This document shows, in pieces, positions 1 to 64,000 of a stretch of DNA of 64,000 nucleotides. Within the stretch, counting starts at the first letter, position 1. The number at the start of each line of letters is the position of its first letter. Origin of the DNA: Gemmatimonas sp. (GTDB taxonomy: Bacteria; Gemmatimonadota; Gemmatimonadetes; Gemmatimonadales; Gemmatimonadaceae); contig NZ_JAJTHI010000031.1 of NCBI RefSeq assembly GCF_021298855.1, forward strand, positions 1-64,000. Direction: 5' to 3'. The notes under the pieces are model-generated. The model worked only from the letters and a program-made list of their open reading frames with translations, made no database searches and had not been told where the DNA came from. The position numbers and the translations under genes were made by a program.

Positions 1-61
1 GCGGGATCTGCTGCAGGGCCGTCCTAACAGCAGGGCGGTCGACCGCTGACGTGAGCAAATC
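1..61 (+). other. upstream spacer of rpmI, possibly the 3' end of infC
   Basis: In most bacteria infC lies directly before rpmI. Two short open stretches enter from the left edge: one ends in TAA at 25-27 (last residues AGSAAGPS), the other in TGA at 47-49. Either could be the tail of an IF3 gene with an extended C-terminus, but too little is present to recognise the protein. No promoter is visible here, so rpmI-rplT is probably read from further upstream. Confidence 0.25.
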
Positions 62-259
62 ATGCCGAAGATGAAGACCCACAGCGGCGCCAAGAAGCGC
101 TTCTCCGTGACGGGATCGGGGAAGGTGCGGCGCCTGAAGGCCTACAAGAGCCACATCCTGACCAAGAAGGACGCCAAGCGGAAGCGCAATCTCCGTCGCC
201 CGGCTATCGTCGAAACGAACGGCGAAGTCAAGCGCATCAAGCGTCTCATCCTGGCCTGA
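62..259 (+). CDS. rpmI: 50S ribosomal protein L35
   Basis: Protein of 65 residues, the usual length for bacterial L35, a small basic protein of the large ribosomal subunit. The start [14 protein letters not shown] and the lysine/arginine-rich middle ([12 protein letters not shown]) are typical of the family. It is followed after 12 bases by rplT, the standard (infC-)rpmI-rplT arrangement. In many bacteria this operon is controlled by L20 binding to the leader; the leader lies mostly outside this window, so that cannot be judged here. The start is the ATG at 62, after a weak GTGAGC purine stretch. Confidence 0.97.
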
Positions 260-271
260 GGAACTTCCACT

Positions 272-643
272 ATGCCACGCGTCAAGTCCAACGTCGTTCG
301 TCTCAAGCGCAAGAAGCAGATCCTCAAGCACGCCAAGGGCGCCTTCGGTGGCCGCTCGAAGCTGTGGAAGGCCGCCAAGGAAACCGTGGAGCGCGGCTGG
401 CGCTACGCGTACCGTGACCGCAAGAACAAGAAGCGCGACTTCCGCCGCCTCTGGATCATTCGTATCAACGCCGCGGCGCGCCTGCACGACATGTCGTACA
501 GCGCCTTCATCAGCGGGCTGCATGCTGCCGGCCTCGAAGTCGACCGCAAGGTGCTCGCCGATCTCGCCGTGCGTGAGCCCGAGGCGTTCGCCGCGATCGC
601 CGAGCAGGCGCGCAAGGCGCTCGAAGCCAAGGCGGCTGCGTAA
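272..643 (+). CDS. rplT: 50S ribosomal protein L20
   Basis: L20 is an early-assembly protein of the large subunit that binds 23S rRNA. The protein has 123 residues, near the family norm of about 118. It opens [19 protein letters not shown] and contains the conserved [16 protein letters not shown] and [18 protein letters not shown] segments. The C-terminal alanine/lysine tail is slightly extended. It forms an operon with rpmI (12-base gap). A hairpin (697-726) lies between it and pheS, so transcription may partly end after this gene. Confidence 0.97.
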
Positions 644-696
644 ACACGCGGCTTCCCACACGGCACGCCACACGGTGGGCTGTGCGCATTAAGTTG

Positions 697-726
697 AAGG
701 GCCGGTGTCGAAAGATGCCGGCCCTT
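697..726 (+). terminator. hairpin between rplT and pheS (terminator or attenuator)
   Basis: A perfect 9-base-pair stem (AAGGGCCGG at 697-705 with CCGGCCCTT at 718-726) encloses a 12-base loop. No T-run follows, so it would be a weak intrinsic terminator; it could equally be a processing or attenuation hairpin. It sits 25 bases before the preferred pheS start and would cover the ribosome-binding region of the alternative GTG start at 728. Confidence 0.4.
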
Positions 727-751
727 CGTGCTCCCGTTTCCCATTTCTGTC

Positions 752-1762
752 GTGATCATCTCCGATTACCTCGCTCAGGCCGACGCCCTCGCGCAGGACT
801 GCCGTGCGTTACTCGACGGACTCGAGCCCGGCACGCGGCTCGACGTGGCCAAGGGCCAGCTCAACGCGCTCAAGGACCAGCGCCTCGAAGCGCTGCAAGC
901 GGCGCTGCGCATGCTGCCGGCTGAGGATCGACGGACCGCAGGCACCGCCTTCAACGCGCTCAAGTCGTCCATTCAGGACGCCCTCGACGGCTTTGCCGCG
1001 CGCGTCGCAGCGCAGGGCGCCGGCGCGCCCTTCGACGGGTCGATGCCGGCCCGTCTGCCATGGCGCGGATCGCTGCATCCGGTCACGCTCGTCATCGACG
1101 AGATCTGCGACATCTTCCGCGAGCTGGGCTTCACCGTGGCCCTCGGCCCGGAAGCCGAAACGGAATGGTACAACTTCGGCGCGCTCAACTTTCCTCCCGA
1201 CCATCCGGCGATGGAGCTGCACGACACGCTCTATCTCGGGGACGACACCCTGTTGCGCACCCACACGTCGCCCGTGCAGGTGCGAACGTTGCAGCGCTTC
1301 GCGCCGCCGGTGCGCGTGCTGGCACCCGGGCAGGTGTATCGCCGCGATTTCTTCGATGCGACCCACGCACCCGCCTTCATGCAGCTCGAAGGACTCGCCG
1401 TTGACGAGGGCGTCAGCTTTGTCGATCTCAAGGCGACGCTCGCGGAGTTCGCGCGGCGCTTCTACGGCGCCACGCGACGGGTGCGCTTCGGCCCCTCGTA
1501 CTTCCCGTTCGTCGAACCCGGCGCCCAGATGGATGTCGAGGTCGATCTCGGTGATGGCAAGGGGCTGCGCTGGGTGGAGATCCTGGGATGCGGCATGGTG
1601 CACCCCAACGTCCTCGAGGCGGCCGGGGTGGACAGTGAACGCTTCACCGGGTGGGCGTTCGGCATGGGCCCCGCCCGCATTGCCATGTCGCGCTATGGTG
1701 TGAACGACATCCGTACGCTGTACGATTCCGACGTCCGCTTTCTGGAGCAGTTTGTTCGATGA
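752..1762 (+). CDS. pheS: phenylalanine-tRNA ligase, alpha subunit
   Basis: Catalytic subunit of the alpha2-beta2 class II phenylalanyl-tRNA synthetase, which charges tRNA-Phe. It has 336 residues from GTG 752; an in-frame GTG at 728 would add 8 residues but begins one base after a hairpin, so I prefer 752. The N-terminal coiled-coil region is followed by the class II core: motif 2 (GQVYRRDFFDATHAPAF) and C-terminal motif 3 (GFGMGPARIAMSRYG, written here as FGMGPARIAMSRYG in the sequence). The TSPVQVRTL substrate loop is also clear. The stop overlaps the pheT start as ATGA (1759-1762), so the two subunits are translationally coupled. Confidence 0.95.
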   Translation: MIISDYLAQADALAQDCRALLDGLEPGTRLDVAKGQLNALKDQRLEALQAALRMLPAEDRRTAGTAFNALKSSIQDALDGFAARVAAQGAGAPFDGSMPARLPWRGSLHPVTLVIDEICDIFRELGFTVALGPEAETEWYNFGALNFPPDHPAMELHDTLYLGDDTLLRTHTSPVQVRTLQRFAPPVRVLAPGQVYRRDFFDATHAPAFMQLEGLAVDEGVSFVDLKATLAEFARRFYGATRRVRFGPSYFPFVEPGAQMDVEVDLGDGKGLRWVEILGCGMVHPNVLEAAGVDSERFTGWAFGMGPARIAMSRYGVNDIRTLYDSDVRFLEQFVR

Positions 1763-4194
1763 TCGTTTCGCACGAGTGGATCAGGCAGTTCGTCACGCAC
1801 GAACTCTCCGCCCAGGACGTCGGCGAGGCGCTCAGCCGTCATTGCGTCACCCTCGACAGCATCGAAACGCTGGGGGCGCATCTCTCGGCGTTCGTCGTGG
1901 CGCAGGTGGTCGAGGCCGGCCGGCACCCCAATTCCGATCATCTCTGGGTCACCAAGGTCGATGACGGCAGCGGCACGCTGCTCGACGTGGTCTGCGGTGC
2001 ACCGAACGTGGTGGCAGGGCTCAAGTATCCCTTCGCGCGCACCGGCACCATCATGCCCGGCGGGCTCAAGATCGAGAAGCGGAAGATCCGGGGCGAAACG
2101 TCGAACGGCATGCTCTGTTCGGCGCGTGAACTGGGACTGGGAGATGAGCACAACGGCATCCTGACGCTCGACACGGAGGCGGCGCCCGGTACCCCGCTGC
2201 TCGACGTGCTGGCTCTCGCCGATGCCCGCCTCGACCTCGATGTGCTGCCGAATCGTCCCGACCTGCTGTCGCACCTCGGCGTGGCGCGCGAAGTGAGTGC
2301 CATTGTCGGGGCGCCGCTGCGCCCCGTGCCCGCAGAGCTGAGCGCGCCCCTGTCGTCGCTGGCCGCCAAGACGGGCCCCTCGGCGGTGCAGGGGGAGCAC
2401 GCCGCGGTGCGTGTGGAGGACGAAGGGGCTTGCCCGCGCTATGTGGCCGTGATCATCAAGGGCGTCTCGGTGGGGCCAAGCCCTGCCTGGCTCACGCAGC
2501 GCCTCGAGGCCATCGGCGCCCGGAGTATCAGCAACATCGTCGACGCCACCAATTACGTGCTGCACGGTTTCGGACAGCCGGTGCACGCTTTCGACCTGGC
2601 CACGCTGGCGGAGCGCCGCATCGTCGTGCGTGCCACGCGCGCCGAAGAGCGGATCGTCACCCTGGACGGCGTCGATCGCCCGTTGGCGGTGGATACCGTC
2701 TGCATCTGCGATGCGACCTCTCCGGTGGCGCTGGCCGGGGTCATGGGTGGACAGCGTAGTGAAGTCACTGCGTCCACGACCGACATCCTGCTCGAAGTCG
2801 CGGTGTTCGAGCCGCGGTTTGTGCGGGCGGTACGCAAGGCGGTGGGACTCAGCACCGATGCCAGCTATCGCTACGAACGGGGCATCGACGCGGGCAACAC
2901 CCAGCACGTGGCCCGTTTGGCGGCGGCGCTCATCACGCAGGTGGCCGGGGGCGAGGTCGTCGAGGTCCTCGACGTGGGCGGGGCACCAGTCGCGAGAGCG
3001 GCGGTGTCACTGCGTCCCGCCAGGCTGGCACGCCTCCTTGGCATGGCCGTTCCGGTCACCGAGATCACGCGGCATCTCGAAGCGCTCGGGTGCACCGTCT
3101 CAGGCGATGGCGACGCGCTCGCCGTCCAGCCGCCCACGTGGCGTCATGATCTGCTGCTCGAGGTGGACCTGATCGAGGAAGTGGCACGGCTCGTCGGGTT
3201 TGACGCGCTCCCGGACGAGTTGCGGCCGTTCCGCCCCGGATCGGCGCCGGATCACCCGTTGCACCTTGCCTCTCGTCGGGTGCGCGACGTGCTCGTGTCC
3301 GCAGGGCTTGCCGAAGCGCGACCCATGCCCTTCACCGCCACTGGTAACGAGGCGTCGCCGCGCGTCCGCAATCCGCTGGCGGAGGATGAGCCCTTTCTTC
3401 GCGCGTCGGTACTGGACACGCTGGCCCGTCGGGCCGAGTACAACCTGTCTCGCATGCAGGGCAACCTGCGACTCTTTGAAATCGGCAACGTGTTTCTGCC
3501 GCGGCCCGCGCGACTGCCGCTGGAGGAATTGCGTGTGGGAGCCCTGCTCATGGGCACGCGCCGTCCGGCGCACTTCACTGAACCGACGCCGCCCGCCTTC
3601 GACGCGTGGGATGCGAAAGCGTTGGCTGAGAGCGCGGCGCGTGCGGCCTTCCCCGGTCGCGCGGTGCGCATGGTGGCGGTCGAAGGAACGCCCGCCTGGC
3701 AGGTGGAGGTTGATGGGCGCGGAATCGTGGGCATGGTGCATGCGGTCCCGCTCGATCGTCCGGCCTGGGCAACCGAGGCGTGGGGCGTCGAGCTGACCCT
3801 CGGGGTGCTGTCCTCAGATGATGTGGCGCCCCCCGGCGCTCACGCGCATGCCCCCGCCGAGCGGGAGGTGGGCGCCACCCATGCGGTTCGCGCCTCGGCG
3901 CTGCCCACCACACCAGCCGCCGAGTTCGACGTGGCGCTCCTGGTACCCGATACCTTGGCGGCGGCGGCGGTCGAACACGCCATCGTTTCGGCCGGAGGGG
4001 AGTTGCTGGAGCAGGTGCAGCTGTTTGATGAGTTTCGCGGAGCGGGCATTCCGGCCGGTATGCGCAGCCTGGCGTGGCGGCTGACGTGGCGGCACCCGGA
4101 GCGCACATTGCGCGACAAGGAGATCGAAGGGCGGCGGGCACGGCTGCTGGAGCTTCTCGAAAAGGACCTGGGGATCCGTCCGCGTGCGACCTGA
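1759..4194 (+). CDS. pheT: phenylalanine-tRNA ligase, beta subunit
   Basis: The beta subunit of PheRS binds tRNA and edits mischarged Tyr-tRNA. It has 811 residues, typical of the family (about 790-810). Domain order visible in the sequence: EMAP-like tRNA-binding OB fold near residues 40-150 (HPNSDHLWVTKV and CSARELGLG), the B3/B4 editing region (ISNIVDATNYVLHGFGQPVHAFD), the B5 domain, a pseudo-catalytic domain, and a C-terminal ferredoxin-fold anticodon-binding domain (the last ~95 residues, with WRLTWRHPERTLRDKEI). The start is fixed by the ATGA overlap with pheS; longer in-frame readings upstream run inside pheS. Its 3' end overlaps the next gene by 11 bases. Confidence 0.96.
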   Translation: MIVSHEWIRQFVTHELSAQDVGEALSRHCVTLDSIETLGAHLSAFVVAQVVEAGRHPNSDHLWVTKVDDGSGTLLDVVCGAPNVVAGLKYPFARTGTIMPGGLKIEKRKIRGETSNGMLCSARELGLGDEHNGILTLDTEAAPGTPLLDVLALADARLDLDVLPNRPDLLSHLGVAREVSAIVGAPLRPVPAELSAPLSSLAAKTGPSAVQGEHAAVRVEDEGACPRYVAVIIKGVSVGPSPAWLTQRLEAIGARSISNIVDATNYVLHGFGQPVHAFDLATLAERRIVVRATRAEERIVTLDGVDRPLAVDTVCICDATSPVALAGVMGGQRSEVTASTTDILLEVAVFEPRFVRAVRKAVGLSTDASYRYERGIDAGNTQHVARLAAALITQVAGGEVVEVLDVGGAPVARAAVSLRPARLARLLGMAVPVTEITRHLEALGCTVSGDGDALAVQPPTWRHDLLLEVDLIEEVARLVGFDALPDELRPFRPGSAPDHPLHLASRRVRDVLVSAGLAEARPMPFTATGNEASPRVRNPLAEDEPFLRASVLDTLARRAEYNLSRMQGNLRLFEIGNVFLPRPARLPLEELRVGALLMGTRRPAHFTEPTPPAFDAWDAKALAESAARAAFPGRAVRMVAVEGTPAWQVEVDGRGIVGMVHAVPLDRPAWATEAWGVELTLGVLSSDDVAPPGAHAHAPAEREVGATHAVRASALPTTPAAEFDVALLVPDTLAAAAVEHAIVSAGGELLEQVQLFDEFRGAGIPAGMRSLAWRLTWRHPERTLRDKEIEGRRARLLELLEKDLGIRPRAT

Positions 4195-4624
4195 GACCGC
4201 CGCTTTTCGCGAGCTGGACACGCTCGTCCGCAACCTCAGTGACCAGTTGGCGGGATTCCGCCGTCGGGCACTGGCCGCGGAGGCGCGTACTCGCGAACTG
4301 GAGCAGATCCTGGCCGGCATGACCGGCAAGCTGGACGAAGTACGCCAGCAGATGGAGGACACCCAGGCATCCCGGGACGCGGCGGTGGTGCAGGCGAAAA
4401 CGCTCGAGGCACAGCTCGCGGCCGCCCGCGGGGAGGTGCAGCGCGTGCAGGCCGCCGTTGCCGAGCTATCGGCCAAGGCCACCCCCGAGGCGAGGGACCA
4501 GGAGCTGGCCCGCGAGAATGAGCGACTCAAGGCCCGGCTTGGCGAGGCGCGCGAGAAGGCGGCGCAGCTGAGCGAGAAGGTGCGCTTCCTGCGCCAGCAG
4601 ATCGGACTGGGAGCCGACCGATGA
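4184..4624 (+). CDS. predicted coiled-coil protein of unknown function
   Basis: Protein of 146 residues with no recognised enzymatic motif. Almost the whole length is rich in E, A, R, Q and L with heptad-like spacing (for example LEAQLAAARGEVQRVQAAVAE), so a long alpha-helical coiled coil is expected. There is no signal peptide and no membrane segment. It starts at GTG 4184 inside the end of pheT and its stop overlaps the zapA start (ATGA, 4621-4624). Its place directly before zapA suggests a partner in cell division, perhaps in the manner of the coiled-coil protein ZapB, but that is inference from position only. Confidence 0.8.
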   Translation: MRPETAAFRELDTLVRNLSDQLAGFRRRALAAEARTRELEQILAGMTGKLDEVRQQMEDTQASRDAAVVQAKTLEAQLAAARGEVQRVQAAVAELSAKATPEARDQELARENERLKARLGEAREKAAQLSEKVRFLRQQIGLGADR

Positions 4625-4932
4625 TCGATCCCAAATCGGTGGTCAAGGTGCGCATCATGGGCGAGGAGTACACGTTGCGAACGGAAGCTTCGCCCGAGCA
4701 CACCCGCCTGGTGGCGGAACATGTCGATCGGACGATTCGCACCATTCTCAGCGGCAGTGCCACCATGGAGACCCACAAGGCTGCCATTCTGGCTGCACTG
4801 CAGTTGACCGATGAGCTCTTTCGGGAACGGTCGGCGATCGATGGGTTGACCACCGACATGCGCCAGCTGGCCTCCGACATCCGCCCGCTTCTGCCCCCTG
4901 CCAAGCGCGGCGAGGAACCGGGAGGCGCCTAG
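4621..4932 (+). CDS. zapA: cell division protein ZapA
   Basis: ZapA is a small cytosolic protein that bundles FtsZ filaments at the division site. The 103-residue protein shows the family pattern: a short N-terminal beta region (KVRIMGEEYTLRTEASPEHTRLVAEHVDRTIR) followed by a helical dimerisation region (THKAAILAALQLTDELFRER). It is translationally coupled to the upstream coiled-coil gene by an ATGA overlap. A 7-base-pair GC hairpin with a CTTC loop follows 14 bases after the stop. Confidence 0.9.
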   Translation: MIDPKSVVKVRIMGEEYTLRTEASPEHTRLVAEHVDRTIRTILSGSATMETHKAAILAALQLTDELFRERSAIDGLTTDMRQLASDIRPLLPPAKRGEEPGGA

Positions 4933-4946
4933 CAGGTGGGCCCGTT

Positions 4947-4964
4947 GCGGGCCCTTCGGCCCGC
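4947..4964 (+). terminator. hairpin after zapA (terminator-like)
   Basis: A 7-base-pair GC-only stem (GCGGGCC with GGCCCGC) closes a CTTC tetraloop. There is no T-run after it, so it is a weak candidate for the end of the pheST-zapA transcript. It directly precedes the larger rod-like fold at 4970-5069. Confidence 0.35.
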
Positions 4965-4969
4965 CCGTA

Positions 4970-5069
4970 CTATCTGGTGAGCGGCGCTCGTCGACGCTGG
5001 GCAGGCGGAGGTGCGCGCGCGGTCGCGCGACTTCCCCGACCGGCCGCCGTCGGCGCCGCAGACCGATAG
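4970..5069 (+). ncRNA. candidate structured RNA: 100-base rod-like hairpin before rny
   Basis: The closing stem is CTATC(T)GGT (4970-4978) with ACCGATAG (5062-5069), then tandem GA/AG mismatches (4979-4980 against 5060-5061), then a perfect 7-base-pair stem GCGGCGC (4981-4987) with GCGCCGC (5053-5059). Shorter helices continue inwards (GACG 4993-4996 with CGTC 5048-5051). The tip is a 12-base-pair hairpin, GGAGGT(G)CGCGCG (5007-5019) with CGCGCGACTTCC (5024-5035), loop CGGT. Two small hairpins follow (5071-5083 and 5092-5106). It may be a separate small RNA or the rny leader. The 6S RNA gene adjoins zapA in many bacteria, but I cannot match this sequence to the 6S consensus. Confidence 0.35.
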
Positions 5070-5122
5070 AGTGAGCGGCTCACGATCCAACCCGCGCAGC
5101 GCGCGGTGGAGTATAGATCCCC

Positions 5123-6709
5123 ATGGGAGATTTCCCACTTGCAGCGCTCCTTGGCGCGGCGGGCGTTGTCGCGGCTGTCGTTGGCTTCGTGTTCGGGCGG
5201 CGGTCCGGACGCGCCATCGAGATCGCTGCCCAGCAGCGCGCCAAGGCAACGGCGGAAGACACGGCCACCCGCATTCTTGACGAAGCGCGTCGTGAATCGG
5301 AGACGATTCGCAAGAGTGCCGCTGTGGCAGGGCGTGAAGAAGTGCTGCAGCTGCGCGAGTCCCTCGAGCAGGAGCTTCGGCAGCGTCGCGGTGACATTGA
5401 GCGGGAGGAAAAGCGCGTACAGGATCGCGAGGCCCAGCTCGACCGCGCCCGCGAGTCGCTGGAGGGACGGGAGCACGAGGTGCAGCGACGTGCCCAGGAA
5501 TGCATTGGGCGTGAGCAGGCTACCACGGCCCGTGAGCAGGAGCTGGAGCGCCTGGTCGGCGAAGAACGACGGCGGCTCGAGCAGCTCGCCGGGCTGAGTG
5601 CCGAGCAGGCCAAGGCCGAGCTCGTGCGGCGGCTCGAAGACGAGGCCATGGCCGATGCCGCCAGTCGCCTGCGCGAGATCCGCGAAACGGCCAAGCGCAA
5701 CGCCGAGCGGGAGGCCAAGAAGATCGTGGCGCTGGCCGTGCAGCGCGTGGCCGCCGAGACAACGGCGGAGAGCACGGTGTCGGCGGTGTCGCTGCCCAAT
5801 GATGAAATGAAGGGGCGCATCATCGGCCGGGAAGGGCGCAATATCCGCGCGTTCGAGCTCGCGACCGGTGTGGATGTCATCATCGACGATACGCCCGACA
5901 CCGTGGTCGTGTCCTGTTTCGATCCGGTACGCCGGGAGACCGCGCGGCTGGCGCTGGAGAAGCTGGTGAGCGACGGCCGCATTCACCCCGGGCGCATCGA
6001 AGAGGTGGTGGTGAAGGCTCGCAAGGAGGTCGAGGCCGCCATCATCGAAACGGGTGAGCAGGCTGCTTACGATGTCGGGGTGGCCGGACTCCATCCGGAG
6101 CTCGTCAAGCTCATCGGGCGCATGCGGTGGCGGACCAGCTACGGTCAGAACATCCTGGCGCACAGCAAGGAGGTCGCGTGGCTGGCAGGGATGATGGCCG
6201 CCGAACTGGGGCTCGATGTGCAGCTGGCGAAGCGTGGGGCGCTGCTGCACGACATCGGCAAGGTGCTCACGCATGAGCACGAGGGCACGCACGTGCAGCT
6301 CGGGGTGGAGGTCGCCACCAAGTACGGCGAGAATCCGCTGGTGGTCAACTGCATCGCGGCGCACCACGATGATGTGCCCCACGAAAGCGAAGTCTCGGTT
6401 CTGGTGCAGGCGGCCGACGGGATCTCGGGCTCGCGTCCCGGCGCCCGCCGGGAGGCCTTCGAAACCTATGTCAAGCGTCTCGAAGGGCTCGAACGGATTG
6501 CGGCGAGTTATCGTGGGGTGGAGCGCGTGTTCGCCATTCAGGCCGGACGAGAGGTGCGGGTGGTCGTGACGCCCGAGCAGGTCGACGATACCCGCATGAC
6601 GGCCATGAGCGAAGAGATCGCGCGCCGTATCGAGTCGGAGCTGCAGTACCCGGGCCAGATCAAGGTCGTGGTCATTCGCGAAAGCCGGGCGGTGGACTTT
6701 GCGCGCTGA
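5123..6709 (+). CDS. rny: ribonuclease Y
   Basis: RNase Y is a membrane-anchored endoribonuclease that starts mRNA decay. The 528-residue protein has an N-terminal membrane segment (about residues 5-25, [20 protein letters not shown]), a long charged coiled coil (about 30-200), a KH RNA-binding domain near residue 229 ([16 protein letters not shown]) and an HD phosphohydrolase domain with the key HDIGK motif near residue 375. Length and order match the family (about 520 residues). A structured spacer precedes the ATG start at 5123. The stop lies inside the folD start region, so rny and folD are coupled. The neighbourhood with zapA is common in bacteria. Confidence 0.96.
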
Positions 6710-7595
6710 GCTCATCGACGGCAAGGCGATTGCCGAAGCCATTCGTCTCGAGGTGGCGGCCGATGTGGCCGCCTTGGCAGGCCGCGGGGTGGTCCCGGGG
6801 CTGACCGTGGTGCTCGTTGGCGACGATGCCGCCAGCGCCACGTATGTGGGGGCCAAGGAGAAAGCCTCGAAGGCGGCGGGCATGCGCGGCGAGACACTCC
6901 GGTTGCCGGCCAGCACCACACAGGCGGAGTTGCTGGCGCTGGTCGAGCGGCTCAATGCCGACGCCGGGGTCCACGGCATTCTGGTGCAGATGCCTCTGCC
7001 GCCGCACATCGACCCCGATACCGTGATCCGGCACATCCGACCCGAAAAGGACGTGGACGGGTTTCATCCCGTCAACGTGGGCAAGCTCCTCATCGGTCAC
7101 ACCGACGGGTTTGTCTCGTGCACACCGGCGGGTGTGATCGAATTGCTGATCCGCAGCGGCGTCGAGACGCGCGGTGCGGAAGCGGTGATCGTGGGACGCA
7201 GCAACATCGTGGGGAAGCCCATGGCGGCGTTGCTGGTGCAGGGTCGGGCTGGTGGAGACGCCACGGTGACCGTGTGCCATAGCCGCACCCGGGATCTGGC
7301 TGTCCATACGAAGCGTGCGGACATTCTCATTGCCGCCATTGGTCGCGCCGAGATGATCACGGGGGACATGATCAAGCCGGGAGCCGTCGTGATCGATGTG
7401 GGAATGAACACCAAGCCCGACGCCAGCAAGATCAAGGGGACGCGCCTGTGTGGCGATGTGCACTTCGAGAGTGCCGCGGAAGTGGCGTCGAAGATCACGC
7501 CGGTCCCCGGTGGCGTTGGCCCGATGACCATTGCCATGCTGCTGCGGAACACGGTGCGCGCCGCCGAGCGCACGGTGCTCGTGACTGCACGGTGA
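6699..7595 (+). CDS. folD: bifunctional methylenetetrahydrofolate dehydrogenase / methenyltetrahydrofolate cyclohydrolase
   Basis: FolD interconverts 5,10-methylene-, 5,10-methenyl- and 10-formyl-tetrahydrofolate using NADP, supplying one-carbon units for purines and formyl-Met-tRNA. It has 298 residues, close to the usual ~285. Signature segments are present: [14 protein letters not shown] (catalytic lysine near residue 53), [22 protein letters not shown] near 165 and [11 protein letters not shown] near 269. The start is a rare TTG at 6699 that overlaps the end of rny by 11 bases; no ATG or GTG in this frame gives a full N-terminus. Confidence 0.95.
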
Positions 7596-7608
7596 GGCAC
7601 CGCTGACC

Positions 7609-8862
7609 ATGGCGACAGGTCGCGCCAGCGGGTATCGACCGACGGCGGCCGCCGACGCCTCGCCCGGGAGCTCTCCGGAGTCCGCCATCGCCGTGCAGAC
7701 CCTGACGACGGCGGCCAGGGACCTCATCGAGGGAGCGTTCCCGGCGCTCTGGGTGCGGGGTGAGGTGAGCAACTTCAAGGCGCACCGCAACGGGCACTGG
7801 TATTTCTCACTCAAGGACGAGCAGGCGCAGATCAACTGCGTGATCTGGTCCTCGGCGGCGCGCCGCATCCCGGCACCTCCCGATGACGGCATGCAGGTCA
7901 GTGCCCTGGGGCAGATGACCGTGTGGCCGGTGCGTGGGGACCTGCAGTTCTCCGTGCGCGCGCTCGAAGCGGCCGGCGACGGATTGTGGCGCAAGGCGCT
8001 CGAGCAAACGCGTGCTCGGCTGGAGAAGGATGGCCTGCTCGATCCGTCGCGCAAGCGTCCGCTACCCACTTTTCCGCGTCGCATTGCCGTGATCACCAGC
8101 CCTGACGGCGCGGCGATGCACGATATCATCACGGTGACCCGCACTCGCAGCGCCGATGTCGAATTGGTGATCATTCCGGCGAAGGTGCAGGGGGAGGGGG
8201 CGCCGGAATCGTTGGTGGCGGCACTGGCCCAGCTGGGACAATGGGGGGGCGCCGATCTCCTGATCATCGGGCGTGGCGGCGGGTCGCGTGAGGACCTCTG
8301 GGCGTTCAACGACGAGCGGGTGGCGCGCGCGCTGGCCGCCTGTGCCATTCCAACGGTGTCCGCCGTGGGCCACGAAACCGACATCAGCATGTGCGATCTC
8401 GTGGCCGACGTGCGGGCTGCCACACCCTCGGCGGCGGCTGAACTCGCGGTGCCGTCACGCCGGGAGCTGGTCGCACGGGTCGACGCCCTGGCGAAACGTC
8501 TTGCCACGGCGGCGACGCGCCGGGAGGAGCGTGCGGTATCGGCGCTCAATCAGGTGCGCAAACGCCTTGGTATGGCCGCACAGCGGGTGGTGGAGCGCCG
8601 GTACAGCCAGCTCGAACGGTTGGCCGGTCAGCTGGATGCCCTGTCGCCGCTCAACACCCTGGCCCGCGGCTTTGCGGTGGCGCGAACGCCCGGGGGCGCT
8701 ACTTTGAGCAGTCGGGAGCAATTCGTGCCGGGCACGGCGTTCGATTTGTGGCTGCGTGATGGAATTGTCGCCGCCACGGCCAACGCGGTGCGAACGTTGC
8801 CCGACAGCCAGAACTCCGCCGACCGCATGCGCAGCGCGACACCCAACACTCCCTTGTCATGA
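7609..8862 (+). CDS. xseA: exodeoxyribonuclease VII, large subunit
   Basis: XseA is the catalytic subunit of exonuclease VII, which degrades single-stranded DNA from both ends. The 417-residue protein has the N-terminal OB fold (WVRGEVSNFKAHRNGHWYFSLKD), the catalytic domain with RIAVITSPDGAAMHDI, GRGGGSREDLWAFNDE and VGHETD, and a coiled-coil C-terminal part. The first ~30 residues are low in complexity (GRASGYRPTAAADA), so the true start may be somewhat later than ATG 7609. It overlaps xseB by four bases (ATGA, 8859-8862), matching the fixed subunit pairing. Confidence 0.95.
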   Translation: MATGRASGYRPTAAADASPGSSPESAIAVQTLTTAARDLIEGAFPALWVRGEVSNFKAHRNGHWYFSLKDEQAQINCVIWSSAARRIPAPPDDGMQVSALGQMTVWPVRGDLQFSVRALEAAGDGLWRKALEQTRARLEKDGLLDPSRKRPLPTFPRRIAVITSPDGAAMHDIITVTRTRSADVELVIIPAKVQGEGAPESLVAALAQLGQWGGADLLIIGRGGGSREDLWAFNDERVARALAACAIPTVSAVGHETDISMCDLVADVRAATPSAAAELAVPSRRELVARVDALAKRLATAATRREERAVSALNQVRKRLGMAAQRVVERRYSQLERLAGQLDALSPLNTLARGFAVARTPGGATLSSREQFVPGTAFDLWLRDGIVAATANAVRTLPDSQNSADRMRSATPNTPLS

Positions 8863-9080
8863 CCGAGCTTCCCTTCGAGCAGTCACTGGCGCGCCTCGAG
8901 GACATCGTGCGCGTGCTCGAACGGAACGATCTGGACCTCGAACAGGCGCTGCGCCTGTTCGAGGAGGGGATCGGCCATCTGCGCAGCGCCGGTTCCGCGT
9001 TGAAAGCCGTGGACGCGAGGGTCCAGCAGTTGGTCGAAGCGGCCGATGGCTCGTTCTCGGTCGTCGATCTGGGAGCGTGA
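8859..9080 (+). CDS. xseB: exodeoxyribonuclease VII, small subunit
   Basis: Small helical subunit that decorates XseA in the exonuclease VII complex. The 73-residue protein carries the family hallmark LPFEQSLARLEDIVRVLERN and DLDLEQALRLFEEGIGHLR. It is coupled to xseA by the ATGA overlap, and its stop overlaps a GTG at 9077 that is one possible start of the next gene. Length is normal (60-80). Confidence 0.95.
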   Translation: MTELPFEQSLARLEDIVRVLERNDLDLEQALRLFEEGIGHLRSAGSALKAVDARVQQLVEAADGSFSVVDLGA

Positions 9081-9109
9081 CGCGGATGACTGCGGCAGGA
9101 GTCCCGGCC

Positions 9110-10006
9110 ATGTCCGAAGACACGTCCCGCACTTTTGCGGCCGAACGCATCGCCGTGCAGCGGGCTCTCGACGGTTTCTGCGCGCGCTGGTTGGGAGACG
9201 TGGCCCCACTGACCGCGGAAGCCATTCGCTACGCGCTGCTTGGCGAGGGCAAGCGGCTGCGGGCCGTCCTGTTGCTGGAGGCCTATCGGGCGTGCGGCGG
9301 CACGGGCGACGCCCTGGATCTGGCCGCCTCGGTGGAAGTCGTGCACGCGTACTCACTTGTCCACGACGACCTCCCCTGCATGGACGATGACGATGTCCGC
9401 CGCGGTCGGCCTACGGTGCATCGTGTCTATGGGGTGCCCGTGGCGACCGCCGCCGGGTTGGCGATGGTGCCGCTGGCCGCGCGCTGCGCCTGGCACGCGG
9501 CCAAGGCGATGGGGCTCGGCGACGAGACCGCAGCGGACATTGTACGCGACCTGATGGGCGCCTCCGGCGCCGGTGGCATGATCGGGGGCCAGCTGCTCGA
9601 CCTCGAGGGCGAAGGGGTGCAGCTCACACTCGAGTCGCTCGAGCGGGTGCACCGCCTCAAGACCGGGGCGCTCATCATGGCCTCGGTCACGTTGGGGGCC
9701 CGGGCGGCGCTCGCCCCTGCCGGGCGTCGGGCCGCACTCGCCCGCTACGGTGCCGCCATCGGCCTTGCGTTCCAGATTGCGGACGACGTCCTCGACATCA
9801 CCGCCACTACGGATCAGCTCGGCAAGACGGCGGCTCGCGATCTCGACCTCAACAAGAGCACCTATCCCGCCCTCCTCGGCGTCGAGGGAGCGATTGAACG
9901 GGCCGTTGCGTTGGTCGAAGACGGGTGCGCAGCGCTTCAGCAGGAGGGATTGCTGACGCCCACGCTCGAGCAGTTGGCCCGCTACATCGTGGAGCGTCGA
10001 TCCTGA
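9110..10006 (+). CDS. ispA: short-chain polyprenyl (geranylgeranyl/farnesyl) diphosphate synthase
   Basis: This enzyme condenses isopentenyl diphosphate with allylic diphosphates, giving C15 or C20 precursors for undecaprenyl phosphate and quinones. It has 298 residues from ATG 9110, chosen because AGGAG at 9097-9101 sits 8 bases upstream; GTG 9077 and ATG 9086 are in frame and possible. The first aspartate-rich motif DDLPCMDDDD is near residue 86 and the second, ADDVLD, near 225; FGEGKRLR appears here as LGEGKRLR. Product chain length (C15 or C20) cannot be fixed from sequence reading. The gene lies in the usual xseA-xseB-ispA-dxs order. Confidence 0.92.
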   Translation: MSEDTSRTFAAERIAVQRALDGFCARWLGDVAPLTAEAIRYALLGEGKRLRAVLLLEAYRACGGTGDALDLAASVEVVHAYSLVHDDLPCMDDDDVRRGRPTVHRVYGVPVATAAGLAMVPLAARCAWHAAKAMGLGDETAADIVRDLMGASGAGGMIGGQLLDLEGEGVQLTLESLERVHRLKTGALIMASVTLGARAALAPAGRRAALARYGAAIGLAFQIADDVLDITATTDQLGKTAARDLDLNKSTYPALLGVEGAIERAVALVEDGCAALQQEGLLTPTLEQLARYIVERRS

Positions 10007-10079
10007 CCCCCGCGCCGGTTGCGCTTTCCCGCCTTGTGTTCTCGCCTGACCGCGGTTCCCGCATTCTTCCCAGTCTCCC

Positions 10080-11972
10080 ATGTCCCTTCTCGAAGGCATC
10101 CAGTCTCCAGCCGACGTGCGTCGCCTGTCCCGCGATGAACTGCGTACGCTCTCGCAGGACATTCGTGATCGGCTGATCGATGTGTGCTCGCGCACCGGCG
10201 GACACATCGGCGCCGGTCTCGGTGTGGTCGAACTCACCGTCGCGCTGCATGCCGTATTCGACACGCCGACTGACCAGATCGTGTGGGACGTCGGTCACCA
10301 GGGGTACCCGCACAAGCTGCTCACCGGGCGCAACGATCGCATGGAGACGCTGCGCCAGGAGGGTGGCCTGTCGGGCTTCCTCAAGCGCACCGAGAGCGAG
10401 TACGATGCGTTTGGCGCCGGACACGCCGCTACCGCCATTTCGGCGGCGCTGGGCATGGCCGCCGGGCGCGACGTGATGGGGGAGTCGTTCAAGGCCGTGG
10501 CCATTATCGGCGACGGGTCGCTCGGGTCGGGGCTCGCCTACGAAGGGCTCAACAACGCCGGCCACTCCGAGCGCGACATCATCGTTGTCCTCAACGACAA
10601 TGAAATGTCCATCGCGCCGAACGTGGGAGCGATGCACAAGTATCTCACGAGCATCCAGCGCAATCCGCTCTACAACCGGCTGCGTTCGCGCATCGGGGAA
10701 CTGGTGGACCACGCACCGCAGCCCTTTCAGTCGGCCGGTACGTTGCTGCGCAAGTGGGAAGAGAGTGTGAAGTCGTTCCTTACGCCCGGCGTGCTGTTCG
10801 AGGAACTCGGGTTCCGGTACTTCGGCCCCATCGACGGACACGACATCGACGCGCTCATGGACACCTTCGCGGCCGTGCGGGACATGAATACACCGCGCCT
10901 CGTGCACGTCATCACGCAGAAGGGCAAGGGGTTCCCGGCCGGAGAGCACGGAGAGAAGTGGCATGCCCTGCCGCCCGGTCACGATCCGGCCACGGGCAAG
11001 CAGCTCACGGTGTCGGCCGGCAACCCGGCCTACACGGCGGTCTTCGGCAAGGGGCTGGTCGAGCTCGGGGCGGAATGCCCGGACGTGGCGGTCATTACGG
11101 CGGCGATGCCCGGCGGCACCGGAACGGCACCCTTCGCCAAGGCGTATCCGGCCCGCTTCTTCGATGTGGGCATCGCCGAAGGACATGGCGTGACCTTCGC
11201 TGCCGGCCTCGCCACCCGCGGCGTGCGCCCCGTGGTGACCATCTACTCCACGTTCCTGCAGCGCGGCTACGACAACATCATTCACGACGCCGCCTTGCAG
11301 AAGCTGCCCGTGATCTTCGCGATGGATCGCGCTGGCCTGGTTGGTGAAGACGGGGAAACGCATATGGGCTTGTACGACATCCCGTACATGCTGACCGTGC
11401 CCAACATGACCGTCGCGGCGCCCAAGGACGGAACGGAGATGCTCGGCCTGCTGCGGGCCGCCGTCGAGCACACCGAGGGGCCCTTCTGCTTCCGCTATCC
11501 GCGCGACACGTCCCCCGATGTGCCTCCCGCCATGGCGGAGATCGCGGCGACCCCGTACGGAACGTGGGACGTCCTGCGCAAGGGGCGTGATGTGGCCATT
11601 CTCGCCGTGGGGACCATGGTGGGCACTGCGCTCGCTGCCGCCGAAGCGCTGGCCGCCGAAGGGCTGGACGTCACCGTCGTCAATTGCCGGTACCTCAAGC
11701 CGTACGACGAAGTCACCCTCGCCGCCATCCTCGCCGACCACTCGCACATTCTCATGGTCGAGGAAGGCGTCGCGACCAACGGTTTCGGCGCGTACATGGC
11801 CGCCATCATTCACCGGCAGTCGCCGCAGGTTCGCACGGCTGTGCATGGGGTGCCCGACAAGATCATTTACGCTGCACCGCGCAAGAAGCAGCTGGCGTCG
11901 CTCGGTCTCGATACCGCCGGCATTGCCGAGCGTGTACGGGCACTGCACGATTCCGAAGCACTCGCCGGCTGA
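10080..11972 (+). CDS. dxs: 1-deoxy-D-xylulose-5-phosphate synthase
   Basis: DXS joins pyruvate and glyceraldehyde 3-phosphate with thiamine diphosphate, the entry step of the MEP isoprenoid pathway; dxr, further along this window, encodes the next step. It has 630 residues, normal length. The ThDP site shows GHQGYPHK near residue 75 and GDGSLGSGLAYEGLNNAG near 144. The transketolase-type middle domain begins with the catalytic glutamate in DVGIAEGHGVTFAAGLA near 365. Proteobacterial enzymes read AEQHAV here; the EGHGV variant resembles the version I associate with Bacteroidetes enzymes. The stop overlaps the nadK start by one base. Confidence 0.96.
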   Translation: MSLLEGIQSPADVRRLSRDELRTLSQDIRDRLIDVCSRTGGHIGAGLGVVELTVALHAVFDTPTDQIVWDVGHQGYPHKLLTGRNDRMETLRQEGGLSGFLKRTESEYDAFGAGHAATAISAALGMAAGRDVMGESFKAVAIIGDGSLGSGLAYEGLNNAGHSERDIIVVLNDNEMSIAPNVGAMHKYLTSIQRNPLYNRLRSRIGELVDHAPQPFQSAGTLLRKWEESVKSFLTPGVLFEELGFRYFGPIDGHDIDALMDTFAAVRDMNTPRLVHVITQKGKGFPAGEHGEKWHALPPGHDPATGKQLTVSAGNPAYTAVFGKGLVELGAECPDVAVITAAMPGGTGTAPFAKAYPARFFDVGIAEGHGVTFAAGLATRGVRPVVTIYSTFLQRGYDNIIHDAALQKLPVIFAMDRAGLVGEDGETHMGLYDIPYMLTVPNMTVAAPKDGTEMLGLLRAAVEHTEGPFCFRYPRDTSPDVPPAMAEIAATPYGTWDVLRKGRDVAILAVGTMVGTALAAAEALAAEGLDVTVVNCRYLKPYDEVTLAAILADHSHILMVEEGVATNGFGAYMAAIIHRQSPQVRTAVHGVPDKIIYAAPRKKQLASLGLDTAGIAERVRALHDSEALAG

Positions 11973-12841
11973 TGCGAGTCGGCGTCATCGGTCATCGGGG
12001 GTACGTGGGGCTGCCGGCCATTCTCGGGACGCTGCTCGAGATCGCTCCCGCATTGGGGCTCACCCTCGCGTTCGAGGATGAGCTCTGGGACATCGCCGAA
12101 GACGGGGAGCGTCTGGGAACGCCTGCTTCCGTGCAGGCCCTGTTCACGCTCGGTGGCGATGGGACGCTCCTGCGTGGGGCGCGGTGGCTGGACGGACATA
12201 CGGTGCCCATCCTCGGGATCAACCTCGGACGCCTCGGCTTTCTCACGAGTTGCAGCGGGGCCGATTTCGAGGAAGGGGTGCGTCGCTTCGCACGCGGAGA
12301 TTTCATGTCGGAGCCGCGCATGGCACTCGAGTCGTGCGCACTCGACCGTGAGGGGGCGGAGCGGTGCAACTGGCGCTCACTCAATGACGTCGTGCTGCAC
12401 AAGGGCGGGTTCGCGCGCGTCGTGCGCTTCACCGTGTTCGTGGACGACGAGCCCATCGGGTCCTACTCTGCAGACGGGCTGGTGGTCTCCACGCCCACCG
12501 GATCCACGGGCTATTCGCTTTCGGCCGGTGGGCCCATCGTGGTGCCGACCGTGGAAAGCATCGTGCTCACGCCGGTGTCACCGCATACGCTGGCCATGCG
12601 CCCGTTGGTGCTGCCGCCGCAGGTCGAAGTCAAGGTGCGTGCGGATGATGGGCCGGAAGAGCTTCTGGTAACGATCGACGGGCAGGTGGGCACTACCTTC
12701 ACGGGTGGGGAGACGCTCGTCGTGCGCCGTGCCGGACACCCGGTGCAGATCGTGCGCTTTCCCGGCACGACCTTCTTCACGCGGTTGCGTCGCAAGCTGG
12801 GATGGGGCGGGCTCTCCGAGCGCGACGGCGACACGGTCTGA
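11972..12841 (+). CDS. nadK: NAD kinase
   Basis: Phosphorylates NAD to NADP using ATP. The 289-residue protein has the two family motifs: GGDGTLLRGAR near residue 60 (catalytic aspartate) and NLGRLGFLT, followed by TPTGSTGYSLSAGGPI near 175. The ATG overlaps the dxs stop as TGATG, so expression is coupled. In many bacteria tlyA sits between dxs and nadK; it is missing here. Other in-frame readings further upstream would lie wholly inside dxs and are not used. Confidence 0.94.
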   Translation: MRVGVIGHRGYVGLPAILGTLLEIAPALGLTLAFEDELWDIAEDGERLGTPASVQALFTLGGDGTLLRGARWLDGHTVPILGINLGRLGFLTSCSGADFEEGVRRFARGDFMSEPRMALESCALDREGAERCNWRSLNDVVLHKGGFARVVRFTVFVDDEPIGSYSADGLVVSTPTGSTGYSLSAGGPIVVPTVESIVLTPVSPHTLAMRPLVLPPQVEVKVRADDGPEELLVTIDGQVGTTFTGGETLVVRRAGHPVQIVRFPGTTFFTRLRRKLGWGGLSERDGDTV

Positions 12842-12869
12842 CGTCGTACGTCCTCCAGCGGGGCCTCCC

Positions 12870-14627
12870 ATGCTCGTCGAACTCCGCATTCGCAATGTCG
12901 CCGTCATCGACACGGTGACCCTGCCGCTGGAACGCGGCCTCAATGTCCTGACCGGCGAAACCGGGGCAGGGAAATCCATCATCATCGGGGCGCTGGGCAT
13001 GCTGCTTGGCGAACGGACTGCCGCCGATCGTGTGCGCAGCGGGACTGATCGGGCCACGGTGGAGGGGGTGTTCGATGTGAGTGCGCGTCCGGAGCTGCGC
13101 GCCCTGCTCGACGAGCGCGGCATCGATGCGGACGAGCAGCACCTCGTGCTGAAGCGTGAGGTGGGCAGCAACGGCCGCTCTCGCGCATGGATCAACGGGT
13201 CGACCGTCACGGCGGCCGTACTGGCCGACATCGGGGCGCGCCTGGTGAGCGTGCACGGTCAACATGATTCGCGCCAGCTGGTCGATGCCGATCACCAGCG
13301 TGAACTGCTGGATGCCTACGTACAAGCCACGGCAGCGCGGCGGCGCGTCGCTGAGGCGTATGCGCACGTGGCCGCGCTGCGGGCGCGGGAGCAGGAGCTT
13401 GAACAACGGCGGTTGGAGGCCACCCGCCGCGCCGACTACCTCCGCTTCGTCGTGCGCGAGATTGAGGATCTGCAGCCAACCGCGGGGGAGGACGAGGCAC
13501 TCGATGCCGACATTCGTCGGCTGTCACACGCCGAAGAGCTGCAGGGACTCGCCGCCCAAGCTGCCGCAGCCATCGCGGGAGACGAGCATGCCGCGCTTGG
13601 GCGGCTGGGCGCGGTGCGTCGGGCCTTGGCGTCGCTGACCCGCATCGATCCAGCGATGGATAGACTCCAGAGTGGTTTCGAGGCGGCGGTGTATGCGTTG
13701 GACGAGCTGGCCGGCGAGCTTTCCCAGTATGCCGAGGCGGTGGAGGCGGATCCGCAGCGGCTTCGTACCCTGGAGCGCCGTCGCGACCAGCTGCTGGGGC
13801 TCATGCGGAAGTACGGTCCCACCATCCAGGACGTGCTCGCGGAGGGCGCGCGCGCGCGAGCCGAGCTGGAGTTGGTGGACGGGGGGGGCCTCGACCTCGC
13901 GGCCCTTGCCGATGCGCGTGCTGGCGCGGAAGGCGCCTTCGCCGAAGCCTGCGCCGAGCTGACGCGCTTGCGCGTCGGGGGGGCCAGGCAGTTCGAGCGC
14001 GCCGTATCCGAGCTGCTCCCGGATCTGGGCATGCGCGAAGGGCGTGTCGAGGTGGTGCTCACCCCCCTCGATCAGGGATCGGCCACGGGGGCAGAGACCG
14101 TGCACTTCGTGGCAATGCTGAATGCGGGGGCCGAGGCGCGGCCGCTGTCGCGCATTGCCTCCGGTGGCGAACTGTCGCGCGTCATGCTGGCCCTCAGCAC
14201 GGTGCTGGCCCGCCTGCAGCAAGTGCCCACGTTGGTGTTCGACGAAGTCGACGCCGGGGTCGGCGGCGCGGTTGCGTGGCAGGTCGGGGCGCTCATGCGT
14301 CGCGTCGCGTCCCATCACCAGGTCCTGGCCATCTCTCACCTGGCGCAGATCGCGGCGCGCGCACACCACCACATCGTGGTCCACAAGAGCGCCGTGGGAA
14401 CGGTCACGACGTCGGATACGGTGGTCGTGACCGATGAGGCACGTATCGTGGAGATTGCGCGTATGCTGGGCGGCGATGCCGATCGCGAAGTCAGCCGTGC
14501 ACACGCCCGCGAGCTGCTGTCACGAGGCGCCGACGACTCGGTGGCCGCAGTGGCCGGGGCAAGCAGTGGGGTGGCGCCACGCGCCGCCACGCCACGCGGC
14601 GCTCAGCGGCGCGGGAAGCCCGTGTAG
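12870..14627 (+). CDS. recN: DNA repair protein RecN
   Basis: RecN is an SMC-like ATPase that acts early in double-strand break repair. The 585-residue protein opens MLVELRIRNVAVID and has a Walker A motif GETGAGKS at about 28-35, a long coiled-coil middle, the ABC signature SGGELSRVMLALS near 430 and Walker B LVFDEVDAGVGG near 455. The order and length are typical. The C-terminal ~30 residues are alanine-rich and non-conserved; they overlap the end of the minus-strand gene at 14603-16291 by 25 bases, so the two transcripts converge tail to tail. Confidence 0.95.
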   Translation: MLVELRIRNVAVIDTVTLPLERGLNVLTGETGAGKSIIIGALGMLLGERTAADRVRSGTDRATVEGVFDVSARPELRALLDERGIDADEQHLVLKREVGSNGRSRAWINGSTVTAAVLADIGARLVSVHGQHDSRQLVDADHQRELLDAYVQATAARRRVAEAYAHVAALRAREQELEQRRLEATRRADYLRFVVREIEDLQPTAGEDEALDADIRRLSHAEELQGLAAQAAAAIAGDEHAALGRLGAVRRALASLTRIDPAMDRLQSGFEAAVYALDELAGELSQYAEAVEADPQRLRTLERRRDQLLGLMRKYGPTIQDVLAEGARARAELELVDGGGLDLAALADARAGAEGAFAEACAELTRLRVGGARQFERAVSELLPDLGMREGRVEVVLTPLDQGSATGAETVHFVAMLNAGAEARPLSRIASGGELSRVMLALSTVLARLQQVPTLVFDEVDAGVGGAVAWQVGALMRRVASHHQVLAISHLAQIAARAHHHIVVHKSAVGTVTTSDTVVVTDEARIVEIARMLGGDADREVSRAHARELLSRGADDSVAAVAGASSGVAPRAATPRGAQRRGKPV

Positions 14628-16291
14628 ACGCGCAGTTCCAGGCGGTCGGTGGAGATGACCGGCGTGAGGCCACCGCTTCCCGAAAGCGGTGTGGTATGGG
14701 TGTAGATCACTTCGGCGGGAAAGCGTGATCGGCCGCGCGCGTAGCTGGCCAGTGTCGAGAAACTGAACCCGAGCGCGGCGGCATTCACGGTGCGGGAGGG
14801 GATCGTCAGCCGCGGGCCGTCTGCCGCGTCGTAGTTGTCGCTGCCCCAGTGGCGCAGCAGGTAGGCCGCCGAGACCCCGAAGAAGTCACCAATCGCCACC
14901 CGCGGCGCCAACTCGATCTCCAGACGATTCCCCAAGGTGCGCTGCGCCTGGGTGGCCGCCACCGGCGCCGAGAACGTACCGGCCTCGTCGCGCAGGGGCG
15001 TGAGGATGGCCACCTGATCGGCCAACGGCAGCACGGCACGTACGGTGGCACTCATCCACGCCCACCGAGTGAACAGCACATCGGTGGTACTCCGAGCCAG
15101 GAGCGCGTTCGCCCCATCGCCGATCGGCACGTCGAAGGCATCGTCGGTGCGATCGGCCCCGGCGGTACCGAAGCGCCACCCCAACGTCACATTGCTGCGT
15201 ACTCCCTTGCCGGGGGTGAGCAGTCGGCGCAACTGGTCGGCCCGGAAGCTGTCGAAGACCAGGAGCGAAGCGGTCAGGTCGACGTCTCCGATCCCGGCCC
15301 GCCGGGTGTCGCCAAGGCGGCCATACCCAACGCCGAAGGAGCTGTCGGAGGCAACCGTGCCGATGCTGCCGGGCCCCAGAATGACGGTGGCAGCGGCGGG
15401 CTGGGCCGATGCCGCGATGGCGGTAATGCCATACGCGCCGAAATCCGTACGCAGGGCACCGATCCCGGAGACGATTGCCGTATGCAACGCCGATCCGTTG
15501 AGTGGCACCACGGGCGCCCCACCACGCGTCGCGTCACCATACACGGTCACGAGATGCGTGCGCGTCGCGGCTGCGCGCGACACCAGCGCCTGGGCGCCGG
15601 CAGGATTGGCACGGATCGCCGTGCACCGCTCTTCCGTGGGCGTGCTGCAGCGGGTGATCTCCGCGGCGAGCGCCGCACGCGCCGCGTCGATCTGCCCCAC
15701 CAGGGCACCGTTCGTCGCGCGGGCGGCGGCACCTGCGCTCAGGAAGGCCGGGTTGCGTCCGACATTGGCACCGGTGCCCGTGCGGTTCAAAACAAGCTGG
15801 GAGGCATCGCGTGACTCGACATACGGCACCAGCAGCCGCAGCGAGAGCCGTCGGGTGACGCCGTAATCGACGGTGATGGGGGCCACGCTCTGGCGCACTT
15901 CACCGCGTGCTTCGAGCTCCCCGAGCGAAAGGGCAAAGGCCGTGTTGCCGGTAAGCGCCCGAATGCTCGTCTGCACCGGCGTCAGTTGAGGCAGCTGTGT
16001 CGTGCCGAACACGTCAGTGGCCAGCCCGCCCAGCAGCGCACGGCGTCCAGACGGTGAACCGGGCGCGAAGACGGCCCGATAGTCGTTCCACAGCCCGCCG
16101 ACGAGAATCCGGTACCCACCACGCGGAACTGGAATGGCATCATCCCCAATGCCGGCGACCGCCTGCGCCATGCCCGTCGAGGCGCCAGCCAGCGTGCACG
16201 CAGCGTACGAAACGACGGCGGCCCGGTAGCGCCATGCGCTACGGCGGTCGGGCAATGCTGGGCGGGATGGCCTGGCGGGCAGACGGGGCAT
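14603..16291 (-). CDS. secreted, probably outer-membrane beta-barrel-like protein of unknown function
   Basis: Protein of 562 residues that I cannot assign to a named family. The N-terminus holds a basic stretch (DRRSAWRYR), a hydrophobic segment (AAVVSYAACTLAGAS) and a GMAQA site that looks like signal-peptidase cleavage, after which the mature part begins near AVAGIGDDAIPVPRGGYRI. The rest alternates polar and hydrophobic residues, with repeated aromatic/glycine pairs and a final strand-like LELRVYTGFPRR, as in transport-type barrels. The start may lie closer to the signal peptide than the ATG at 16291. A good promoter (16346-16374, minus strand) precedes it. It is divergent from a glycosidase-like gene. 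Confidence 0.75.
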   Translation of the reverse strand: MPRLPARPSRPALPDRRSAWRYRAAVVSYAACTLAGASTGMAQAVAGIGDDAIPVPRGGYRILVGGLWNDYRAVFAPGSPSGRRALLGGLATDVFGTTQLPQLTPVQTSIRALTGNTAFALSLGELEARGEVRQSVAPITVDYGVTRRLSLRLLVPYVESRDASQLVLNRTGTGANVGRNPAFLSAGAAARATNGALVGQIDAARAALAAEITRCSTPTEERCTAIRANPAGAQALVSRAAATRTHLVTVYGDATRGGAPVVPLNGSALHTAIVSGIGALRTDFGAYGITAIAASAQPAAATVILGPGSIGTVASDSSFGVGYGRLGDTRRAGIGDVDLTASLLVFDSFRADQLRRLLTPGKGVRSNVTLGWRFGTAGADRTDDAFDVPIGDGANALLARSTTDVLFTRWAWMSATVRAVLPLADQVAILTPLRDEAGTFSAPVAATQAQRTLGNRLEIELAPRVAIGDFFGVSAAYLLRHWGSDNYDAADGPRLTIPSRTVNAAALGFSFSTLASYARGRSRFPAEVIYTHTTPLSGSGGLTPVISTDRLELRVYTGFPRR

Positions 16292-16345
16292 GCAGGGCGC
16301 GTCGGGTGAGCAGGAGAAACCGGCTAGATTACGCCGATACGTGGC

Positions 16346-16374
16346 ACCTTAGTCCGGCAGCGATGGCTCGTCAA
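16346..16374 (-). promoter_or_regulatory. promoter for the minus-strand secreted protein gene
   Basis: Read on the minus strand: -35 TTGACG (16374-16369), 17-base spacer, -10 TAAGGT (16351-16346). The predicted start of transcription is near 16339, about 48 bases before the ATG at 16291. It fits the pattern seen at other promoters in the window. Confidence 0.6.
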
Positions 16375-16444
16375 CGAACGACGGCATCTGCCGGTGGCAA
16401 TACTCCCAACGCCGCGCCGTGATCCGTCGGTGCGTCAGGAACTC

Positions 16445-18241
16445 ATGCGTCCGATTCCCTCGATCCCGTGGCAACTCACGGGCAATCATTGGCTCTCCCT
16501 CCCCTGCATCAATCCCATGGACGGCGCGATTCACGCCGTGGGCGTGCTCCATCGCGGCGCACGCGCGGCCATTGAGGTCGCGGGATCTGCCAACTTCGTT
16601 TCCGGCGAGGGACAGCCACTGCTGCGCCCGGTCGTGCGGGTGCACGGTGAAGTGCGCGCGCTGGCCGCCGAGGGGATCGCCTGGGAACGCGCCGTGGGCT
16701 GGCTTCCCACCTTCACGTGCACGATCGGCACGCTGGTCGTACGAGGCACGATCTTCGCCCCGTATGGGCGCGATGCCGACATCTCGGGCGCGGTGTACAC
16801 CTTGGCCATAGAGAACCGGGGCGCGAGCGATGTGTCGCTGGAGGTCGCGGTCGAAGGCACCCTGGGGCATCGGCAGCAGCGTGTGCGCACTCCCCGGCCG
16901 TTCGATGACGAGCATGTGGTCAGTCTCGGCGAGGACGAGGTCGTCCTGCTTGAAGGGGCGGCGATTCCGGGACTGGTTGCGGTCGCCATTGGCAGCGACG
17001 GGCCGGCGACGGTGGAGGTAGAGCAGGGGGCATCCCACGCCCCACGGGCCTTTGCCATTCGGCGCGTGCTCAGTGCGCCGGCGGGCGGCTCGGTGCAGAC
17101 GGCATTCTATCTCGCCGTTGGCCCGGAGCGCGACGGTGCCCAGGCCACCGTGAGCGTACTCCGCCGCCGCGGGTGGCGGGCACTGCTCAGCGCCACACGT
17201 GAGGCCCTCACGGCGCTCGAACAGACGACCGGGAACGAGGGCATCGATCGGTTGCTCAACCGCAACTTGCTGTTCGCGTACTTCTATGCGGTGGGTCGCG
17301 GGCTCGACGACGCCCACTACTACCTGTTGCGGTCGCGCGCCCCGTGGCATTCCATGGGGTGTACGGTGCGCGACTGGGAAGCGCTCATGTGGACGTTGCC
17401 GGCCATTCAGCTGGCCGACGCTGGCCTTGCGCGCGAACTGCTGGTCCGTGCCTGTGAGCTGCATGGCTATGCCCCTGGGCAGGGGGTGCACTACTTCGAC
17501 GGTACGCTCTTCCAGCCGGGCTTCTGTGTGGAAGGGCCGGCGGCGTTTGCCATCGCCACGGACCGCTACATCCGCGATACGGGCGACGACCAGATCGTCG
17601 AAGACCCTGTGGTGGCCGACACCCTGTATCTCAGCCATGATGACTTGGTGGCGCGGCGCGACGAGCGGATCCCTCTCTACTCCACGGAGGTCACCGCAGG
17701 GGGCGCACCCGCCGCCTTTCCGTTCACGTTGCATGGCAATGCGGCGGTGGCCCTTGCCCTCGACGTGTTCCGCCGTACCCTCGATGAGGAAGCCGCGGCC
17801 GCGGTAGAGGACCCGGCGGCCGTTCGGGCGGCAATCCGTCGTCACTTCGCCGTGGACCGGGGGGAGAAGGCGCGCCTCGCGACCGCGGTCGATCTGGCCG
17901 GCGGAACGGCGCTCGCGGACGATCCGTCGGGTTCACTGCTCTGGCTGCCGATGTACGACGCCATGGACCGCGAGGATTCGCTCTTTCGGCGAACCGCCCG
18001 GGCCGTACGCCCGGAGTTGACCGACAGTACTGTCCTGCTCCTGCAGGTCGCCCGGCTGCTGGGGCCGGAGGGGCAGGAGGTCCTGGGTTGGCTGCGGCGG
18101 GCACCGCTGGACGGGGGGATTGCCTCCGAACTGGTCGATGCAGAAGGGCGAGCGGTCAGCAACGGCGGGGATGCTGCACTGGCTGGCCTGCTGGCTCACT
18201 CGCTCTGGTTCGCCGGGCACGCGCTGGGGCTGCGCGATTAG
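16445..18241 (+). CDS. glycosidase-like protein with predicted alpha/alpha barrel, function unknown
   Basis: Protein of 598 residues from ATG 16445 (AGGA just upstream); an in-frame GTG at 16394 would add 17 residues. The first ~270 residues look like a beta-sandwich domain (NHWLSLPCINPMDGAIHAVG). The second half is helical with pairs of acidic and aromatic residues: RDWEALMWTLPAIQLADAGLARELLVRA, then HYFDGTLFQPGFCVEGPAAFAIA and TGDDQIVED. This order and length resemble six-hairpin glycosidases acting on amylose- or disaccharide-like substrates. I cannot name the substrate, and catalytic acids cannot be assigned safely. No signal peptide is seen, so it is probably cytosolic. Confidence 0.75.
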   Translation: MRPIPSIPWQLTGNHWLSLPCINPMDGAIHAVGVLHRGARAAIEVAGSANFVSGEGQPLLRPVVRVHGEVRALAAEGIAWERAVGWLPTFTCTIGTLVVRGTIFAPYGRDADISGAVYTLAIENRGASDVSLEVAVEGTLGHRQQRVRTPRPFDDEHVVSLGEDEVVLLEGAAIPGLVAVAIGSDGPATVEVEQGASHAPRAFAIRRVLSAPAGGSVQTAFYLAVGPERDGAQATVSVLRRRGWRALLSATREALTALEQTTGNEGIDRLLNRNLLFAYFYAVGRGLDDAHYYLLRSRAPWHSMGCTVRDWEALMWTLPAIQLADAGLARELLVRACELHGYAPGQGVHYFDGTLFQPGFCVEGPAAFAIATDRYIRDTGDDQIVEDPVVADTLYLSHDDLVARRDERIPLYSTEVTAGGAPAAFPFTLHGNAAVALALDVFRRTLDEEAAAAVEDPAAVRAAIRRHFAVDRGEKARLATAVDLAGGTALADDPSGSLLWLPMYDAMDREDSLFRRTARAVRPELTDSTVLLLQVARLLGPEGQEVLGWLRRAPLDGGIASELVDAEGRAVSNGGDAALAGLLAHSLWFAGHALGLRD

Positions 18242-18250
18242 GGCGGGTGC

Positions 18251-18279
18251 TTGTCCGCCGACCGACTCGAGACTAAACT
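18251..18279 (+). promoter_or_regulatory. promoter of tRNA-Gly
   Basis: -35 TTGTCC (18251-18256), exact 17-base spacer, -10 TAAACT (18274-18279). Transcription would start near 18286, about 25 bases before the tRNA. The -35 hexamer is identical to that proposed for mreB. Confidence 0.65.
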
Positions 18280-18310
18280 CATCTTAGCACCGGTATTCTG
18301 CTCGGTGCAT

Positions 18311-18383
18311 GCGGGAATAGCTCAGTTGGTAGAGCACAACCTTGCCAAGGTTGGGGTCGCGGGTTCGAGTCCCGTTTCCCGCT
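18311..18383 (+). tRNA. tRNA-Gly (GCC anticodon)
   Basis: A 73-base cloverleaf: acceptor GCGGGAA pairs with TTCCCGC, followed by discriminator T. The D arm is GCTC/GAGC, the anticodon arm AACCTTGCCAAGGTT gives anticodon GCC, and the T arm has GGTTCGAGT between GCGGG and CCCGT. The 3' CCA is not encoded and must be added after transcription. Confidence 0.97.
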
Positions 18384-18421
18384 CTGACCACAGGTGGTCG
18401 AGAGCAATGACAGTCTGCGAC

Positions 18422-18454
18422 AACGGGAGCGCCACCGCGCTCCCGTTTTGTCTT
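18422..18454 (+). terminator. intrinsic terminator after tRNA-Gly
   Basis: A perfect 10-base-pair stem (AACGGGAGCG at 18422-18431 with CGCTCCCGTT at 18438-18447), a 6-base loop, and a T-rich tail (TTGTCTT). This is the clearest classical terminator in the window and separates the two tRNA genes into different transcripts. Confidence 0.75.
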
Positions 18455-18508
18455 GGTGGCGGTGCCGGGGCGTGCCGGACGGCGCGATCCCGCTTGCGCC
18501 TGGTGTGT

Positions 18509-18592
18509 ACCCGGATGGCGAAATCGGTAGACGCGAGGGACTTAAAATCCCTTATCCGCGAGGGTGTGCGGGTTCGAGTCCCGCTCCGGGTA
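18509..18592 (+). tRNA. tRNA-Leu (UAA anticodon)
   Basis: An 84-base class II tRNA. The acceptor ACCCGGA pairs with TCCGGGT, then discriminator A. The D arm begins TGGCGAAATCGGTAGACGC; the anticodon arm GGGACTTAAAATCCC gives TAA; a long variable arm and a standard GGTTCGAGTCC T arm follow. CCA is not encoded. No clear promoter is seen between the upstream terminator and this gene. Confidence 0.97.
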
Positions 18593-18694
18593 CTGCGCGG
18601 CGCATGACCTGCACCCCTACTGGTCCGACTCACGCTCGTCGGCGTGCATCGGTAGTTTGCGGGCATTCCTCTCTCCCCCCTTCCCGGAGCGGTC

Positions 18695-18922
18695 GTGCGT
18701 ACGGTGTCGGACAAGCAGGGTACCACCTGGATCTGCCTCGAGTTGCCGGAAGTGCCGGCGGAGCAGCGCGAGCGCGCCGCGGCTTTGGGCACGGCGCACG
18801 TGGCCATCGAGTGCAACTCCGGTGCGGACCGCGTCATTGCGCTCGTGCCTCCAGGGTGGGATGACGACATGGACGACGCGCGCCTGACGCAGATCATTCG
18901 CGAGCATCTCGCCAGGCCGTAG
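18695..18922 (+). CDS. small conserved-looking protein of unknown function
   Basis: Protein of 75 residues starting at GTG 18695, with a GGAGCGG purine stretch upstream. It reads as a compact acidic cytosolic protein: TTWICLELPEVPAEQRERAA, then VAIECNSGADRVIALVPPGWD and a helical end (DDARLTQIIREHLARP). Two cysteines (in WICLE and IECNS) are present but no metal-binding pattern is clear. Strong third-position GC supports real coding. I do not recognise the family. It lies between tRNA-Leu and the lysine operon, 135 bases before dapE. Confidence 0.7.
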   Translation: MRTVSDKQGTTWICLELPEVPAEQRERAAALGTAHVAIECNSGADRVIALVPPGWDDDMDDARLTQIIREHLARP

Positions 18923-19057
18923 CGGCGCGCTGGCCGCCAGCGTCGCGGCCGTCGGCGTGAGCCGCACGCGGTGTGTCGCATGCGCTGTACGGCACGCGGC
19001 GCACGGTACGTTACGGCGGGGGCGCGCCAAGGCGTCGGTTGCATGTATGTTGTGTGC

Positions 19058-20050
19058 ATGTCCGACGTCGTCACACTCGCCACCGAGCTCCTGTCCATCG
19101 AATCGACCACCGGCCGCGAGCGGGATGCGGTCGATTTCGTGTCGCGCTGGTGTCTCGCCCAAGGCTGGACCGTTTCGCTGCAGGAAGTCGAGCCGGGGCG
19201 CTCCAATCTGTGGGCCACGCGCCGTGGTGGCGGGGTTACCCTGTCCACGCATCTCGACACGGTTCCCCCGTTCGTTCCCCCTCGTCTCGAAGGCACGCGG
19301 CTGTATGGGCGCGGTGCCTGTGATGCCAAGGGGATAGCGGCGGCCATGATGATGGCGGCCCAACGACTCGCGGAGGCAGGGGAGGATCGCGTCGACCTGC
19401 TCTTCGTGGTGGGGGAAGAGAAGGGGTCGCCCGGCGCGCGCGCCGCGAATCGCCTTGCCCCCACCAGCCGGTATCTGGTCAACGGCGAGCCCACGGAAAG
19501 CAAGTTGGCAGTCGGGTGCAAGGGGGCGCAGCGCGTCATTGTCCGCGTCCGCGGAAAGGAGGCGCATTCGGCCTATGCACACCTTGGGGAAAGCGCCCTC
19601 GAGGCCATGCTCGACCTGCTGCCGCAACTGCGGGCGCTCGCGCTGCCCGCCGATCCGGTGCTCGGCGCCACCACGTACAACATTGGCGTCCTGCGCGCGG
19701 GCACCGAGGCCAACATCGTGCCGGGACTCGCGGAAGCCGAGATCATGATTCGACTCGTCGGCGACGTGGAACCGGTACGGGCGGCATTCACGGCGTGGGC
19801 CGCGGATCGGGCCGAGTTGGTATGGGGGTCGCACATTCCGGCCCAGCGGTTCCAGACCATTCCCGGCTTCGAGGTGGAGCCGGTGGCGTACACCAGTGAT
19901 ATCCCGCTGCTCGATCGTTGGGGGGCGCCGCTCCTCTTCGGTCCCGGCTCAATCCACGTGGCCCACACGCCCATCGAGTACATCGATGTGGCGGAACTCG
20001 AGGCGTCGGTTGACGCCTACGTTCGCATCGTTCGCACCCTGCTCGCATGA
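19058..20050 (+). CDS. dapE: M20-family amidohydrolase, probable succinyl-diaminopimelate desuccinylase
   Basis: M20 metallopeptidase-fold enzyme of 330 residues. It shows the metal-ligand motifs STHLDTVPP, GRGACDAKG and GEEKGSPGARAAN (catalytic glutamate pair), and later GTEANIVPG and HTPIEYID. The family includes DapE, ArgE and acetyl-lysine deacetylases, which sequence alone separates poorly. Its place at the head of a run with asd, lysC, dapB, dapA and dapD, where dapD makes the succinylated substrate, makes DapE the best reading. The start at ATG 19058 follows a TATGTT box by six bases, so the mRNA may be leaderless. It overlaps asd as ATGA. Confidence 0.8.
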   Translation: MSDVVTLATELLSIESTTGRERDAVDFVSRWCLAQGWTVSLQEVEPGRSNLWATRRGGGVTLSTHLDTVPPFVPPRLEGTRLYGRGACDAKGIAAAMMMAAQRLAEAGEDRVDLLFVVGEEKGSPGARAANRLAPTSRYLVNGEPTESKLAVGCKGAQRVIVRVRGKEAHSAYAHLGESALEAMLDLLPQLRALALPADPVLGATTYNIGVLRAGTEANIVPGLAEAEIMIRLVGDVEPVRAAFTAWAADRAELVWGSHIPAQRFQTIPGFEVEPVAYTSDIPLLDRWGAPLLFGPGSIHVAHTPIEYIDVAELEASVDAYVRIVRTLLA

Positions 20051-21123
20051 CTTCCACTCCTCCCCGCTGGCCCGTTGCGGTGCTTGGCGCGACGGGCGCC
20101 GTTGGGCAGGCGTTCATTCGTCTGCTCGACGCGCATCCCTGGTTCGATCTCGTCGATGTGGCCGCCTCCGAGCGCAGTGCGGGGAAGCGCTACGGTGACG
20201 CCGCGCGCTGGCTCGAGGGCCACATGCCCGCCGGTGTCGGCGCGCTCATCGTGAAGAACTGCACGCCGGACGAGATCACCGCGCCCATCGTCTTCTCGGC
20301 GCTGGACTCCGGCGTGGCCGGCGATGTGGAGGCCGCCTTTGCGCGCGCCGGTCGATTGGTGTTGTCGAACGCCAAGAACTACCGCATGGCCGACGACGTG
20401 CCGCTCGTCATTCCGGAAGTGAATGCCGATCACCTGGCCCTGCTCGATCGTCAGCGTGTCCAGCGGGGATGGCGTGGGGCGATCGTGACGAACGCCAACT
20501 GCGCCACGACCGTCATGGCGGCCGCGCTCGCGCCACTGCACGAGGCGTTCACCGTGACCAAGGTGTTCGCCACCACGATGCAGGCGGTCTCCGGCGCCGG
20601 TTATCCGGGTGTGCCGTCGCTCGACATCCTCGGCAATGTGGTGCCGTTCATCAACGATGAGGAACCGAAGATCGAGTCGGAACTCAACAAGTTGTTGGGA
20701 CGCTACGACGGCGATCGCATCGCTTGTGCCGACATCGTGACCAGTGCGCACGCCAACCGGGTTCCCGTGGAGCATGGGCACACCGTGTGCATGTCGGTGG
20801 CCTTTGCCACCCGGCCGAGCCCTGAGCAGGCGCTGGCCGCGTTGCGCGCGTGGCGCGGCCATGAGGCGGTGCACGGACTGCCGTCTGCCCCTGCACAGGC
20901 GCTCATCGTGCGCGACGAAGCCGATCGCCCGCAGCCGCGTCGCGATGTCGACGCCGGGCGCGGCATGTCCACCACCATCGGTCGGGTGCGGGCGGACACC
21001 CTGTTCGATCTCAAGCTCGTGGCGATGTCACACAATGTCGTGCGCGGCGCTGCCGGGGGGTCGATCCTCAACGCCGAACTGCTGATGAAGAGCGGACGCC
21101 TCGCGGAGCTCGCCCGCCCGTGA
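20047..21123 (+). CDS. asd: aspartate-semialdehyde dehydrogenase
   Basis: Reduces aspartyl phosphate to aspartate semialdehyde with NADPH, the branch point to lysine/DAP, threonine and methionine. It has 358 residues. The N-terminal Rossmann motif VAVLGATGAVGQ and catalytic cysteine in NANCATTVM are clear; the QAVSGAGYPGVPS segment and the overall spacing resemble the archaeal/fungal-type enzyme more than the E. coli one. It overlaps dapE (ATGA) and lysC (GTGA), so translation is likely coupled along the operon. Confidence 0.94.
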   Translation: MTSTPPRWPVAVLGATGAVGQAFIRLLDAHPWFDLVDVAASERSAGKRYGDAARWLEGHMPAGVGALIVKNCTPDEITAPIVFSALDSGVAGDVEAAFARAGRLVLSNAKNYRMADDVPLVIPEVNADHLALLDRQRVQRGWRGAIVTNANCATTVMAAALAPLHEAFTVTKVFATTMQAVSGAGYPGVPSLDILGNVVPFINDEEPKIESELNKLLGRYDGDRIACADIVTSAHANRVPVEHGHTVCMSVAFATRPSPEQALAALRAWRGHEAVHGLPSAPAQALIVRDEADRPQPRRDVDAGRGMSTTIGRVRADTLFDLKLVAMSHNVVRGAAGGSILNAELLMKSGRLAELARP

Positions 21124-22475
21124 TCGTCTGCAAGTTCGGTGGCACCAGCGTGGCCGACGCGGCGGCCATTTCGCGCGTGGTCGACATCATCGCCACCAAG
21201 CGGGAGCAGCAGCCGGTCGTGGTGGTCTCGGCCCTTGGAGGCGCCACCAACATGCTGCTCGACATTGCCAACAAGGCCGCCGGCGGTGAGTTGCTCTCGG
21301 CACTCCAGCTCATCGAGCAGCTGCGCGATCGCCACCTCCGCGAGGCCCGCGCCCTGCTCGCCGGTTCGCACGACGCCGAGGATGTGGCGGTCGAGGTGGG
21401 CACCACCTTCGACGAACTCGCCCATCTGGCCGAGGCGTTCAAGACGCTCGGGTACCTCACGCCGCGATCCCTCGATGCCGTCGCGGCCATCGGTGAGTTG
21501 CTCTCCTCGCAGATTGTTGCCGCCACCTTCCGCGCCCGCGGCTTCGATGCGGTCTGCGTGGACGCGCGTGACGTGATGCGCACCAACGATTTCTTCACGA
21601 AGGCCGAGCCGGACGTCGAGGAGATTGCGCGGCTGGCGCAGGAGCGCCTCGTCCCGCTCGTGCTCCAGAATCGGATTCCGGTCATGGGAGGGTTCGTGGG
21701 GGCCACGGCCGCCCGCGTCACCACCACCCTCGGCCGCGGCGGTTCCGACTACTCGGCCTCGCTCGTGGGGGCGGCCATTGACGCCACGGCCATCGAGATC
21801 TGGACCGACGTGGATGGCATGCTCACTGCGGATCCCCGCATCATCCCAGGGGCGCGCCTCATCGAGCGCATCAGCTTCGACGAGGCTGCGGAGTTGGCCG
21901 CCTTCGGGGCGAAGGTGCTGCATCCGGCCACCATCGCGCCGGCGGTGCAGCGCGGAATCCCGGTGTACGTGTTCAACTCGCGCAATCCCGCCGCGAGGGG
22001 AACCATGATCGCCTTCGACGCGCCGCGTCTTCCGGTGCGGGCCATTGCCGGCAAGCGCGCGACCACGATGGTCAAGCTGCGCTCATCGCGCATGTTGCTC
22101 GCGCCCGGATTTCTCCGGCGGGTCTTCGAGGTGTTCGAGACCCATCGCACTTCGGTGGATGTGGTGACTACCTCCGAGGTTTCGGTGTCGGTGACGCTCG
22201 ACGACGCGACGAATCTCGGCGCCATCCTGCAGGATCTCGCGGCATTTGGTGATGTGTCGGTATCGCCGCGGGCCGGGCTGCTGGCGATCGTAGGCGCGGG
22301 GATCGCCGACGGGAGTCAGGCCATTGCACAGGCGCTCGCCGCGCTCGGGCCCATTCCCGTGCACATGGCGTCGCTGAGTGCCACGGGAATCAACTTCACG
22401 CTGGTCATCGATGATGATCAGGTCGTGGCCGCCATGCAGCGACTGCACGCGACCTTCTTCGAGCAGACCCCGTGA
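21120..22475 (+). CDS. lysC: aspartate kinase
   Basis: Phosphorylates aspartate, the first step to DAP/lysine, threonine and methionine. It has 451 residues: the amino-acid kinase domain begins MIVCKFGGTSVADA and contains GRGGSDYSASLVGAAID and EIWTDVDGM, and the C-terminal ~150 residues carry two ACT domains (HRTSVDVVTTSEVSVSVTLDD and the final PVHMASLSATGINFTLVI), the usual site of lysine or threonine feedback. No homoserine dehydrogenase domain is fused. The start is GTG 21120, overlapping the asd stop; the stop overlaps the dapB start. Confidence 0.95.
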   Translation: MIVCKFGGTSVADAAAISRVVDIIATKREQQPVVVVSALGGATNMLLDIANKAAGGELLSALQLIEQLRDRHLREARALLAGSHDAEDVAVEVGTTFDELAHLAEAFKTLGYLTPRSLDAVAAIGELLSSQIVAATFRARGFDAVCVDARDVMRTNDFFTKAEPDVEEIARLAQERLVPLVLQNRIPVMGGFVGATAARVTTTLGRGGSDYSASLVGAAIDATAIEIWTDVDGMLTADPRIIPGARLIERISFDEAAELAAFGAKVLHPATIAPAVQRGIPVYVFNSRNPAARGTMIAFDAPRLPVRAIAGKRATTMVKLRSSRMLLAPGFLRRVFEVFETHRTSVDVVTTSEVSVSVTLDDATNLGAILQDLAAFGDVSVSPRAGLLAIVGAGIADGSQAIAQALAALGPIPVHMASLSATGINFTLVIDDDQVVAAMQRLHATFFEQTP

Positions 22476-23197
22476 CCCCGATCGTGGGGCAGCCGGTCCG
22501 GGTGGCCCTGGTGGGCATGGGACGCATGGGGCGGGCGCTCGAGGCGCTCGCCCCCGAGCGGGGCTGCGAAATCGTCGCGCGGCTCGACACCGTGGAGATG
22601 GCGCGCGGCCTCTCGGCGGCGGATCTCCGCGAGGCGGAGGTGGCGATCGAGTTCACGACGCCCGCCTCGGCCCTCGCCAACACCGCCGCGCTGCTGGCCC
22701 TCGGCTGTCCGGTGGTGGTCGGCACGACGGGCTGGAATCACGATCTGCCCGTACTGGAGGCCGCGGTACGGCGGCACGGCGGTCGGGCGCTCTGGTCACC
22801 GAACTTCTCCGTGGGGGTGCAGCTGTTTCTCGCCATCGTGGAGGACGCTGCACGGCGCGCGCGCGAGGTCGCCGGCTTCGACGTGCACATTGTGGAGACG
22901 CATCACGCCGCCAAGATGGACGCGCCCTCGGGGACCGCCATGGCCATCGGGGAGCGGGTGGAGGACGGTCTCGGGCGAACCGTGCCCGTCTCCAGTATTC
23001 GCGTGGGGAGTGTTCCCGGTACCCATGAGGTGCTGCTCGATGCCGCCTTCGAGCAGATCTCCCTGCGACATGAAGCCCGGGACCGGCGGGTGTTTGCCGA
23101 CGGTGCACTGACGGCGGCGCGCTGGCTTGCCGCTCCGCGGCCGCCGGCCCTCTACACCATGCGCGACGTGCTCGCCCCGATGCCATCCCTCCCATGA
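22472..23197 (+). CDS. dapB: 4-hydroxy-tetrahydrodipicolinate reductase
   Basis: Reduces hydroxy-tetrahydrodipicolinate with NAD(P)H, the step after DapA. The protein has 241 residues, shorter than the ~270 of E. coli. It keeps the dinucleotide-binding VALVGMGRMGRAL, IEFTTP, VVVGTTGW and the catalytic HHAAKMDAPSGTA motif near residues 148-160, where the histidine pair and lysine act on the substrate. Translation starts at GTG 22472, overlapping lysC, and the stop overlaps dapA as ATGA. Confidence 0.94.
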   Translation: MTPIVGQPVRVALVGMGRMGRALEALAPERGCEIVARLDTVEMARGLSAADLREAEVAIEFTTPASALANTAALLALGCPVVVGTTGWNHDLPVLEAAVRRHGGRALWSPNFSVGVQLFLAIVEDAARRAREVAGFDVHIVETHHAAKMDAPSGTAMAIGERVEDGLGRTVPVSSIRVGSVPGTHEVLLDAAFEQISLRHEARDRRVFADGALTAARWLAAPRPPALYTMRDVLAPMPSLP

Positions 23198-24096
23198 ACG
23201 CCCCTCAGTCCACCACCATGCTCCATGGCTGCGGTACCGCCATCGTGACGCCGTTCACTGTGTCCGGCGCCATCGACGAGGCCGCGCTGCGGGCGCTGGT
23301 GGAATGGCAGGTGGTCGCCGGCGTGCATATGGTGGTGCCTTGTGGATCCACCGGTGAGGCAGCCACCCTCACCCCGGCCGAGCATCGCCGGGTGGTGGAG
23401 ATCACCGTCGAGCAGGTGAACGGCCGTATCCCGGTCGTCGCGGGGGCGGGGTCGAACGACACGCAGCGCGCCATTGCCATGTCGCGCGAGATGCGGGCCA
23501 TCGGCGCCACGCACCTGCTGCAGGTGACACCGATGTACAACAAGCCACCCCAGCGGGCGCTCATCGCGCACTTCCGGGCCATCGCCGACGCCTGCGACCT
23601 GCCGATCGTGCTGTACAATGTGCCGGGGCGCACGGCGGTGAACATGGAAGCGGCCACGACGCTCACGCTCGCGCAGGATCCGCGCTTCGTGGCGGTCAAG
23701 GAAGCCAGCGGAAACCTGTCGCAAATGACGACCATCATTCGGGAACGCCCGTCAGGCTTTGCCGTGCTCTCCGGCGACGACAGCTTCACGCTCGCGCTCA
23801 TGGCGCACGGCGGGGAGGGCGTCATCTCGGGGGTCGCGAACGTGGCGCCGGCGCGCATGGCAGCGCTCTGCGACGCCATGCGCCGTCAGGAGCTGCCGCT
23901 GGCACGGCAACTCGATGCCGCGCTTGCCCCGCTGGTAGATGCCTGCTTCGTCGAGTCGAATCCCATTCCGGCCAAAGCGATGCTGGCCATGATGGGGCGC
24001 GTGCAGGATGTCGTGCGCGCTCCTCTCGTGCCGCTCGCCGATGCGCTCCGCGCGTCGGTGCGTGACGTGCTGGTGCAGGCGTCGCTCCTCTCCTGA
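23194..24096 (+). CDS. dapA: 4-hydroxy-tetrahydrodipicolinate synthase
   Basis: Condenses pyruvate with aspartate semialdehyde. It is a TIM-barrel enzyme of 300 residues. Family motifs are present: VPCGSTGEAATL, LLQVTPMYNKPPQ, LYNVPGRTAVN (tyrosine of the catalytic triad) and the Schiff-base lysine in FVAVKEASGN. The start overlaps the dapB stop (ATGA). A gap of 39 bases with a C/T-rich stretch separates it from dapD. Confidence 0.95.
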   Translation: MNAPQSTTMLHGCGTAIVTPFTVSGAIDEAALRALVEWQVVAGVHMVVPCGSTGEAATLTPAEHRRVVEITVEQVNGRIPVVAGAGSNDTQRAIAMSREMRAIGATHLLQVTPMYNKPPQRALIAHFRAIADACDLPIVLYNVPGRTAVNMEAATTLTLAQDPRFVAVKEASGNLSQMTTIIRERPSGFAVLSGDDSFTLALMAHGGEGVISGVANVAPARMAALCDAMRRQELPLARQLDAALAPLVDACFVESNPIPAKAMLAMMGRVQDVVRAPLVPLADALRASVRDVLVQASLLS

Positions 24097-24135
24097 GTAC
24101 TCCTCTCCGTCTACTCCTCCCGGGTCGCTCTGCTC

Positions 24136-24987
24136 ATGGCACTCTCCGTTGCCGATCTCGAAGCGCGCTTCAACGATCCCCTCCTGCTCGACAGCGGTGC
24201 CCCGCTGGTGCACGATGCGCAGCAGCTGTTCGACACGGCCATGGCCCACCTTGAACGGGGCGATATCCGGGCTGCACGTCGTGATGAGGCGGGGAACTGG
24301 CATGCGGTGGCGTGGGTCAAGCGGGCCATTCTCCTCGGCTTTCGCATTGGACGCGTGGCGGAGATGTCGGCGCAGGCGCCGTTCAGCTTCATGGACAAGC
24401 ATACGTATCCCCCGCGCGAATTTCGGCTGGAGCACGGGGTACGGATCGTGCCGGGCGGCTCCACTGTGCGCCGCGGCGCCTACCTGGCGCCGAACGTCGT
24501 GTGCATGCCTCCCATGTACATCAATGTCGGTGCCCACGTGGGACGCGGGACCATGGTCGACTCCCATGCGCTGGTGGGTAGCTGCGCGCAGATTGGCGAG
24601 CGGGTACACCTGAGCGCCGCAGCGCAGATCGGGGGCGTGCTCGAACCCATCAACGCCTCCCCGGTGGTGATCGAGGATGACGTGATCGTGGGCGGGAACT
24701 GCGGTGTCTACGAAGGTACGGTGGTCCGCAGCCGGGCCGTGCTGGGGGCCGGCGTGATCCTGACGCGCGGGACGCCGGTCTACGACCTGGTAAAGGAAAC
24801 GGTGCACCGGGCCACGGGCGACCACCCGCTCATCATACCGGAGGGGGCGGTCGTGGTGCCGGGAGCGCGTCGGGTATCGTCGGCCTTCGGCGAGGCGCAG
24901 GGGCTGTCGTTGCAGACACCGGTCATCGTGAAGTATCGCGATGACAAGACCGATGCCGCCACGGCGCTGGAGGCGTGGCTGCGTTGA
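24136..24987 (+). CDS. dapD: 2,3,4,5-tetrahydropyridine-2,6-dicarboxylate N-succinyltransferase
   Basis: Transfers succinyl from succinyl-CoA to tetrahydrodipicolinate, committing the cell to the succinylase branch of DAP synthesis. The 283-residue protein has a helical N-terminal domain with VAWVKRAILLGFRIG, then left-handed beta-helix hexapeptide repeats (VRRGAYLAPNVVCMPPMYINVGAHVG and IEDDVIVGGNCGVYEGTVV, each read in part) and a C-terminal end ALEAWLR. With dapE at the operon head the full branch is covered apart from the aminotransferase, which is not in this window. It overlaps the next gene by 13 bases. Confidence 0.94.
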   Translation: MALSVADLEARFNDPLLLDSGAPLVHDAQQLFDTAMAHLERGDIRAARRDEAGNWHAVAWVKRAILLGFRIGRVAEMSAQAPFSFMDKHTYPPREFRLEHGVRIVPGGSTVRRGAYLAPNVVCMPPMYINVGAHVGRGTMVDSHALVGSCAQIGERVHLSAAAQIGGVLEPINASPVVIEDDVIVGGNCGVYEGTVVRSRAVLGAGVILTRGTPVYDLVKETVHRATGDHPLIIPEGAVVVPGARRVSSAFGEAQGLSLQTPVIVKYRDDKTDAATALEAWLR

Positions 24988-26975
24988 GTGGCGTGCTTCG
25001 ATTGACGGTGCAGGGCACCGTCCGCGCGCCGGGGGACAAGTCCATCAGTCACCGCGCCCTCATTTTTGCGGCCATGGCCGATGGCCCCTCCCGCATCCGC
25101 GGCATCCTGCCGTCGGCCGACGTGCATGCGACCGCCGCGGCGCTGCGCGCCATGGGAGTCGATCTGCCCGCCCTCAGCGATGACTTCGTCGTGCGGGGAC
25201 GCGGATTGGCGGCGCTGCACTCTCCCGAAGGCGCCCTCGATTGCGCCAACAGCGGGACCACCACGCGACTCCTTGCCGGACTCATTGCCGGGCTGGCGGG
25301 TCGGGAGGCCCGGTTCGAGGGAGACGCCAGTCTCAGCCGTCGGCCAATGCGTCGCGTCACGGGGCCGCTCGGTCAGATGGGCGCTCGCATCGTGTTCGAG
25401 GGTCCCCCAGGCCATGATGGCCTCCCAATGCGCGTGCAGGGTGCGCCACTCACGGCCATCCGGTACGTCAACCGCCATGCCAGTGCGCAGGTCAAGGGCG
25501 CCCTGCTGCTCGCGGGGCTCGCGGCTGGCGTGGAAGTCACGGTTGAGGAGCCGGTGCGATCACGTGACCACAGCGAGCGCATGCTGCGCGCGCGCGGCGT
25601 GGCGCTCGAGTGTACCGATTCCGGGGTCACGCTGGCAGCGGCGCAGCGGGTGCTCCCCGCCGACGTCTCCGTGCCGGCCGACCCCTCCTCGGCGACGTTC
25701 TTCGCCTGTCTCGCCGCGTTGGCCGACGAAGGAGCACTTCGGCTCGAAGACGTCTGCTGCAATCCGACGCGCACCGGCGCGTTCGATGTCTTGCGGCGCA
25801 TGGGGGCCCACGTGCGCGTCGAAGATGACCGGGACGTGGGTGGGGAACGGCTCGGGACTCTCATCGTCCGGCCCTCGCGTCTGGTGGGTACCGAGATTGG
25901 TGGCGACGAGATCCCGCGCTGCATCGATGAGCTGCCCATGCTGGCCTGCCTGGCATCACGCGCCGAGGGCGTAACCGTGATCCGGGATGCCCAGGAACTG
26001 CGTGTCAAGGAAAGCGACCGCATTCGGGCTGTCGTGGACAACCTTCGCGCGCTCGGGGTGGAAGCCGAGGAGCGTCCGGACGGCATGCGGGTGGTCGGCT
26101 CCCTGCGGCCGTTGACCGGCCATGTGGTCACGCACGGCGATCACCGTCTCGCCATGGCGTTCGGGGTACTGGGGGCGCTGCCGGGGAATCAGCTCACCAT
26201 TGACGATCCCGGGTGCGTCGCGGTGTCGTATCCCGCCTTCTGGCGGGACCTGACGGCCGCCACCTCGCAGGGAGCCGCGGTCGCGGTGAGCGGCAGTCAG
26301 CACGCGCCGCTCGTGATTGCCATCGACGGGCCGGCAGCGTCCGGCAAGAGTTCCACGGCGCAGTGGGTAGCCAAGACGCTCGATGTCCGTCATGTCGATT
26401 CCGGCGCCTTCTATCGCGCGCTGGCGTTTCTCGCGGTCGAGTCGGGCGAGCCGCCCGAATACTGGACGGCGGAATCGTTGTTGGCGCGCGCCTCCCGGAT
26501 CAGCTGGCGCTTGACCGAACGGTCGGTGCTCCCCTTGGTAGATGGACGCGATCAAGACGAACTGCTGCGGGGCAGTGCGGTGACCAGGACGGTGTCGCGG
26601 GTCGCCGCGATGCCCGCGGTGCGCGAGTGGGTGAACGGACAGGTGAGGGCAGCGGGAGCCGCGGTGGATGTCGTGGTCGACGGCCGGGACATTGGGACGG
26701 CGGTGTTCCCTGCCGCCCAGCTCAAGGTGTTTCTCGTGGCGGACACCTGGGAACGCGCCCGTCGCCGCCTCGTGCAGCGCCTCGGACGGCGCCCGACCGA
26801 TGCCGAGATCGCCGAAGAGGCCGAGGCGCTCGTGGCGCGCGACGCGCAGGATGCGACCCAGAGCGCTCCTGCTCGCGATGCGATCACGATCGATACCACG
26901 ACCGTCACGCAGGCGGAACAGGTGGAGCGTATCGTGGCGCTCGCGAGGGCGGCACGGGAGCGGCTGCGACGCTGA
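24975..26975 (+). CDS. aroA-cmk: fused 3-phosphoshikimate 1-carboxyvinyltransferase (EPSP synthase) and cytidylate kinase
   Basis: A 666-residue fusion. Residues ~10-435 are EPSP synthase of the aromatic pathway: APGDKSISHRALIFAA, ANSGTTTRLLAGL, SRRPMRRV, KESDRIRAVVDNL and GDHRLAMAFGVLG. After a short linker (SQGAAVAVSGSQHAP), residues ~445-665 are cytidylate kinase: P-loop GPAASGKSS near 452-459, VDSGAFYRALA, VVDGRDIGTAVFP and RDAQDATQSAPA. There is no stop or frame change between them. Such fusions are known in some other bacteria. The start is GTG 24975 inside dapD; GTG 24993 is an alternative. rpsA follows, as cmk-rpsA often does. Confidence 0.93.
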   Translation: MAALSGVLRLTVQGTVRAPGDKSISHRALIFAAMADGPSRIRGILPSADVHATAAALRAMGVDLPALSDDFVVRGRGLAALHSPEGALDCANSGTTTRLLAGLIAGLAGREARFEGDASLSRRPMRRVTGPLGQMGARIVFEGPPGHDGLPMRVQGAPLTAIRYVNRHASAQVKGALLLAGLAAGVEVTVEEPVRSRDHSERMLRARGVALECTDSGVTLAAAQRVLPADVSVPADPSSATFFACLAALADEGALRLEDVCCNPTRTGAFDVLRRMGAHVRVEDDRDVGGERLGTLIVRPSRLVGTEIGGDEIPRCIDELPMLACLASRAEGVTVIRDAQELRVKESDRIRAVVDNLRALGVEAEERPDGMRVVGSLRPLTGHVVTHGDHRLAMAFGVLGALPGNQLTIDDPGCVAVSYPAFWRDLTAATSQGAAVAVSGSQHAPLVIAIDGPAASGKSSTAQWVAKTLDVRHVDSGAFYRALAFLAVESGEPPEYWTAESLLARASRISWRLTERSVLPLVDGRDQDELLRGSAVTRTVSRVAAMPAVREWVNGQVRAAGAAVDVVVDGRDIGTAVFPAAQLKVFLVADTWERARRRLVQRLGRRPTDAEIAEEAEALVARDAQDATQSAPARDAITIDTTTVTQAEQVERIVALARAARERLRR

Positions 26976-27046
26976 CGTTCCCACCGGCCAGGCACTGCTC
27001 GCGTGCCGGGAAAGCGGTCGGGGGGTGGGTTCCGGGTTCCATGGGC

Positions 27047-27075
27047 TTGTAGCCCACTCTGGCCCCCCCTATGTT
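27047..27075 (+). promoter_or_regulatory. probable rpsA promoter
   Basis: -35 TTGTAG (27047-27052), 17-base spacer, -10 TATGTT (27070-27075), which predicts a transcript start near 27083 and a ~72-base leader before the rpsA ATG. The -35 overlaps a small GGGCT/AGCCC inverted repeat. It is weaker than the rplM and tRNA-Gly boxes. Confidence 0.4.
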
Positions 27076-27154
27076 TCGGGGTTCCGGCATTTCCCTCTTC
27101 CCCTCATCTCGGCGCGGCGAGTGCAGTTCCGCGATTCTGGAGAAATCTCACCGT

Positions 27155-28969
27155 ATGAGCACTGAACTGAGCCCCGAGCTCGCCGCTGAAATCGCCGCCG
27201 CCGAAGAAGCGGACCTCAACGACGACGCGCCCGTGTACGGCAAGCTGACGGCGCGCGAGAAGCGCGACCTGCAGAAGAGCCAGCTGCGCCCCCTCGCGAA
27301 CCGCCGCCCCGAGCTGTACGAAGAGGACGAGTTCACGTCCGACGAGTACGAGCGCATGCTGGAGTTGTACAACGGCACGCTCGCGTCGATCGAAGAAGGG
27401 GAAATCGTCAAGGCGCACGTTCTCGAGATTCGCGAGAACCTGGTCGTGCTGGATATCGGCTTCAAGTCCGAAGGCACGATTCCGCTCGAAGAATTCAAGG
27501 ACATGCCCGACCTCAAGGCGGGCGATGAAGTTGAAGTCCTGCTCGAGCACCTCGAGGACCAGGAAGGCTCGGTCGTCCTGTCCAAGAAGAAGGCCGACTT
27601 CATGCGCGTGTGGGAGCGCATCCGCGTGGCCTACGAGAGTGATCAGCCGGTCGAAGGCACCCTCGTCAAGAAGATCAAGGGTGGCGTGGTCGTGGACCTC
27701 ATGGGCGTGGACGCGTTCCTCCCGGGCTCGCAGATCGCGCTCCGTCGCGTGCCCAATATCGACGAGCTGCTCGGTCAGAAGTACGAATTCAAGATCATCA
27801 AGCTCAACAAGCGCCGCCGCAACATCGTCGTGTCGCGTCGCGTGATCCTCGAGACCGAACGCGCGGGCAAGCGCGAGAAGCTCATGAAGGAGCTCGCGAA
27901 GGACCAGGTGCGGAAGGGCGTGGTCAAGAACATCACCGACTTCGGGGCGTTCATCGACCTTGGTGGCGTGGACGGCCTGCTCCACATCACCGACATGTCG
28001 TGGGGCCGCATCTCGCATCCGAGCGAGATGGTCCAGATCGGCATGGAGCTCGAGATCAAGGTGCTCGATATCGATTGGGAGCGCGAGCGTATCTCGCTCG
28101 GCCTCAAGCAGCTCCAGAGCTACCCGTGGAAGGACGTCGCCGCCAAGTACCCGGTCGGTACGCGCGTCAACGGCAAGGTCGTGTCCATCACGAACTACGG
28201 CGCCTTCATCGAGCTCGAGCCGGGCATCGAGGGCCTCGTGCACATCTCGGAGATGAGCTGGACGCGCAACGTGCGCCATCCGTCCAAGATCGTGTCGATC
28301 GGTGAAGCCATCGAGGCGGTGGTGCTCAAGGTCGACGAGACCGAAGAGAAGATCTCGCTGGGCATGAAGCAGACCGAGCAGGATCCGTGGGTCATCCTGC
28401 CGCTCAAGTACCCCGTGGGCACCCGCATCAACGGCAAGGTCCGCAACCTCACGTCGTTCGGCGCCTTCGTGGAAATCGAGCCGGGCATCGACGGCCTCAT
28501 TCACATCTCCGATATGTCCTGGACCAAGCGCGTCCAGCACCCGTCGGAAGTCGTGAAGAAGGGCGACGCCGTGGATGTGGTCATTCTCAACATCGACAGC
28601 GAAAACAAGCGCATCTCGCTCGGCCTCAAGCAGGCCGAGGAAGATCCGTGGCTTCGCATCGGTGAGACCTACCCGGTGGGCACGGAGCTCCCCGGCAAGG
28701 TCGTGCGTCTCATGGACAAGGGCGTGGTCGTCGATCTCGGCAACGACATCGAGGGCTTCGTGCCGGTCAGCCAGCTCAACCCGGAAGGCACGGTCACCAA
28801 TCCCGCGGACTTTGCGTGGGAGACGATGAATCTCGTCATGCGCGTCCTCGAGGTGGATCCCATCCACCGCCGGATCGTCCTGGCCGTCACGTCGGTGCCG
28901 GAAGAGCAGCCGCCCAAGCCGGCCGAGCCGAGCAAGGTGCACAGCTCGGAAGACGAACTCGGGCTGTAA
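27155..28969 (+). CDS. rpsA: 30S ribosomal protein S1
   Basis: S1 brings mRNA to the small subunit, which matters in a genome where many starts lack a Shine-Dalgarno sequence. It has 604 residues from ATG 27155 (GGAG 12 bases upstream); an in-frame upstream ATG at 27071 would add an implausible serine/arginine leader. After an acidic N-terminal stretch there are six S1/OB repeats, each ending in an ISLGLKQ-like or similar strand (for example RISLGLKQLQSYPWKDV, KISLGMKQTEQDPWVI, RISLGLKQAEEDPWLRI). The C-terminus is short and acidic. A strong terminator follows. Confidence 0.95.
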   Translation: MSTELSPELAAEIAAAEEADLNDDAPVYGKLTAREKRDLQKSQLRPLANRRPELYEEDEFTSDEYERMLELYNGTLASIEEGEIVKAHVLEIRENLVVLDIGFKSEGTIPLEEFKDMPDLKAGDEVEVLLEHLEDQEGSVVLSKKKADFMRVWERIRVAYESDQPVEGTLVKKIKGGVVVDLMGVDAFLPGSQIALRRVPNIDELLGQKYEFKIIKLNKRRRNIVVSRRVILETERAGKREKLMKELAKDQVRKGVVKNITDFGAFIDLGGVDGLLHITDMSWGRISHPSEMVQIGMELEIKVLDIDWERERISLGLKQLQSYPWKDVAAKYPVGTRVNGKVVSITNYGAFIELEPGIEGLVHISEMSWTRNVRHPSKIVSIGEAIEAVVLKVDETEEKISLGMKQTEQDPWVILPLKYPVGTRINGKVRNLTSFGAFVEIEPGIDGLIHISDMSWTKRVQHPSEVVKKGDAVDVVILNIDSENKRISLGLKQAEEDPWLRIGETYPVGTELPGKVVRLMDKGVVVDLGNDIEGFVPVSQLNPEGTVTNPADFAWETMNLVMRVLEVDPIHRRIVLAVTSVPEEQPPKPAEPSKVHSSEDELGL

Positions 28970-28996
28970 ATCAGCGCCATTGCGCGGTGTAGGGCA

Positions 28997-29031
28997 GACG
29001 GCCCCGGCATCCTCAGGATGCCGGGGCCGTC
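28997..29031. terminator. strong bidirectional hairpin terminator between rpsA and the minus-strand membrane protein gene
   Basis: A perfect 16-base-pair stem (28997-29012 with 29016-29031, GACGGCCC...GGGCCGTC) closes a TCA loop. It is followed on the plus strand by GCATTTCC rather than a pure T-run. It lies between convergent genes and can serve both. Confidence 0.65.
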
Positions 29032-29144
29032 GCATTTCCGGCGCCAGTCCCGTGCCAGCCCACCTGTTTACGAGGGATCAGGCACCGGAGATGCGCCGGA
29101 AAACGAGGTCTTCCCGCCATGCAACGGCAGTGAACGCGGAGGCG

Positions 29145-29684
29145 TCACCGGCCCACGATGAGCGGCGAATCACTCTCCGGCCCTTCCGTTTCCGCTCGTC
29201 GGGTCTTCCTTGCCGCGTCCTTTCGCTGGTGCCCGAGCGATGCGAAGCCGAACACGGCAAGCAACAGAAAGCCGAAGACGAAAAGCACACTCACGAGCGC
29301 AACGCGGGCTGTCGTCATCGTGAACTGGCCAGCCATCTGCGAACTCACGATGCTCTTGAGTTCCTGCGCATCGAGCACGAACAGGACCACCGAGCCCAGA
29401 ATGCCGAGGCAGAAGAGGGCCGCCAGCGAGCCCACCAGACGCGCCAGCCCCTGCCGTTCTAGCGACCGGGCAAGTACCAGAAGCAGGCTGAGACCGAGGA
29501 ACGGGAGCAAAAGGACGCTCGACAAGGCATTGGCAGCGCCAAACCGCCACTGAATGTTGCCGAGCTGAAGGGGCCAGATCTGCGACGCGGCCTGAACGAA
29601 CGGGACCAGCATGAGCAGCCACGCCGCGAGAAACAGGGTGCGCCGTGCCGGGGCGTCGTCGTGAAGGTCGGGAGAGTCGGACAT
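29145..29684 (-). CDS. integral membrane protein of unknown function
   Basis: Protein of 179 residues from the ATG at 29684 (MSDSPDLHDDAPARRTLFLAA). Hydrophobic segments are visible at about residues 16-35 (LFLAAWLLMLVPFVQAAS), 48-70 (ALSSVLLLPFLGLSLLLVLA), 80-103 (RLVGSLAALFCLGILGSVVLFVL) and 128-150 (VALVSVLFVFGFLLLAVFGFA), so four membrane helices are likely, with a charged cytosolic tail (HQRKDAARKTRRAETEG). I do not recognise the family. A longer in-frame reading from 29861 adds residues with no family resemblance. A TATATT box (29828-29823, minus strand) could be its -10, but I see no matching -35. Confidence 0.65.
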   Translation of the reverse strand: MSDSPDLHDDAPARRTLFLAAWLLMLVPFVQAASQIWPLQLGNIQWRFGAANALSSVLLLPFLGLSLLLVLARSLERQGLARLVGSLAALFCLGILGSVVLFVLDAQELKSIVSSQMAGQFTMTTARVALVSVLFVFGFLLLAVFGFASLGHQRKDAARKTRRAETEGPESDSPLIVGR

Positions 29685-29914
29685 GGGAAGGACTCGGGGT
29701 GGGAAAGCGGAGATCACGTCGGTACAAGGACGCGCGCCCCCCCTCGCAAGGCACGTTCCGGCGAACCCGGCTCGCAGGAGCAGCAGGTCGGTGCGCGGCG
29801 ACCACTGTGCCGGGAATGTGACAATATACCCTGTCGACGAGAGGAACGCGGCAGTCAGCATTGGCCCGGGCCGCTATGGTCTGGGCGCAAGCCCGTCGCC
29901 CTCGACGACAGAGA

Positions 29915-30256
29915 ATGACGACGTATCCGGCAGTCATGTCGCTGCCCCGCGTGGTTCGTGGTGATCCAGTGATCCTGAGGAGCCACCGCATACAGGATGC
30001 CTCCCGGGCGGATCTCAGGAACCGCGGCGTGGTGGGCATGATGACGCGCCGAGGCATGGTGGGCCACAACGCCAAGGTCGCCCACGGAACCGTGCACGTC
30101 GTCGACGCCACGAAAACGGCGCTCGGCGACGCCACGAAAACGGCGCTCGGCGAGGCCGCGAAAACGGTCGTTACCCCCCTCGATGTCAATCCGGCCGCGG
30201 GCAGTGCCACGCGGGTCCGGGTGAAGGTGACCTTCCCGATCATCGATGCCCCGTAA
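29915..30256 (+). CDS. doubtful small reading frame with an 8-residue repeat
   Basis: A frame of 113 codons from ATG 29915 to TAA. Third codon positions are strongly G/C from about 30050 onward, as in real genes here, and the end reads like a beta strand ([14 protein letters not shown]). Two exact copies of DATKTALG and a third diverged copy (EAAKTVVT) come from the DNA repeat. There is no recognisable family, no clear ribosome-binding site and no promoter, and the first half is arginine-rich and of poor quality. It could be a genuine small protein, a decayed gene, or chance. Confidence 0.25.
30103..30174 (+). repeat. 24-base direct tandem repeat, three copies
   Basis: Two identical 24-base units (30103-30126 and 30127-30150, starting GACGCCACGAAAACGGCG) and a third diverged unit (30151-30174, starting GAGGCCGCGAAAACGG). 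The length is a multiple of three, so a frame through it stays open; each unit encodes eight residues on the plus strand. Confidence 0.85.
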
Positions 30257-30377
30257 CGGGAAGCGTCGGGCTGCGGCCTGCCCCCGCCCTGCAGGGACCC
30301 CGACGCGGTCGCGCGAAGCCGGTCCGAATTGGATCGGCTCCTCGTTTTTCGCGTGGCGCGCGCTAGCTTCCCGCGGC

Positions 30378-31943
30378 ATGACCCATTCCACTCCCCCATC
30401 GGCCATGCGCGACAAGCTTGATCGCCTCGCGGGCGCGCGCGAGGCTTCGGAACTCGGCGGCGGTGCCGCACGCATTGCGCAGCAGCACGCGAAGGGCAAG
30501 CTCTCGGCACGCGAGCGTCTCGACGTGCTCCTCGACGACGGCTCCTTTGTGGAACTCGATCGGTTCGTCACGTCGCGGACGCTCGGTGAGGGCGAGTCTC
30601 CCATTTACGGGGACGGTGTGGTGACCGGCCATGGGCGGGTCGAGGGGCGACTGGTCTATGTCTTCTCCCAGGACTTTACCGTGTTCGGCGGGTCGCTCTC
30701 GGAAGCGCACGCGGCCAAGATCTGCAAGGTCATGGATCTCGCCCTGCGAAACGGCGCTCCGGTGATCGGGCTCAATGATTCCGGGGGCGCGCGCATTCAG
30801 GAAGGGGTGGTGTCCCTCGGTGGCTACGCGGACATCTTCCTCAAGAATACCCTGGCGTCGGGGGTCATTCCGCAGATTTCCGCCATTCTCGGTCCGTGCG
30901 CCGGTGGGGCGGTGTATTCGCCCGCCATTACCGACTTCATCTACATGGTGAAGGGCACGAGCTACATGTTCGTCACCGGGCCCAACGTCGTGAAGACGGT
31001 CACGCACGAGGATGTGACCATGGAGCAGCTGGGCGGGGCCGACACGCATGCCGGCACCAGCGGCGTGGCGCACTTCGCCTGCGATTCGGAGCTGGCCTGC
31101 CTGCAGCATATCCGGGAGCTCTTCCGCTACGTGCCCAGCAACAACGTGGAAGATCCGCCGCGTGGCGCCGGCCGGGATCCCAGTGACCGTCGCGAGGCGT
31201 CGCTGCTGGACGTGGTGCCTGACAATCCGAACAAGCCGTATGACATGCGCGAGGTCATCACCCGCATCGTCGATGACGGGCACTTCTACGAAGTGCAGCC
31301 GGATTATGCCGCCAACATTCTCGTGGGGTTTGCGCACCTCGGCGGCCACAGCGTAGGCATCGTGGCGAACCAGCCGGCCGTGCTGGCCGGTGTACTGGAC
31401 ATCAACGCCTCCCTCAAGGCCGCGAGGTTCGTACGCTTCTGCGATTGCTTCAACATTCCGCTCGTCACCTTCGAGGACGTCCCGGGGTTCCTTCCCGGCG
31501 TGGCCCAGGAGCACGGCGGCATCATCAAGCATGGTGCCAAATTGCTGTATGCCTACTGCGAGGCGACGGTGCCGAAGCTCACGGTCATCACGCGCAAGGC
31601 CTACGGCGGCGCATACGACGTGATGAGTTCGAAGCACATTCGCGGTGATTACAACGTGGCGTGGCCAACGGCGGAGATCGCCGTCATGGGACCGAAGGGA
31701 GCCGTGGAGATCCTCTACCGCAGGGAGATCGCGGAGGCGGCCGATCCGCAGGCGGCCCTCGACGCCCGGGTGGCCGAGTATACGGAGAAGTTCGCCAATC
31801 CCTACATCGCCGCGGCGCGTGGCTATGTCGACGATGTGATCGATCCACGGGAGACCCGTCCGCGCCTCATCGAGGCGCTCGCCACCTTGCGTGGCAAGCG
31901 TGATCGGAACCCGCCCAAGAAGCACGGAAACCTGCCGCTGTGA
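30378..31943 (+). CDS. pccB: acyl-CoA (propionyl-CoA type) carboxylase, carboxyltransferase subunit
   Basis: Transfers carboxyl from carboxybiotin to an acyl-CoA, most likely propionyl-CoA. It has 521 residues, the usual PccB length, with both crotonase-type halves: the N-terminal [54 protein letters not shown] and [13 protein letters not shown], and the C-terminal [26 protein letters not shown] (in parts), [15 protein letters not shown] and [21 protein letters not shown]. The start is ATG 30378. Acetyl-CoA cannot be excluded as an extra substrate, but a separate accD lies at 57768. The stop overlaps the next start (GTGA). Confidence 0.9.
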
Positions 31944-33490
31944 GCCGCGCGATGTTCACGAAGATTCTGGTGGCCAACCGGGGCGAGATCGCCTTGCGCG
32001 TCATTCGTGCCTGTCAGGAACTGGGTGTGAAGACGGTGGCCGTGTACTCCGAGGCCGACGCGGCTGCGCCGCACGTGCGGGAGGCCGACGAGGCCGTGCT
32101 CGTGGGGCCGGCGCCGTCGAGCCAATCGTATCTGGTCGGAGCGCGCCTCATCGAGGTGGCCAAGCGGGTGGGGGCCGAGGCCGTGCACCCGGGGTACGGA
32201 TTCCTGTCAGAGCGCGCATGGTTTGCGCGTGCGGTGCGTGAGGCCGGCCTCGTCTTCATCGGCCCCCCGGCCGAAGCCATCGAGGCCATGGGGAGCAAGA
32301 CTGCCGCACGGCAGCTCGCCATGGCCGCCGGCGTTCCCGTGGTGCCCGGCAACACCGAAGGGGTGAAGGATGCGGCCGAGGCGCTGGCCATCGCCGCGAC
32401 CTATGGGTTTCCGGTGCTGCTCAAGGCGGCCGCGGGAGGTGGCGGCAAGGGGATGCGCATCGTCCGCACTCCCGACGAACTGGCCGGCGCCCTCGACAGC
32501 GCTCGTCGCGAGGCCCGGAACGCCTTCGGAGACGATGCGGTGTACCTCGAGAAGTACATCGAGGGGCCTCGACATGTGGAGATCCAGGTGCTCGCCGACA
32601 CGCACGGCAACGTGGTGCATCTGGGCGAACGCGAATGCTCTGTGCAGCGCCGTCACCAGAAGATGATCGAGGAGGCCCCCAGTGTGGCGGTCACGCCGGA
32701 GCTTCGGGCGCGCATGGGGGCGACCGCGGTGGCGGCGGCACGGGCGGCCGGGTACGTGAATGCCGGCACCTGCGAATTCCTCCTCGATCGCGATGGGCAG
32801 TTCTACTTCCTGGAGATGAACACCCGTATTCAGGTCGAGCATCCGGTGACGGAGCTGGTCATGGGGCTCGACCTGGTGCAGTGGCAGATTCGCGTGGCGG
32901 CCGGTGAGGCACTCCCGTTTGCCCAGCAGGAGTTCACGCCGCGCGGCTGGGCCATCGAGTGTCGCATCACGAGTGAGGATCCGGAGAACGGATTCCTGCC
33001 GAGTACCGGGCGCATCGAGTATCTGCACTTGCCGAGCGGTCCCGGCGTCCGATGGGACGGCGGCATCGAGGCAGGCAGCGAGGTGGGGCTGCACTACGAT
33101 CCGATGTTGGCCAAGCTCATCGTTCATGCGCCAACGCGTGCGCTGGCGATCGCGCGCATGCGACGCGCGCTGCATGAGCTCACCATTGACGGGATCGAGA
33201 CATCGCGAGGCTTCCATCTTCGCGTCATGGACGATCCCGAGTTTCAGTCCGGGGACATCAGCATCCAGTGGCTCGAGCAGCGGCTCTCGTCCCTCACGGC
33301 GCCCCGCGCCGATGCGGCAACCTTGAAGCTTGCCGCCATCGCCGCTGCCTTGGTGGCGCACGAGGAGCGCACCGCAGGGCGGACCGGCAGCGCAGACCGC
33401 CGCGGTGACGGCGCGCCGTTCGCTGGCGCCACGCCGGACCGCCCGTCGTGGGTCGCGGAGGCGCGCCGCGAGGGGCTGCGCCGCTCGTGA
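31940..33490 (+). CDS. accC: acyl-CoA carboxylase, biotin carboxylase subunit
   Basis: ATP-grasp enzyme that carboxylates biotin on the carrier protein using bicarbonate and ATP. It has 516 residues: the N-terminal domain starts [22 protein letters not shown]; the ATP-binding loop is [14 protein letters not shown] near 168; [21 protein letters not shown] and [14 protein letters not shown] follow; the C-terminal domain has [22 protein letters not shown] (in parts). The tail after residue ~450 is alanine-rich and variable. It lacks the biotin-carrier domain, which is a separate protein (34884-35390). The start is GTG 31940 overlapping pccB; ATG 31952 is possible. Confidence 0.92.
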
Positions 33491-34887
33491 AACGCCGTGC
33501 TCCCCGCGGGCGAGCGGGCGGCGCACCTCGCTCCACGCGTCTTCCGGAGTCCGTACACGTCGTCACCATCGACCGGATCGCGGCCGGAGGGGATGGCGTT
33601 GGGCGAAGCGAGGGGTTGGCCGTGTTCGTGCCGCGCACGGCACCTGGCGACGTGGTGCAGGTGGCGTACGTGACACACGCGCGCCACGGGCGGGGCCGCG
33701 TGTTGCAGGTCCTGACGCCGTCTCCCGACCGGGTCGCGCCCGAGTGCGTGCACTACGAGCGGGACCGGTGCGGCGGTTGCCAACTGCAACACCTGTCGCT
33801 GGAGGCGCAGCGCACGGCACGCCGCCATATCGTGCAGGAGACGTTGGCCCGCATTGGGCGACGGACGGTGCCCCTGCCGACGCTCGAGTACGGGGCGGCG
33901 TGGGAGTATCGCAGTCGCCTGTCGCTCACGTTGCGCCGCCGTGGTGCCAGCTGGGTTGGCGGCCTGCACCCGCATGACGACGCCACGCGCATCTTCCCGC
34001 TCGAGACCTGTCGGATTGCGAATCCTACCCTTGTTGCCGTGTGGACAGCCGTGCGCGCCGTGCTGCGCGCCGGCGAGATGGGCTTGCCGGGGGTGGCGCT
34101 TCCCTCGGGGGGCGTCAGCCCGGTGGAAATGCTGCGGTTGCACCTGCGTCTCGATGCCCCCAAGGTGCCCGATGCATCCCCCGGGGTGAGCGTGGTGATC
34201 GAGGGGGGGACCGCCTGGCCGGATGAACGGCGGTGGGCCGATGCTGTGCACCAGGCCGACGATCGTATACGGGGGGTCTGGTGGACACCCGATCGTGTGG
34301 CGGAGCCCCCCGCCAGCGAGCGTCCGGTGCCCGAGTATGCGCCGCAGGCGCGAGAGGCGATGGCGTTTGCCCAGGTGAACGACGATGTGGCTGACCGACT
34401 GCGGGAGTTCGTTTTTGGCGCCGTGCAGTCGTTCGGGCCGCGCCGCGTGCTTGACGGGTACGCAGGGAGCGGCCTGCTTTCGGCGCGTCTGGCGGCGGCA
34501 GGCGTGACGGTCGTGGCGGTGGAGGCCGACCGGGCCGGGGCGGGTGCCGCGGCGGCGCGATTGGAGGCGCTGGGCGAACAGGCGGCGAACGGGCGGGTGG
34601 TGTGCGACCTGATGGAAGAGGCGGTTGGAACGCTCGACCTGCCTGTGCAGGTGGTGGTGGTCAATCCGCCGCGGCGTGGGTTGCACCCTGATGTGGCGCG
34701 GTGGTTGGAAGCACCGGCCCAGCGCGACGTGCAGGGCATCGTGTACGTCAGTTGCGACCCGGCCACCCTGGCGCGGGATCTGGCGCGCCTTCCCTCCTGG
34801 CAGGTGGGAGAGGTGCGATGCTTCGACATGTTTCCGCAGACGGCCCACGTGGAAACCGTGTGTGTGCTGCGACGGGAGATCGCATGA
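33487..34887 (+). CDS. TrmA/RlmD-family RNA (uracil-5-)-methyltransferase
   Basis: Predicted S-adenosylmethionine-dependent enzyme that methylates C5 of a uridine in RNA, probably 23S rRNA. It has 466 residues: a basic N-terminal tail, a TRAM-like domain (IDRIAAGGDGVGRSEGLAVFVPRTAPGD in parts), an iron-sulfur cysteine set (CVHYERDRCGGC, then ETCRIANP), the methyltransferase core RVLDGYAGSGLLSARLAAAG, catalytic cysteine in VYVSCDPATLARDL and the glutamate in FDMFPQTAHVETV. The usual DPPR motif reads NPPRRG, an unusual substitution. It overlaps the carboxylase genes on both sides (GTGA and ATGA), although the function is unrelated. Confidence 0.88.
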   Translation: MKRRAPRGRAGGAPRSTRLPESVHVVTIDRIAAGGDGVGRSEGLAVFVPRTAPGDVVQVAYVTHARHGRGRVLQVLTPSPDRVAPECVHYERDRCGGCQLQHLSLEAQRTARRHIVQETLARIGRRTVPLPTLEYGAAWEYRSRLSLTLRRRGASWVGGLHPHDDATRIFPLETCRIANPTLVAVWTAVRAVLRAGEMGLPGVALPSGGVSPVEMLRLHLRLDAPKVPDASPGVSVVIEGGTAWPDERRWADAVHQADDRIRGVWWTPDRVAEPPASERPVPEYAPQAREAMAFAQVNDDVADRLREFVFGAVQSFGPRRVLDGYAGSGLLSARLAAAGVTVVAVEADRAGAGAAAARLEALGEQAANGRVVCDLMEEAVGTLDLPVQVVVVNPPRRGLHPDVARWLEAPAQRDVQGIVYVSCDPATLARDLARLPSWQVGEVRCFDMFPQTAHVETVCVLRREIA

Positions 34888-35390
34888 AATACCTGGTGGA
34901 CATCAACGGTGAACGCCTGACCGTGGAGCTCGACGCCGGCCACGCGACCATCGGCAGCGAGCGGGTGGAGGTATCGCTCAGCGCGATCCCCGGGACCCCG
35001 GTCCGTCTGGTGCGGATCGGTGAACAGATCCATCGGGTGGTCGCCCGCCGTGGCAGCGAACGGGGGCGGTGGCAGCTGGACCTCGATGGGGCCCGATTGG
35101 AGGTCGAGGCGCTCGACGAGCGCATGCGGGCGATCAAGGATTTGACGGCGGCGGCGGCGGTCTCGAGCGGGCCGGCGCCTCTCGTGGCCCCGATGCCCGG
35201 GTTGGTGGTACGGGTGGCCGTGTCCGTTGGCGACGTCGTCAGTGCCGGCCAGGGGTTGGCCGTCATCGAGGCCATGAAAATGGAGAACGAACTTCGCGCA
35301 TCCTCCGCCGGCGTGGTCATGGCGATTCGCGTGACACCGGGGGAGGCCGTGAACAAGGGGGCCGTGCTCATCGAGCTGGCGGCCCCCTGA
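34884..35390 (+). CDS. biotin carboxyl carrier protein of the acyl-CoA carboxylase
   Basis: Carries biotin between the biotin carboxylase and carboxyltransferase encoded just upstream. It has 168 residues. The C-terminal ~75 residues form the biotinyl domain: PLVAPMPGLVVRVAVSVGDVV and the biotin-accepting lysine at about residue 132 in EAMKMENE. The N-terminal ~90 residues (MKYLVDINGERLTVELD) look like a beta-rich docking region seen in carriers of propionyl-CoA or methylmalonyl-CoA enzymes. Its start overlaps the methyltransferase stop. A GGGCGCC/GGCGCCC repeat follows the stop. Confidence 0.9.
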   Translation: MKYLVDINGERLTVELDAGHATIGSERVEVSLSAIPGTPVRLVRIGEQIHRVVARRGSERGRWQLDLDGARLEVEALDERMRAIKDLTAAAAVSSGPAPLVAPMPGLVVRVAVSVGDVVSAGQGLAVIEAMKMENELRASSAGVVMAIRVTPGEAVNKGAVLIELAAP

Positions 35391-35405
35391 TCGGATCCTG
35401 CCGTC

Positions 35406-35420
35406 GGGCGCCAGGCGCCC
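35406..35420. terminator. short inverted repeat between convergent genes
   Basis: GGGCGCC (35406-35412), one base, GGCGCCC (35414-35420). It lies between the carrier-protein stop (35390) and the mscL stop (35424), where a shared terminator is expected. No T-run is present, so this is weak support. Confidence 0.35.
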
Positions 35421-35423
35421 AAC

Positions 35424-35777
35424 TCACCCCTTCGCGGGTTCGTTTCGGCGCATGCGGTTCACCCCCTTGATGACCAGGAACAGGGTGAACGCCACGATCA
35501 GGAAGGTGAGCACCTGATTGAGGAACAGGCCGTAGGCGACGGTGGGCACTCCGGCCTTCTTGGCGTCCTCGAGGGTGGTGAAGGTCCCCCCACCAACGGT
35601 GAGGAACCGATTGGTGAAGTCGATGCCCCCCGTGAGCAGTCCCACCACGGGCATGATGATGTCGCTGACCATACTGTCGACGATTTTCTGGAACGCGCCG
35701 CCGATGACCACGCCAATGGCGAGGTCCATGACGCTGCCCTTCATGGCGAATTCCTTGAACTCCGACACCATCGACAT
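35424..35777 (-). CDS. mscL: large-conductance mechanosensitive channel
   Basis: MscL opens under membrane tension to release solutes during osmotic downshock. The 117-residue protein shows the family start FKEFAMKGSVMDLAIGVVIGGAFQKIVDSMVSDIIMP (read in parts; first membrane helix), a short periplasmic loop, and the second helix VLTFLIVAFTLFLVIKGVNRM. The start is ATG 35777; CGGAG six bases upstream is one of the better ribosome-binding sites in the window. It is transcribed alone against its neighbours. Confidence 0.95.
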   Translation of the reverse strand: MSMVSEFKEFAMKGSVMDLAIGVVIGGAFQKIVDSMVSDIIMPVVGLLTGGIDFTNRFLTVGGGTFTTLEDAKKAGVPTVAYGLFLNQVLTFLIVAFTLFLVIKGVNRMRRNEPAKG

Positions 35778-36084
35778 GCTCGACTCCGGATTGAGGGGGC
35801 GGCAGCCTCATCGCTACCGGCGAAATACCGGGCGCACGATGGGGAAGCGCGCGGGGGTGGGCAAGGGGGGACTTTGGCCGCCAGGGGCTGGCGGGGCACT
35901 TTGGCACAAGCTCCACGTTGACAGGCACTTCAGAGCTGTGTAAGCTACGGGTCTGTCCCGTTTTCAGGCACAGGCGCCGGAAGGTGCGCCGTCGTCTGTT
36001 TAGAAACCCTTTGCCGGGGGCCGACCCGCGGGCGATGTGTCCACGGTCCACGGCTTCTCCGCAACACGCACGGATCACGTTAGC
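35778..36084. other. spacer between mscL and rplM
   Basis: This 307-base divergent spacer contains the rplM promoter (35918-35946) and a ~130-base rplM leader. The leader has a small GGCGC/GCGCC hairpin near 35972-35990 but no strong fold, and no Shine-Dalgarno before the ATG. I see no convincing promoter for mscL on the minus strand. Confidence 0.5.
35918..35946 (+). promoter_or_regulatory. rplM-rpsI promoter
   Basis: A perfect -35 TTGACA (35918-35923), exactly 17 bases, then -10 TAAGCT (35941-35946) followed by ACGGG. Transcription should start near 35953, giving a leader of about 130 bases. The same -10 TAAGCT appears before rpsO. This is the best promoter in the window. Confidence 0.7.
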
Positions 36085-36534
36085 ATGAAGACCTACAGCG
36101 CGACCCCGAAGGATATCGACCGTCGGTGGTACATCGTCGACGCGGAAGGGATGGTCCTTGGCCGGCTCGCGTCGGAAGTCGCGAAGATCATCCGCGGCAA
36201 GCACAAGCCCATGTTCACGCCGCACATGGACACGGGTGACTTCGTCATCGTGATCAATGCGTCCAAGGTGCAGGTCACGGGCCGCAAGGCCGAGCAGAAG
36301 ACCTATTTCAGCCACACCGGCTACATGGGCCACGAGAAGCACACCCCGTTCGCCACGATGCTGGCGAAGCACCCGGAGCGTGTGATCGAGAAGGCCGTGT
36401 ACGGCATGCTCCCGAAGACCGCGCTCGGTCGCCAGGTGCTGCGCCGCAAGCTGCGTGTCTTCGCCGGCGCCGAGCACCCGCACATTGCGCAGAGCCCGGC
36501 CAAGCTTTCCTTCTCCACTGCCGAGGCCAAGTAA
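36085..36534 (+). CDS. rplM: 50S ribosomal protein L13
   Basis: L13 is an early-assembly protein of the large subunit. The 149-residue protein begins [20 protein letters not shown] and contains [36 protein letters not shown], and the [25 protein letters not shown] core. The start at ATG 36085 matches family alignment; GTG 36037 in the same frame would add 16 residues without family support. It overlaps rpsI by one base (TAATG). Confidence 0.97.
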
Positions 36535-36923
36535 TGTCGGAACAGATCAACGCCGTCGGCCGTCGCAAGGAGGCGGTGTGCCGCCTCTACCTCACGCCCG
36601 GCACGGGCAAGTGGGAAGTCAACGGTCGTACGCTGGGTGACTACTTCCCCCGGCCGACGCTGGTGTCGGCCATTCAGCAGCCGTTCACGCTCACCGACTC
36701 GCTCGGCAAGTACGACGTGAAGGCCGTGCTGGACGGTGGTGGCATGTCGGGCCAGGCAGGGGCGGTGCGCCTCGCGGTGGCGCGCGCCCTCGTGAAGGTG
36801 GACGAGACGAACAAGAAGAAGCTTCGTGAGTTCGGCCTGCTCACGCGCGATGCGCGGGAAGTCGAGCGCAAGAAGCCGGGCCGCGCTGGCGCCCGCAAGC
36901 GCTTCCAGTTCTCGAAGCGCTAA
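36534..36923 (+). CDS. rpsI: 30S ribosomal protein S9
   Basis: S9 contacts the P-site tRNA with its C-terminal tail. The 129-residue protein has NAVGRRKEAVCRLYLTPGTGKWEVNGR, QAGAVRLAVARALVK and the hallmark basic end LTRDAREVERKKPGRAGARKRFQFSKR (each family segments read in part). It is paired with rplM as in most bacteria and followed by a hairpin at 36931-36955. Confidence 0.97.
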   Translation: MSEQINAVGRRKEAVCRLYLTPGTGKWEVNGRTLGDYFPRPTLVSAIQQPFTLTDSLGKYDVKAVLDGGGMSGQAGAVRLAVARALVKVDETNKKKLREFGLLTRDAREVERKKPGRAGARKRFQFSKR

Positions 36924-36930
36924 GCAGACG

Positions 36931-36955
36931 GCGCCGGTGGGGTCCTCCCCGGCGC
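36931..36955 (+). terminator. hairpin after rpsI
   Basis: GCGCCGG (36931-36937) pairs with CCGGCGC (36949-36955) over an 11-base loop. There is no T-run. It starts 8 bases after the rpsI stop and may end part of the rplM-rpsI transcript before rpsB. Confidence 0.35.
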
Positions 36956-36985
36956 ACTGCCCAGCATATCTCACACGTGGTCCGA

Positions 36986-37028
36986 GCCGATGGCGGGTGC
37001 TGTGCCTCGAGGCACAGTCGCCATCGGC
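36986..37028 (+). promoter_or_regulatory. structured leader hairpin before rpsB (candidate ribosomal-protein binding site)
   Basis: A two-part hairpin: outer stem GCCGATGGCG (36986-36995) with CGCCATCGGC (37019-37028), 10 perfect base pairs; inner stem CTGTGCC (37000-37006) with GGCACAG (37011-37017), 7 base pairs, loop TCGA. The stems are separated by an asymmetric internal loop (GGTG against T). It ends 42 bases before the rpsB ATG. Leaders of rpsB bind S2 for autoregulation in some bacteria; this fold is placed for that, but I cannot match it to a known family. Confidence 0.5.
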
Positions 37029-37070
37029 GGTGACGATCACGGACGACTCCAAACACCCAGGTATCCCATC

Positions 37071-38009
37071 ATGGCCAGTCCGTCCCTCGAGCAGCTGCTC
37101 GCCGCGGGCGTCCACTTCGGGCATCAGACCCGTCGCTGGAACCCCAAGATGCGCCGGTTCATCTTCGCCGAGCGCAACGGCATCCACATCATCGACCTGC
37201 AGAAGACGCTCCGCCAGATCGAACTGGCGCAGAAGCTCGTCCGCGAGGTCGTCCTGCGCGGCGAGAACGTGCTGTTCGTCTGCACCAAGCGCCAGCTCGC
37301 CGCCATCGTGCGCGACGAAGCCGCGCGCTGCGGCGGCATGTTCGTGACCGAGCGCTGGCTTGGTGGCATGCTGACCAACTACCAGACGGTCAAGAAGCAG
37401 GTCAAGAAGCTGAAGGAGCTCGAAGCCGGCAGCGAAGACGGCTCGCTCGCGAACTACACCAAGAAGGAACAGCTCCTCATGTCGCGTCAGCGCGAGAAGC
37501 TGTCCAAGTACCTCTCGGGCATCAAGTCGATGAACCGCCTCCCGGGGCTGCTGTTCATCATCGACTCGAAGAAGGAGCGCATCGCCGTCTCCGAGGCCAA
37601 CAAGCTGGGCGTGCCGATCGTGGCCATCGTCGACACGAACGCCGATCCGGACCTTATCACCGTGCCCATCGCCGGCAACGACGATGCCATTCGGTCGGTG
37701 GAGTTGATCACCAAGGTGATTGCCGATACCATCGACGAAGCGCGTCGCGAGGCGCCCAGCCGTCCGTCGGAGGAGGAGCAGGAGACCTACACGTTCTCCA
37801 GCGACCGTGGTGCGGAGCGCGCCGATCGCGGTGATCGTGGGGGCCGTGGCGGTGAGAACCGTGGTGGCGGCGACCGCGGTGGCAGCAATGAGCGCGGCGG
37901 ACGTCCGCGCCGTCGGCGGGCGAAGCCGGAAGCGATCGCGGCGCGCCTCAAGGGGGGCGACGCTCCCGCCGGCGAGACTGACGCCGGTGCCGCCGACAGC
38001 GCCGAGTAA
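37071..38009 (+). CDS. rpsB: 30S ribosomal protein S2 with Arg/Gly-rich C-terminal extension
   Basis: S2 is a late-assembly protein of the small subunit that contacts S1. It has 312 residues against the usual ~240-255. The core is standard: LLAAGVHFGHQTRRWNPKM, RNGIHIIDLQKTL, ERWLGGMLTNYQTVKK, PGLLFIIDSKKE and VAIVDTNADPD. After about residue 240 comes a low-complexity tail with DRGDRGGRGGENRGGG and GRPRRRRAKPEA repeats, ending in an acidic stretch. A similar tail occurs on PNPase in this window. The start is ATG 37071; upstream readings cover the leader hairpin. It heads the rpsB-tsf-pyrH-frr operon. Confidence 0.95.
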   Translation: MASPSLEQLLAAGVHFGHQTRRWNPKMRRFIFAERNGIHIIDLQKTLRQIELAQKLVREVVLRGENVLFVCTKRQLAAIVRDEAARCGGMFVTERWLGGMLTNYQTVKKQVKKLKELEAGSEDGSLANYTKKEQLLMSRQREKLSKYLSGIKSMNRLPGLLFIIDSKKERIAVSEANKLGVPIVAIVDTNADPDLITVPIAGNDDAIRSVELITKVIADTIDEARREAPSRPSEEEQETYTFSSDRGAERADRGDRGGRGGENRGGGDRGGSNERGGRPRRRRAKPEAIAARLKGGDAPAGETDAGAADSAE

Positions 38010-38078
38010 CCAGCGACGTTCCGCTCGGTTTCCGAAGGCGGCGGCCCTTGGCGCCGCTGCCGGGGATGTTGAAACGCG

Positions 38079-38110
38079 ACGCCGCCGGCTCTTCCCGGCG
38101 GCGTTGTTGT
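38079..38110 (+). terminator. hairpin between rpsB and tsf (partial terminator)
   Basis: A perfect 10-base-pair stem (ACGCCGCCGG at 38079-38088 with CCGGCGGCGT at 38095-38104), a CTCTTC loop and a TGTTGTAG tail. It probably acts as an attenuator that lowers tsf expression relative to rpsB, as seen in this operon in other bacteria. Confidence 0.5.
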
Positions 38111-38174
38111 AGCACAGAGCAGTACCCTCCCAGTACCGACCACGCACACTTCAGCGATAGACAGGGACTCGACG

Positions 38175-39056
38175 ATGGCGATCACGGCCAAGGACGTAGC
38201 GGAACTCCGCCAGCGCACGGGCGCCGGCATGATGGATTGCAAGAAGGCGCTCGAGGAGAACAACGGCGACATGACCGCCGCCATCGAGTACCTCCGCAAG
38301 AAGGGCATTGCCAAAGCCGAGAAGCGTGCCGACCGCTCCACCAGCGAGGGCATCGTGGGGGGCGACGTGTTCAACCACGGCACGTCCGCGGCGCTCATCG
38401 AGGTGGCGTGCGAAACCGATTTCGTGGCGCGCAATGAGGACTTCGGCAAGATCGTCACCGCGCTCCTCGCCCACCGGGTGCAGTCCACGGCGGCCGACAT
38501 CGAGGCGTTCCTCGCGGAACCGATGACCGGCAGCCCGTCGGAGTCCGTTGAAGAGTACGTGAAGGCGGCCGCAGCGAAGACCGGCGAAGCGGTCAATGTG
38601 AAGCGCACCGTGCGCTTCGACGCGGGGGCCAATGGCCAGGTGGGGATGTATCGCCACCACAATGGCAAGCTCGCCACGATCGTGCAGGTGACGGCCTCCT
38701 CCCCGGAGGTGGCCAACCACGAGGCCACGAAGGAACTGGTCAAGTACATCGCCGAGCATGTCGCGGCGTCAGCGCCCATTGCCGTCGACCGCAGCGGGGT
38801 GCCCGCGGAGAAGCTCGAGGCCGAGCGGCGCGTGGCGGAAGGGCAGGCCCGCGAGACGGGGAAGCCGGAGGCCATGATCGAGAAGATCGCGACGGGCAAG
38901 GTGGAGGCGTACCTGAAGGACGTCACGCTCATGCCGCAGCCGTGGGTGCGCGACGCGGCCATCACCATCGCGCAGCTGGTCGCAGACCATGGCAAGAAGG
39001 CGGGTGGCGCAATCACGGTGGACCGCTTCGCGCGCTTGCAGCTCGGCGCCGAGTAA
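38175..39056 (+). CDS. tsf: elongation factor Ts
   Basis: EF-Ts recycles EF-Tu by releasing GDP. The 293-residue protein has the N-terminal UBA-like domain (ITAKDVAELRQRTGAGMMDCKKAL) and the core motif IEVACETDFVARNEDF, followed by the coiled-coil and C-terminal domains (AAITIAQLVADHGKK). AGGGA lies about 8 bases before the ATG at 38175. It follows rpsB after a partial terminator, the standard order. Confidence 0.96.
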   Translation: MAITAKDVAELRQRTGAGMMDCKKALEENNGDMTAAIEYLRKKGIAKAEKRADRSTSEGIVGGDVFNHGTSAALIEVACETDFVARNEDFGKIVTALLAHRVQSTAADIEAFLAEPMTGSPSESVEEYVKAAAAKTGEAVNVKRTVRFDAGANGQVGMYRHHNGKLATIVQVTASSPEVANHEATKELVKYIAEHVAASAPIAVDRSGVPAEKLEAERRVAEGQARETGKPEAMIEKIATGKVEAYLKDVTLMPQPWVRDAAITIAQLVADHGKKAGGAITVDRFARLQLGAE

Positions 39057-39062
39057 CACGCC

Positions 39063-39812
39063 ATGAGCCAATCCGCGACCGGCGCGCGCGCGCAAGGCGG
39101 GGCCGACCTGCGCTTTCGGCGCATTCTCCTCAAGCTCTCCGGTGAAGCGCTCGCCGGAGAGCGAGGGGTGGGATTCGATTTCGAACGCATCGGGTTCTTC
39201 GCCGACCAGATCGTGCAGGTGGCGCGCATGGGCGTGCAGCTCGGCCTGGTGATCGGTGGCGGCAACATCGTCCGCGGGACGCAACTCTCGCAGATGGGCA
39301 TGGATCGCGTCGGTGCCGACTACATGGGCATGTTGGGGACCGTCATCAATGCCATGGCGCTGCAGGACGTGCTGGAGAAGAAGGGGCTCGATACCCGCGT
39401 CATGACCGCCATCCGCATGGAGGAGCTGGCGGAGCCCTACATCCGCCGGCGGGCGTTGCGGCACTTCGAGAAGGGGCGCACCGTGATCTTTGCCGCCGGC
39501 ACGGGCAACCCGTATTTTTCCACGGATACGGCGGCGGTACTGCGGGCCATTCAGATGAAGGCGGATGTCATCATCAAGGCCACGAGCGTCGACGGCGTAT
39601 ACTCGGCCGATCCCAAGAAGGACCCGAACGCCACCCTGTACGAGACGATCAGCTACCGCGACGTGATGCTCGAGGAGCTGCGGGTGATGGACCAGACGGC
39701 CATCACGCTGTGCAAGGAGAATCAGTTGCCGATCGTCGTACTCAACCTTCACCGCCCCGGTGCCATCGAGCGCGCCATCAAGGGCGAACGCGTAGGGACA
39801 CTGGTTTCATGA
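39063..39812 (+). CDS. pyrH: UMP kinase
   Basis: Phosphorylates UMP to UDP; belongs to the amino-acid-kinase fold, not the adenylate-kinase fold. The 249-residue protein has [16 protein letters not shown], the nucleotide-binding [30 protein letters not shown] and [19 protein letters not shown]. The first ~15 residues are extra and variable. The stop overlaps the frr start as ATGA. The tsf-pyrH-frr order is standard. Confidence 0.96.
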
Positions 39813-40360
39813 GCATTGCCCAGATCCTGAAGGACGCGAAGGCCGGCATGGACAAGGCCCTCGACAACGCCAAGCGGGAATTCTCGAGCGTTCGCTCGGG
39901 GAAGGCCTCGCCGAACATGCTGGACACCATCAAGGTCGAAGCCTACGGCTCGCTGCTGCCGCTCAATCAGGTGGCCACCGTATCCGCCCCCGAACCCCGC
40001 ATCCTGCTCGTCACCCCCTTCGACAAGGGGCAGGCAAAGGTGATCGAAAAGGCGATCCGCGAGTCGGAGCTCGGGTTGGATCCGGCGCACCAGAACGGCA
40101 TCATCCGCGTACCCTTGCCCAGCATGACGGAACAGCGCCGCAAGGAGCTCGTGAAGATCCTCCACAAGCTCGCGGAAGATGGCAAGATTGCCGTGCGGCA
40201 CGCGCGCACCGATGCGCGCGACAAGATCAAGAAGCTCGACGGCGTGTCGGAAGACGACAAGAAGCATGCCGAGAAGGATCTGCAGAAGGTGCACGACGAG
40301 GAGATCGGCCGACTCGAGGCGATGCTGAAGGCCAAGGAAGCCGAAATCATGGAAGTGTGA
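39809..40360 (+). CDS. frr: ribosome recycling factor
   Basis: RRF splits the post-termination ribosome with EF-G. The 183-residue protein is the usual length (~185) and shows [46 protein letters not shown] and [24 protein letters not shown] (family segments in part), with a helical end. It is translationally coupled to pyrH (ATGA at 39809-39812). Confidence 0.97.
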
Positions 40361-40412
40361 TTCCGCCGCCGCGGACACGCCGCCCTGTGTTCCCCCGTCA
40401 CCGCCGCGACCC

Positions 40413-41165
40413 ATGATGACTGATACCGAGTCGGATCTGTTGGCACGCATTCGCGTGCATGGGGCGGTGCCGCGGCATATCGCGATAATCATGGATGGAA
40501 ATGGCCGATGGGCGCGGGAACGACACATGCCGCGCCCATTCGGGCATCGGTCGGGCATGAAGGCGGTGCGCGCCGTGGTGGAGGGGTGTCTCGAATCCGG
40601 CGTCGAATGGCTGTCACTGTTCGCGTTCTCCCAGGAGAACTGGCAGCGGCCCGAAACCGAGGTGTCGGCGCTGATGTCGCTCCTCGAGGAGTTCATTGCC
40701 CGTGAGGCGGCGGACCTCGCGCGGCAGGGGGTCTGCGTCCACGTGCATGGCGATCTTGATCGCCTCAGCCCGGCCGCTGCCGCGGCGGTCGAGCGGGTGC
40801 GGCGGGAGACGTCGGGCGGTGCGCGCCTCGGCCTCAACCTCTTCATCTCGTATGGCGGACGCGCCGAGCTGGTGCGCGCAGCCCGTCTCCTCGCTACCGA
40901 CGTGTTGCAGGGGGACCTGCTGCCGGAGGAGATCGACGAGGCGCAGTTCCGGAGTCGGCTCTTCACCGCTCACTGTCCCGACCCGGACCTGCTCATTCGG
41001 ACCTCCGGCGAGCAACGGCTTTCCAACTTCCTGCTGTGGCAGGTTGCCTACGCGGAGCTGTACATCTCCAGCGTCCTGTGGCCCGATTTCGATCGCGCCG
41101 CCCTCTACGAGGCGATCTGCGACTTCCAACGTCGTGACCGTCGCTTCGGACGGGTGACTCCATAA
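40413..41165 (+). CDS. uppS: isoprenyl transferase (undecaprenyl diphosphate synthase)
   Basis: Cis-prenyltransferase that extends farnesyl diphosphate to the C55 lipid carrier for peptidoglycan. The 250-residue protein has the substrate loop AIIMDGNGRWARER (catalytic aspartate), GHRSGMKAVRAVVEGC, LFAFSQENWQRPETEV, LNLFISYGGRAE and DPDLLIRTSGEQRLSNFLLWQVAYAELY (each read in part). It is followed by cdsA and dxr, the classic lipid block of this operon. The start is ATG 40413; ATG 40416 is equally possible. Confidence 0.95.
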   Translation: MMTDTESDLLARIRVHGAVPRHIAIIMDGNGRWARERHMPRPFGHRSGMKAVRAVVEGCLESGVEWLSLFAFSQENWQRPETEVSALMSLLEEFIAREAADLARQGVCVHVHGDLDRLSPAAAAAVERVRRETSGGARLGLNLFISYGGRAELVRAARLLATDVLQGDLLPEEIDEAQFRSRLFTAHCPDPDLLIRTSGEQRLSNFLLWQVAYAELYISSVLWPDFDRAALYEAICDFQRRDRRFGRVTP

Positions 41166-41178
41166 CCCCTGCTGCGTC

Positions 41179-42042
41179 GTGAACGAACTCGGTCGTCGCG
41201 TCCTTGTGGCGCTCGTTGGAGTGCCACTCGCCATCGGCATCATCTGGATCGGGGGGGCGCCACTCGCCACCCTGCTCGGCGGGCTCGCCGGTATCGGCGC
41301 GTGGGAGTTCTATCGCCTCGCTCGGGAAGGTGGCGCGACCCCGCTGGTCGTCCTTGGGGTGATCGCCGCGGCGCTCGTGCCGATTGCCGTGCACGGCGAG
41401 CTGTTGGGGGTGCTGCGCCTCCCGCTCTACGCCTGGATTCTTCCCGTGCTGCTCCTGCTCGGCGCCGCCATCTGGTTGCGCGGGGTCGAGGGGAGGCCGC
41501 TGGGCGCGGTCAGCACGACGGTGTACGGCGTATTGTACACGGGGGGGACGCTCGCCTTCGGTTATGCCCTCCGCTACCACAACTACGCGGTGGGCGATAC
41601 CGCCGGAGCCTTGGCCGTCCTCTTTCCGGTTGTGCTCACCTGGGCCAGCGACACCGGAGCGTATTTCAGCGGCCGACTGATCGGCGGGCGCAAGCTCATG
41701 CCCAGTGTGAGCCCGGGCAAGACCGTGGCGGGGGCCGTCGGAGCGATCGTCGTGACCGTGGCGGCGACCTATGCGTTCGTGCACGGCCTCCTTGTTCCGC
41801 GTGCCCAGCTGGCCTTCACCCCGTGGGGACTGGTCCTGTTCGGTGCCGCTATCAGTGTGGTCGCGCAGGTCGGCGATCTCGCCGAGTCCCTCCTCAAGCG
41901 TGAGGCCGGCGTCAAGGACAGTGGCACGCTGTTCCCTGGACACGGGGGCGTACTGGATCGCCTCGACTCGCTCTTTTTCGTGCTGCCGACGGCCTATGCA
42001 CTGTACGACTGGCTGTTGATCCCCGCGCCGGGGGGACGATGA
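41179..42042 (+). CDS. cdsA: phosphatidate cytidylyltransferase
   Basis: Makes CDP-diacylglycerol for phospholipid synthesis at the inner membrane. The 287-residue protein is hydrophobic with about seven or eight predicted membrane segments, and has the C-terminal CDP-diglyceride synthetase signature SLLKREAGVKDSGTLFPGHGGVLDRLDS (read in part), preceded by DTGAYFSGRLIGGRKLMPSVSPGKT. It starts at GTG 41179, 13 bases after the uppS stop, and overlaps dxr by four bases. Confidence 0.95.
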   Translation: MNELGRRVLVALVGVPLAIGIIWIGGAPLATLLGGLAGIGAWEFYRLAREGGATPLVVLGVIAAALVPIAVHGELLGVLRLPLYAWILPVLLLLGAAIWLRGVEGRPLGAVSTTVYGVLYTGGTLAFGYALRYHNYAVGDTAGALAVLFPVVLTWASDTGAYFSGRLIGGRKLMPSVSPGKTVAGAVGAIVVTVAATYAFVHGLLVPRAQLAFTPWGLVLFGAAISVVAQVGDLAESLLKREAGVKDSGTLFPGHGGVLDRLDSLFFVLPTAYALYDWLLIPAPGGR

Positions 42043-43226
42043 CCCCCCCCGGAATGTCGGCGGCCCCCATCGGAGGTGCGTCGGCCGCCGGGCCGGTGGG
42101 TGTTGCCCTGCTTGGGGCAACCGGCTCGATCGGCACCAGCGCCCTGCGCGTGTTGGCCAGGCAACCGGATCGGTTCGTGCCGGTCGCCCTGACCGCCAAC
42201 GGGAACTTTGCGGCGCTGCAGGAGCAGGTGGCGCGGTTTTCGCCCGCGTATGCGGGACTGGTGCAATCGTGCCCCGACGCGCCGGCGGCATGGGGGCGTG
42301 GCCCTGATTGCCTCGTGGCGGCGGCCACGCATCCCGAGGCCGCCATCGTCATCAATGCCGTGGTCGGCGCCGCCGGGCTTCCGGCCACGCTCGCCGCGCT
42401 GCGTTGCGGGAAGCGTGTCGCCCTGGCGAACAAGGAAACGCTTGTCGTCGCTGGTGGCATCGTCACGGACACGGCCCGCGAACACGGCGGCGAACTGGTG
42501 CCCGTGGACAGCGAGCATTCGGCCATTCTTCAGTGCCTGGCTGGGCGTCAGCCGCATGAGGTCCGACGGCTCCTGCTCACGGCCTCCGGCGGCCCCTTCC
42601 GCACGTGGCCCGCCGAACGTATCGCCACCGCCACCCGGAGCGATGCGCTCAAGCATCCCACCTGGCAGATGGGCAGCAAGATCACCATCGACAGTGCCAC
42701 GCTGGCGAACAAGGCGCTGGAGGTGATCGAGGCACATCACCTGTTCGGCGTGCCGTATGACCGCATTGACGTCGTCGTCCATCCGCAGAGCATCATCCAT
42801 TCGTTCGTGGAATTCGTTGATGGCAGCGTGCTCGCCCAGATGGGGGTGCCGAGCATGGAGTTGCCCATCCTGTACGCCCTCACGTGGCCGGAACGCGTGC
42901 CCGACAGTGGCGTACCATCATTCGATCCGGTGGCGTTGGGTGGCCTCACGTTCGAGGCGGTACGCCACGAACAGTTTCCCATGCTCGGCCTGGGGATCGC
43001 GGCCGGACGCCAGGGCGGAGCGGCCCCGGCGGTGTTCAACGCGGCGAACGAGGAAGCCGTGGCGCAGTTTCTCGCAGGACATCTGAGTTTCGGCGGGATT
43101 GCCGAACGGGTGGCGGACGCGTTGCAGGAGTTGGGTGGATCCTCTGGTGACACGCTCGACGCGCTGCTCGCGGCCGATGCCGCCGCGCGTCGTCATGTCC
43201 GGTCTCGCATTGTGGCGGAGTTGTAG
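42039..43226 (+). CDS. dxr: 1-deoxy-D-xylulose-5-phosphate reductoisomerase
   Basis: Second enzyme of the MEP pathway: rearranges and reduces the DXS product to MEP with NADPH. It has 395 residues. The N-terminal Rossmann motif is VALLGATGSIGTSALRVL; the catalytic part has ALANKETLVVAGG, VPVDSEHSAILQCL, LTASGGPFR and KITIDSATLANKALEVIEAHHLFG (in part). The first ~20 residues are a low-complexity extension, so a later start is possible. It overlaps cdsA as ATGA. Confidence 0.96.
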   Translation: MTPPGMSAAPIGGASAAGPVGVALLGATGSIGTSALRVLARQPDRFVPVALTANGNFAALQEQVARFSPAYAGLVQSCPDAPAAWGRGPDCLVAAATHPEAAIVINAVVGAAGLPATLAALRCGKRVALANKETLVVAGGIVTDTAREHGGELVPVDSEHSAILQCLAGRQPHEVRRLLLTASGGPFRTWPAERIATATRSDALKHPTWQMGSKITIDSATLANKALEVIEAHHLFGVPYDRIDVVVHPQSIIHSFVEFVDGSVLAQMGVPSMELPILYALTWPERVPDSGVPSFDPVALGGLTFEAVRHEQFPMLGLGIAAGRQGGAAPAVFNAANEEAVAQFLAGHLSFGGIAERVADALQELGGSSGDTLDALLAADAAARRHVRSRIVAEL

Positions 43227-43231
43227 CAACC

Positions 43232-44419
43232 ATGGCCTCCCTGTCGGTCTATATCGCGCCGTTGCTGGTCTTCGGCCTCGTCGTGTTCGTACACGAATTG
43301 GGCCACTTCGTGGCGGCCAAGCTGTGTGGCGTGTACGCCCCGGTGTTTTCGCTGGGGTGGGGGCGTCGCCTGTTCGGCTGGAAGCGTGGCGAAACCGATT
43401 ACCGGGTATCGCTCATTCCGCTGGGCGGCTACGTGCGCATGGCCTCGCGCGACGACGACGCCCTGGCGGGGATTGAGGGTGGGGAGGCCGATCGTGGCTC
43501 GCTTGAGAGCGGCCCGAAGCAACCGGCCGGGGTGCCGGACGCGCTGTGGGATCCCCAGGGCATGGCGCCATTCGGACCGAAAGCGGTGCCGGCCGATCGA
43601 TGGGTGGAGAGCAAGTCCGCGATGGCGCGCATCTTCATCCTGTCGGCCGGCGTCATCATGAACATCCTGCTCACGATGTCGGTAACGAGCGGCCTGTACT
43701 ACACGTACGGAAACCGCTATGTGCCTGCCGTGATCGACTCCATCGTACCCGGCGCGCCCGCCGCGGCCGCTGGCGTACGGGCCGGCGACCGGATCGTGGC
43801 GATCAACGGCGACAGCGTGCGCGCCTGGGATGAGGTCCTGGCCCGCGTCTCCCCCGTCACGACCGGAACCGTACAGTTCGACCTGCTGCGTGGCACCGAG
43901 CGTGTGCAGGCCACCATGGCGCCCCAGGTGGTGGAAGCGCAGGACCCCGTGACCGGGGCAGCCACGAAGGTCGGTCGCGTCGGCATGATGGTGCGTGATT
44001 CGGTCGTCCGCGAGTCGGTATCGCTGGCGCAAGCCGTGGCGAGCGGCACCAGGGCCACGTGGGCCATGGCGCGCAACGTCGTGACCGTGCTGGGTGGACT
44101 CGTTTCCGGTGAGGTGTCGGCGAAGAACCTTGGTGGACCCATCCAGATCGCGCGCACGTCGGTGCAGGCGGCGCGCAATGGCGCGGAGACGCTCTGGTCG
44201 CTGATTGCGTTCCTCAGTCTCAACATCGCCATCCTCAACCTCGTCCCCATACCCGTCCTCGACGGCGGACAGATCGTGCTGGTCATTGCCGAGCGCATCA
44301 AGGGCGGCACCTTCAGCATGCGGACGCGTGAGGCGTTCGCGCGGGTGGGGGTGCTGGCGGTGCTGGCACTGATCATTCTGGTGACGTTCAACGATATCCG
44401 GTCGGTTTTCACGCCGTGA
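43232..44419 (+). CDS. rseP: RseP-like site-2 membrane metalloprotease
   Basis: Intramembrane zinc protease that cleaves within membrane-spanning substrates such as anti-sigma factors. It has 395 residues. The first helix holds the zinc motif HELGH near residues 22-26. A PDZ domain lies at about 165-235 (PAAAAGVRAGDRIVAINGDSVRAW, read in part), and the last helices carry NLVPIPVLDGGQIV near residue 340, which supplies the third zinc ligand. Only one PDZ domain is clear; E. coli RseP has two. The substrate is unknown. It follows dxr by 5 bases, the usual place. Confidence 0.93.
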   Translation: MASLSVYIAPLLVFGLVVFVHELGHFVAAKLCGVYAPVFSLGWGRRLFGWKRGETDYRVSLIPLGGYVRMASRDDDALAGIEGGEADRGSLESGPKQPAGVPDALWDPQGMAPFGPKAVPADRWVESKSAMARIFILSAGVIMNILLTMSVTSGLYYTYGNRYVPAVIDSIVPGAPAAAAGVRAGDRIVAINGDSVRAWDEVLARVSPVTTGTVQFDLLRGTERVQATMAPQVVEAQDPVTGAATKVGRVGMMVRDSVVRESVSLAQAVASGTRATWAMARNVVTVLGGLVSGEVSAKNLGGPIQIARTSVQAARNGAETLWSLIAFLSLNIAILNLVPIPVLDGGQIVLVIAERIKGGTFSMRTREAFARVGVLAVLALIILVTFNDIRSVFTP

Positions 44420-44862
44420 GACGCGCGTGCGCGCTGTTGACGGCCTCGCTGGCGCTCGCCGGCTGCAGCGTTCGCATGCCGTGGTCTCCTCCGCAGGCCT
44501 CGACCGCCAGCGGACCGGCTCTGCCACGCATTCCGCGTGACGCGGCGCGGTTCGAGATCGACAGCGTCACCGATTCCACTGCGACCTTTCGCGTGCGGGA
44601 AGCGCGGTGGGTGCGCACGGGGTTGCCGAGTTACGTGGTCGATCCCCAGCAGCGCGATGCGCTGGTCGCGCGTCTGCGCGTGATCCGCCGTGACAGCGCC
44701 ACCGCCACTGCGCTCGTGACGGGGCAGGTGACACGCGTCAAGCCGGAGCACTTCCTGCTGGTCGTGCGCCCCGAGGAACGGTGGTGGCACGAGCGTCGCT
44801 TCTGGATGGGAACCCTCGTGGGCACCATCATTGGCGTCGGCAGTATGGCGGTGGGGCGCTAG
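44416..44862 (+). CDS. predicted lipoprotein with C-terminal membrane segment, function unknown
   Basis: Protein of 148 residues starting at GTG 44416 and overlapping the rseP stop (GTGA). The signal peptide RRACALLTASLALAGC ends in a lipobox LAGC, so lipidation at cysteine 16 is likely. The middle is beta-rich and charged (FEIDSVTDSTATFRVREARWVRTG); a hydrophobic segment near the end (GTLVGTIIGVGSMAVG) may be a second anchor or glycine-zipper helix. I do not recognise the family. Coupling to rseP hints at an envelope role only. Confidence 0.75.
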   Translation: MRRACALLTASLALAGCSVRMPWSPPQASTASGPALPRIPRDAARFEIDSVTDSTATFRVREARWVRTGLPSYVVDPQQRDALVARLRVIRRDSATATALVTGQVTRVKPEHFLLVVRPEERWWHERRFWMGTLVGTIIGVGSMAVGR

Positions 44863-44873
44863 TCTCGCGGCGG

Positions 44874-44931
44874 AGCGTACGGCGAGGTGACCACGGTCGT
44901 TGGTGAGGGCGTCACCGGTCCCGCGTACGCT
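44874..44931. other. nested inverted repeat between convergent genes
   Basis: The outer arms AGCGTAC (44874-44880) and GTACGCT (44925-44931) and inner arms GGTGAC (44886-44891) and GTCACC (44911-44916) are both perfect. The structure starts 11 bases after the lipoprotein stop and 84 bases from the kinase stop, so it may help end one or both transcripts. No T-run is present. Confidence 0.3.
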
Positions 44932-45014
44932 GCGCCCGGGTGAGCGTCCGCGGCCATCGCGCTCCTGGCGCCTGCCCGTGCCGTCGCCATCCCCGGCACA
45001 GCCGTCGCTTCAGG

Positions 45015-46610
45015 TCAACTGCACACGAGCTTGCGTGGAACCACCGCGTCCCCGCCGCGGCGATTCACGACCACGGTGTCGGAAAAGACAATGCAATACG
45101 GAGCCGAGATACGCATGAGGTACCTCCCCCAGGGGAGCGAGTACGATTCCACGCTGTCGGCGCGCGTTTCGTATGCACGGCCACCGTCCACCGGCACGAA
45201 CTGCACCCGCGCGTCGCGCGGCTCCACCCGATAGCGGACGACCGCACACCCGCGCACCGGCAGATCGACCGCGAGGCGCTGCCCCGCCTTGAGACCAGTC
45301 AGCACCGTATCGTGCAGGGCGGTGCGGCACGTGGTCGGCGCGTCGGGGACGACGGCGCGCAACGAGAGGCGGGGGGACACCGCCACGTCGGCGGACCAAC
45401 GTCCAACGCCTACCTGCCGATTGTCGACGTAGATCACGGCCGAGTCGAGGGTGGTCACCTCGACACGCACCGTACGAGGCAGTGGGGCCACGGGACGTTT
45501 GACCGGGGGGACCGTGGTGGCTGGGGTGGAAGCGGCCAGCGGCGGCGGCGGCGGCGGCGAATCGACAGGTACCGGGACGGGTCGGGCGCTATCTGCGGCC
45601 ACCGTGATCGCGGGGGCGGGTTCGGGGTCGGCGTCGCCACCCTGCCGCTCCCAGGCCATCCAGCCAATGACCCCACCCACGACCAGGATGGCCGCCGCGG
45701 GCCACCAGCGGCTTGGCACGGGAGGGGAGACACGGAAGGCGTCGACGGTGTTGGAACCGAGGCGTGACAGGCCAGCGCTCCGATCCGGTGCCGTAGGGAG
45801 CGCCGCCAGGGCATCTACCAGCTGGACGGCATTGGGTATCCGGTCTGCCGGATCTTTTGCCAGCAGGCGCCGCACCAGGGCATCGAACTCGACGGTGAGC
45901 TCCGGAACGAGGTCGCGCGGCGGGCGGGGCGGTGTCTCGATGTGGCATCGGGCCACCGCGTACCAGTCATCGCCTTCGAACGGGAGTCTCCCGGTGGCGG
46001 CCCGGTAGAGGGTGACCCCCACCGAGTACAGGTCACTCCGACCGTCGAGTTCCTTCCCCCGCGCCTGCTCCGGGCTGAAGTAGTGCGGGGTACCCTGGAC
46101 CTGGTTGGTGTCGCCCAGCGACCCGGCCGCCAAGGCACGGGCCAGGCCGAAGTCGGCCACGATCGCGTCGCCATCCTGATCGAGCAGGATGTTGTCGGGC
46201 TTGATGTCACGGTGGACAATCTGGCTGGCATGCGCCACAGCGAGGGCGGCGGCCATGCCGATCCCGAGGCGCACCACCTCGGTTTCGGGCAGGCGACCCA
46301 CCAGCGCAAGGCGTCGCCCGAGGGTGAGCGGATAGAGGTCCATGGCCACGAACGCTGCCCCGTCCACCTGTCCCACATCACGGACCGTGACGATGTTGGG
46401 ATGCCGGAGGCGAGCCGCCGTCGCGGCCTCCTTGCGGAAGCGGCTTTCGGCGACTTCCTGCCCGGCGAACTCGGGACGCAGGATCTTCAAGGCGACCGGG
46501 ATTTCGAGGTCGAGATCGACGGCCTCGTAGACCCACGAAAAGGCCCCTGTCCCCAGATGGCGGGTGACGCGGTACTTCCCGATGGTACGCCCCAGGTAAC
46601 GTTCTGGCAC
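45015..46610 (-). CDS. transmembrane Ser/Thr protein kinase with extracytoplasmic domain
   Basis: Hanks-type kinase of 531 residues. The start is GTG at 46610 ([15 protein letters not shown]), supported by AAAGGA seven bases upstream; the frame extends to 46703 without family support. The catalytic domain is complete: P-loop [12 protein letters not shown] (19-30), lysine 42 in [14 protein letters not shown] (133-140), DFG (153-155), then the activation loop. It is followed by a single membrane helix ([19 protein letters not shown]), a proline-rich stretch ([12 protein letters not shown]) and a C-terminal beta-rich domain with four cysteines that may be PEGA-like. The outer domain probably senses the envelope; its signal and targets are unknown. 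Confidence 0.9.
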
Positions 46611-46620
46611 GGCAGGGTCC

Positions 46621-46649
46621 TTTACAGGGGGGGCAGAGTCGAGTAAGCT
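46621..46649 (+). promoter_or_regulatory. rpsO promoter
   Basis: -35 TTTACA (46621-46626), exactly 17 bases (beginning with seven Gs), -10 TAAGCT (46644-46649) followed by ACCG. It predicts transcription from about 46656 and a ~90-base leader to rpsO. The -10 and its flanks match the rplM promoter. Confidence 0.6.
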
Positions 46650-46665
46650 ACCGTGCTTCCTGCAA
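46637..46665 (-). promoter_or_regulatory. possible promoter of the kinase gene, interleaved with the rpsO promoter
   Basis: On the minus strand: -35 TTGCAG (46665-46660), 17-base spacer, -10 TCGACT (46642-46637). The transcript would start about 20 bases before the kinase GTG at 46610. The -10 is poor. If real, both promoters share the same DNA and could not be occupied together. Confidence 0.3.
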
Positions 46666-46747
46666 TTGCGCGCACAAAACCCGCAGTGAATGTCGCGCAC
46701 CACTCCGCGCGACGACAGCTCGGATCACGGCTGAGAATACAACGACG

Positions 46748-47008
46748 ATGGCGTTCGACAAGGCTACCACGATCGACAAGTACCGGGCCCACGAAGGGGA
46801 CACCGGTTCGACCCGCGTACAGATCGCCCTCCTGACGGAGCGCATCAACTACCTGACGGGTCACTTCCGTACGCACGCGAAGGACCATCATGGTCGCCGC
46901 GGCCTCCTCAAGATGGTCGGCAAGCGCCGCCGTTTGCTGGACTATTTGAAGCGTACGGACGTGCAGCAGTATCGCACGCTCGTGCAAGACCTTGGGCTCC
47001 GCTACTAA
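46748..47008 (+). CDS. rpsO: 30S ribosomal protein S15
   Basis: S15 is a primary 16S rRNA-binding protein. The 86-residue protein (usual 88-89) has [25 protein letters not shown], the RNA-binding [26 protein letters not shown] segment (in part) and the [20 protein letters not shown] end. The rpsO-pnp pair is conserved, with a hairpin between them. The start is ATG 46748 behind a weak GAGAATA stretch. Confidence 0.97.
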
Positions 47009-47028
47009 GCCGAGTTCCGTCACGTCGT

Positions 47029-47057
47029 CGCGCGGGGGCACCGTTGCCTCCCGCGCG
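47029..47057 (+). terminator. intercistronic hairpin between rpsO and pnp
   Basis: About 12 base pairs with one bulge: left arm 47029-47040 (CGCGCGGGGGCA), loop CCGT, right arm 47045-47057 (TGCCTCCCGCGCG), then ATTTGCGTTCT. In E. coli a terminator and an RNase III-cleaved hairpin at this place mediate PNPase autocontrol; this one is in the same position, 30 bases before the pnp ATG. Confidence 0.55.
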
Positions 47058-47086
47058 ATTTGCGTTCTCATGAGGTTACATAGCAG

Positions 47087-49291
47087 ATGATGCATCGAAT
47101 CGAGCGGACGTTCGCTGGTCGCCCCCTGGTCATCGAGACCGGACGCATGGCGAAGCAGGCGGCGGGTTCCGCAGTGGTCCAATTCGGCGAGACCATGGTG
47201 CTCGCCGCCGTCACCGTGAGCGACAATCAGAGCCCGCTCCCGTTCTTCCCGCTCACGGTCGAATACAAGGAAAAGACCTACGCCGCGGGCAAGATCCCGG
47301 GCGGTTTCATCAAGCGCGAAGGGCGCCCGCACGATCACGAGATCCTGGCGGCGCGCATCATCGATCGCTCGATCCGGCCGCTCTTCCCGGAAGGCTTCAA
47401 GAACGAAGTCCAGGTGTTCATCTACGTCATCTCTGCCGACCAGGAGAATGACGCCGATGTGCTCGCGCTCGTTGCCGCTTCGTTTGCGCTGAACGCGTCC
47501 AAGATCCCGTTCCTCGGCCCCATCGCCGGGGTGCGCGTGGGGCGGGTGCAGGGGCACTGGGTGCTCAACCCTACCTTCCAGCAGGTCGCGTTCTCCGATA
47601 TGGAGCTCGTGGTGGCCGGCTCGAAGGATTCCATCGTGATGGTGGAGGGCGGGGCGCTCGAGGTCTCCGAAGAGGACGTGTTGGAGTCGCTGCGCCTGTC
47701 GCACGACGGCATTCGCGAGTTGATCGCGGCGCAGGAGGAACTGCTCGCCAAGGTGCAGCAGCCGAAGATGGCGTGGACGAAGGCCGAGACGCCCGAAGGT
47801 GTATCGACCAAGGTCAAGGAACTCGCCGCCGGTCGCATCCGCGAGGCGCTCAACCAGAAGGACAAGCACACGCGCATCGAGGCCGTGGAGCGCACCAAGA
47901 AGGAACTCGCCGAGGGGCTGCTGGTCGAGTTCCCCGACAATGCCAAGGACATTCACACCATCCTCGGCGATGTCGAGTACCACGAGTTGCGCGCGCAGGT
48001 GCTCGACACCAATCTGCGTGTCGACGGCCGGAAGCCCAACGAAGTGCGTGCCATCACCATCGACAACGGCGTCCTGCCGCGGGCCCATGGGTCCTCGCTC
48101 TTCACGCGCGGTCAGACCCAGGCGCTTGTTGCAGCCACGCTCGGCACCGCGAAGGACGCGCAGCGCCTCGACTCCATCAAGGAAGCGGGCGAAGTCACGC
48201 GCTCGTTCATGCTGCATTACAACTTCCCGCCGTTCTCGACGGGTGAAGTGCGGCCCATGCGTGGCACCAGCCGCCGCGAGATCGGCCACGGCAACCTCGC
48301 CGAGCGCGCGCTGCAGGGCGTGCTCCCCGACTTTGCCGACTTCCCCTACACCATCCGCATCGTCTCCGACGTGCTCGAGTCCAACGGCTCGTCATCGATG
48401 GCCTCGGTGTGCGGCGGCTCGCTCGCGCTGTTCGACGCCGGCGTGCCCATGAAGGCGGCCGTGGCCGGAGTGGCCATGGGGCTGATCAAGGAAGGCAAGA
48501 AGTACGCGATCCTCACCGACATCCTTGGCACCGAAGACCACCTCGGCGACATGGACTTCAAGGTGGCCGGCACGAAGGACGGCATTACCTCCATCCAGAT
48601 GGACATCAAGATCGAGGGGCTCGACCTCAAGATCATGGAGGAGGCGCTGTCGCAGGCGAAGGAAGGCCGTCTGCACATCCTCGGCGAGATGGACAAGGCG
48701 CTGGCCACGCCACGCGCCGAACTCTCCAAGTACGCGCCGCGCATTGTCACGGTGCAGATCCCGGTCGACAAGATCGGCGAACTCATCGGCCCCAAGGGCA
48801 AGAACATCCGCGGCATTCAGGAGGAAACCGGCGCCGAGCTCACCGTCGACGACGACGGCACGGTCACCATCGCTGCCGTGGGTGGCGAGAGCATGGAGCG
48901 CGCCAAGCAGATGGTCATGGCCATCACCGCGGAACCGGTGGTGGGCGAGACCTACGAGGGTACCGTCAAGACGGTGACGGCGTTCGGTGCCTTCGTCGAA
49001 ATCATGCCCGGCACCGAAGCGCTCCTGCACGTTTCGGAGATGAAGTGGGAGCGGGTCGAGAAGCCCGAGGACGTGTGCAAGAAGGGTGATCGGGTCACGG
49101 TCAAGCTGGTTGATCGCGACGAGCGCGGGCGCCTGCGGTTGAGCATGAAGGCGCTGCTGCCGAAGCCGGAAGGCATGCCTGACGAGCCGCAGGGCGAGCG
49201 TCCGCGTCGTGATGACAGCGAGCGCGGTGACCGCGGTGGTGATCGTGGTGGACGTGGTGGACGGAACGGTGGTGGTCGCGATCGGCGCTGA
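47087..49291 (+). CDS. pnp: polyribonucleotide nucleotidyltransferase (PNPase) with Arg/Gly-rich tail
   Basis: 3'-5' phosphorolytic exoribonuclease. It has 734 residues against the usual ~700. The first RNase PH-like core runs from RTFAGRPLVIETGRMAKQA with KIPGGFIKREGRP; after a helical linker, the second core has RGQTQALVAATLG, MRGTSRREIGHGNLAERAL (in part) and SNGSSSMASVCGGSLALFDAGVP (in part). The KH domain holds DKIGELIGPKGKNIRGIQEETGA (in part) and the S1 domain GTVKTVTAFGAFVEIMPGTEALLH (in part). The last ~35 residues are DDSERGDRGGDRGGRGGRNG and similar, like the tail of S2 here. ATG 47087 or 47090; GAGG lies ~11 bases upstream. Confidence 0.96.
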   Translation: MMHRIERTFAGRPLVIETGRMAKQAAGSAVVQFGETMVLAAVTVSDNQSPLPFFPLTVEYKEKTYAAGKIPGGFIKREGRPHDHEILAARIIDRSIRPLFPEGFKNEVQVFIYVISADQENDADVLALVAASFALNASKIPFLGPIAGVRVGRVQGHWVLNPTFQQVAFSDMELVVAGSKDSIVMVEGGALEVSEEDVLESLRLSHDGIRELIAAQEELLAKVQQPKMAWTKAETPEGVSTKVKELAAGRIREALNQKDKHTRIEAVERTKKELAEGLLVEFPDNAKDIHTILGDVEYHELRAQVLDTNLRVDGRKPNEVRAITIDNGVLPRAHGSSLFTRGQTQALVAATLGTAKDAQRLDSIKEAGEVTRSFMLHYNFPPFSTGEVRPMRGTSRREIGHGNLAERALQGVLPDFADFPYTIRIVSDVLESNGSSSMASVCGGSLALFDAGVPMKAAVAGVAMGLIKEGKKYAILTDILGTEDHLGDMDFKVAGTKDGITSIQMDIKIEGLDLKIMEEALSQAKEGRLHILGEMDKALATPRAELSKYAPRIVTVQIPVDKIGELIGPKGKNIRGIQEETGAELTVDDDGTVTIAAVGGESMERAKQMVMAITAEPVVGETYEGTVKTVTAFGAFVEIMPGTEALLHVSEMKWERVEKPEDVCKKGDRVTVKLVDRDERGRLRLSMKALLPKPEGMPDEPQGERPRRDDSERGDRGGDRGGRGGRNGGGRDRR

Positions 49292-50555
49292 TGCTTCGGG
49301 CGCCGAGGCGCCCACGCTGCACCGTACGGACCTTCCCAATGGACTGACCGTGCTCTCGGAAGCCGTTCCGGGAGCGCGGTCGGTTGCTTTCGGGGCATGG
49401 GTGCGGGCCGCCACGTTGCACGAGCGCCCGGAGGTCATGGGCGTATCCCACCTCCTCGAACACATGGTGTTCAAGGGGACCCGCACCCGCAGTGCGCAGG
49501 AGATCGCCCTCTCGCTCGAGACGCTCGGCGGCGCCCTCGACGCCTACACCGAACGCGAACACACGTCGTATCAGGCGCGCGTGCTCGATGAGCATCTCGA
49601 GACCGCTGCCGAGGTCATTGGGGAGCTCATCTTCCATCCCTTGCTCCGTCCGGAGGATCTGGCGCTCGAGCGCAAGGTCATCCTGGAAGAGATCAGCATG
49701 GTCGATGACACCCCCGATGACATCATCTTCGACGTGCACAATCGCGCGCTGTGGGGCGACCATCCCCATGGGTATGCCATCCTCGGCACGCGCGAGACGG
49801 TGAAGGCACTCGACGTGTCACACCTGCGCGCGCTGCACACCTCGGCCTACCACCCGGGCCGCGTGGTCGTCGCGGCATCGGGGCGCGTGGAGCACGAGCA
49901 GCTGCTCCAGGTTCTGCAGCGTACCGGCTGGCTCGATGAAGCGAGGGGCGATTGCACCCCCTTCGCGGTCGATCCGGTAGAGGCGGCGGGTCCGCATGCC
50001 GAGCATGTGAAAAGGAAGGATATCGGGCAGGTGCATGTCGTACTGGGGGGTCCGGGCATCGCCCACGGTGATCCCCGGCGGTATGCCTTTGCGCTCATCG
50101 ACATGCTGCTTGGCGGCGGAATGAGTTCACGGCTGTTCCAGCGGGTGCGCGAGGAGCTGGGGCTGGCGTACAGCGTGCACAGCTTCTCGGGATCCTACGC
50201 CGACACCGGTTCCCACGGCGTGTACCTCGCCAGCGCACCAGATAGTGCCCAGGAGGCATTGGATGCGGTGCGTGACGTCCTGCGCGAGGTGGCACGTCGT
50301 GGGCTCACCGGCGCCGAGCTGGCGGCCGGCAAGCGCCAGCTTCGGGGACAGTTGGTGCTGTCCATGGAAGGGGTCTCCTCCCGCATGTATCGCGCGGCGA
50401 CCACGGCCCTGTACGGTGAGCCGTACCGTACGATCGACGAGCTGATGGCGCTCGTGGACGCCATTGACGAAGATCAGGTGCGCGAGGTAGCGCGCGACTT
50501 CTTCGATCCGGATCGACACATCCTCGTCAGCCTCGGCCCCAAGGCCGTACGCTGA
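49269..50555 (+). CDS. M16-family zinc peptidase
   Basis: Predicted cytosolic or periplasmic-type processing peptidase of the pitrilysin family. It has 428 residues from GTG 49269; the start lies inside the tail-coding end of pnp, with GTG 49272 as an alternative. The zinc motif HLLEH is clear in VSHLLEHMVFKGT, with a distal glutamate about 76 residues later in ALERKVILEEI, so it looks catalytically competent. The second half has the inactive-repeat features GGGMSSRLFQRVREELGLAYSV (in part). pnp followed by an M16 peptidase gene is a common order. It has no signal peptide. The substrate is unknown. Confidence 0.9.
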   Translation: MVVAIGADASGAEAPTLHRTDLPNGLTVLSEAVPGARSVAFGAWVRAATLHERPEVMGVSHLLEHMVFKGTRTRSAQEIALSLETLGGALDAYTEREHTSYQARVLDEHLETAAEVIGELIFHPLLRPEDLALERKVILEEISMVDDTPDDIIFDVHNRALWGDHPHGYAILGTRETVKALDVSHLRALHTSAYHPGRVVVAASGRVEHEQLLQVLQRTGWLDEARGDCTPFAVDPVEAAGPHAEHVKRKDIGQVHVVLGGPGIAHGDPRRYAFALIDMLLGGGMSSRLFQRVREELGLAYSVHSFSGSYADTGSHGVYLASAPDSAQEALDAVRDVLREVARRGLTGAELAAGKRQLRGQLVLSMEGVSSRMYRAATTALYGEPYRTIDELMALVDAIDEDQVREVARDFFDPDRHILVSLGPKAVR

Positions 50556-50582
50556 CGAACTCCCCTCAATCCAGAAATCCCT

Positions 50583-51695
50583 ATGCGAATCGGGGTACCG
50601 AAAGAGATCAAGACCAACGAGAACCGCGTTGCCCTCGTCCCGGCCGGGGCAGAGGCGCTCGTCGCCGCTGGTCATGAGGTATTCATCGAAACCGGTGCGG
50701 GCATTGGCAGCGGTTTCGAAGATGCGGACTACGTGGGGGTCGGCGCCCAGATCGTGCCTGATGCCGCCACGGCCTGGGGCAAGGCGGAACTCCTGCTCAA
50801 GGTCAAGGAACCGATCGCTTCCGAGTGGCAGTACCTGCGGCGCGACCTCACGCTATTCACGTATTTCCATTTCGCTGCGGACGAAGCGCTCACCAAGGCG
50901 CATCTCGCCAGCGGGGCAACCTGCATTGCGTACGAGACCGTCGAGCTGCCCAACCGTGACCTGCCGCTCCTGATCCCCATGTCCGAAGTGGCGGGACGCA
51001 TGGCGGTGCAGGAGGGGGCCAAGTACCTCGAGAAGCTGTACGGGGGACGTGGCGTGCTGCTCGGTGGCGTGCCGGGCGTTGCCCCGGCCAAGGTGGTCAT
51101 TCTGGGCGGCGGCATTGTGGGCGTGAATGCCGCCAAGATGGCGGCGGGATTGGGAGCCAAGGTGGTGGTCCTCGATCTCTCGCTCGAGCGCCTGCGCTAC
51201 CTGAGTGACGTGATGCCGGCCAACGTGCAGCTGGTGCATTCCAACCGGCACAACATCGTCGAGCAGATCAGCACCTGCGATCTGGTCATCGGTGGTGTGC
51301 TCATTCCCGGCGCCAAGGCGCCGAAGCTGGTGCGCCGGGCGGATCTCGCCCGCATGCGTCCCGGGGCGGTCATCGTGGACGTGGCCGTCGATCAGGGCGG
51401 ATGCGTGGAAACGATCAAACCCACGACCCACGAGAATCCCACGTACACGGTGGACGGCATCATCCACTACGGCGTGGCGAACATGCCGGGGGCGGTTCCC
51501 CGGACCTCCACCCTGGCCCTGACGAACGCGACGCTGCCGTACACGCTGCAGCTGGCCAACAAGGGCTGGAAGCAGGCGCTGAAGGAGAATGGGGCCCTGC
51601 TCAAGGGGCTCAACATGTCGGCGGGGAAGGTGACCTATCAGGGGGTCGCGGAGGCGTTCGGTATGCCCCTGTCCGAGCCGAGCACGTTCCTCTGA
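50583..51695 (+). CDS. ald: alanine dehydrogenase
   Basis: NAD-dependent oxidative deamination of L-alanine to pyruvate and ammonia. The 370-residue protein has the start MRIGVPKEIKTNENRVALVP, the catalytic region HFAADEALTKAH, LPLLIPMSEVAGRMAVQEGA (in part), the NAD-binding motif VVILGGGIVGVNAAKMAAGLGA (in part) and the end AFGMPLSEPSTFL. Length and order fit the family. It starts 27 bases after the M16 gene and ends before a strong hairpin, so it may be read with pnp or on its own; no promoter is seen directly before it. Confidence 0.95.
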   Translation: MRIGVPKEIKTNENRVALVPAGAEALVAAGHEVFIETGAGIGSGFEDADYVGVGAQIVPDAATAWGKAELLLKVKEPIASEWQYLRRDLTLFTYFHFAADEALTKAHLASGATCIAYETVELPNRDLPLLIPMSEVAGRMAVQEGAKYLEKLYGGRGVLLGGVPGVAPAKVVILGGGIVGVNAAKMAAGLGAKVVVLDLSLERLRYLSDVMPANVQLVHSNRHNIVEQISTCDLVIGGVLIPGAKAPKLVRRADLARMRPGAVIVDVAVDQGGCVETIKPTTHENPTYTVDGIIHYGVANMPGAVPRTSTLALTNATLPYTLQLANKGWKQALKENGALLKGLNMSAGKVTYQGVAEAFGMPLSEPSTFL

Positions 51696-51719
51696 ATCCG
51701 TCCCTGCAGGTGGCTGATA

Positions 51720-51749
51720 CGCGGCCGGCCTTTCCCGGGGCCGGCCGCG
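51720..51749 (+). terminator. terminator after ald
   Basis: A perfect 11-base-pair GC stem (CGCGGCCGGCC at 51720-51730 with GGCCGGCCGCG at 51739-51749), with loop TTTCCCGG. It is followed by CTGCATTCGG, without a T-run. It lies 24 bases after the ald stop and ahead of the mreB promoter. Confidence 0.55.
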
Positions 51750-51802
51750 CTGCATTCGGGCGTGGACGGTGGTCGTGTGCTAGGTCACGATATTCCAATA
51801 GC

Positions 51803-51831
51803 TTGTCCGCTCTGGGGTGAGCCAATACCTT
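51803..51831 (+). promoter_or_regulatory. mreB operon promoter
   Basis: -35 TTGTCC (51803-51808), 17-base spacer, -10 TACCTT (51826-51831); start of transcription near 51838, leader of ~64 bases. The same -35 hexamer precedes tRNA-Gly. A separate TAGCTT overlaps the -35 (51799-51804) but has no partner box. Confidence 0.6.
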
Positions 51832-51901
51832 ACCACATACGCCGCTCCTGTCATTCATCAGGCGCCACCTGCGGGTGCCGCGCCGCCCCGGTCTCCCTTG
51901 G

Positions 51902-52939
51902 ATGTTCTGGCCCTTCAGCAAGACGAATTCGTTTTTCCCGGCGAATGCCATCGCCGTTGACCTCGGCACCGCCAATACGCTGATCTACGTGAAGGGGGAG
52001 GGGATCGTGTTGAACGAACCCTCCGTCGTCGCGCTCGATCGGGAGACGAAGAAGATCAAGGGCGTGGGGCTCGAGGCCAAGCGCATGCTGGGGCGCACGC
52101 CCGATGGCATCATGGCCGTTCGTCCCATGAAGGACGGCGTGATCGCCGACTTCGACGTGACCGAGAAGATGCTGCGGTATTTTCTCACGCTCGTCATCGA
52201 CAAGCACGTCTTCAAGGTGAAGCCACGCGTCATCGTCTGTGTGCCGTCGGGGATCACGGAAGTCGAGAAGCGTGCGGTGCGTGACTCGGCGCTGGGGGCG
52301 GGCGCGAAGGAAGTGTTCATGGTGACGGAGCCCATGGCCGCCGCCATCGGCGTTGGCCTGCCGGTGGAATCGCCGACCGGCAACATGGTCATCGATATTG
52401 GCGGCGGCACGACCGAGATTGCCGTGATTGCGTTGTCGGGTATCGTGAGTGACACGAGCATTCGTACGGGCGGCGACGAACTGGACATCAGCATCGTGCA
52501 GTTCATGCGCAAGAATTACAACTTGCTCATCGGCGAACCCACGGCGGAACAGATCAAGATTCAGATCGGCTCGGCGTATCCGGTCGGCGAAGAGCGGGAG
52601 ATGGAAGTGAAGGGGCGTGACCTGGTCTCGGGTATTCCGAAGACCGTGCGTGTGCACTCGAGCGAGATTCGCGAAGCGGTGCAGGAACCGATTCAGCAGA
52701 TCGTGGACGCGGTGCGCCGCGCGCTCGAGATCACGCCGCCCGAGTTGGCCTCGGACATCGTCGATCGCGGCATCGTCATGACGGGTGGCGGCGCGCTGAT
52801 CCGCGGGCTCGATGTGCTGTTGTCCCAGGAGACCGGCCTCCCCATTCACGTCGATGACGATCCGCTCACGTGCGTCGTGCGCGGGACGGGCAAGATCCTC
52901 GACGACGAAGAGAAGTACTGGTCGGTCCTCACCACCTGA
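51902..52939 (+). CDS. mreB: rod shape-determining protein MreB
   Basis: Actin-like ATPase that forms membrane-bound filaments and guides lateral-wall synthesis. It has 345 residues from ATG 51902 (GTG 51875 is in frame but adds nine residues without family support). An amphipathic N-terminus ([16 protein letters not shown]) is followed by the nucleotide-binding actin motifs [20 protein letters not shown] (in part), [18 protein letters not shown] (in part) and [15 protein letters not shown]. It leads the set mreB-mreC-mreD-mrdA-rodA. Confidence 0.96.
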
Positions 52940-52980
52940 AATCCCGGCGCGACCTGTCCCCTCATACCCGCACGACACGC

Positions 52981-54081
52981 GTGGCACGGAACGTCCGCGG
53001 CGAAGGGCGTCTCGACACCGGCCTGGTGCTGGTGTGCGCGACGTTGGCGATACTGGCGTGGCTCTCTCCGCGACGGTCGCGTGAGGAGATCGCGAGCGCC
53101 CTGCGCGGCACGGTACTCGCGCCGCTCGTGCGGCTCGAGGCGCGCGCTGCCGGGGTGCGCGCGGCGGTCGTGGCGCGCAATGATCTGCTCACCACGCGGG
53201 GACGTGCGGTCGCCGACACGCTGAGTCTGCGCGCGATCAGTGACGAGAACGCCACGTTGCGCAAACTGCTGGGACTCTCCGCGCGATTGCAGGAGGGATT
53301 CGTGCCCGCGGAGGTGCTGCCATCCCATGGCGGGGACGAGTTCACGATCAGCCTGACCGCCGGCAGCCAGGTCGGTGTGCAGCCCTTCCTGCCCGTTGTC
53401 ACCGCCGATGGACTGGTCGGCATGGTCGAAACGGTTGACCGGACCACCAGCACGGTCATCATGTGGGCGCATCCGGACTTCCGCGTTAGCGCCATGAGCA
53501 TCGATCAGGATGCGTTCGGCATCGTGCAACCGTATCTGGCCACGGGCGCCGAGCGCTGGTTGCTGGAAATGCGCGGGGTGCCGTTTCGCGCCAAGCTCGA
53601 TTCCGGCACGCTCATCGTGAGTTCGGGGCTCGGGTCCACCTATCCGCGCGGCATTCCAGTAGGGACCGTCATTGGCGAACTCAACACGCCCGAGAAATGG
53701 GCGCGCACCTACTTGGTGAAGCCCGCCGTGTTGCCGGAGAACCTCGGACCCGTCCTCGTGCTCATGCCGGGACGGGCCCAGCGTGGAGTAAACGGGGTTT
53801 GGACGAGTGGTGCCGCGGCCGACAGTGCGGCCCGGGCGGCGGCAGCGGCTGGGGATTCGGTCGGCCGGTCGGTCGCCCTGGATGAGCTGGCCGCGCGGCG
53901 TGCCGCCCTCGATTCGCTGCGGAGCGATAGCCTGGCTCCTGGGGACACCATCGGCAACGGCATGCGTCGGCGCCCGCTCCTTCGCCCCGACAGCAGTCGC
54001 CGTGACAGCGTGCGCCGTGACAGCGTGCGCCGTGACAGCGTGCGCCGTGACAGCGTCCCGCGTCCGGCAGGACGTCGCTGA
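52981..54081 (+). CDS. mreC: rod shape-determining protein MreC with a C-terminal RRDSV repeat
   Basis: MreC is a single-pass inner-membrane protein whose periplasmic part binds MreD and PBP2. It has 366 residues from GTG 52981, the best placed start; no Shine-Dalgarno is visible and other starts are possible. One membrane helix lies near residues 15-33 (TGLVLVCATLAILAWLS), then a coiled coil and two beta domains (GGDEFTISLTAGSQVGVQPFLPVVTADGLVG in parts; SSGLGSTYPRGIPVGTVIG). The alanine-rich end carries four tandem RRDSV copies (about residues 340-359) from a 15-base DNA repeat. MreC normally ends near residue 280-300, so the last ~75 residues are an extension. Confidence 0.9.
   Translation: MARNVRGEGRLDTGLVLVCATLAILAWLSPRRSREEIASALRGTVLAPLVRLEARAAGVRAAVVARNDLLTTRGRAVADTLSLRAISDENATLRKLLGLSARLQEGFVPAEVLPSHGGDEFTISLTAGSQVGVQPFLPVVTADGLVGMVETVDRTTSTVIMWAHPDFRVSAMSIDQDAFGIVQPYLATGAERWLLEMRGVPFRAKLDSGTLIVSSGLGSTYPRGIPVGTVIGELNTPEKWARTYLVKPAVLPENLGPVLVLMPGRAQRGVNGVWTSGAAADSAARAAAAAGDSVGRSVALDELAARRAALDSLRSDSLAPGDTIGNGMRRRPLLRPDSSRRDSVRRDSVRRDSVRRDSVPRPAGRR
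54001..54060 (+). repeat. 15-base tandem repeat inside mreC
   Basis: Three identical copies of a 15-base unit (CGTGACAGCGTGCGC) at 54001-54045 and a fourth with changed last bases (54046-54060). In frame it encodes RRDSV units. The unit length keeps the frame whatever the copy number, so strains may differ in tail length. Confidence 0.9.
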
Positions 54082-54590
54082 TGCGCGGTCCACAGCCGAC
54101 CCCCGGTCTGGGCAGTGCGCTGCGCGCCTGGTTGGGCTTTGCGCTGCTGATCACCGCGCAGTTCGGGGTGCGCCCGCTCCTGGGCGATGGGCCCAGTGTC
54201 GACTTCGCGGTCATCGCGGTGCTCTTCTCCGCGGTCCGCTTGCGGCCAGGGCTGGCCGCCGTCGCCGGATTCGCCACGGGGGTGGTGCTCGATGCCCTGG
54301 CGCCGGGCAACTTCGGCGCCAGTGCCCTCGTGCTATCACTGGTGGCCTACGGGGCGTCGTGGCTGAAGGCGGTTTTCTTTGCCGACCATGTGGCGCTCAC
54401 GGGACTCTTTGTCTTCGGTGCCAAGTGGCTGTTCGACGTAGCCATGACAGTGCTCACCGGCGTCGGTGCGGGCGCGTCGCTGGTGGTGACCTTGCTGCTG
54501 TGGGCGCCATTGTCCGCCGCCGCCACCGCGGTGGCGGCGGTCGTGCTGCTCGTGCTCTTTCGTCCGTTGTATCGACCGCAGGCGTTGTAA
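54081..54590 (+). CDS. mreD: rod shape-determining protein MreD
   Basis: Integral membrane partner of MreC. The 169-residue protein is almost wholly hydrophobic with about five membrane segments (for example LGFALLITAQFG, AVIAVLFSAVRLRPGLAAVAG and TAVAAVVLLVLF) and has the family-typical segment GLAAVAGFATGVVLDALAPGNFGASAL (in part). MreD is poorly conserved, so position between mreC and mrdA is important support. The ATG overlaps the mreC stop by one base. Confidence 0.9.
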   Translation: MRGPQPTPGLGSALRAWLGFALLITAQFGVRPLLGDGPSVDFAVIAVLFSAVRLRPGLAAVAGFATGVVLDALAPGNFGASALVLSLVAYGASWLKAVFFADHVALTGLFVFGAKWLFDVAMTVLTGVGAGASLVVTLLLWAPLSAAATAVAAVVLLVLFRPLYRPQAL

Positions 54591-54656
54591 CAGTCTCCGT
54601 AGACGTCATTCCCCACTCCGCCGCGCGGTGCGCCCCCCGACGGTTCGTCATCTCTG

Positions 54657-56417
54657 ATGAGCTACCATCCGAACGCCATCCTCAGGCGCGCCCGTGTGGC
54701 GCGCGTGCTGCTCGTTGCCGCGTTCACGACGCTGGGAGGCGCGTTCTTTCGCGCCCAAGTGTTGCACAACGAGGAGTTCGTCCTCCGCGCGGAGAGCAAT
54801 CGGCTGCGTGAGGTCCCGTTGCCCGGTGCGCGTGGCATCATCTACGACCGGCACGGCCAGATCATTGCCGAGAACCTGCCGGGCTATTCGGTGTCCATTC
54901 TCAGCCCAACCGTGGATTCGCTGCGCTCGGCGCTGCGATCGCTGTCCCGGGTCATCGAGATCGACTCGGCACAGCAGGCACTTGCCGTGCGGCGCTTTCG
55001 GGCGGCGCCCACGCGGCCGGCGGTGATCTTCAACGACGCAAGTTTTCAGGTCGTGTCGGTGCTCGAGGAGCGACGCGCCGAGTTCCCCGGCCTCATCATC
55101 CAGAGCGCCCCCAAGCGGTATTATCCCGATGCGCAGGCCGTCGCCGCGCTGGTCGGATACACCGGGGAAATCTCGGAAGAGCAGCTCGCGATGCCGCGCT
55201 ACGAGGGCTACAAGGCGGGGCAGCAGGTCGGCAAGGGCGGACTCGAACAGCAGTACGAGCCGCAACTGCGCGCCCGCGAGGGCAGCCGCTTCGTCGAAGT
55301 CGACGCCAGGAATCGGGTGGTGCGCGACAACGGCGTGCGCGCCGAGGTACCCCCGGAAGCGCCGCCGCCGCTGCGCACCAACATCGATCTCGACCTGCAA
55401 CGGTATGCGCACGAGTACTTCGGTGACTCACTGCGCGGCGCGGTCGTGGCCCTCGAGCCCGAAACCGGTGGCGTGCTCGCCATCTACAGTGCCCCCAGTT
55501 ACGACATCAACCGCTTCATTGGCGGCGTATCCTCGTCGTACTACCGCGAGTTGCAGGAGCACAAGTACAAGCCACTGTTCAACCGGGCACTCTCCGGGCG
55601 CTATCCGCCCGCGTCCACCTGGAAACTGGCCACCGCGGTCCTGGGCATGGAGCTGGGGCTGGTCACCATGGATACGCACCAGGAGCAGCCATGCACCGGT
55701 GGCTACTACTATGGCCGCGTGTTCAAGTGTTGGGACAAGCGCGGGCACGGCGACATCTCGCTGGCGCAGGCCATCGCCAAGTCCTGCGATGTCTACTTCT
55801 ACCAGCTTGGCCTCAAGATCGGCCTGACGCGGCTGCTGGCAGGCGGTGTCCGGCTGGGGTTCGGTGACTCGACCGGTATCGACATGCCCGGCGAGAAGAC
55901 GCCGATCTGGCCTGCCAGCACGGCGTACTTCGATCGTCGATATGGCCCTCGCGGCTGGAACCGGTCGGTCGTACTGAGCCTCTCCATCGGCCAGGCCAAC
56001 AACTCCCAAACGCCGCTCAACATGGCGCGCTTCTACACCGCGCTCGCCACCGACGGCTACGCGGCAACGCCGCAGGTCGTGGCGCGGACGCCGGAGCGCA
56101 AGAAACTGTTCGACCTCTCACCGGAGCAGCTCAAGAGCGTGCAGCTGGCTCTTGCCGATGTGGTGAGCCGGGGCACCGCCGCCGGTGCGCAAATCCAGGG
56201 ACTCACGATCGCCGGCAAGACCGGCACCGCGCAGGTGCCGCCCGAAGAGGATTATGCCTGGTTCGTGGGCTATGCGCCGGCCGACAAACCGAAGATCGTG
56301 CTGGCCATCATCATCGAAGAAGGGCTGCATGGCTCGACGGCCGCAAAAGTCGCCACAAAGCTGATGGAGCGCTATCTCAAGACCAAGCTCACCATGAACG
56401 CCGTTCCCACCGACTGA
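54657..56417 (+). CDS. mrdA: penicillin-binding protein 2 (peptidoglycan transpeptidase)
   Basis: Class B PBP that cross-links lateral-wall peptidoglycan with RodA. The 586-residue protein has an N-terminal membrane helix (VARVLLVAAFTTLGGAFFRAQVL in parts), a pedestal domain containing PGARGIIYDRHGQIIAENLPGY (in part), and the transpeptidase domain with active-site serine in PPASTWK (family norm is PPGSTFK), KSCDVYFYQ (the second motif, with D in place of N as in other PBP2s) and AGKTGTAQV. It starts at ATG 54657 after a ~65-base gap. It precedes rodA, its functional partner. Confidence 0.94.
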   Translation: MSYHPNAILRRARVARVLLVAAFTTLGGAFFRAQVLHNEEFVLRAESNRLREVPLPGARGIIYDRHGQIIAENLPGYSVSILSPTVDSLRSALRSLSRVIEIDSAQQALAVRRFRAAPTRPAVIFNDASFQVVSVLEERRAEFPGLIIQSAPKRYYPDAQAVAALVGYTGEISEEQLAMPRYEGYKAGQQVGKGGLEQQYEPQLRAREGSRFVEVDARNRVVRDNGVRAEVPPEAPPPLRTNIDLDLQRYAHEYFGDSLRGAVVALEPETGGVLAIYSAPSYDINRFIGGVSSSYYRELQEHKYKPLFNRALSGRYPPASTWKLATAVLGMELGLVTMDTHQEQPCTGGYYYGRVFKCWDKRGHGDISLAQAIAKSCDVYFYQLGLKIGLTRLLAGGVRLGFGDSTGIDMPGEKTPIWPASTAYFDRRYGPRGWNRSVVLSLSIGQANNSQTPLNMARFYTALATDGYAATPQVVARTPERKKLFDLSPEQLKSVQLALADVVSRGTAAGAQIQGLTIAGKTGTAQVPPEEDYAWFVGYAPADKPKIVLAIIIEEGLHGSTAAKVATKLMERYLKTKLTMNAVPTD

Positions 56418-56421
56418 GGCC

Positions 56422-57687
56422 ATGGCTGCTCCAGGCATCCTGCGACGCCAGCGCATCGACGTCCCCCTGCTCATTACCGCGCTCCTGCTCACCGTGTTCG
56501 GCCTCGCCATGGTCTTCTCGGCCGGGCAGACGGATATGCCGGACAAGGGACTCGAAACGTTGTGGCAGCGGCAGTTGGCGTTCTTCGGCGTCGCTGTGGC
56601 CGCCACGTGGGTGATCACGCGCGGCTCGGTGCGGCTCATCGAGTGGAGTGCGTGGCCGCTGTATGTGATGGCCTGCGTCTTGCTCCTGCTGTTGCAGTTC
56701 CTCGGCAGCGGAGCCGGCACCGCGGCCAGTACCAAACAGTGGCTCACCATCGGGGGCGTGCGGCTCGGGCAACCGGCGGAGCTGGCCAAGTTGGCGACGA
56801 CCTTCATGCTGGCGCGCGTGCTGGCCTCGCAGCGGGACACGGTCACATCCATGCGTGAGCTGTGGAAGCCGCTGCTGGTGGTGGCGGTTCCGTGGGTACT
56901 CGTGCTGGCTTCCAAGGATCTGGGGACGGCGCTCACGTTCATTGGCATCTGCTTCGCCATGCTGTTCTGGGCCGGTGTACCGTGGCCGGTCCTGCTCATG
57001 TTGGCCAGCCCGGGTATCAGCCTCATCCTGGCCTTCAGCACGGGGGTGTGGGGCGCGTGGTTCCTCATTCTCGTGGCGCTGGTGCTGTGGTATCGCCCGT
57101 ACCTCCTCGAGGGGGTGGTATTGGTGGTGGCGAACGTGGTCATGGGTGTGGTGGCCCCCCTGCTTTGGGACAAGCTCAAGCCGTATCAGCAGCAGCGATT
57201 CCTGGTGTTCCTCGATCCGTCGGTCGATGCGCAGGGCTCGGGGTACAACGTCATCCAGAGCCAGGTGGCCATCGGATCCGGGGGACTGTTCGGCAAGGGG
57301 TTCACGTTGGGGAGCCAGAAGCGCCTCAACTTTCTCCCGGAGCAGCAGACCGACTTCATCTTCTCGGTGGTCGGCGAGGAGTTGGGGTTCGTGGGCGTTG
57401 TGGTCGCCCTGGCGCTTTTTCTGGCGCTCTTCCTCCGGAGCACCCGCATCGCCGTCCGCGCCGCCGATGCGTTCCCCAGCCTGGTGGCGTTCGGGCTCAT
57501 GTCGGCCTGGTTCGTGCACGTCCTGGTCAACGTCGGCATGACGCTCAACCTCATGCCGGTCACGGGCATCCCATTGCCCTTCTTCAGTTACGGCGGCTCC
57601 TTCCTGTTGGTCAGCTGGCTGGCCGTGGCCGTGTTGCTGCGGATTTCGGCCGAGGGACGGGGCCAGGCGGACGCGCTGGGGCTGTAA
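56422..57687 (+). CDS. rodA: peptidoglycan polymerase RodA (SEDS family)
   Basis: Membrane glycan-strand polymerase of the elongasome. It has 421 residues with about ten membrane segments. Family hallmarks are present: LLLTVFGLAMVFSAGQ near the start, ASKDLGTALTFIGI, QGSGYNVIQSQVAIGSGGLFGKGF (in part), TDFIFSVVGEELGFVG and NLMPVTGIPLPFFSYGGSF (in part), ending with a basic tail. It follows mrdA by 4 bases, completing the Mre-PBP2-RodA set. Confidence 0.95.
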   Translation: MAAPGILRRQRIDVPLLITALLLTVFGLAMVFSAGQTDMPDKGLETLWQRQLAFFGVAVAATWVITRGSVRLIEWSAWPLYVMACVLLLLLQFLGSGAGTAASTKQWLTIGGVRLGQPAELAKLATTFMLARVLASQRDTVTSMRELWKPLLVVAVPWVLVLASKDLGTALTFIGICFAMLFWAGVPWPVLLMLASPGISLILAFSTGVWGAWFLILVALVLWYRPYLLEGVVLVVANVVMGVVAPLLWDKLKPYQQQRFLVFLDPSVDAQGSGYNVIQSQVAIGSGGLFGKGFTLGSQKRLNFLPEQQTDFIFSVVGEELGFVGVVVALALFLALFLRSTRIAVRAADAFPSLVAFGLMSAWFVHVLVNVGMTLNLMPVTGIPLPFFSYGGSFLLVSWLAVAVLLRISAEGRGQADALGL

Positions 57688-57767
57688 GGGCGCCCGGGCA
57701 GAAAGACGGACCCGCGCGTGCGCAAGGTCTAGCCTTCGGGGGGAGATCTTCCGATCTTATCCGGTCT

Positions 57768-58637
57768 ATGGCCTGGTTCCGGAAGGAAAAAAAGCCCCGT
57801 CAGCCGAGTCGCGAGCGCCTCGAGATCCCGCGGGATACGTGGGAGAAGTGCGAGGCCTGCGGACACACGGATATCCGTGACAAGTTCCTGCGCAACCTGA
57901 ACGTGTGTCCGGCGTGCGATTTTCACCGCCGCATGCGCGCGTGGGACTACGCGGGCGCGCTGATCGACGACGGGACGCTCAACGAAGCGGGCGGAGAGCT
58001 CCGGTCGGTGGATCCCCTCGGCTTCCCCGATTATCCGACCCGTCTGAAGCGCGCGCTCGCCAATGCCGGGGACACCGACGCGATCCTCACCGTCACGGGC
58101 CTGCTGGAGGGGATGCCGGTGGGCATCGGCATCATGGACTTCGCCTTCATGGGCGGCTCCATGGGGTCGGTTGTAGGTGAGAAGATCGCCCGCCTTGGCC
58201 AGCGTTCGCTCGAGAAGAAGCATCCGCTCGTCATCGTCTCGCAGTCCGGTGGCGCGCGAATGCAGGAAGGCATCCTGTCGCTGATGCAAATGGCAAAGGC
58301 ATCTGCCGTGCTCTCCCAGCTGGCGGAGCGCCGCATCCCGTACATATCGGTGCTGACGAACCCGACCACGGGTGGCGTGAGCGCCAGCTATGCCATGCTC
58401 GGCGATGCCATCCTCGCCGAACCGGGGGCCGTCATCGGCTTTGCCGGCCCGCGTGTCATCAAGCAGACACTCGGACAGGACTTGCCGGAGGGCTTTCAGA
58501 CCGCGGAGTTCCTTCTTGAAAAGGGCATGGTCGATCGTGTCGTGCATCGCAAGGAGATGCGCGGGACGCTCGCGCGCCTTCTGCGTCACATGACCGGGCG
58601 TCCGGCGGCTGCCGGACACGACCAGCAGGAAAGCTGA
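57768..58637 (+). CDS. accD: acetyl-CoA carboxylase carboxyltransferase, beta subunit
   Basis: Beta subunit of the enzyme making malonyl-CoA for fatty acids. It has 289 residues from ATG 57768. The N-terminal zinc finger has two CxxC pairs (CEAC and CPAC, 15 residues apart); the crotonase-type core shows GLLEGMPVGIGIMDFAFMGGSMGSVVGEKI (in parts), VIVSQSGGARMQEGILSLMQMAK (in part) and FAGPRVIKQTLGQDLPEGFQ. The partner accA is not in this window. It is followed by folC 38 bases later, as in many bacteria. A TAGCCT box (57730) may be a -10, but no -35 is seen. Confidence 0.95.
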   Translation: MAWFRKEKKPRQPSRERLEIPRDTWEKCEACGHTDIRDKFLRNLNVCPACDFHRRMRAWDYAGALIDDGTLNEAGGELRSVDPLGFPDYPTRLKRALANAGDTDAILTVTGLLEGMPVGIGIMDFAFMGGSMGSVVGEKIARLGQRSLEKKHPLVIVSQSGGARMQEGILSLMQMAKASAVLSQLAERRIPYISVLTNPTTGGVSASYAMLGDAILAEPGAVIGFAGPRVIKQTLGQDLPEGFQTAEFLLEKGMVDRVVHRKEMRGTLARLLRHMTGRPAAAGHDQQES

Positions 58638-58675
58638 GCACGAGCGGACCGCTGGACCCTCGGGCCCCACGACCG

Positions 58676-59980
58676 GTGACGGCACTCGCGCCGGACGCCC
58701 TGGACGCCGCATACCACGAGGCGCTGGGCCGGCTGTTCGCGCGCACGGGAGGGGCGTGGCGCCTGGGGTTGGAGCGCGTGACGGCCTTGCTGTCGGCCCT
58801 CGGCGACCCACATGTCGCCTATCCGGTCTTTCATGTGGCCGGCACGAATGGGAAGGGGAGTACCGTGGCCACGCTCGATGCCCTGCTGCGCGGGGCCGGG
58901 ATGCGCGTAGGACGGTACACCTCGCCGCACCTCGTGGACTTCTCCGAGCGAGTCGTCGTGAACGGTGTGCCCATGACACACGCCGCGATCACGGCGTGGC
59001 TGACCCGATGGGAGCCGCTATTGAGCGACCTCGGGGCGACCTTCTTCGAAGCCACCACCGCGATGGCCCTCAGCCATTTCGCGGAAGAGCGGGTCGAGGT
59101 GGCCGTCGTGGAGGTGGGATTGGGCGGGAGACTCGACGCCACGAATGTCGTGCAACCGCTTGCTGCCGGTGTCACGCAGATCGGCTTCGACCACATGGAG
59201 TATCTGGGCGATTCGCTGGAAGCCATTGCCGGCGAGAAGGCGGGCATCTACAAAGGGTCGGCGGTCGCGGTCGTTGGCGATACCTCGCCGGAGATCCGAT
59301 CGGTGTTGCAGAAGCACGCGGAAACCGCCGGAGCCGCCCCCGTTCTGGTGACGGGTCGCGATTGGCAGGTCGAGGACATCCGCGTGCATGCGCAGGGCAC
59401 CACCTTCACCCTCCACGCGGACGGGCAGTGCCGGCGCCTCACCACCCCCCTGGTGGGACAGTTCCAGGCGCACAATGCCGCCGCGGCGCTCGCCATGCTG
59501 CGAGGGGCTGGTGGCCGTTGGGCGGAGGTGGAGGCGCGAGCGGCCGATTGGCTGCCGGGGGTACGGCTCGCCGGTCGGTTTCATCAGGCTCCGCCGTGGC
59601 TCTTCGACGTGGCGCACAACGCCGATGGCGCGGCCACGGTCGTGGAGAATCTGCTGGCCGTGGGCATGCCGCATCCCTTGACGGCCGTGGTCTGTGTTCT
59701 CCGCGACAAGGACTGGCGCGGAATCATCCGGGCCGTCGCCCGTGCCGCCGAGCGGATCGTGGTCACGATTGCCCCCACGTCACCGCCGAACCGTGTGTGG
59801 GACCTCGTCGAGGTGGAGCAGTGGGCGCTCGCCGAAGAATTGCCGATAGAACGCATCGATGATTTCGGCCATGCGCTTGCTCATGCCCGCGCCGAGGCGG
59901 CCACGGTACTGGTGACGGGGTCATTCCACACGGTCGGAGACGCCATGGAACGGTTGCAGGTGCATCCATTGGCTCGGTAG
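58676..59980 (+). CDS. folC: folylpolyglutamate synthase / dihydrofolate synthase
   Basis: Mur-ligase-type enzyme that joins glutamate to dihydropteroate and later extends folates. The 434-residue protein has the P-loop HVAGTNGKGSTVATLDALL (in part), the YTSPHLVDFSERVVVNG segment (in part), EVGLGGRLDATNVV and GFDHMEYLGDSLEAIAGEKAGI (in part), and a C-terminal Rossmann-like domain (LFDVAHNADGAATVVENL). It starts at GTG 58676. The stop lies 9 bases before hisS, whose promoter may lie inside this gene's 3' end. Confidence 0.94.
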   Translation: MTALAPDALDAAYHEALGRLFARTGGAWRLGLERVTALLSALGDPHVAYPVFHVAGTNGKGSTVATLDALLRGAGMRVGRYTSPHLVDFSERVVVNGVPMTHAAITAWLTRWEPLLSDLGATFFEATTAMALSHFAEERVEVAVVEVGLGGRLDATNVVQPLAAGVTQIGFDHMEYLGDSLEAIAGEKAGIYKGSAVAVVGDTSPEIRSVLQKHAETAGAAPVLVTGRDWQVEDIRVHAQGTTFTLHADGQCRRLTTPLVGQFQAHNAAAALAMLRGAGGRWAEVEARAADWLPGVRLAGRFHQAPPWLFDVAHNADGAATVVENLLAVGMPHPLTAVVCVLRDKDWRGIIRAVARAAERIVVTIAPTSPPNRVWDLVEVEQWALAEELPIERIDDFGHALAHARAEAATVLVTGSFHTVGDAMERLQVHPLAR

Positions 59981-59983
59981 CTT
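59954..59983 (+). promoter_or_regulatory. possible hisS promoter giving a leaderless transcript
   Basis: -35 TTGCAG (59954-59959), 18-base spacer, -10 TAGCTT (59978-59983). The first base of the hisS ATG (59990) is 7 bases after the -10, where RNA polymerase normally starts. No ribosome-binding site is present, which fits a leaderless mRNA. The box lies within the end of folC. Confidence 0.35.
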
Positions 59984-59989
59984 ACCGGG

Positions 59990-61291
59990 ATGTCCCACAA
60001 GCCGCTGCCCGGATTCCGCGATTTCTATCCCGACCAGTTCGCCGAGCGAGCCCACATCTTCGATACCTGGCGCCGCGTCGTGCGGCGCTATGCGTTTCAG
60101 GAGTACGATGGCCCGCCCCTCGAACCGCTCGAACTGTATACGCAGAAGAGCGGGGAGGAGATCGTCACCCAGCTCTACAACTTCGTGGACAAGGGTGAGC
60201 GTGCCGTGGCGATGCGTCCGGAAATGACGCCGACCTTTGCCCGCATGGTCGGCGCGAAGGCGCAAACCCTGCGCAAGCCGGTGCGCTGGTTCTCGCTGCC
60301 GCAGCTGTTCCGCTACGAGCGCACGCAAAAGGGCCGATTGCGTGAGCACTACCAATTGAACGTGGATATCGTCGGCGAAGCGGACGTGCTTGCGGACGCC
60401 GAGCTCCTGTCGGTGGCGCTGGAGATCATGCGGGCGTTCGGCCTCACCGCCGCCGACGTGCGCGCGCGGGTGAGCGACCGACGCCTGCTCAACGGCTTGC
60501 TGACGCATCTGGCGATCGCCGAGACGGCGTGGCCGGCGGTGTACGCCGTACTGGACAAACTCGAGCGGCAGCCGCGTGAGCTTTCCGGCGAAACGCTGGC
60601 CGAGGCGGGGCTCGATCATGAGGCGGCCACGGCGGTGCTCGGGTTTGGCGCCCTCGATTTCGCCACGGTGCAGACGCGCTACGGCGATGCACCTGCCGTA
60701 CAGCCCCATGTGGCGCGTTTTGCCGAGTACCTCGCCCATTGTGACGCCCTTGGCGTGGCCGACTGGATCCGGTTCGATCTCACGATCGTGCGCGGGCTGG
60801 CGTATTACACCGGTATCGTGTTCGAGCTGTTCGATCAGGTGGGCGAATTCCGCGCGATTTGCGGCGGGGGGCGGTACGACACCCTGCTCAAGTCGCTGGG
60901 TGGCGCGGACCTGCCGGCGCTGGGTTTCGGCATGGGCGACGTGGTGATCGGTGAATTGCTGCGCGCCCGGGGGCTCATGCCCCCCCTGCCATCGACGGTG
61001 GCGGTATGGGTGGCGCAGTCACCGGACACACCGGATGCGCCGCACGCCGCGCTGCGTACGGCCACGGCGTTGCGCACCGCCGGATGCACGACCGAGTTCG
61101 CCTTGCGGGCGCAGCGACTGGACAAGCAGCTGGAGTCCGGGCGCAAGGCCGGCGCCGGGACCTTCGTCATCGTGGACCCCGGCGCGCCAGACGCCCCCTG
61201 GCGCGTCCGGCGAGCCGGCAGCGCGGACGTGACCTTTTCTTCGCTCGAGGCGCTGTGCGCCTGGGCATCCTCGAACGGAACCGTACGATGA
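59990..61291 (+). CDS. hisS: histidine-tRNA ligase
   Basis: Class II synthetase charging tRNA-His. It has 433 residues. Motif 1 is in [17 protein letters not shown], motif 2 includes [12 protein letters not shown] and [23 protein letters not shown] (in part), the histidine motif is [12 protein letters not shown], and motif 3 region is GGGRYDTLL with GFGMGDVV. The C-terminal ~100 residues form the anticodon-binding domain. The DFYPDQ start type is one of several family variants. The stop overlaps the proS start (ATGA). Confidence 0.95.
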
Positions 61292-62757
61292 GTGACGACA
61301 AGAAGCTGACCACCCGTGCCGAGAACTTCAGCGACTGGTACAACGAACTTGTGCTGCGGGCCGAGCTCGCTGACTACTCGCCCGTTCGCGGCTGCATGGT
61401 CATCCGGCCGCACGGCTATGGCGTCTGGGAGCGCATGCAGCGGGCGCTCGACGACATGTTCAAGGCCACAGGGCACGTGAACGCATACTTTCCACTGTTC
61501 ATTCCCGAGAGCTTCCTGTCGAAGGAGGCGCAGCACGTGGAAGGGTTCGCGCCCGAGTGCGCGGTGGTGACCCATGGCGGCGGCAAGCAGCTCGAGGAGC
61601 GCCTCGTGGTGCGCCCCACATCGGAGACGATCATCTACTCGATGTTTGCCAAGTGGGTGCAGAGTTATCGCGATTTGCCGTTGCTGTACAACCAGTGGGC
61701 GAACGTCGTGCGGTGGGAGATGCGCACGCGGCTGTTCCTGCGCACGATGGAGTTTCTCTGGCAGGAAGGGCACACCGCGCACGCCACGCACGATGAGGCG
61801 GAAGCGGAGACACGCCGAATGCTGGGCGTCTACCGGGATTTCATGGAAGGCTGGATGGCCATGCCGGTCATCACGGGGCAGAAGACGGAGAGCGAGAAGT
61901 TCGCCGGCGCGCTGCGCACCTACGCCTGCGAAGCCATGATGCAGGACAACAAGGCGCTGCAGGCGGGCACTTCGCACAATCTGGGGCAGAACTTCGCCAA
62001 GGCGTTCGATCTCACGTTCCAGAACGAGCAGGGGCAGCAGGACTACGCATGGAACACCAGTTGGGGGGTGTCCACGCGCATGATCGGTGGGTTGGTCATG
62101 ACCCACGGAGACGACAGCGGCCTGCGCCTGCCTCCCCGCCTGACGCCCATCCAGATGGTGATCGTCCCCATCTGGAAGACCGACGAGGAGCGCGCGGCGA
62201 CGATCGAGGTGGCGAAGCGGATTGCCGAAGAGTTGGGCAGCTACAAGCGCCCCGACCACGAGCGCATCCGGGTGCATGTGGACGACCGCATCGGCATCAA
62301 GCCGGGGGCCAAGTATTACCACTGGGAGCTGCGTGGCATCCCGCTGCGTTTGGAAATCGGCCCCCGTGACCTGGCCGCCAATTCGGGGATGCTGGCGCGT
62401 CGCGATACCCGCGAGAAGCGCAGCATCAGCCTCGACGCGCTGCGCACCGAGCTGCCGGCCATACTCGACACCATCCAGGCGGACATGCTGGCCGCGGCGC
62501 GGGCGCGCCTCGAGGCCAACACGATTCGTGAGCGCATCAGCTACGATCGGTTCAAGGAAGTCATGGATGGTCCGGGCGCCTTCGTCTACGCCGGGTGGAA
62601 TGGCGACCCTGCCGTCGAGGCCAGGGTGAAGGAGGAGACCAAGGCGACGATTCGCGTCATCCCCGATGCGGAGTTCCGGTCTTCCGAGGCTCCGACCACG
62701 TGCATGGTGACCGGTGAACCGGCCAAGTACGAGGTCGTGTGGGCGCGGTCGTACTGA
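61288..62757 (+). CDS. proS: proline-tRNA ligase, archaeal/eukaryotic-like (ProS type 3)
   Basis: Class II synthetase charging tRNA-Pro. The 489 residues and order match the shorter archaeal-type enzyme rather than the ~570-residue bacterial form: there is no YbaK-like editing insertion. Visible: [29 protein letters not shown] (in parts), [21 protein letters not shown] (in part), [30 protein letters not shown] (in parts), [15 protein letters not shown] and [13 protein letters not shown]. The C-terminal zinc-like region ends with a tyrosine (VVWARSY), as in this type. The start overlaps hisS. Confidence 0.95.
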
Positions 62758-62777
62758 CGTCGAGCGAGGCGCCACGC

Positions 62778-64000
62778 ATGCCGACCACCGGGTTCACGAC
62801 CATCAACGGCGTGCTGCATGCCGACCAGGTACCGCTGCCAGCCATCGCGGCGGCGGTCGGCACGCCGGCGTACGTATACTGCGCGAATACCGTACGCGAT
62901 CGCTTTCGCCGCCTGGACGACGCCTTCGCAGGGGTGCCGCACCACATCCACTTTGCGGTCAAGGCCAACTCGAATCTGCACATGCTCTCCCTCCTGCGCG
63001 CACTCGGTGCGGGCGTGGACATCGTCTCGGGGGGAGAGCTGTTCCGCGCACTGGAGGCCGGCTTCGGCGGTCGTGACGTGGTGTTCAGCGGCGTGGGGAA
63101 GACGGTGGCCGAGATCGAGCAGGCGCTCCGGGCCGGGGTCGCGCTCATCAATGTCGAGTCGGAGGCCGAACTCGTTGCCATCGACCATGTGGCCGGCGGC
63201 CTCGGCCTCACGGCGCCGATCGCCATTCGCGTCAATCCGGAAGTCACCGTGGAGACGCCCCACGCGTACATCAAGACCGGAGAGAAGGGACAGAAGTTCG
63301 GTATTCCGCGTGACGACGTGGCCCGCCTGATCGCGATGATCGCGACGCTCCCCCACGTGGAGCTGCGCGGCCTCGGCATGCATCTCGGGTCACAGATCAG
63401 CAATGCCGACCCCCTGCGGGATGCCTTGCCCCGATTGCTCGCAGCCATCGCCCATGCGCGTGCCAAAGGGCACCCCGTGACGTACATGGACGTGGGGGGC
63501 GGTCTTTCGGTTCCGTACGAGCCGAACGAGACGTCGGCCGACCTCGACGACTACGCCCGCCTGGTCCGCGCTGCGGCACTGGAGACGGGACTGACGCTGC
63601 TGCTCGAGCCGGGGCGCTATCTCGTGGCGGAGTCCGGCGTGCTGCTGACGGAGGTGTTGTATCGCAAGCACGCTGCCGGCAAGGATTTCGTCGTGACGGA
63701 CGCCGGCATGAATGATCTCATTCGTCCGGCCCTCTACCAGGCGTATCACGCGATCGAGGTGGTGCGCCACACCGCGGGAGCACTCACGGCCGACGTGGTG
63801 GGCCCCATCTGCGAATCCGGCGATTTCTTCGCCAAGGCACGTGTGCTCCCCGACGTGCAGGCGGGGGCACTGCTCGCCATCCGCACGGCCGGCGCGTACG
63901 GCTTCACCATGGCTTCCAATTACAACTCGCGTCCGCGACCGGTTGAGGTGCTCGTCGACGGCGAGCGCTTCGCCGTGGCCGGGGCACGTGAACAGTTCGA
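62778..64000 (+). CDS. lysA: diaminopimelate decarboxylase (3' end beyond the window)
   Basis: PLP enzyme that removes CO2 from meso-diaminopimelate to give lysine, the last step of the pathway whose earlier genes lie at 19058-24987. At least 407 residues are present; the frame is open to the window edge, so the gene is cut. Motifs: PLP lysine in HFAVKANSNLHMLSLL (in part), GVDIVSGGELFRALEAG, GSQISNADPL, YMDVGGGLSVPY, LEPGRYLVAESG, GPICESGDFFAK and YGFTMASNYNSRPRPVEVLV. The start is ATG 62778; GTG 62739 inside proS is in frame and possible. Confidence 0.94.
   Translation, partial: MPTTGFTTINGVLHADQVPLPAIAAAVGTPAYVYCANTVRDRFRRLDDAFAGVPHHIHFAVKANSNLHMLSLLRALGAGVDIVSGGELFRALEAGFGGRDVVFSGVGKTVAEIEQALRAGVALINVESEAELVAIDHVAGGLGLTAPIAIRVNPEVTVETPHAYIKTGEKGQKFGIPRDDVARLIAMIATLPHVELRGLGMHLGSQISNADPLRDALPRLLAAIAHARAKGHPVTYMDVGGGLSVPYEPNETSADLDDYARLVRAAALETGLTLLLEPGRYLVAESGVLLTEVLYRKHAAGKDFVVTDAGMNDLIRPALYQAYHAIEVVRHTAGALTADVVGPICESGDFFAKARVLPDVQAGALLAIRTAGAYGFTMASNYNSRPRPVEVLVDGERFAVAGAREQF

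Follow-up and report, generated by a model that had tools for sequence, protein, structure and literature searches.

A Putative Promoter and Structured 5′ Leader of the RNase Y Gene in Gemmatimonas

In the Gemmatimonas sp. genome analyzed here, the spacer upstream of rny (the gene for RNase Y) is, on balance, best explained as rny's own promoter followed by a functional 5′ leader of ~143 nt that takes part in rny control. That there is a promoter plus a leader, whatever the leader's job, is very likely; that RNase Y exerts feedback on its own message through the leader is a more tentative proposal by analogy. Comparison of related genomes suggests that a promoter-like hexamer pair, a hairpin at the Shine-Dalgarno region, and an AUAGAUC motif are conserved, that the rod-shaped structure between them drifts in sequence while apparently retaining part of its folding, and that 6S RNA is absent from the spacer. 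To our knowledge, control of the supply of the main decay-initiating ribonuclease has been detailed for few bacteria, Bacillus subtilis among them (PMC10303841). Features are collected in Table 1, with coordinates referring to the window, the 64,000-nt stretch of DNA that was analyzed.

Table 1. Features of the zapA–rny region (window coordinates)
Feature	Position	Strand	Basis
zapA (gene 5′ of the spacer)	4621..4932	+	ORF; as tblastn query finds a homologue adjoining rny in relatives
-35-like hexamer TTGCGG	4945..4950	+	Kept in 20 of 21 genus spacers
-10-like hexamer TACTAT, predicting a start near 4980	4968..4973	+	Conservation; start site inferred
Predicted rny 5′ leader, 143 nt	4980..5122	+	Predicted start to rny ATG
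GC-rich rod, fast-drifting sequence	4981..5059	+	Folds; end closure above shuffles; fold energy retained between L001 and L002
First AUAGA, shortly after the rod	5066..5070	+	17 of the 21 genus leaders have this upstream ATAGA
Hairpin that partly covers the Shine-Dalgarno-like GGTGGAG (5105-5111)	5086..5110	+	RNAfold; 3′ conservation across the aligned genus spacers
AUAGAUC next to the start codon, candidate site for RNase Y	5113..5119	+	ATAGA present in 18 of the 21 leaders of the genus
rny, RNase Y, 528 aa	5123..6709	+	ORF; as query matches 58 of 59 family genomes, mostly near full length

The Locus and Its Promoter-Like Elements

The genes flanking the spacer, which we take to be zapA and rny in line with the original prediction, are separated by 190 nt (zapA ends at 4932 and rny starts at 5123). 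The genus comparison used 21 spacers: a search of 25 genus genomes (host included) supplied 20 and G087 the remaining one; five of the 25 (G005, G006, G010, G011, and G014) gave no match at the zapA–rny place, and loci L023-L026, L028, and L030 were left out as repeats of genomes already in the set. On the other side of zapA, an ORF of 146 aa (4184-4624), coiled-coil-looking by eye, lies between zapA and what is presumably a pheT-like gene. The zapA–rny spacer is nearly absent in some genera (L041, L052, L081, and L082), which therefore have no leader of the window's kind.

Amid otherwise unalignable sequence, TTGCGG stands exactly 17 nt before TACGTT or TACTAT in 20 of the 21 genus spacers; the exception (L020) has TTGCTA at the -35-like place. 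The -10-like place is occupied by TACGTT in 18 spacers and by TACTAT in three. These hexamers were chosen by eye from the genus spacers, they match the Escherichia coli consensus poorly, and a generic sigma-70 pattern scan scores no promoter site at the pair. A comparable pair (TTGCGC-17-TACAAT) is found upstream of the 6S RNA gene of the host genome. With the generic scan negative, the case for the hexamer pair therefore rests on conservation and on the similar pair at the host 6S gene, not on consensus.

The Conserved 3′ Part of the Leader

The 3′ part of the leader carries a hairpin over the Shine-Dalgarno region with an AUAGA site on either side. The first AUAGA is absent from four of the 21 genus leaders, and the ATAGA beside the start codon is varied to ATAAA or ATATA in the remaining three. 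Both sites are predicted to be comparatively open, with mean unpaired probabilities of 0.77 for the start-codon ATAGA (variants included) and 0.58 for the upstream copy; the leader as a whole averages 0.33, and its A/U letters 0.53. Unpaired AU-rich sites are few in the leader, and the conserved ones are the AUAGA(UC) motifs beside structure.

The heptamer ATAGATC occurs once in the window, which is not above chance for a bare heptamer. Within its GGAG context (GGAGNATAGAT), AUAGAUC occurs a single time in the 4.09-Mb host genome, at rny, so this is not a general ribosome-site context. In a wider set of 42 spacers for which the rny start could be placed, ATAGA is found in the last 24 nt of 34; among the other eight, three carry a variant, four seem truncated by misplacement of the start, and one (L054) lacks the motif.

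The Rod and Its Evolution in the Genus

A continuous rod of about 100 nt followed by two small hairpins had originally been predicted for the spacer. Folding of 4933-5122 with RNAfold reproduces the rod in shape: an 8-bp closing stem with one bulge (4970-4978/5062-5069), tandem G-A/A-G mismatches (4979-4980/5060-5061), a 7-bp stem beginning at 4981, and a 12-bp tip interrupted by a bulge. One of the small hairpins, that at the Shine-Dalgarno region, also appears, but the other (GTGAG-CGG-CTCAC, 5071-5083) can be read in the sequence and is missing from the minimum-energy folds; L003-L005 and L029 are without this pairing.

The full spacer (4933-5122) folds with a z score of -2.77 relative to shuffles (two of 200 as good), and against dinucleotide shuffles the score is -3.7 for 4970-5069 (one of 300 as good) and -2.7 for 4970-5106 (three of 300). 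Control windows of 105 nt over the 64 kb have a mean z of -0.20 (sd 1.12), with six of 100 below -2 and three below -3. The closing stem's 5′ arm overlaps the -10-like TACTAT, however, and a transcript starting near 4980 would be without it, whereupon the excess stability is gone: the fold from 4978, with the arm left out, has a z of -0.75 (22 of 100 shuffles as good), and that of 4980-5150 a z of -0.93 (39 of 200). In addition, since 18 of the 21 genus spacers have TACGTT, by inspection the closing stem of the window cannot form there. The predicted rod is confirmed in part.

These scores give some weight to the possibility that rny has a promoter and a leader in which the rod has no specific job, the GC-rich spacer simply folding and selection acting on the promoter and the ribosome-binding region only; we consider this a credible minority reading. 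Also in its favor, the stretch separating the hexamers from the AUAGA motif cannot be aligned over the genus, end closure is weak in seven of 12 lineages, and two-sided changes are few (see below). RNAalifold on the 21 genus spacers finds little except the 3′ hairpin. Fold energy from the inferred start ranges from a z of -3.75 to +0.95 over the 21 leaders.

Against a rod without a job stands the tendency of the leader to close end to end more than its shuffles do, with a combined p of 0.003 over 12 lineages in a test with analyst-chosen lineage grouping, averaging of p within lineages, and end patterns for leaders without ATAGA. The signal is uneven. Low values came from L010 (0.02), L001/L002 (0.024), L019 (0.04), L003/L004/L029 (0.054), and L007 (0.06), but p was 0.1 or more in seven of the 12 lineages, where it ranged from 0.12 to 0.71 (L005, L006, L008/L014, L009/L020, L011, L015/L016, and L012/L013/L017/L018, the last at 0.12).

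Fold energy is likewise kept between nearest relatives, as judged by the share of random mutants that fold as well as the real descendant; six of 17 such tests, uncorrected, fall below 5%. From L001 to L002 the fold is kept through 14 substitutions, and 0.7% of random mutants are as stable (14.7% in reverse). The corresponding values are 0.3% for L003 to L029 (reverse 11.7%), 0.5% for L004 to L029, 1.5% for L003 to L004 (1-4 substitutions), 11% for L008 to L014 (reverse 2.8%), and 38% for L012 to L019 (reverse 4%). Further shares were obtained from L018 to L019 (41%), L015 to L016 (28%), and L009 to L020 (66%; reverse 15.5%), and L012 gave 10.5% toward L018, 73% toward L013, and 8.5% toward L017 (1-4 substitutions each).

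Covariation in the zapA–rny spacers of relatives had originally been proposed as a check on the rod. The closure test and the kept fold energies speak for a structure, but two-sided changed pairs number only 0-2 per genus comparison, so that direct compensatory evidence is thin, and the rod is unalignable. Taken together, the comparisons support a rod structure in the genus moderately and unevenly. A further point against a rod without a job is that a covarying RNA is kept in the same leader of sister genera.

A Covarying rny-Leader RNA in Sister Genera

A GUAG...GUUAG-type motif is present in 31 of 46 non-genus spacers, as found by expressions tuned on the same sequences. An initial RNAalifold run on these 31 leaders missed a long hairpin that was revealed by single-sequence folding and realignment of 20 of them; the 11 omitted leaders are more divergent. 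The resulting covariance model (R1) consists of a GUAG hairpin and the long hairpin, whose 7-nt loop is conserved, and at E 0.01 it reaches seven of the 11 omitted leaders (L036, L048, L050, L057, L059, L077, and L083).

In the 20 aligned rows, 81% of the cells of the long hairpin are paired and 12 of its 16 pairs have two-sided changes. For the whole structure, which was drawn from the same rows, the covariation score was reached by 0 of 500 shuffles and the two-sided count by two of 500. In 19 rows outside the model, aligned with some reliance on it and including some near relatives, 90.6% of the hairpin's cells are paired and nine of 14 pairs show two-sided changes, with shuffles reaching these measures in 0 and three of 500 cases. 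Pairing in the short GUAG hairpin, as drawn, is weak (50% and 54%). The Rfam models, applied to 12 sister loci, gave no family at threshold and only two sub-threshold snoRNA matches. By its pattern of substitutions, the rny leader of the sister genera holds a structured RNA with covarying pairs that belongs to none of the Rfam families, a stronger result than the genus rod.

At E 0.05, R1 has matches in 44 of 200 phylum genomes; 36 of these (37 places) score 2.4e-10 or better, and all 36 belong to the window's family. One genome (G217) carries two matches (G217:C34:668-759 and G217:C11:918-1009), from either duplication or assembly redundancy. Nine genus genomes are without R1 among the genomes listed. 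A search of 24 sources gave no credible match in the window or in the 21 genus spacers: weak matches in the window have E values of 0.34 and above with none in the spacer, and only L006 has a match touching a spacer (E 0.61). The idea that the window rod is kin to the sister-genus RNA was dropped for this reason. In a neighboring genus, L031 and L032 have a TACGTT-type hexamer and a Shine-Dalgarno hairpin with a much shorter leader, and neither the rod nor an R1 match.

The sister-genus RNA nevertheless resembles the window leader in its setting, occupying the same place after a promoter-like pair and before a Shine-Dalgarno hairpin and AUAGAUC. It lies about 65-110 nt upstream of rny (L111-L140), which is directly downstream in all 30 fetched R1 loci, 16 of them outside the model. 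Since zapA was found at only 27 of these loci, more than 400 nt off in six, and not found at three, the RNA belongs with rny. Of 80 loci from a scan of genome contigs, most were distant RNase Y loci; R1 was applied to two, of which one matched (L143) and one did not (L145).

This association also bears on whether the spacer encodes an independent trans-acting small RNA, expressed from the promoter-like pair or processed out of a zapA–rny message. A rod of ~80-100 nt directly after a promoter-like pair would suit such an RNA, but no terminator-like site was found by a scan of 4600-5200, the conserved 3′ part extends into the rny Shine-Dalgarno, and the sister-genus RNA accompanies rny, not zapA. 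We regard a small RNA of this kind as quite improbable.

A Possible Mechanism and Comparison with Known Leaders

In E. coli, rne, which encodes a major decay endonuclease, has a structured leader and is subject to feedback on its own mRNA. The rne product belongs to another enzyme family, and no Rfam family overlaps the window spacer. The E. coli rne 5′ UTR is mentioned in PMC10303841 and PMC10989929.

A close likeness by description is B. subtilis rny, which according to PMC10303841 has a 5′ UTR of 164 nt and is transcribed from a sigma-A promoter. RNase Y is described there as limiting its own message through cuts in this leader and at the beginning of the coding frame, as part of autoregulation (PMC10303841). 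The two systems have the gene itself in common and, as predicted for the window, would also share a primary-sigma-type promoter, a leader of similar length (164 versus ~143 nt), and structure over the ribosome-binding site. They differ in composition: the 50 5′-proximal nt of the B. subtilis leader are reported to be 76% A/U with one stem-loop (PMC10303841), whereas the window has a GC-rich rod and its AU sites are two short motifs.

On the reading favored here, transcription of rny would begin near 4980 and yield a leader with a 5′-terminal rod and, after it, the Shine-Dalgarno hairpin flanked by two short AUAGA sites that are mostly unpaired. Feedback would be the likeliest way for such a leader to act: the rod might shield the leader's 5′ end, and free RNase Y would cut its own message at the AUAGA sites. 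In Streptococcus pyogenes, RNase Y is reported to prefer cleavage after G (PMC7101322), which would fit a cut between AUAG and AUC. A leader through which RNase Y controls its own mRNA had been suggested originally as an alternative to 6S RNA. The hexamer pair, the Shine-Dalgarno hairpin, AUAGAUC, and the covarying sister RNA favor the leader; the self-control is carried over from B. subtilis and may apply here.

A broader and rather unlikely possibility is that this family has a cis-acting RNA of a new class, one sensing or controlling RNase Y; it would sit at what is the 6S locus of some other families of the phylum and stay with rny even when zapA is no longer nearby, and in the window's genus a fast-evolving rod of unrelated sequence would have taken over its job. 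A covarying rny-leader RNA in 36 genomes of one family would allow one to ask whether RNase Y feedback is general.

The 6S RNA Gene

The rod shape and the place beside zapA had pointed to 6S RNA (RF00013). The place was well chosen, as 6S RNA follows zapA in L084 and, in L085 and L087, separates zapA from rny, all three being from other families of the phylum. The spacer itself has no match to a 6S model, and the likelihood that it encodes a 6S or 6S-2 type RNA binding RNA polymerase is close to negligible. The Rfam covariance models at E up to 5 gave no match in the spacer, and the only two sub-threshold matches in 4000-6500 are both inside rny. A lineage 6S model (R2; 14 rows, host copy included) at E 10 likewise found nothing in the zapA–rny spacers of 23 sources. 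Given these results and a host 6S homologue elsewhere, the 6S identity of the spacer was dropped. Among the papers searched, none combined 6S RNA with zapA and RNase Y, with Gemmatimonadetes, or with Gemmatimonas; two mention 6S RNA, zapA, and synteny together, so the 6S-zapA neighborhood may well be in print.

RF00013 has no match in the host genome, and at E 0.1 it matches 19 of 200 phylum genomes, with one above the cut-off. Most matches in the window's family lie upstream of a gene that, from the look of its protein, is presumably queD-like, and this common locus provided a route to the host 6S gene. With a genus 6S sequence as DNA query, the host copy was recovered at 83% identity (E 1e-47). 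It is located at G000:C7:58659-58870(-), scores 158 bits with R2 (whose 14 rows contain it), and is upstream of a queD-like gene, with a GC-rich inverted repeat following (L103 and L241). The tempting reading of the spacer as 6S RNA is thereby corrected, and these bacteria are given a candidate 6S gene that RF00013 misses in the host.

At E 1, R2 has a match in 96 of 99 family genomes, a weak one in G066 (2.4e-4) and G086 (0.59); only seven have two matches, which argues against a second 6S-type RNA in the spacer. At E 0.01, it matches 111 of 119 class genomes. A queD-like gene is inside the fetched stretch at 38 of 57 6S loci (loci repeat genomes, and one, L100, is an Rfam match that R2 does not confirm), and at five of eight fetched 6S loci in a second family of the order (L251-L258). 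The 6S gene thus seems to have been relocated, being beside zapA in L084, L085, and L087 and upstream of queD in the window's family.
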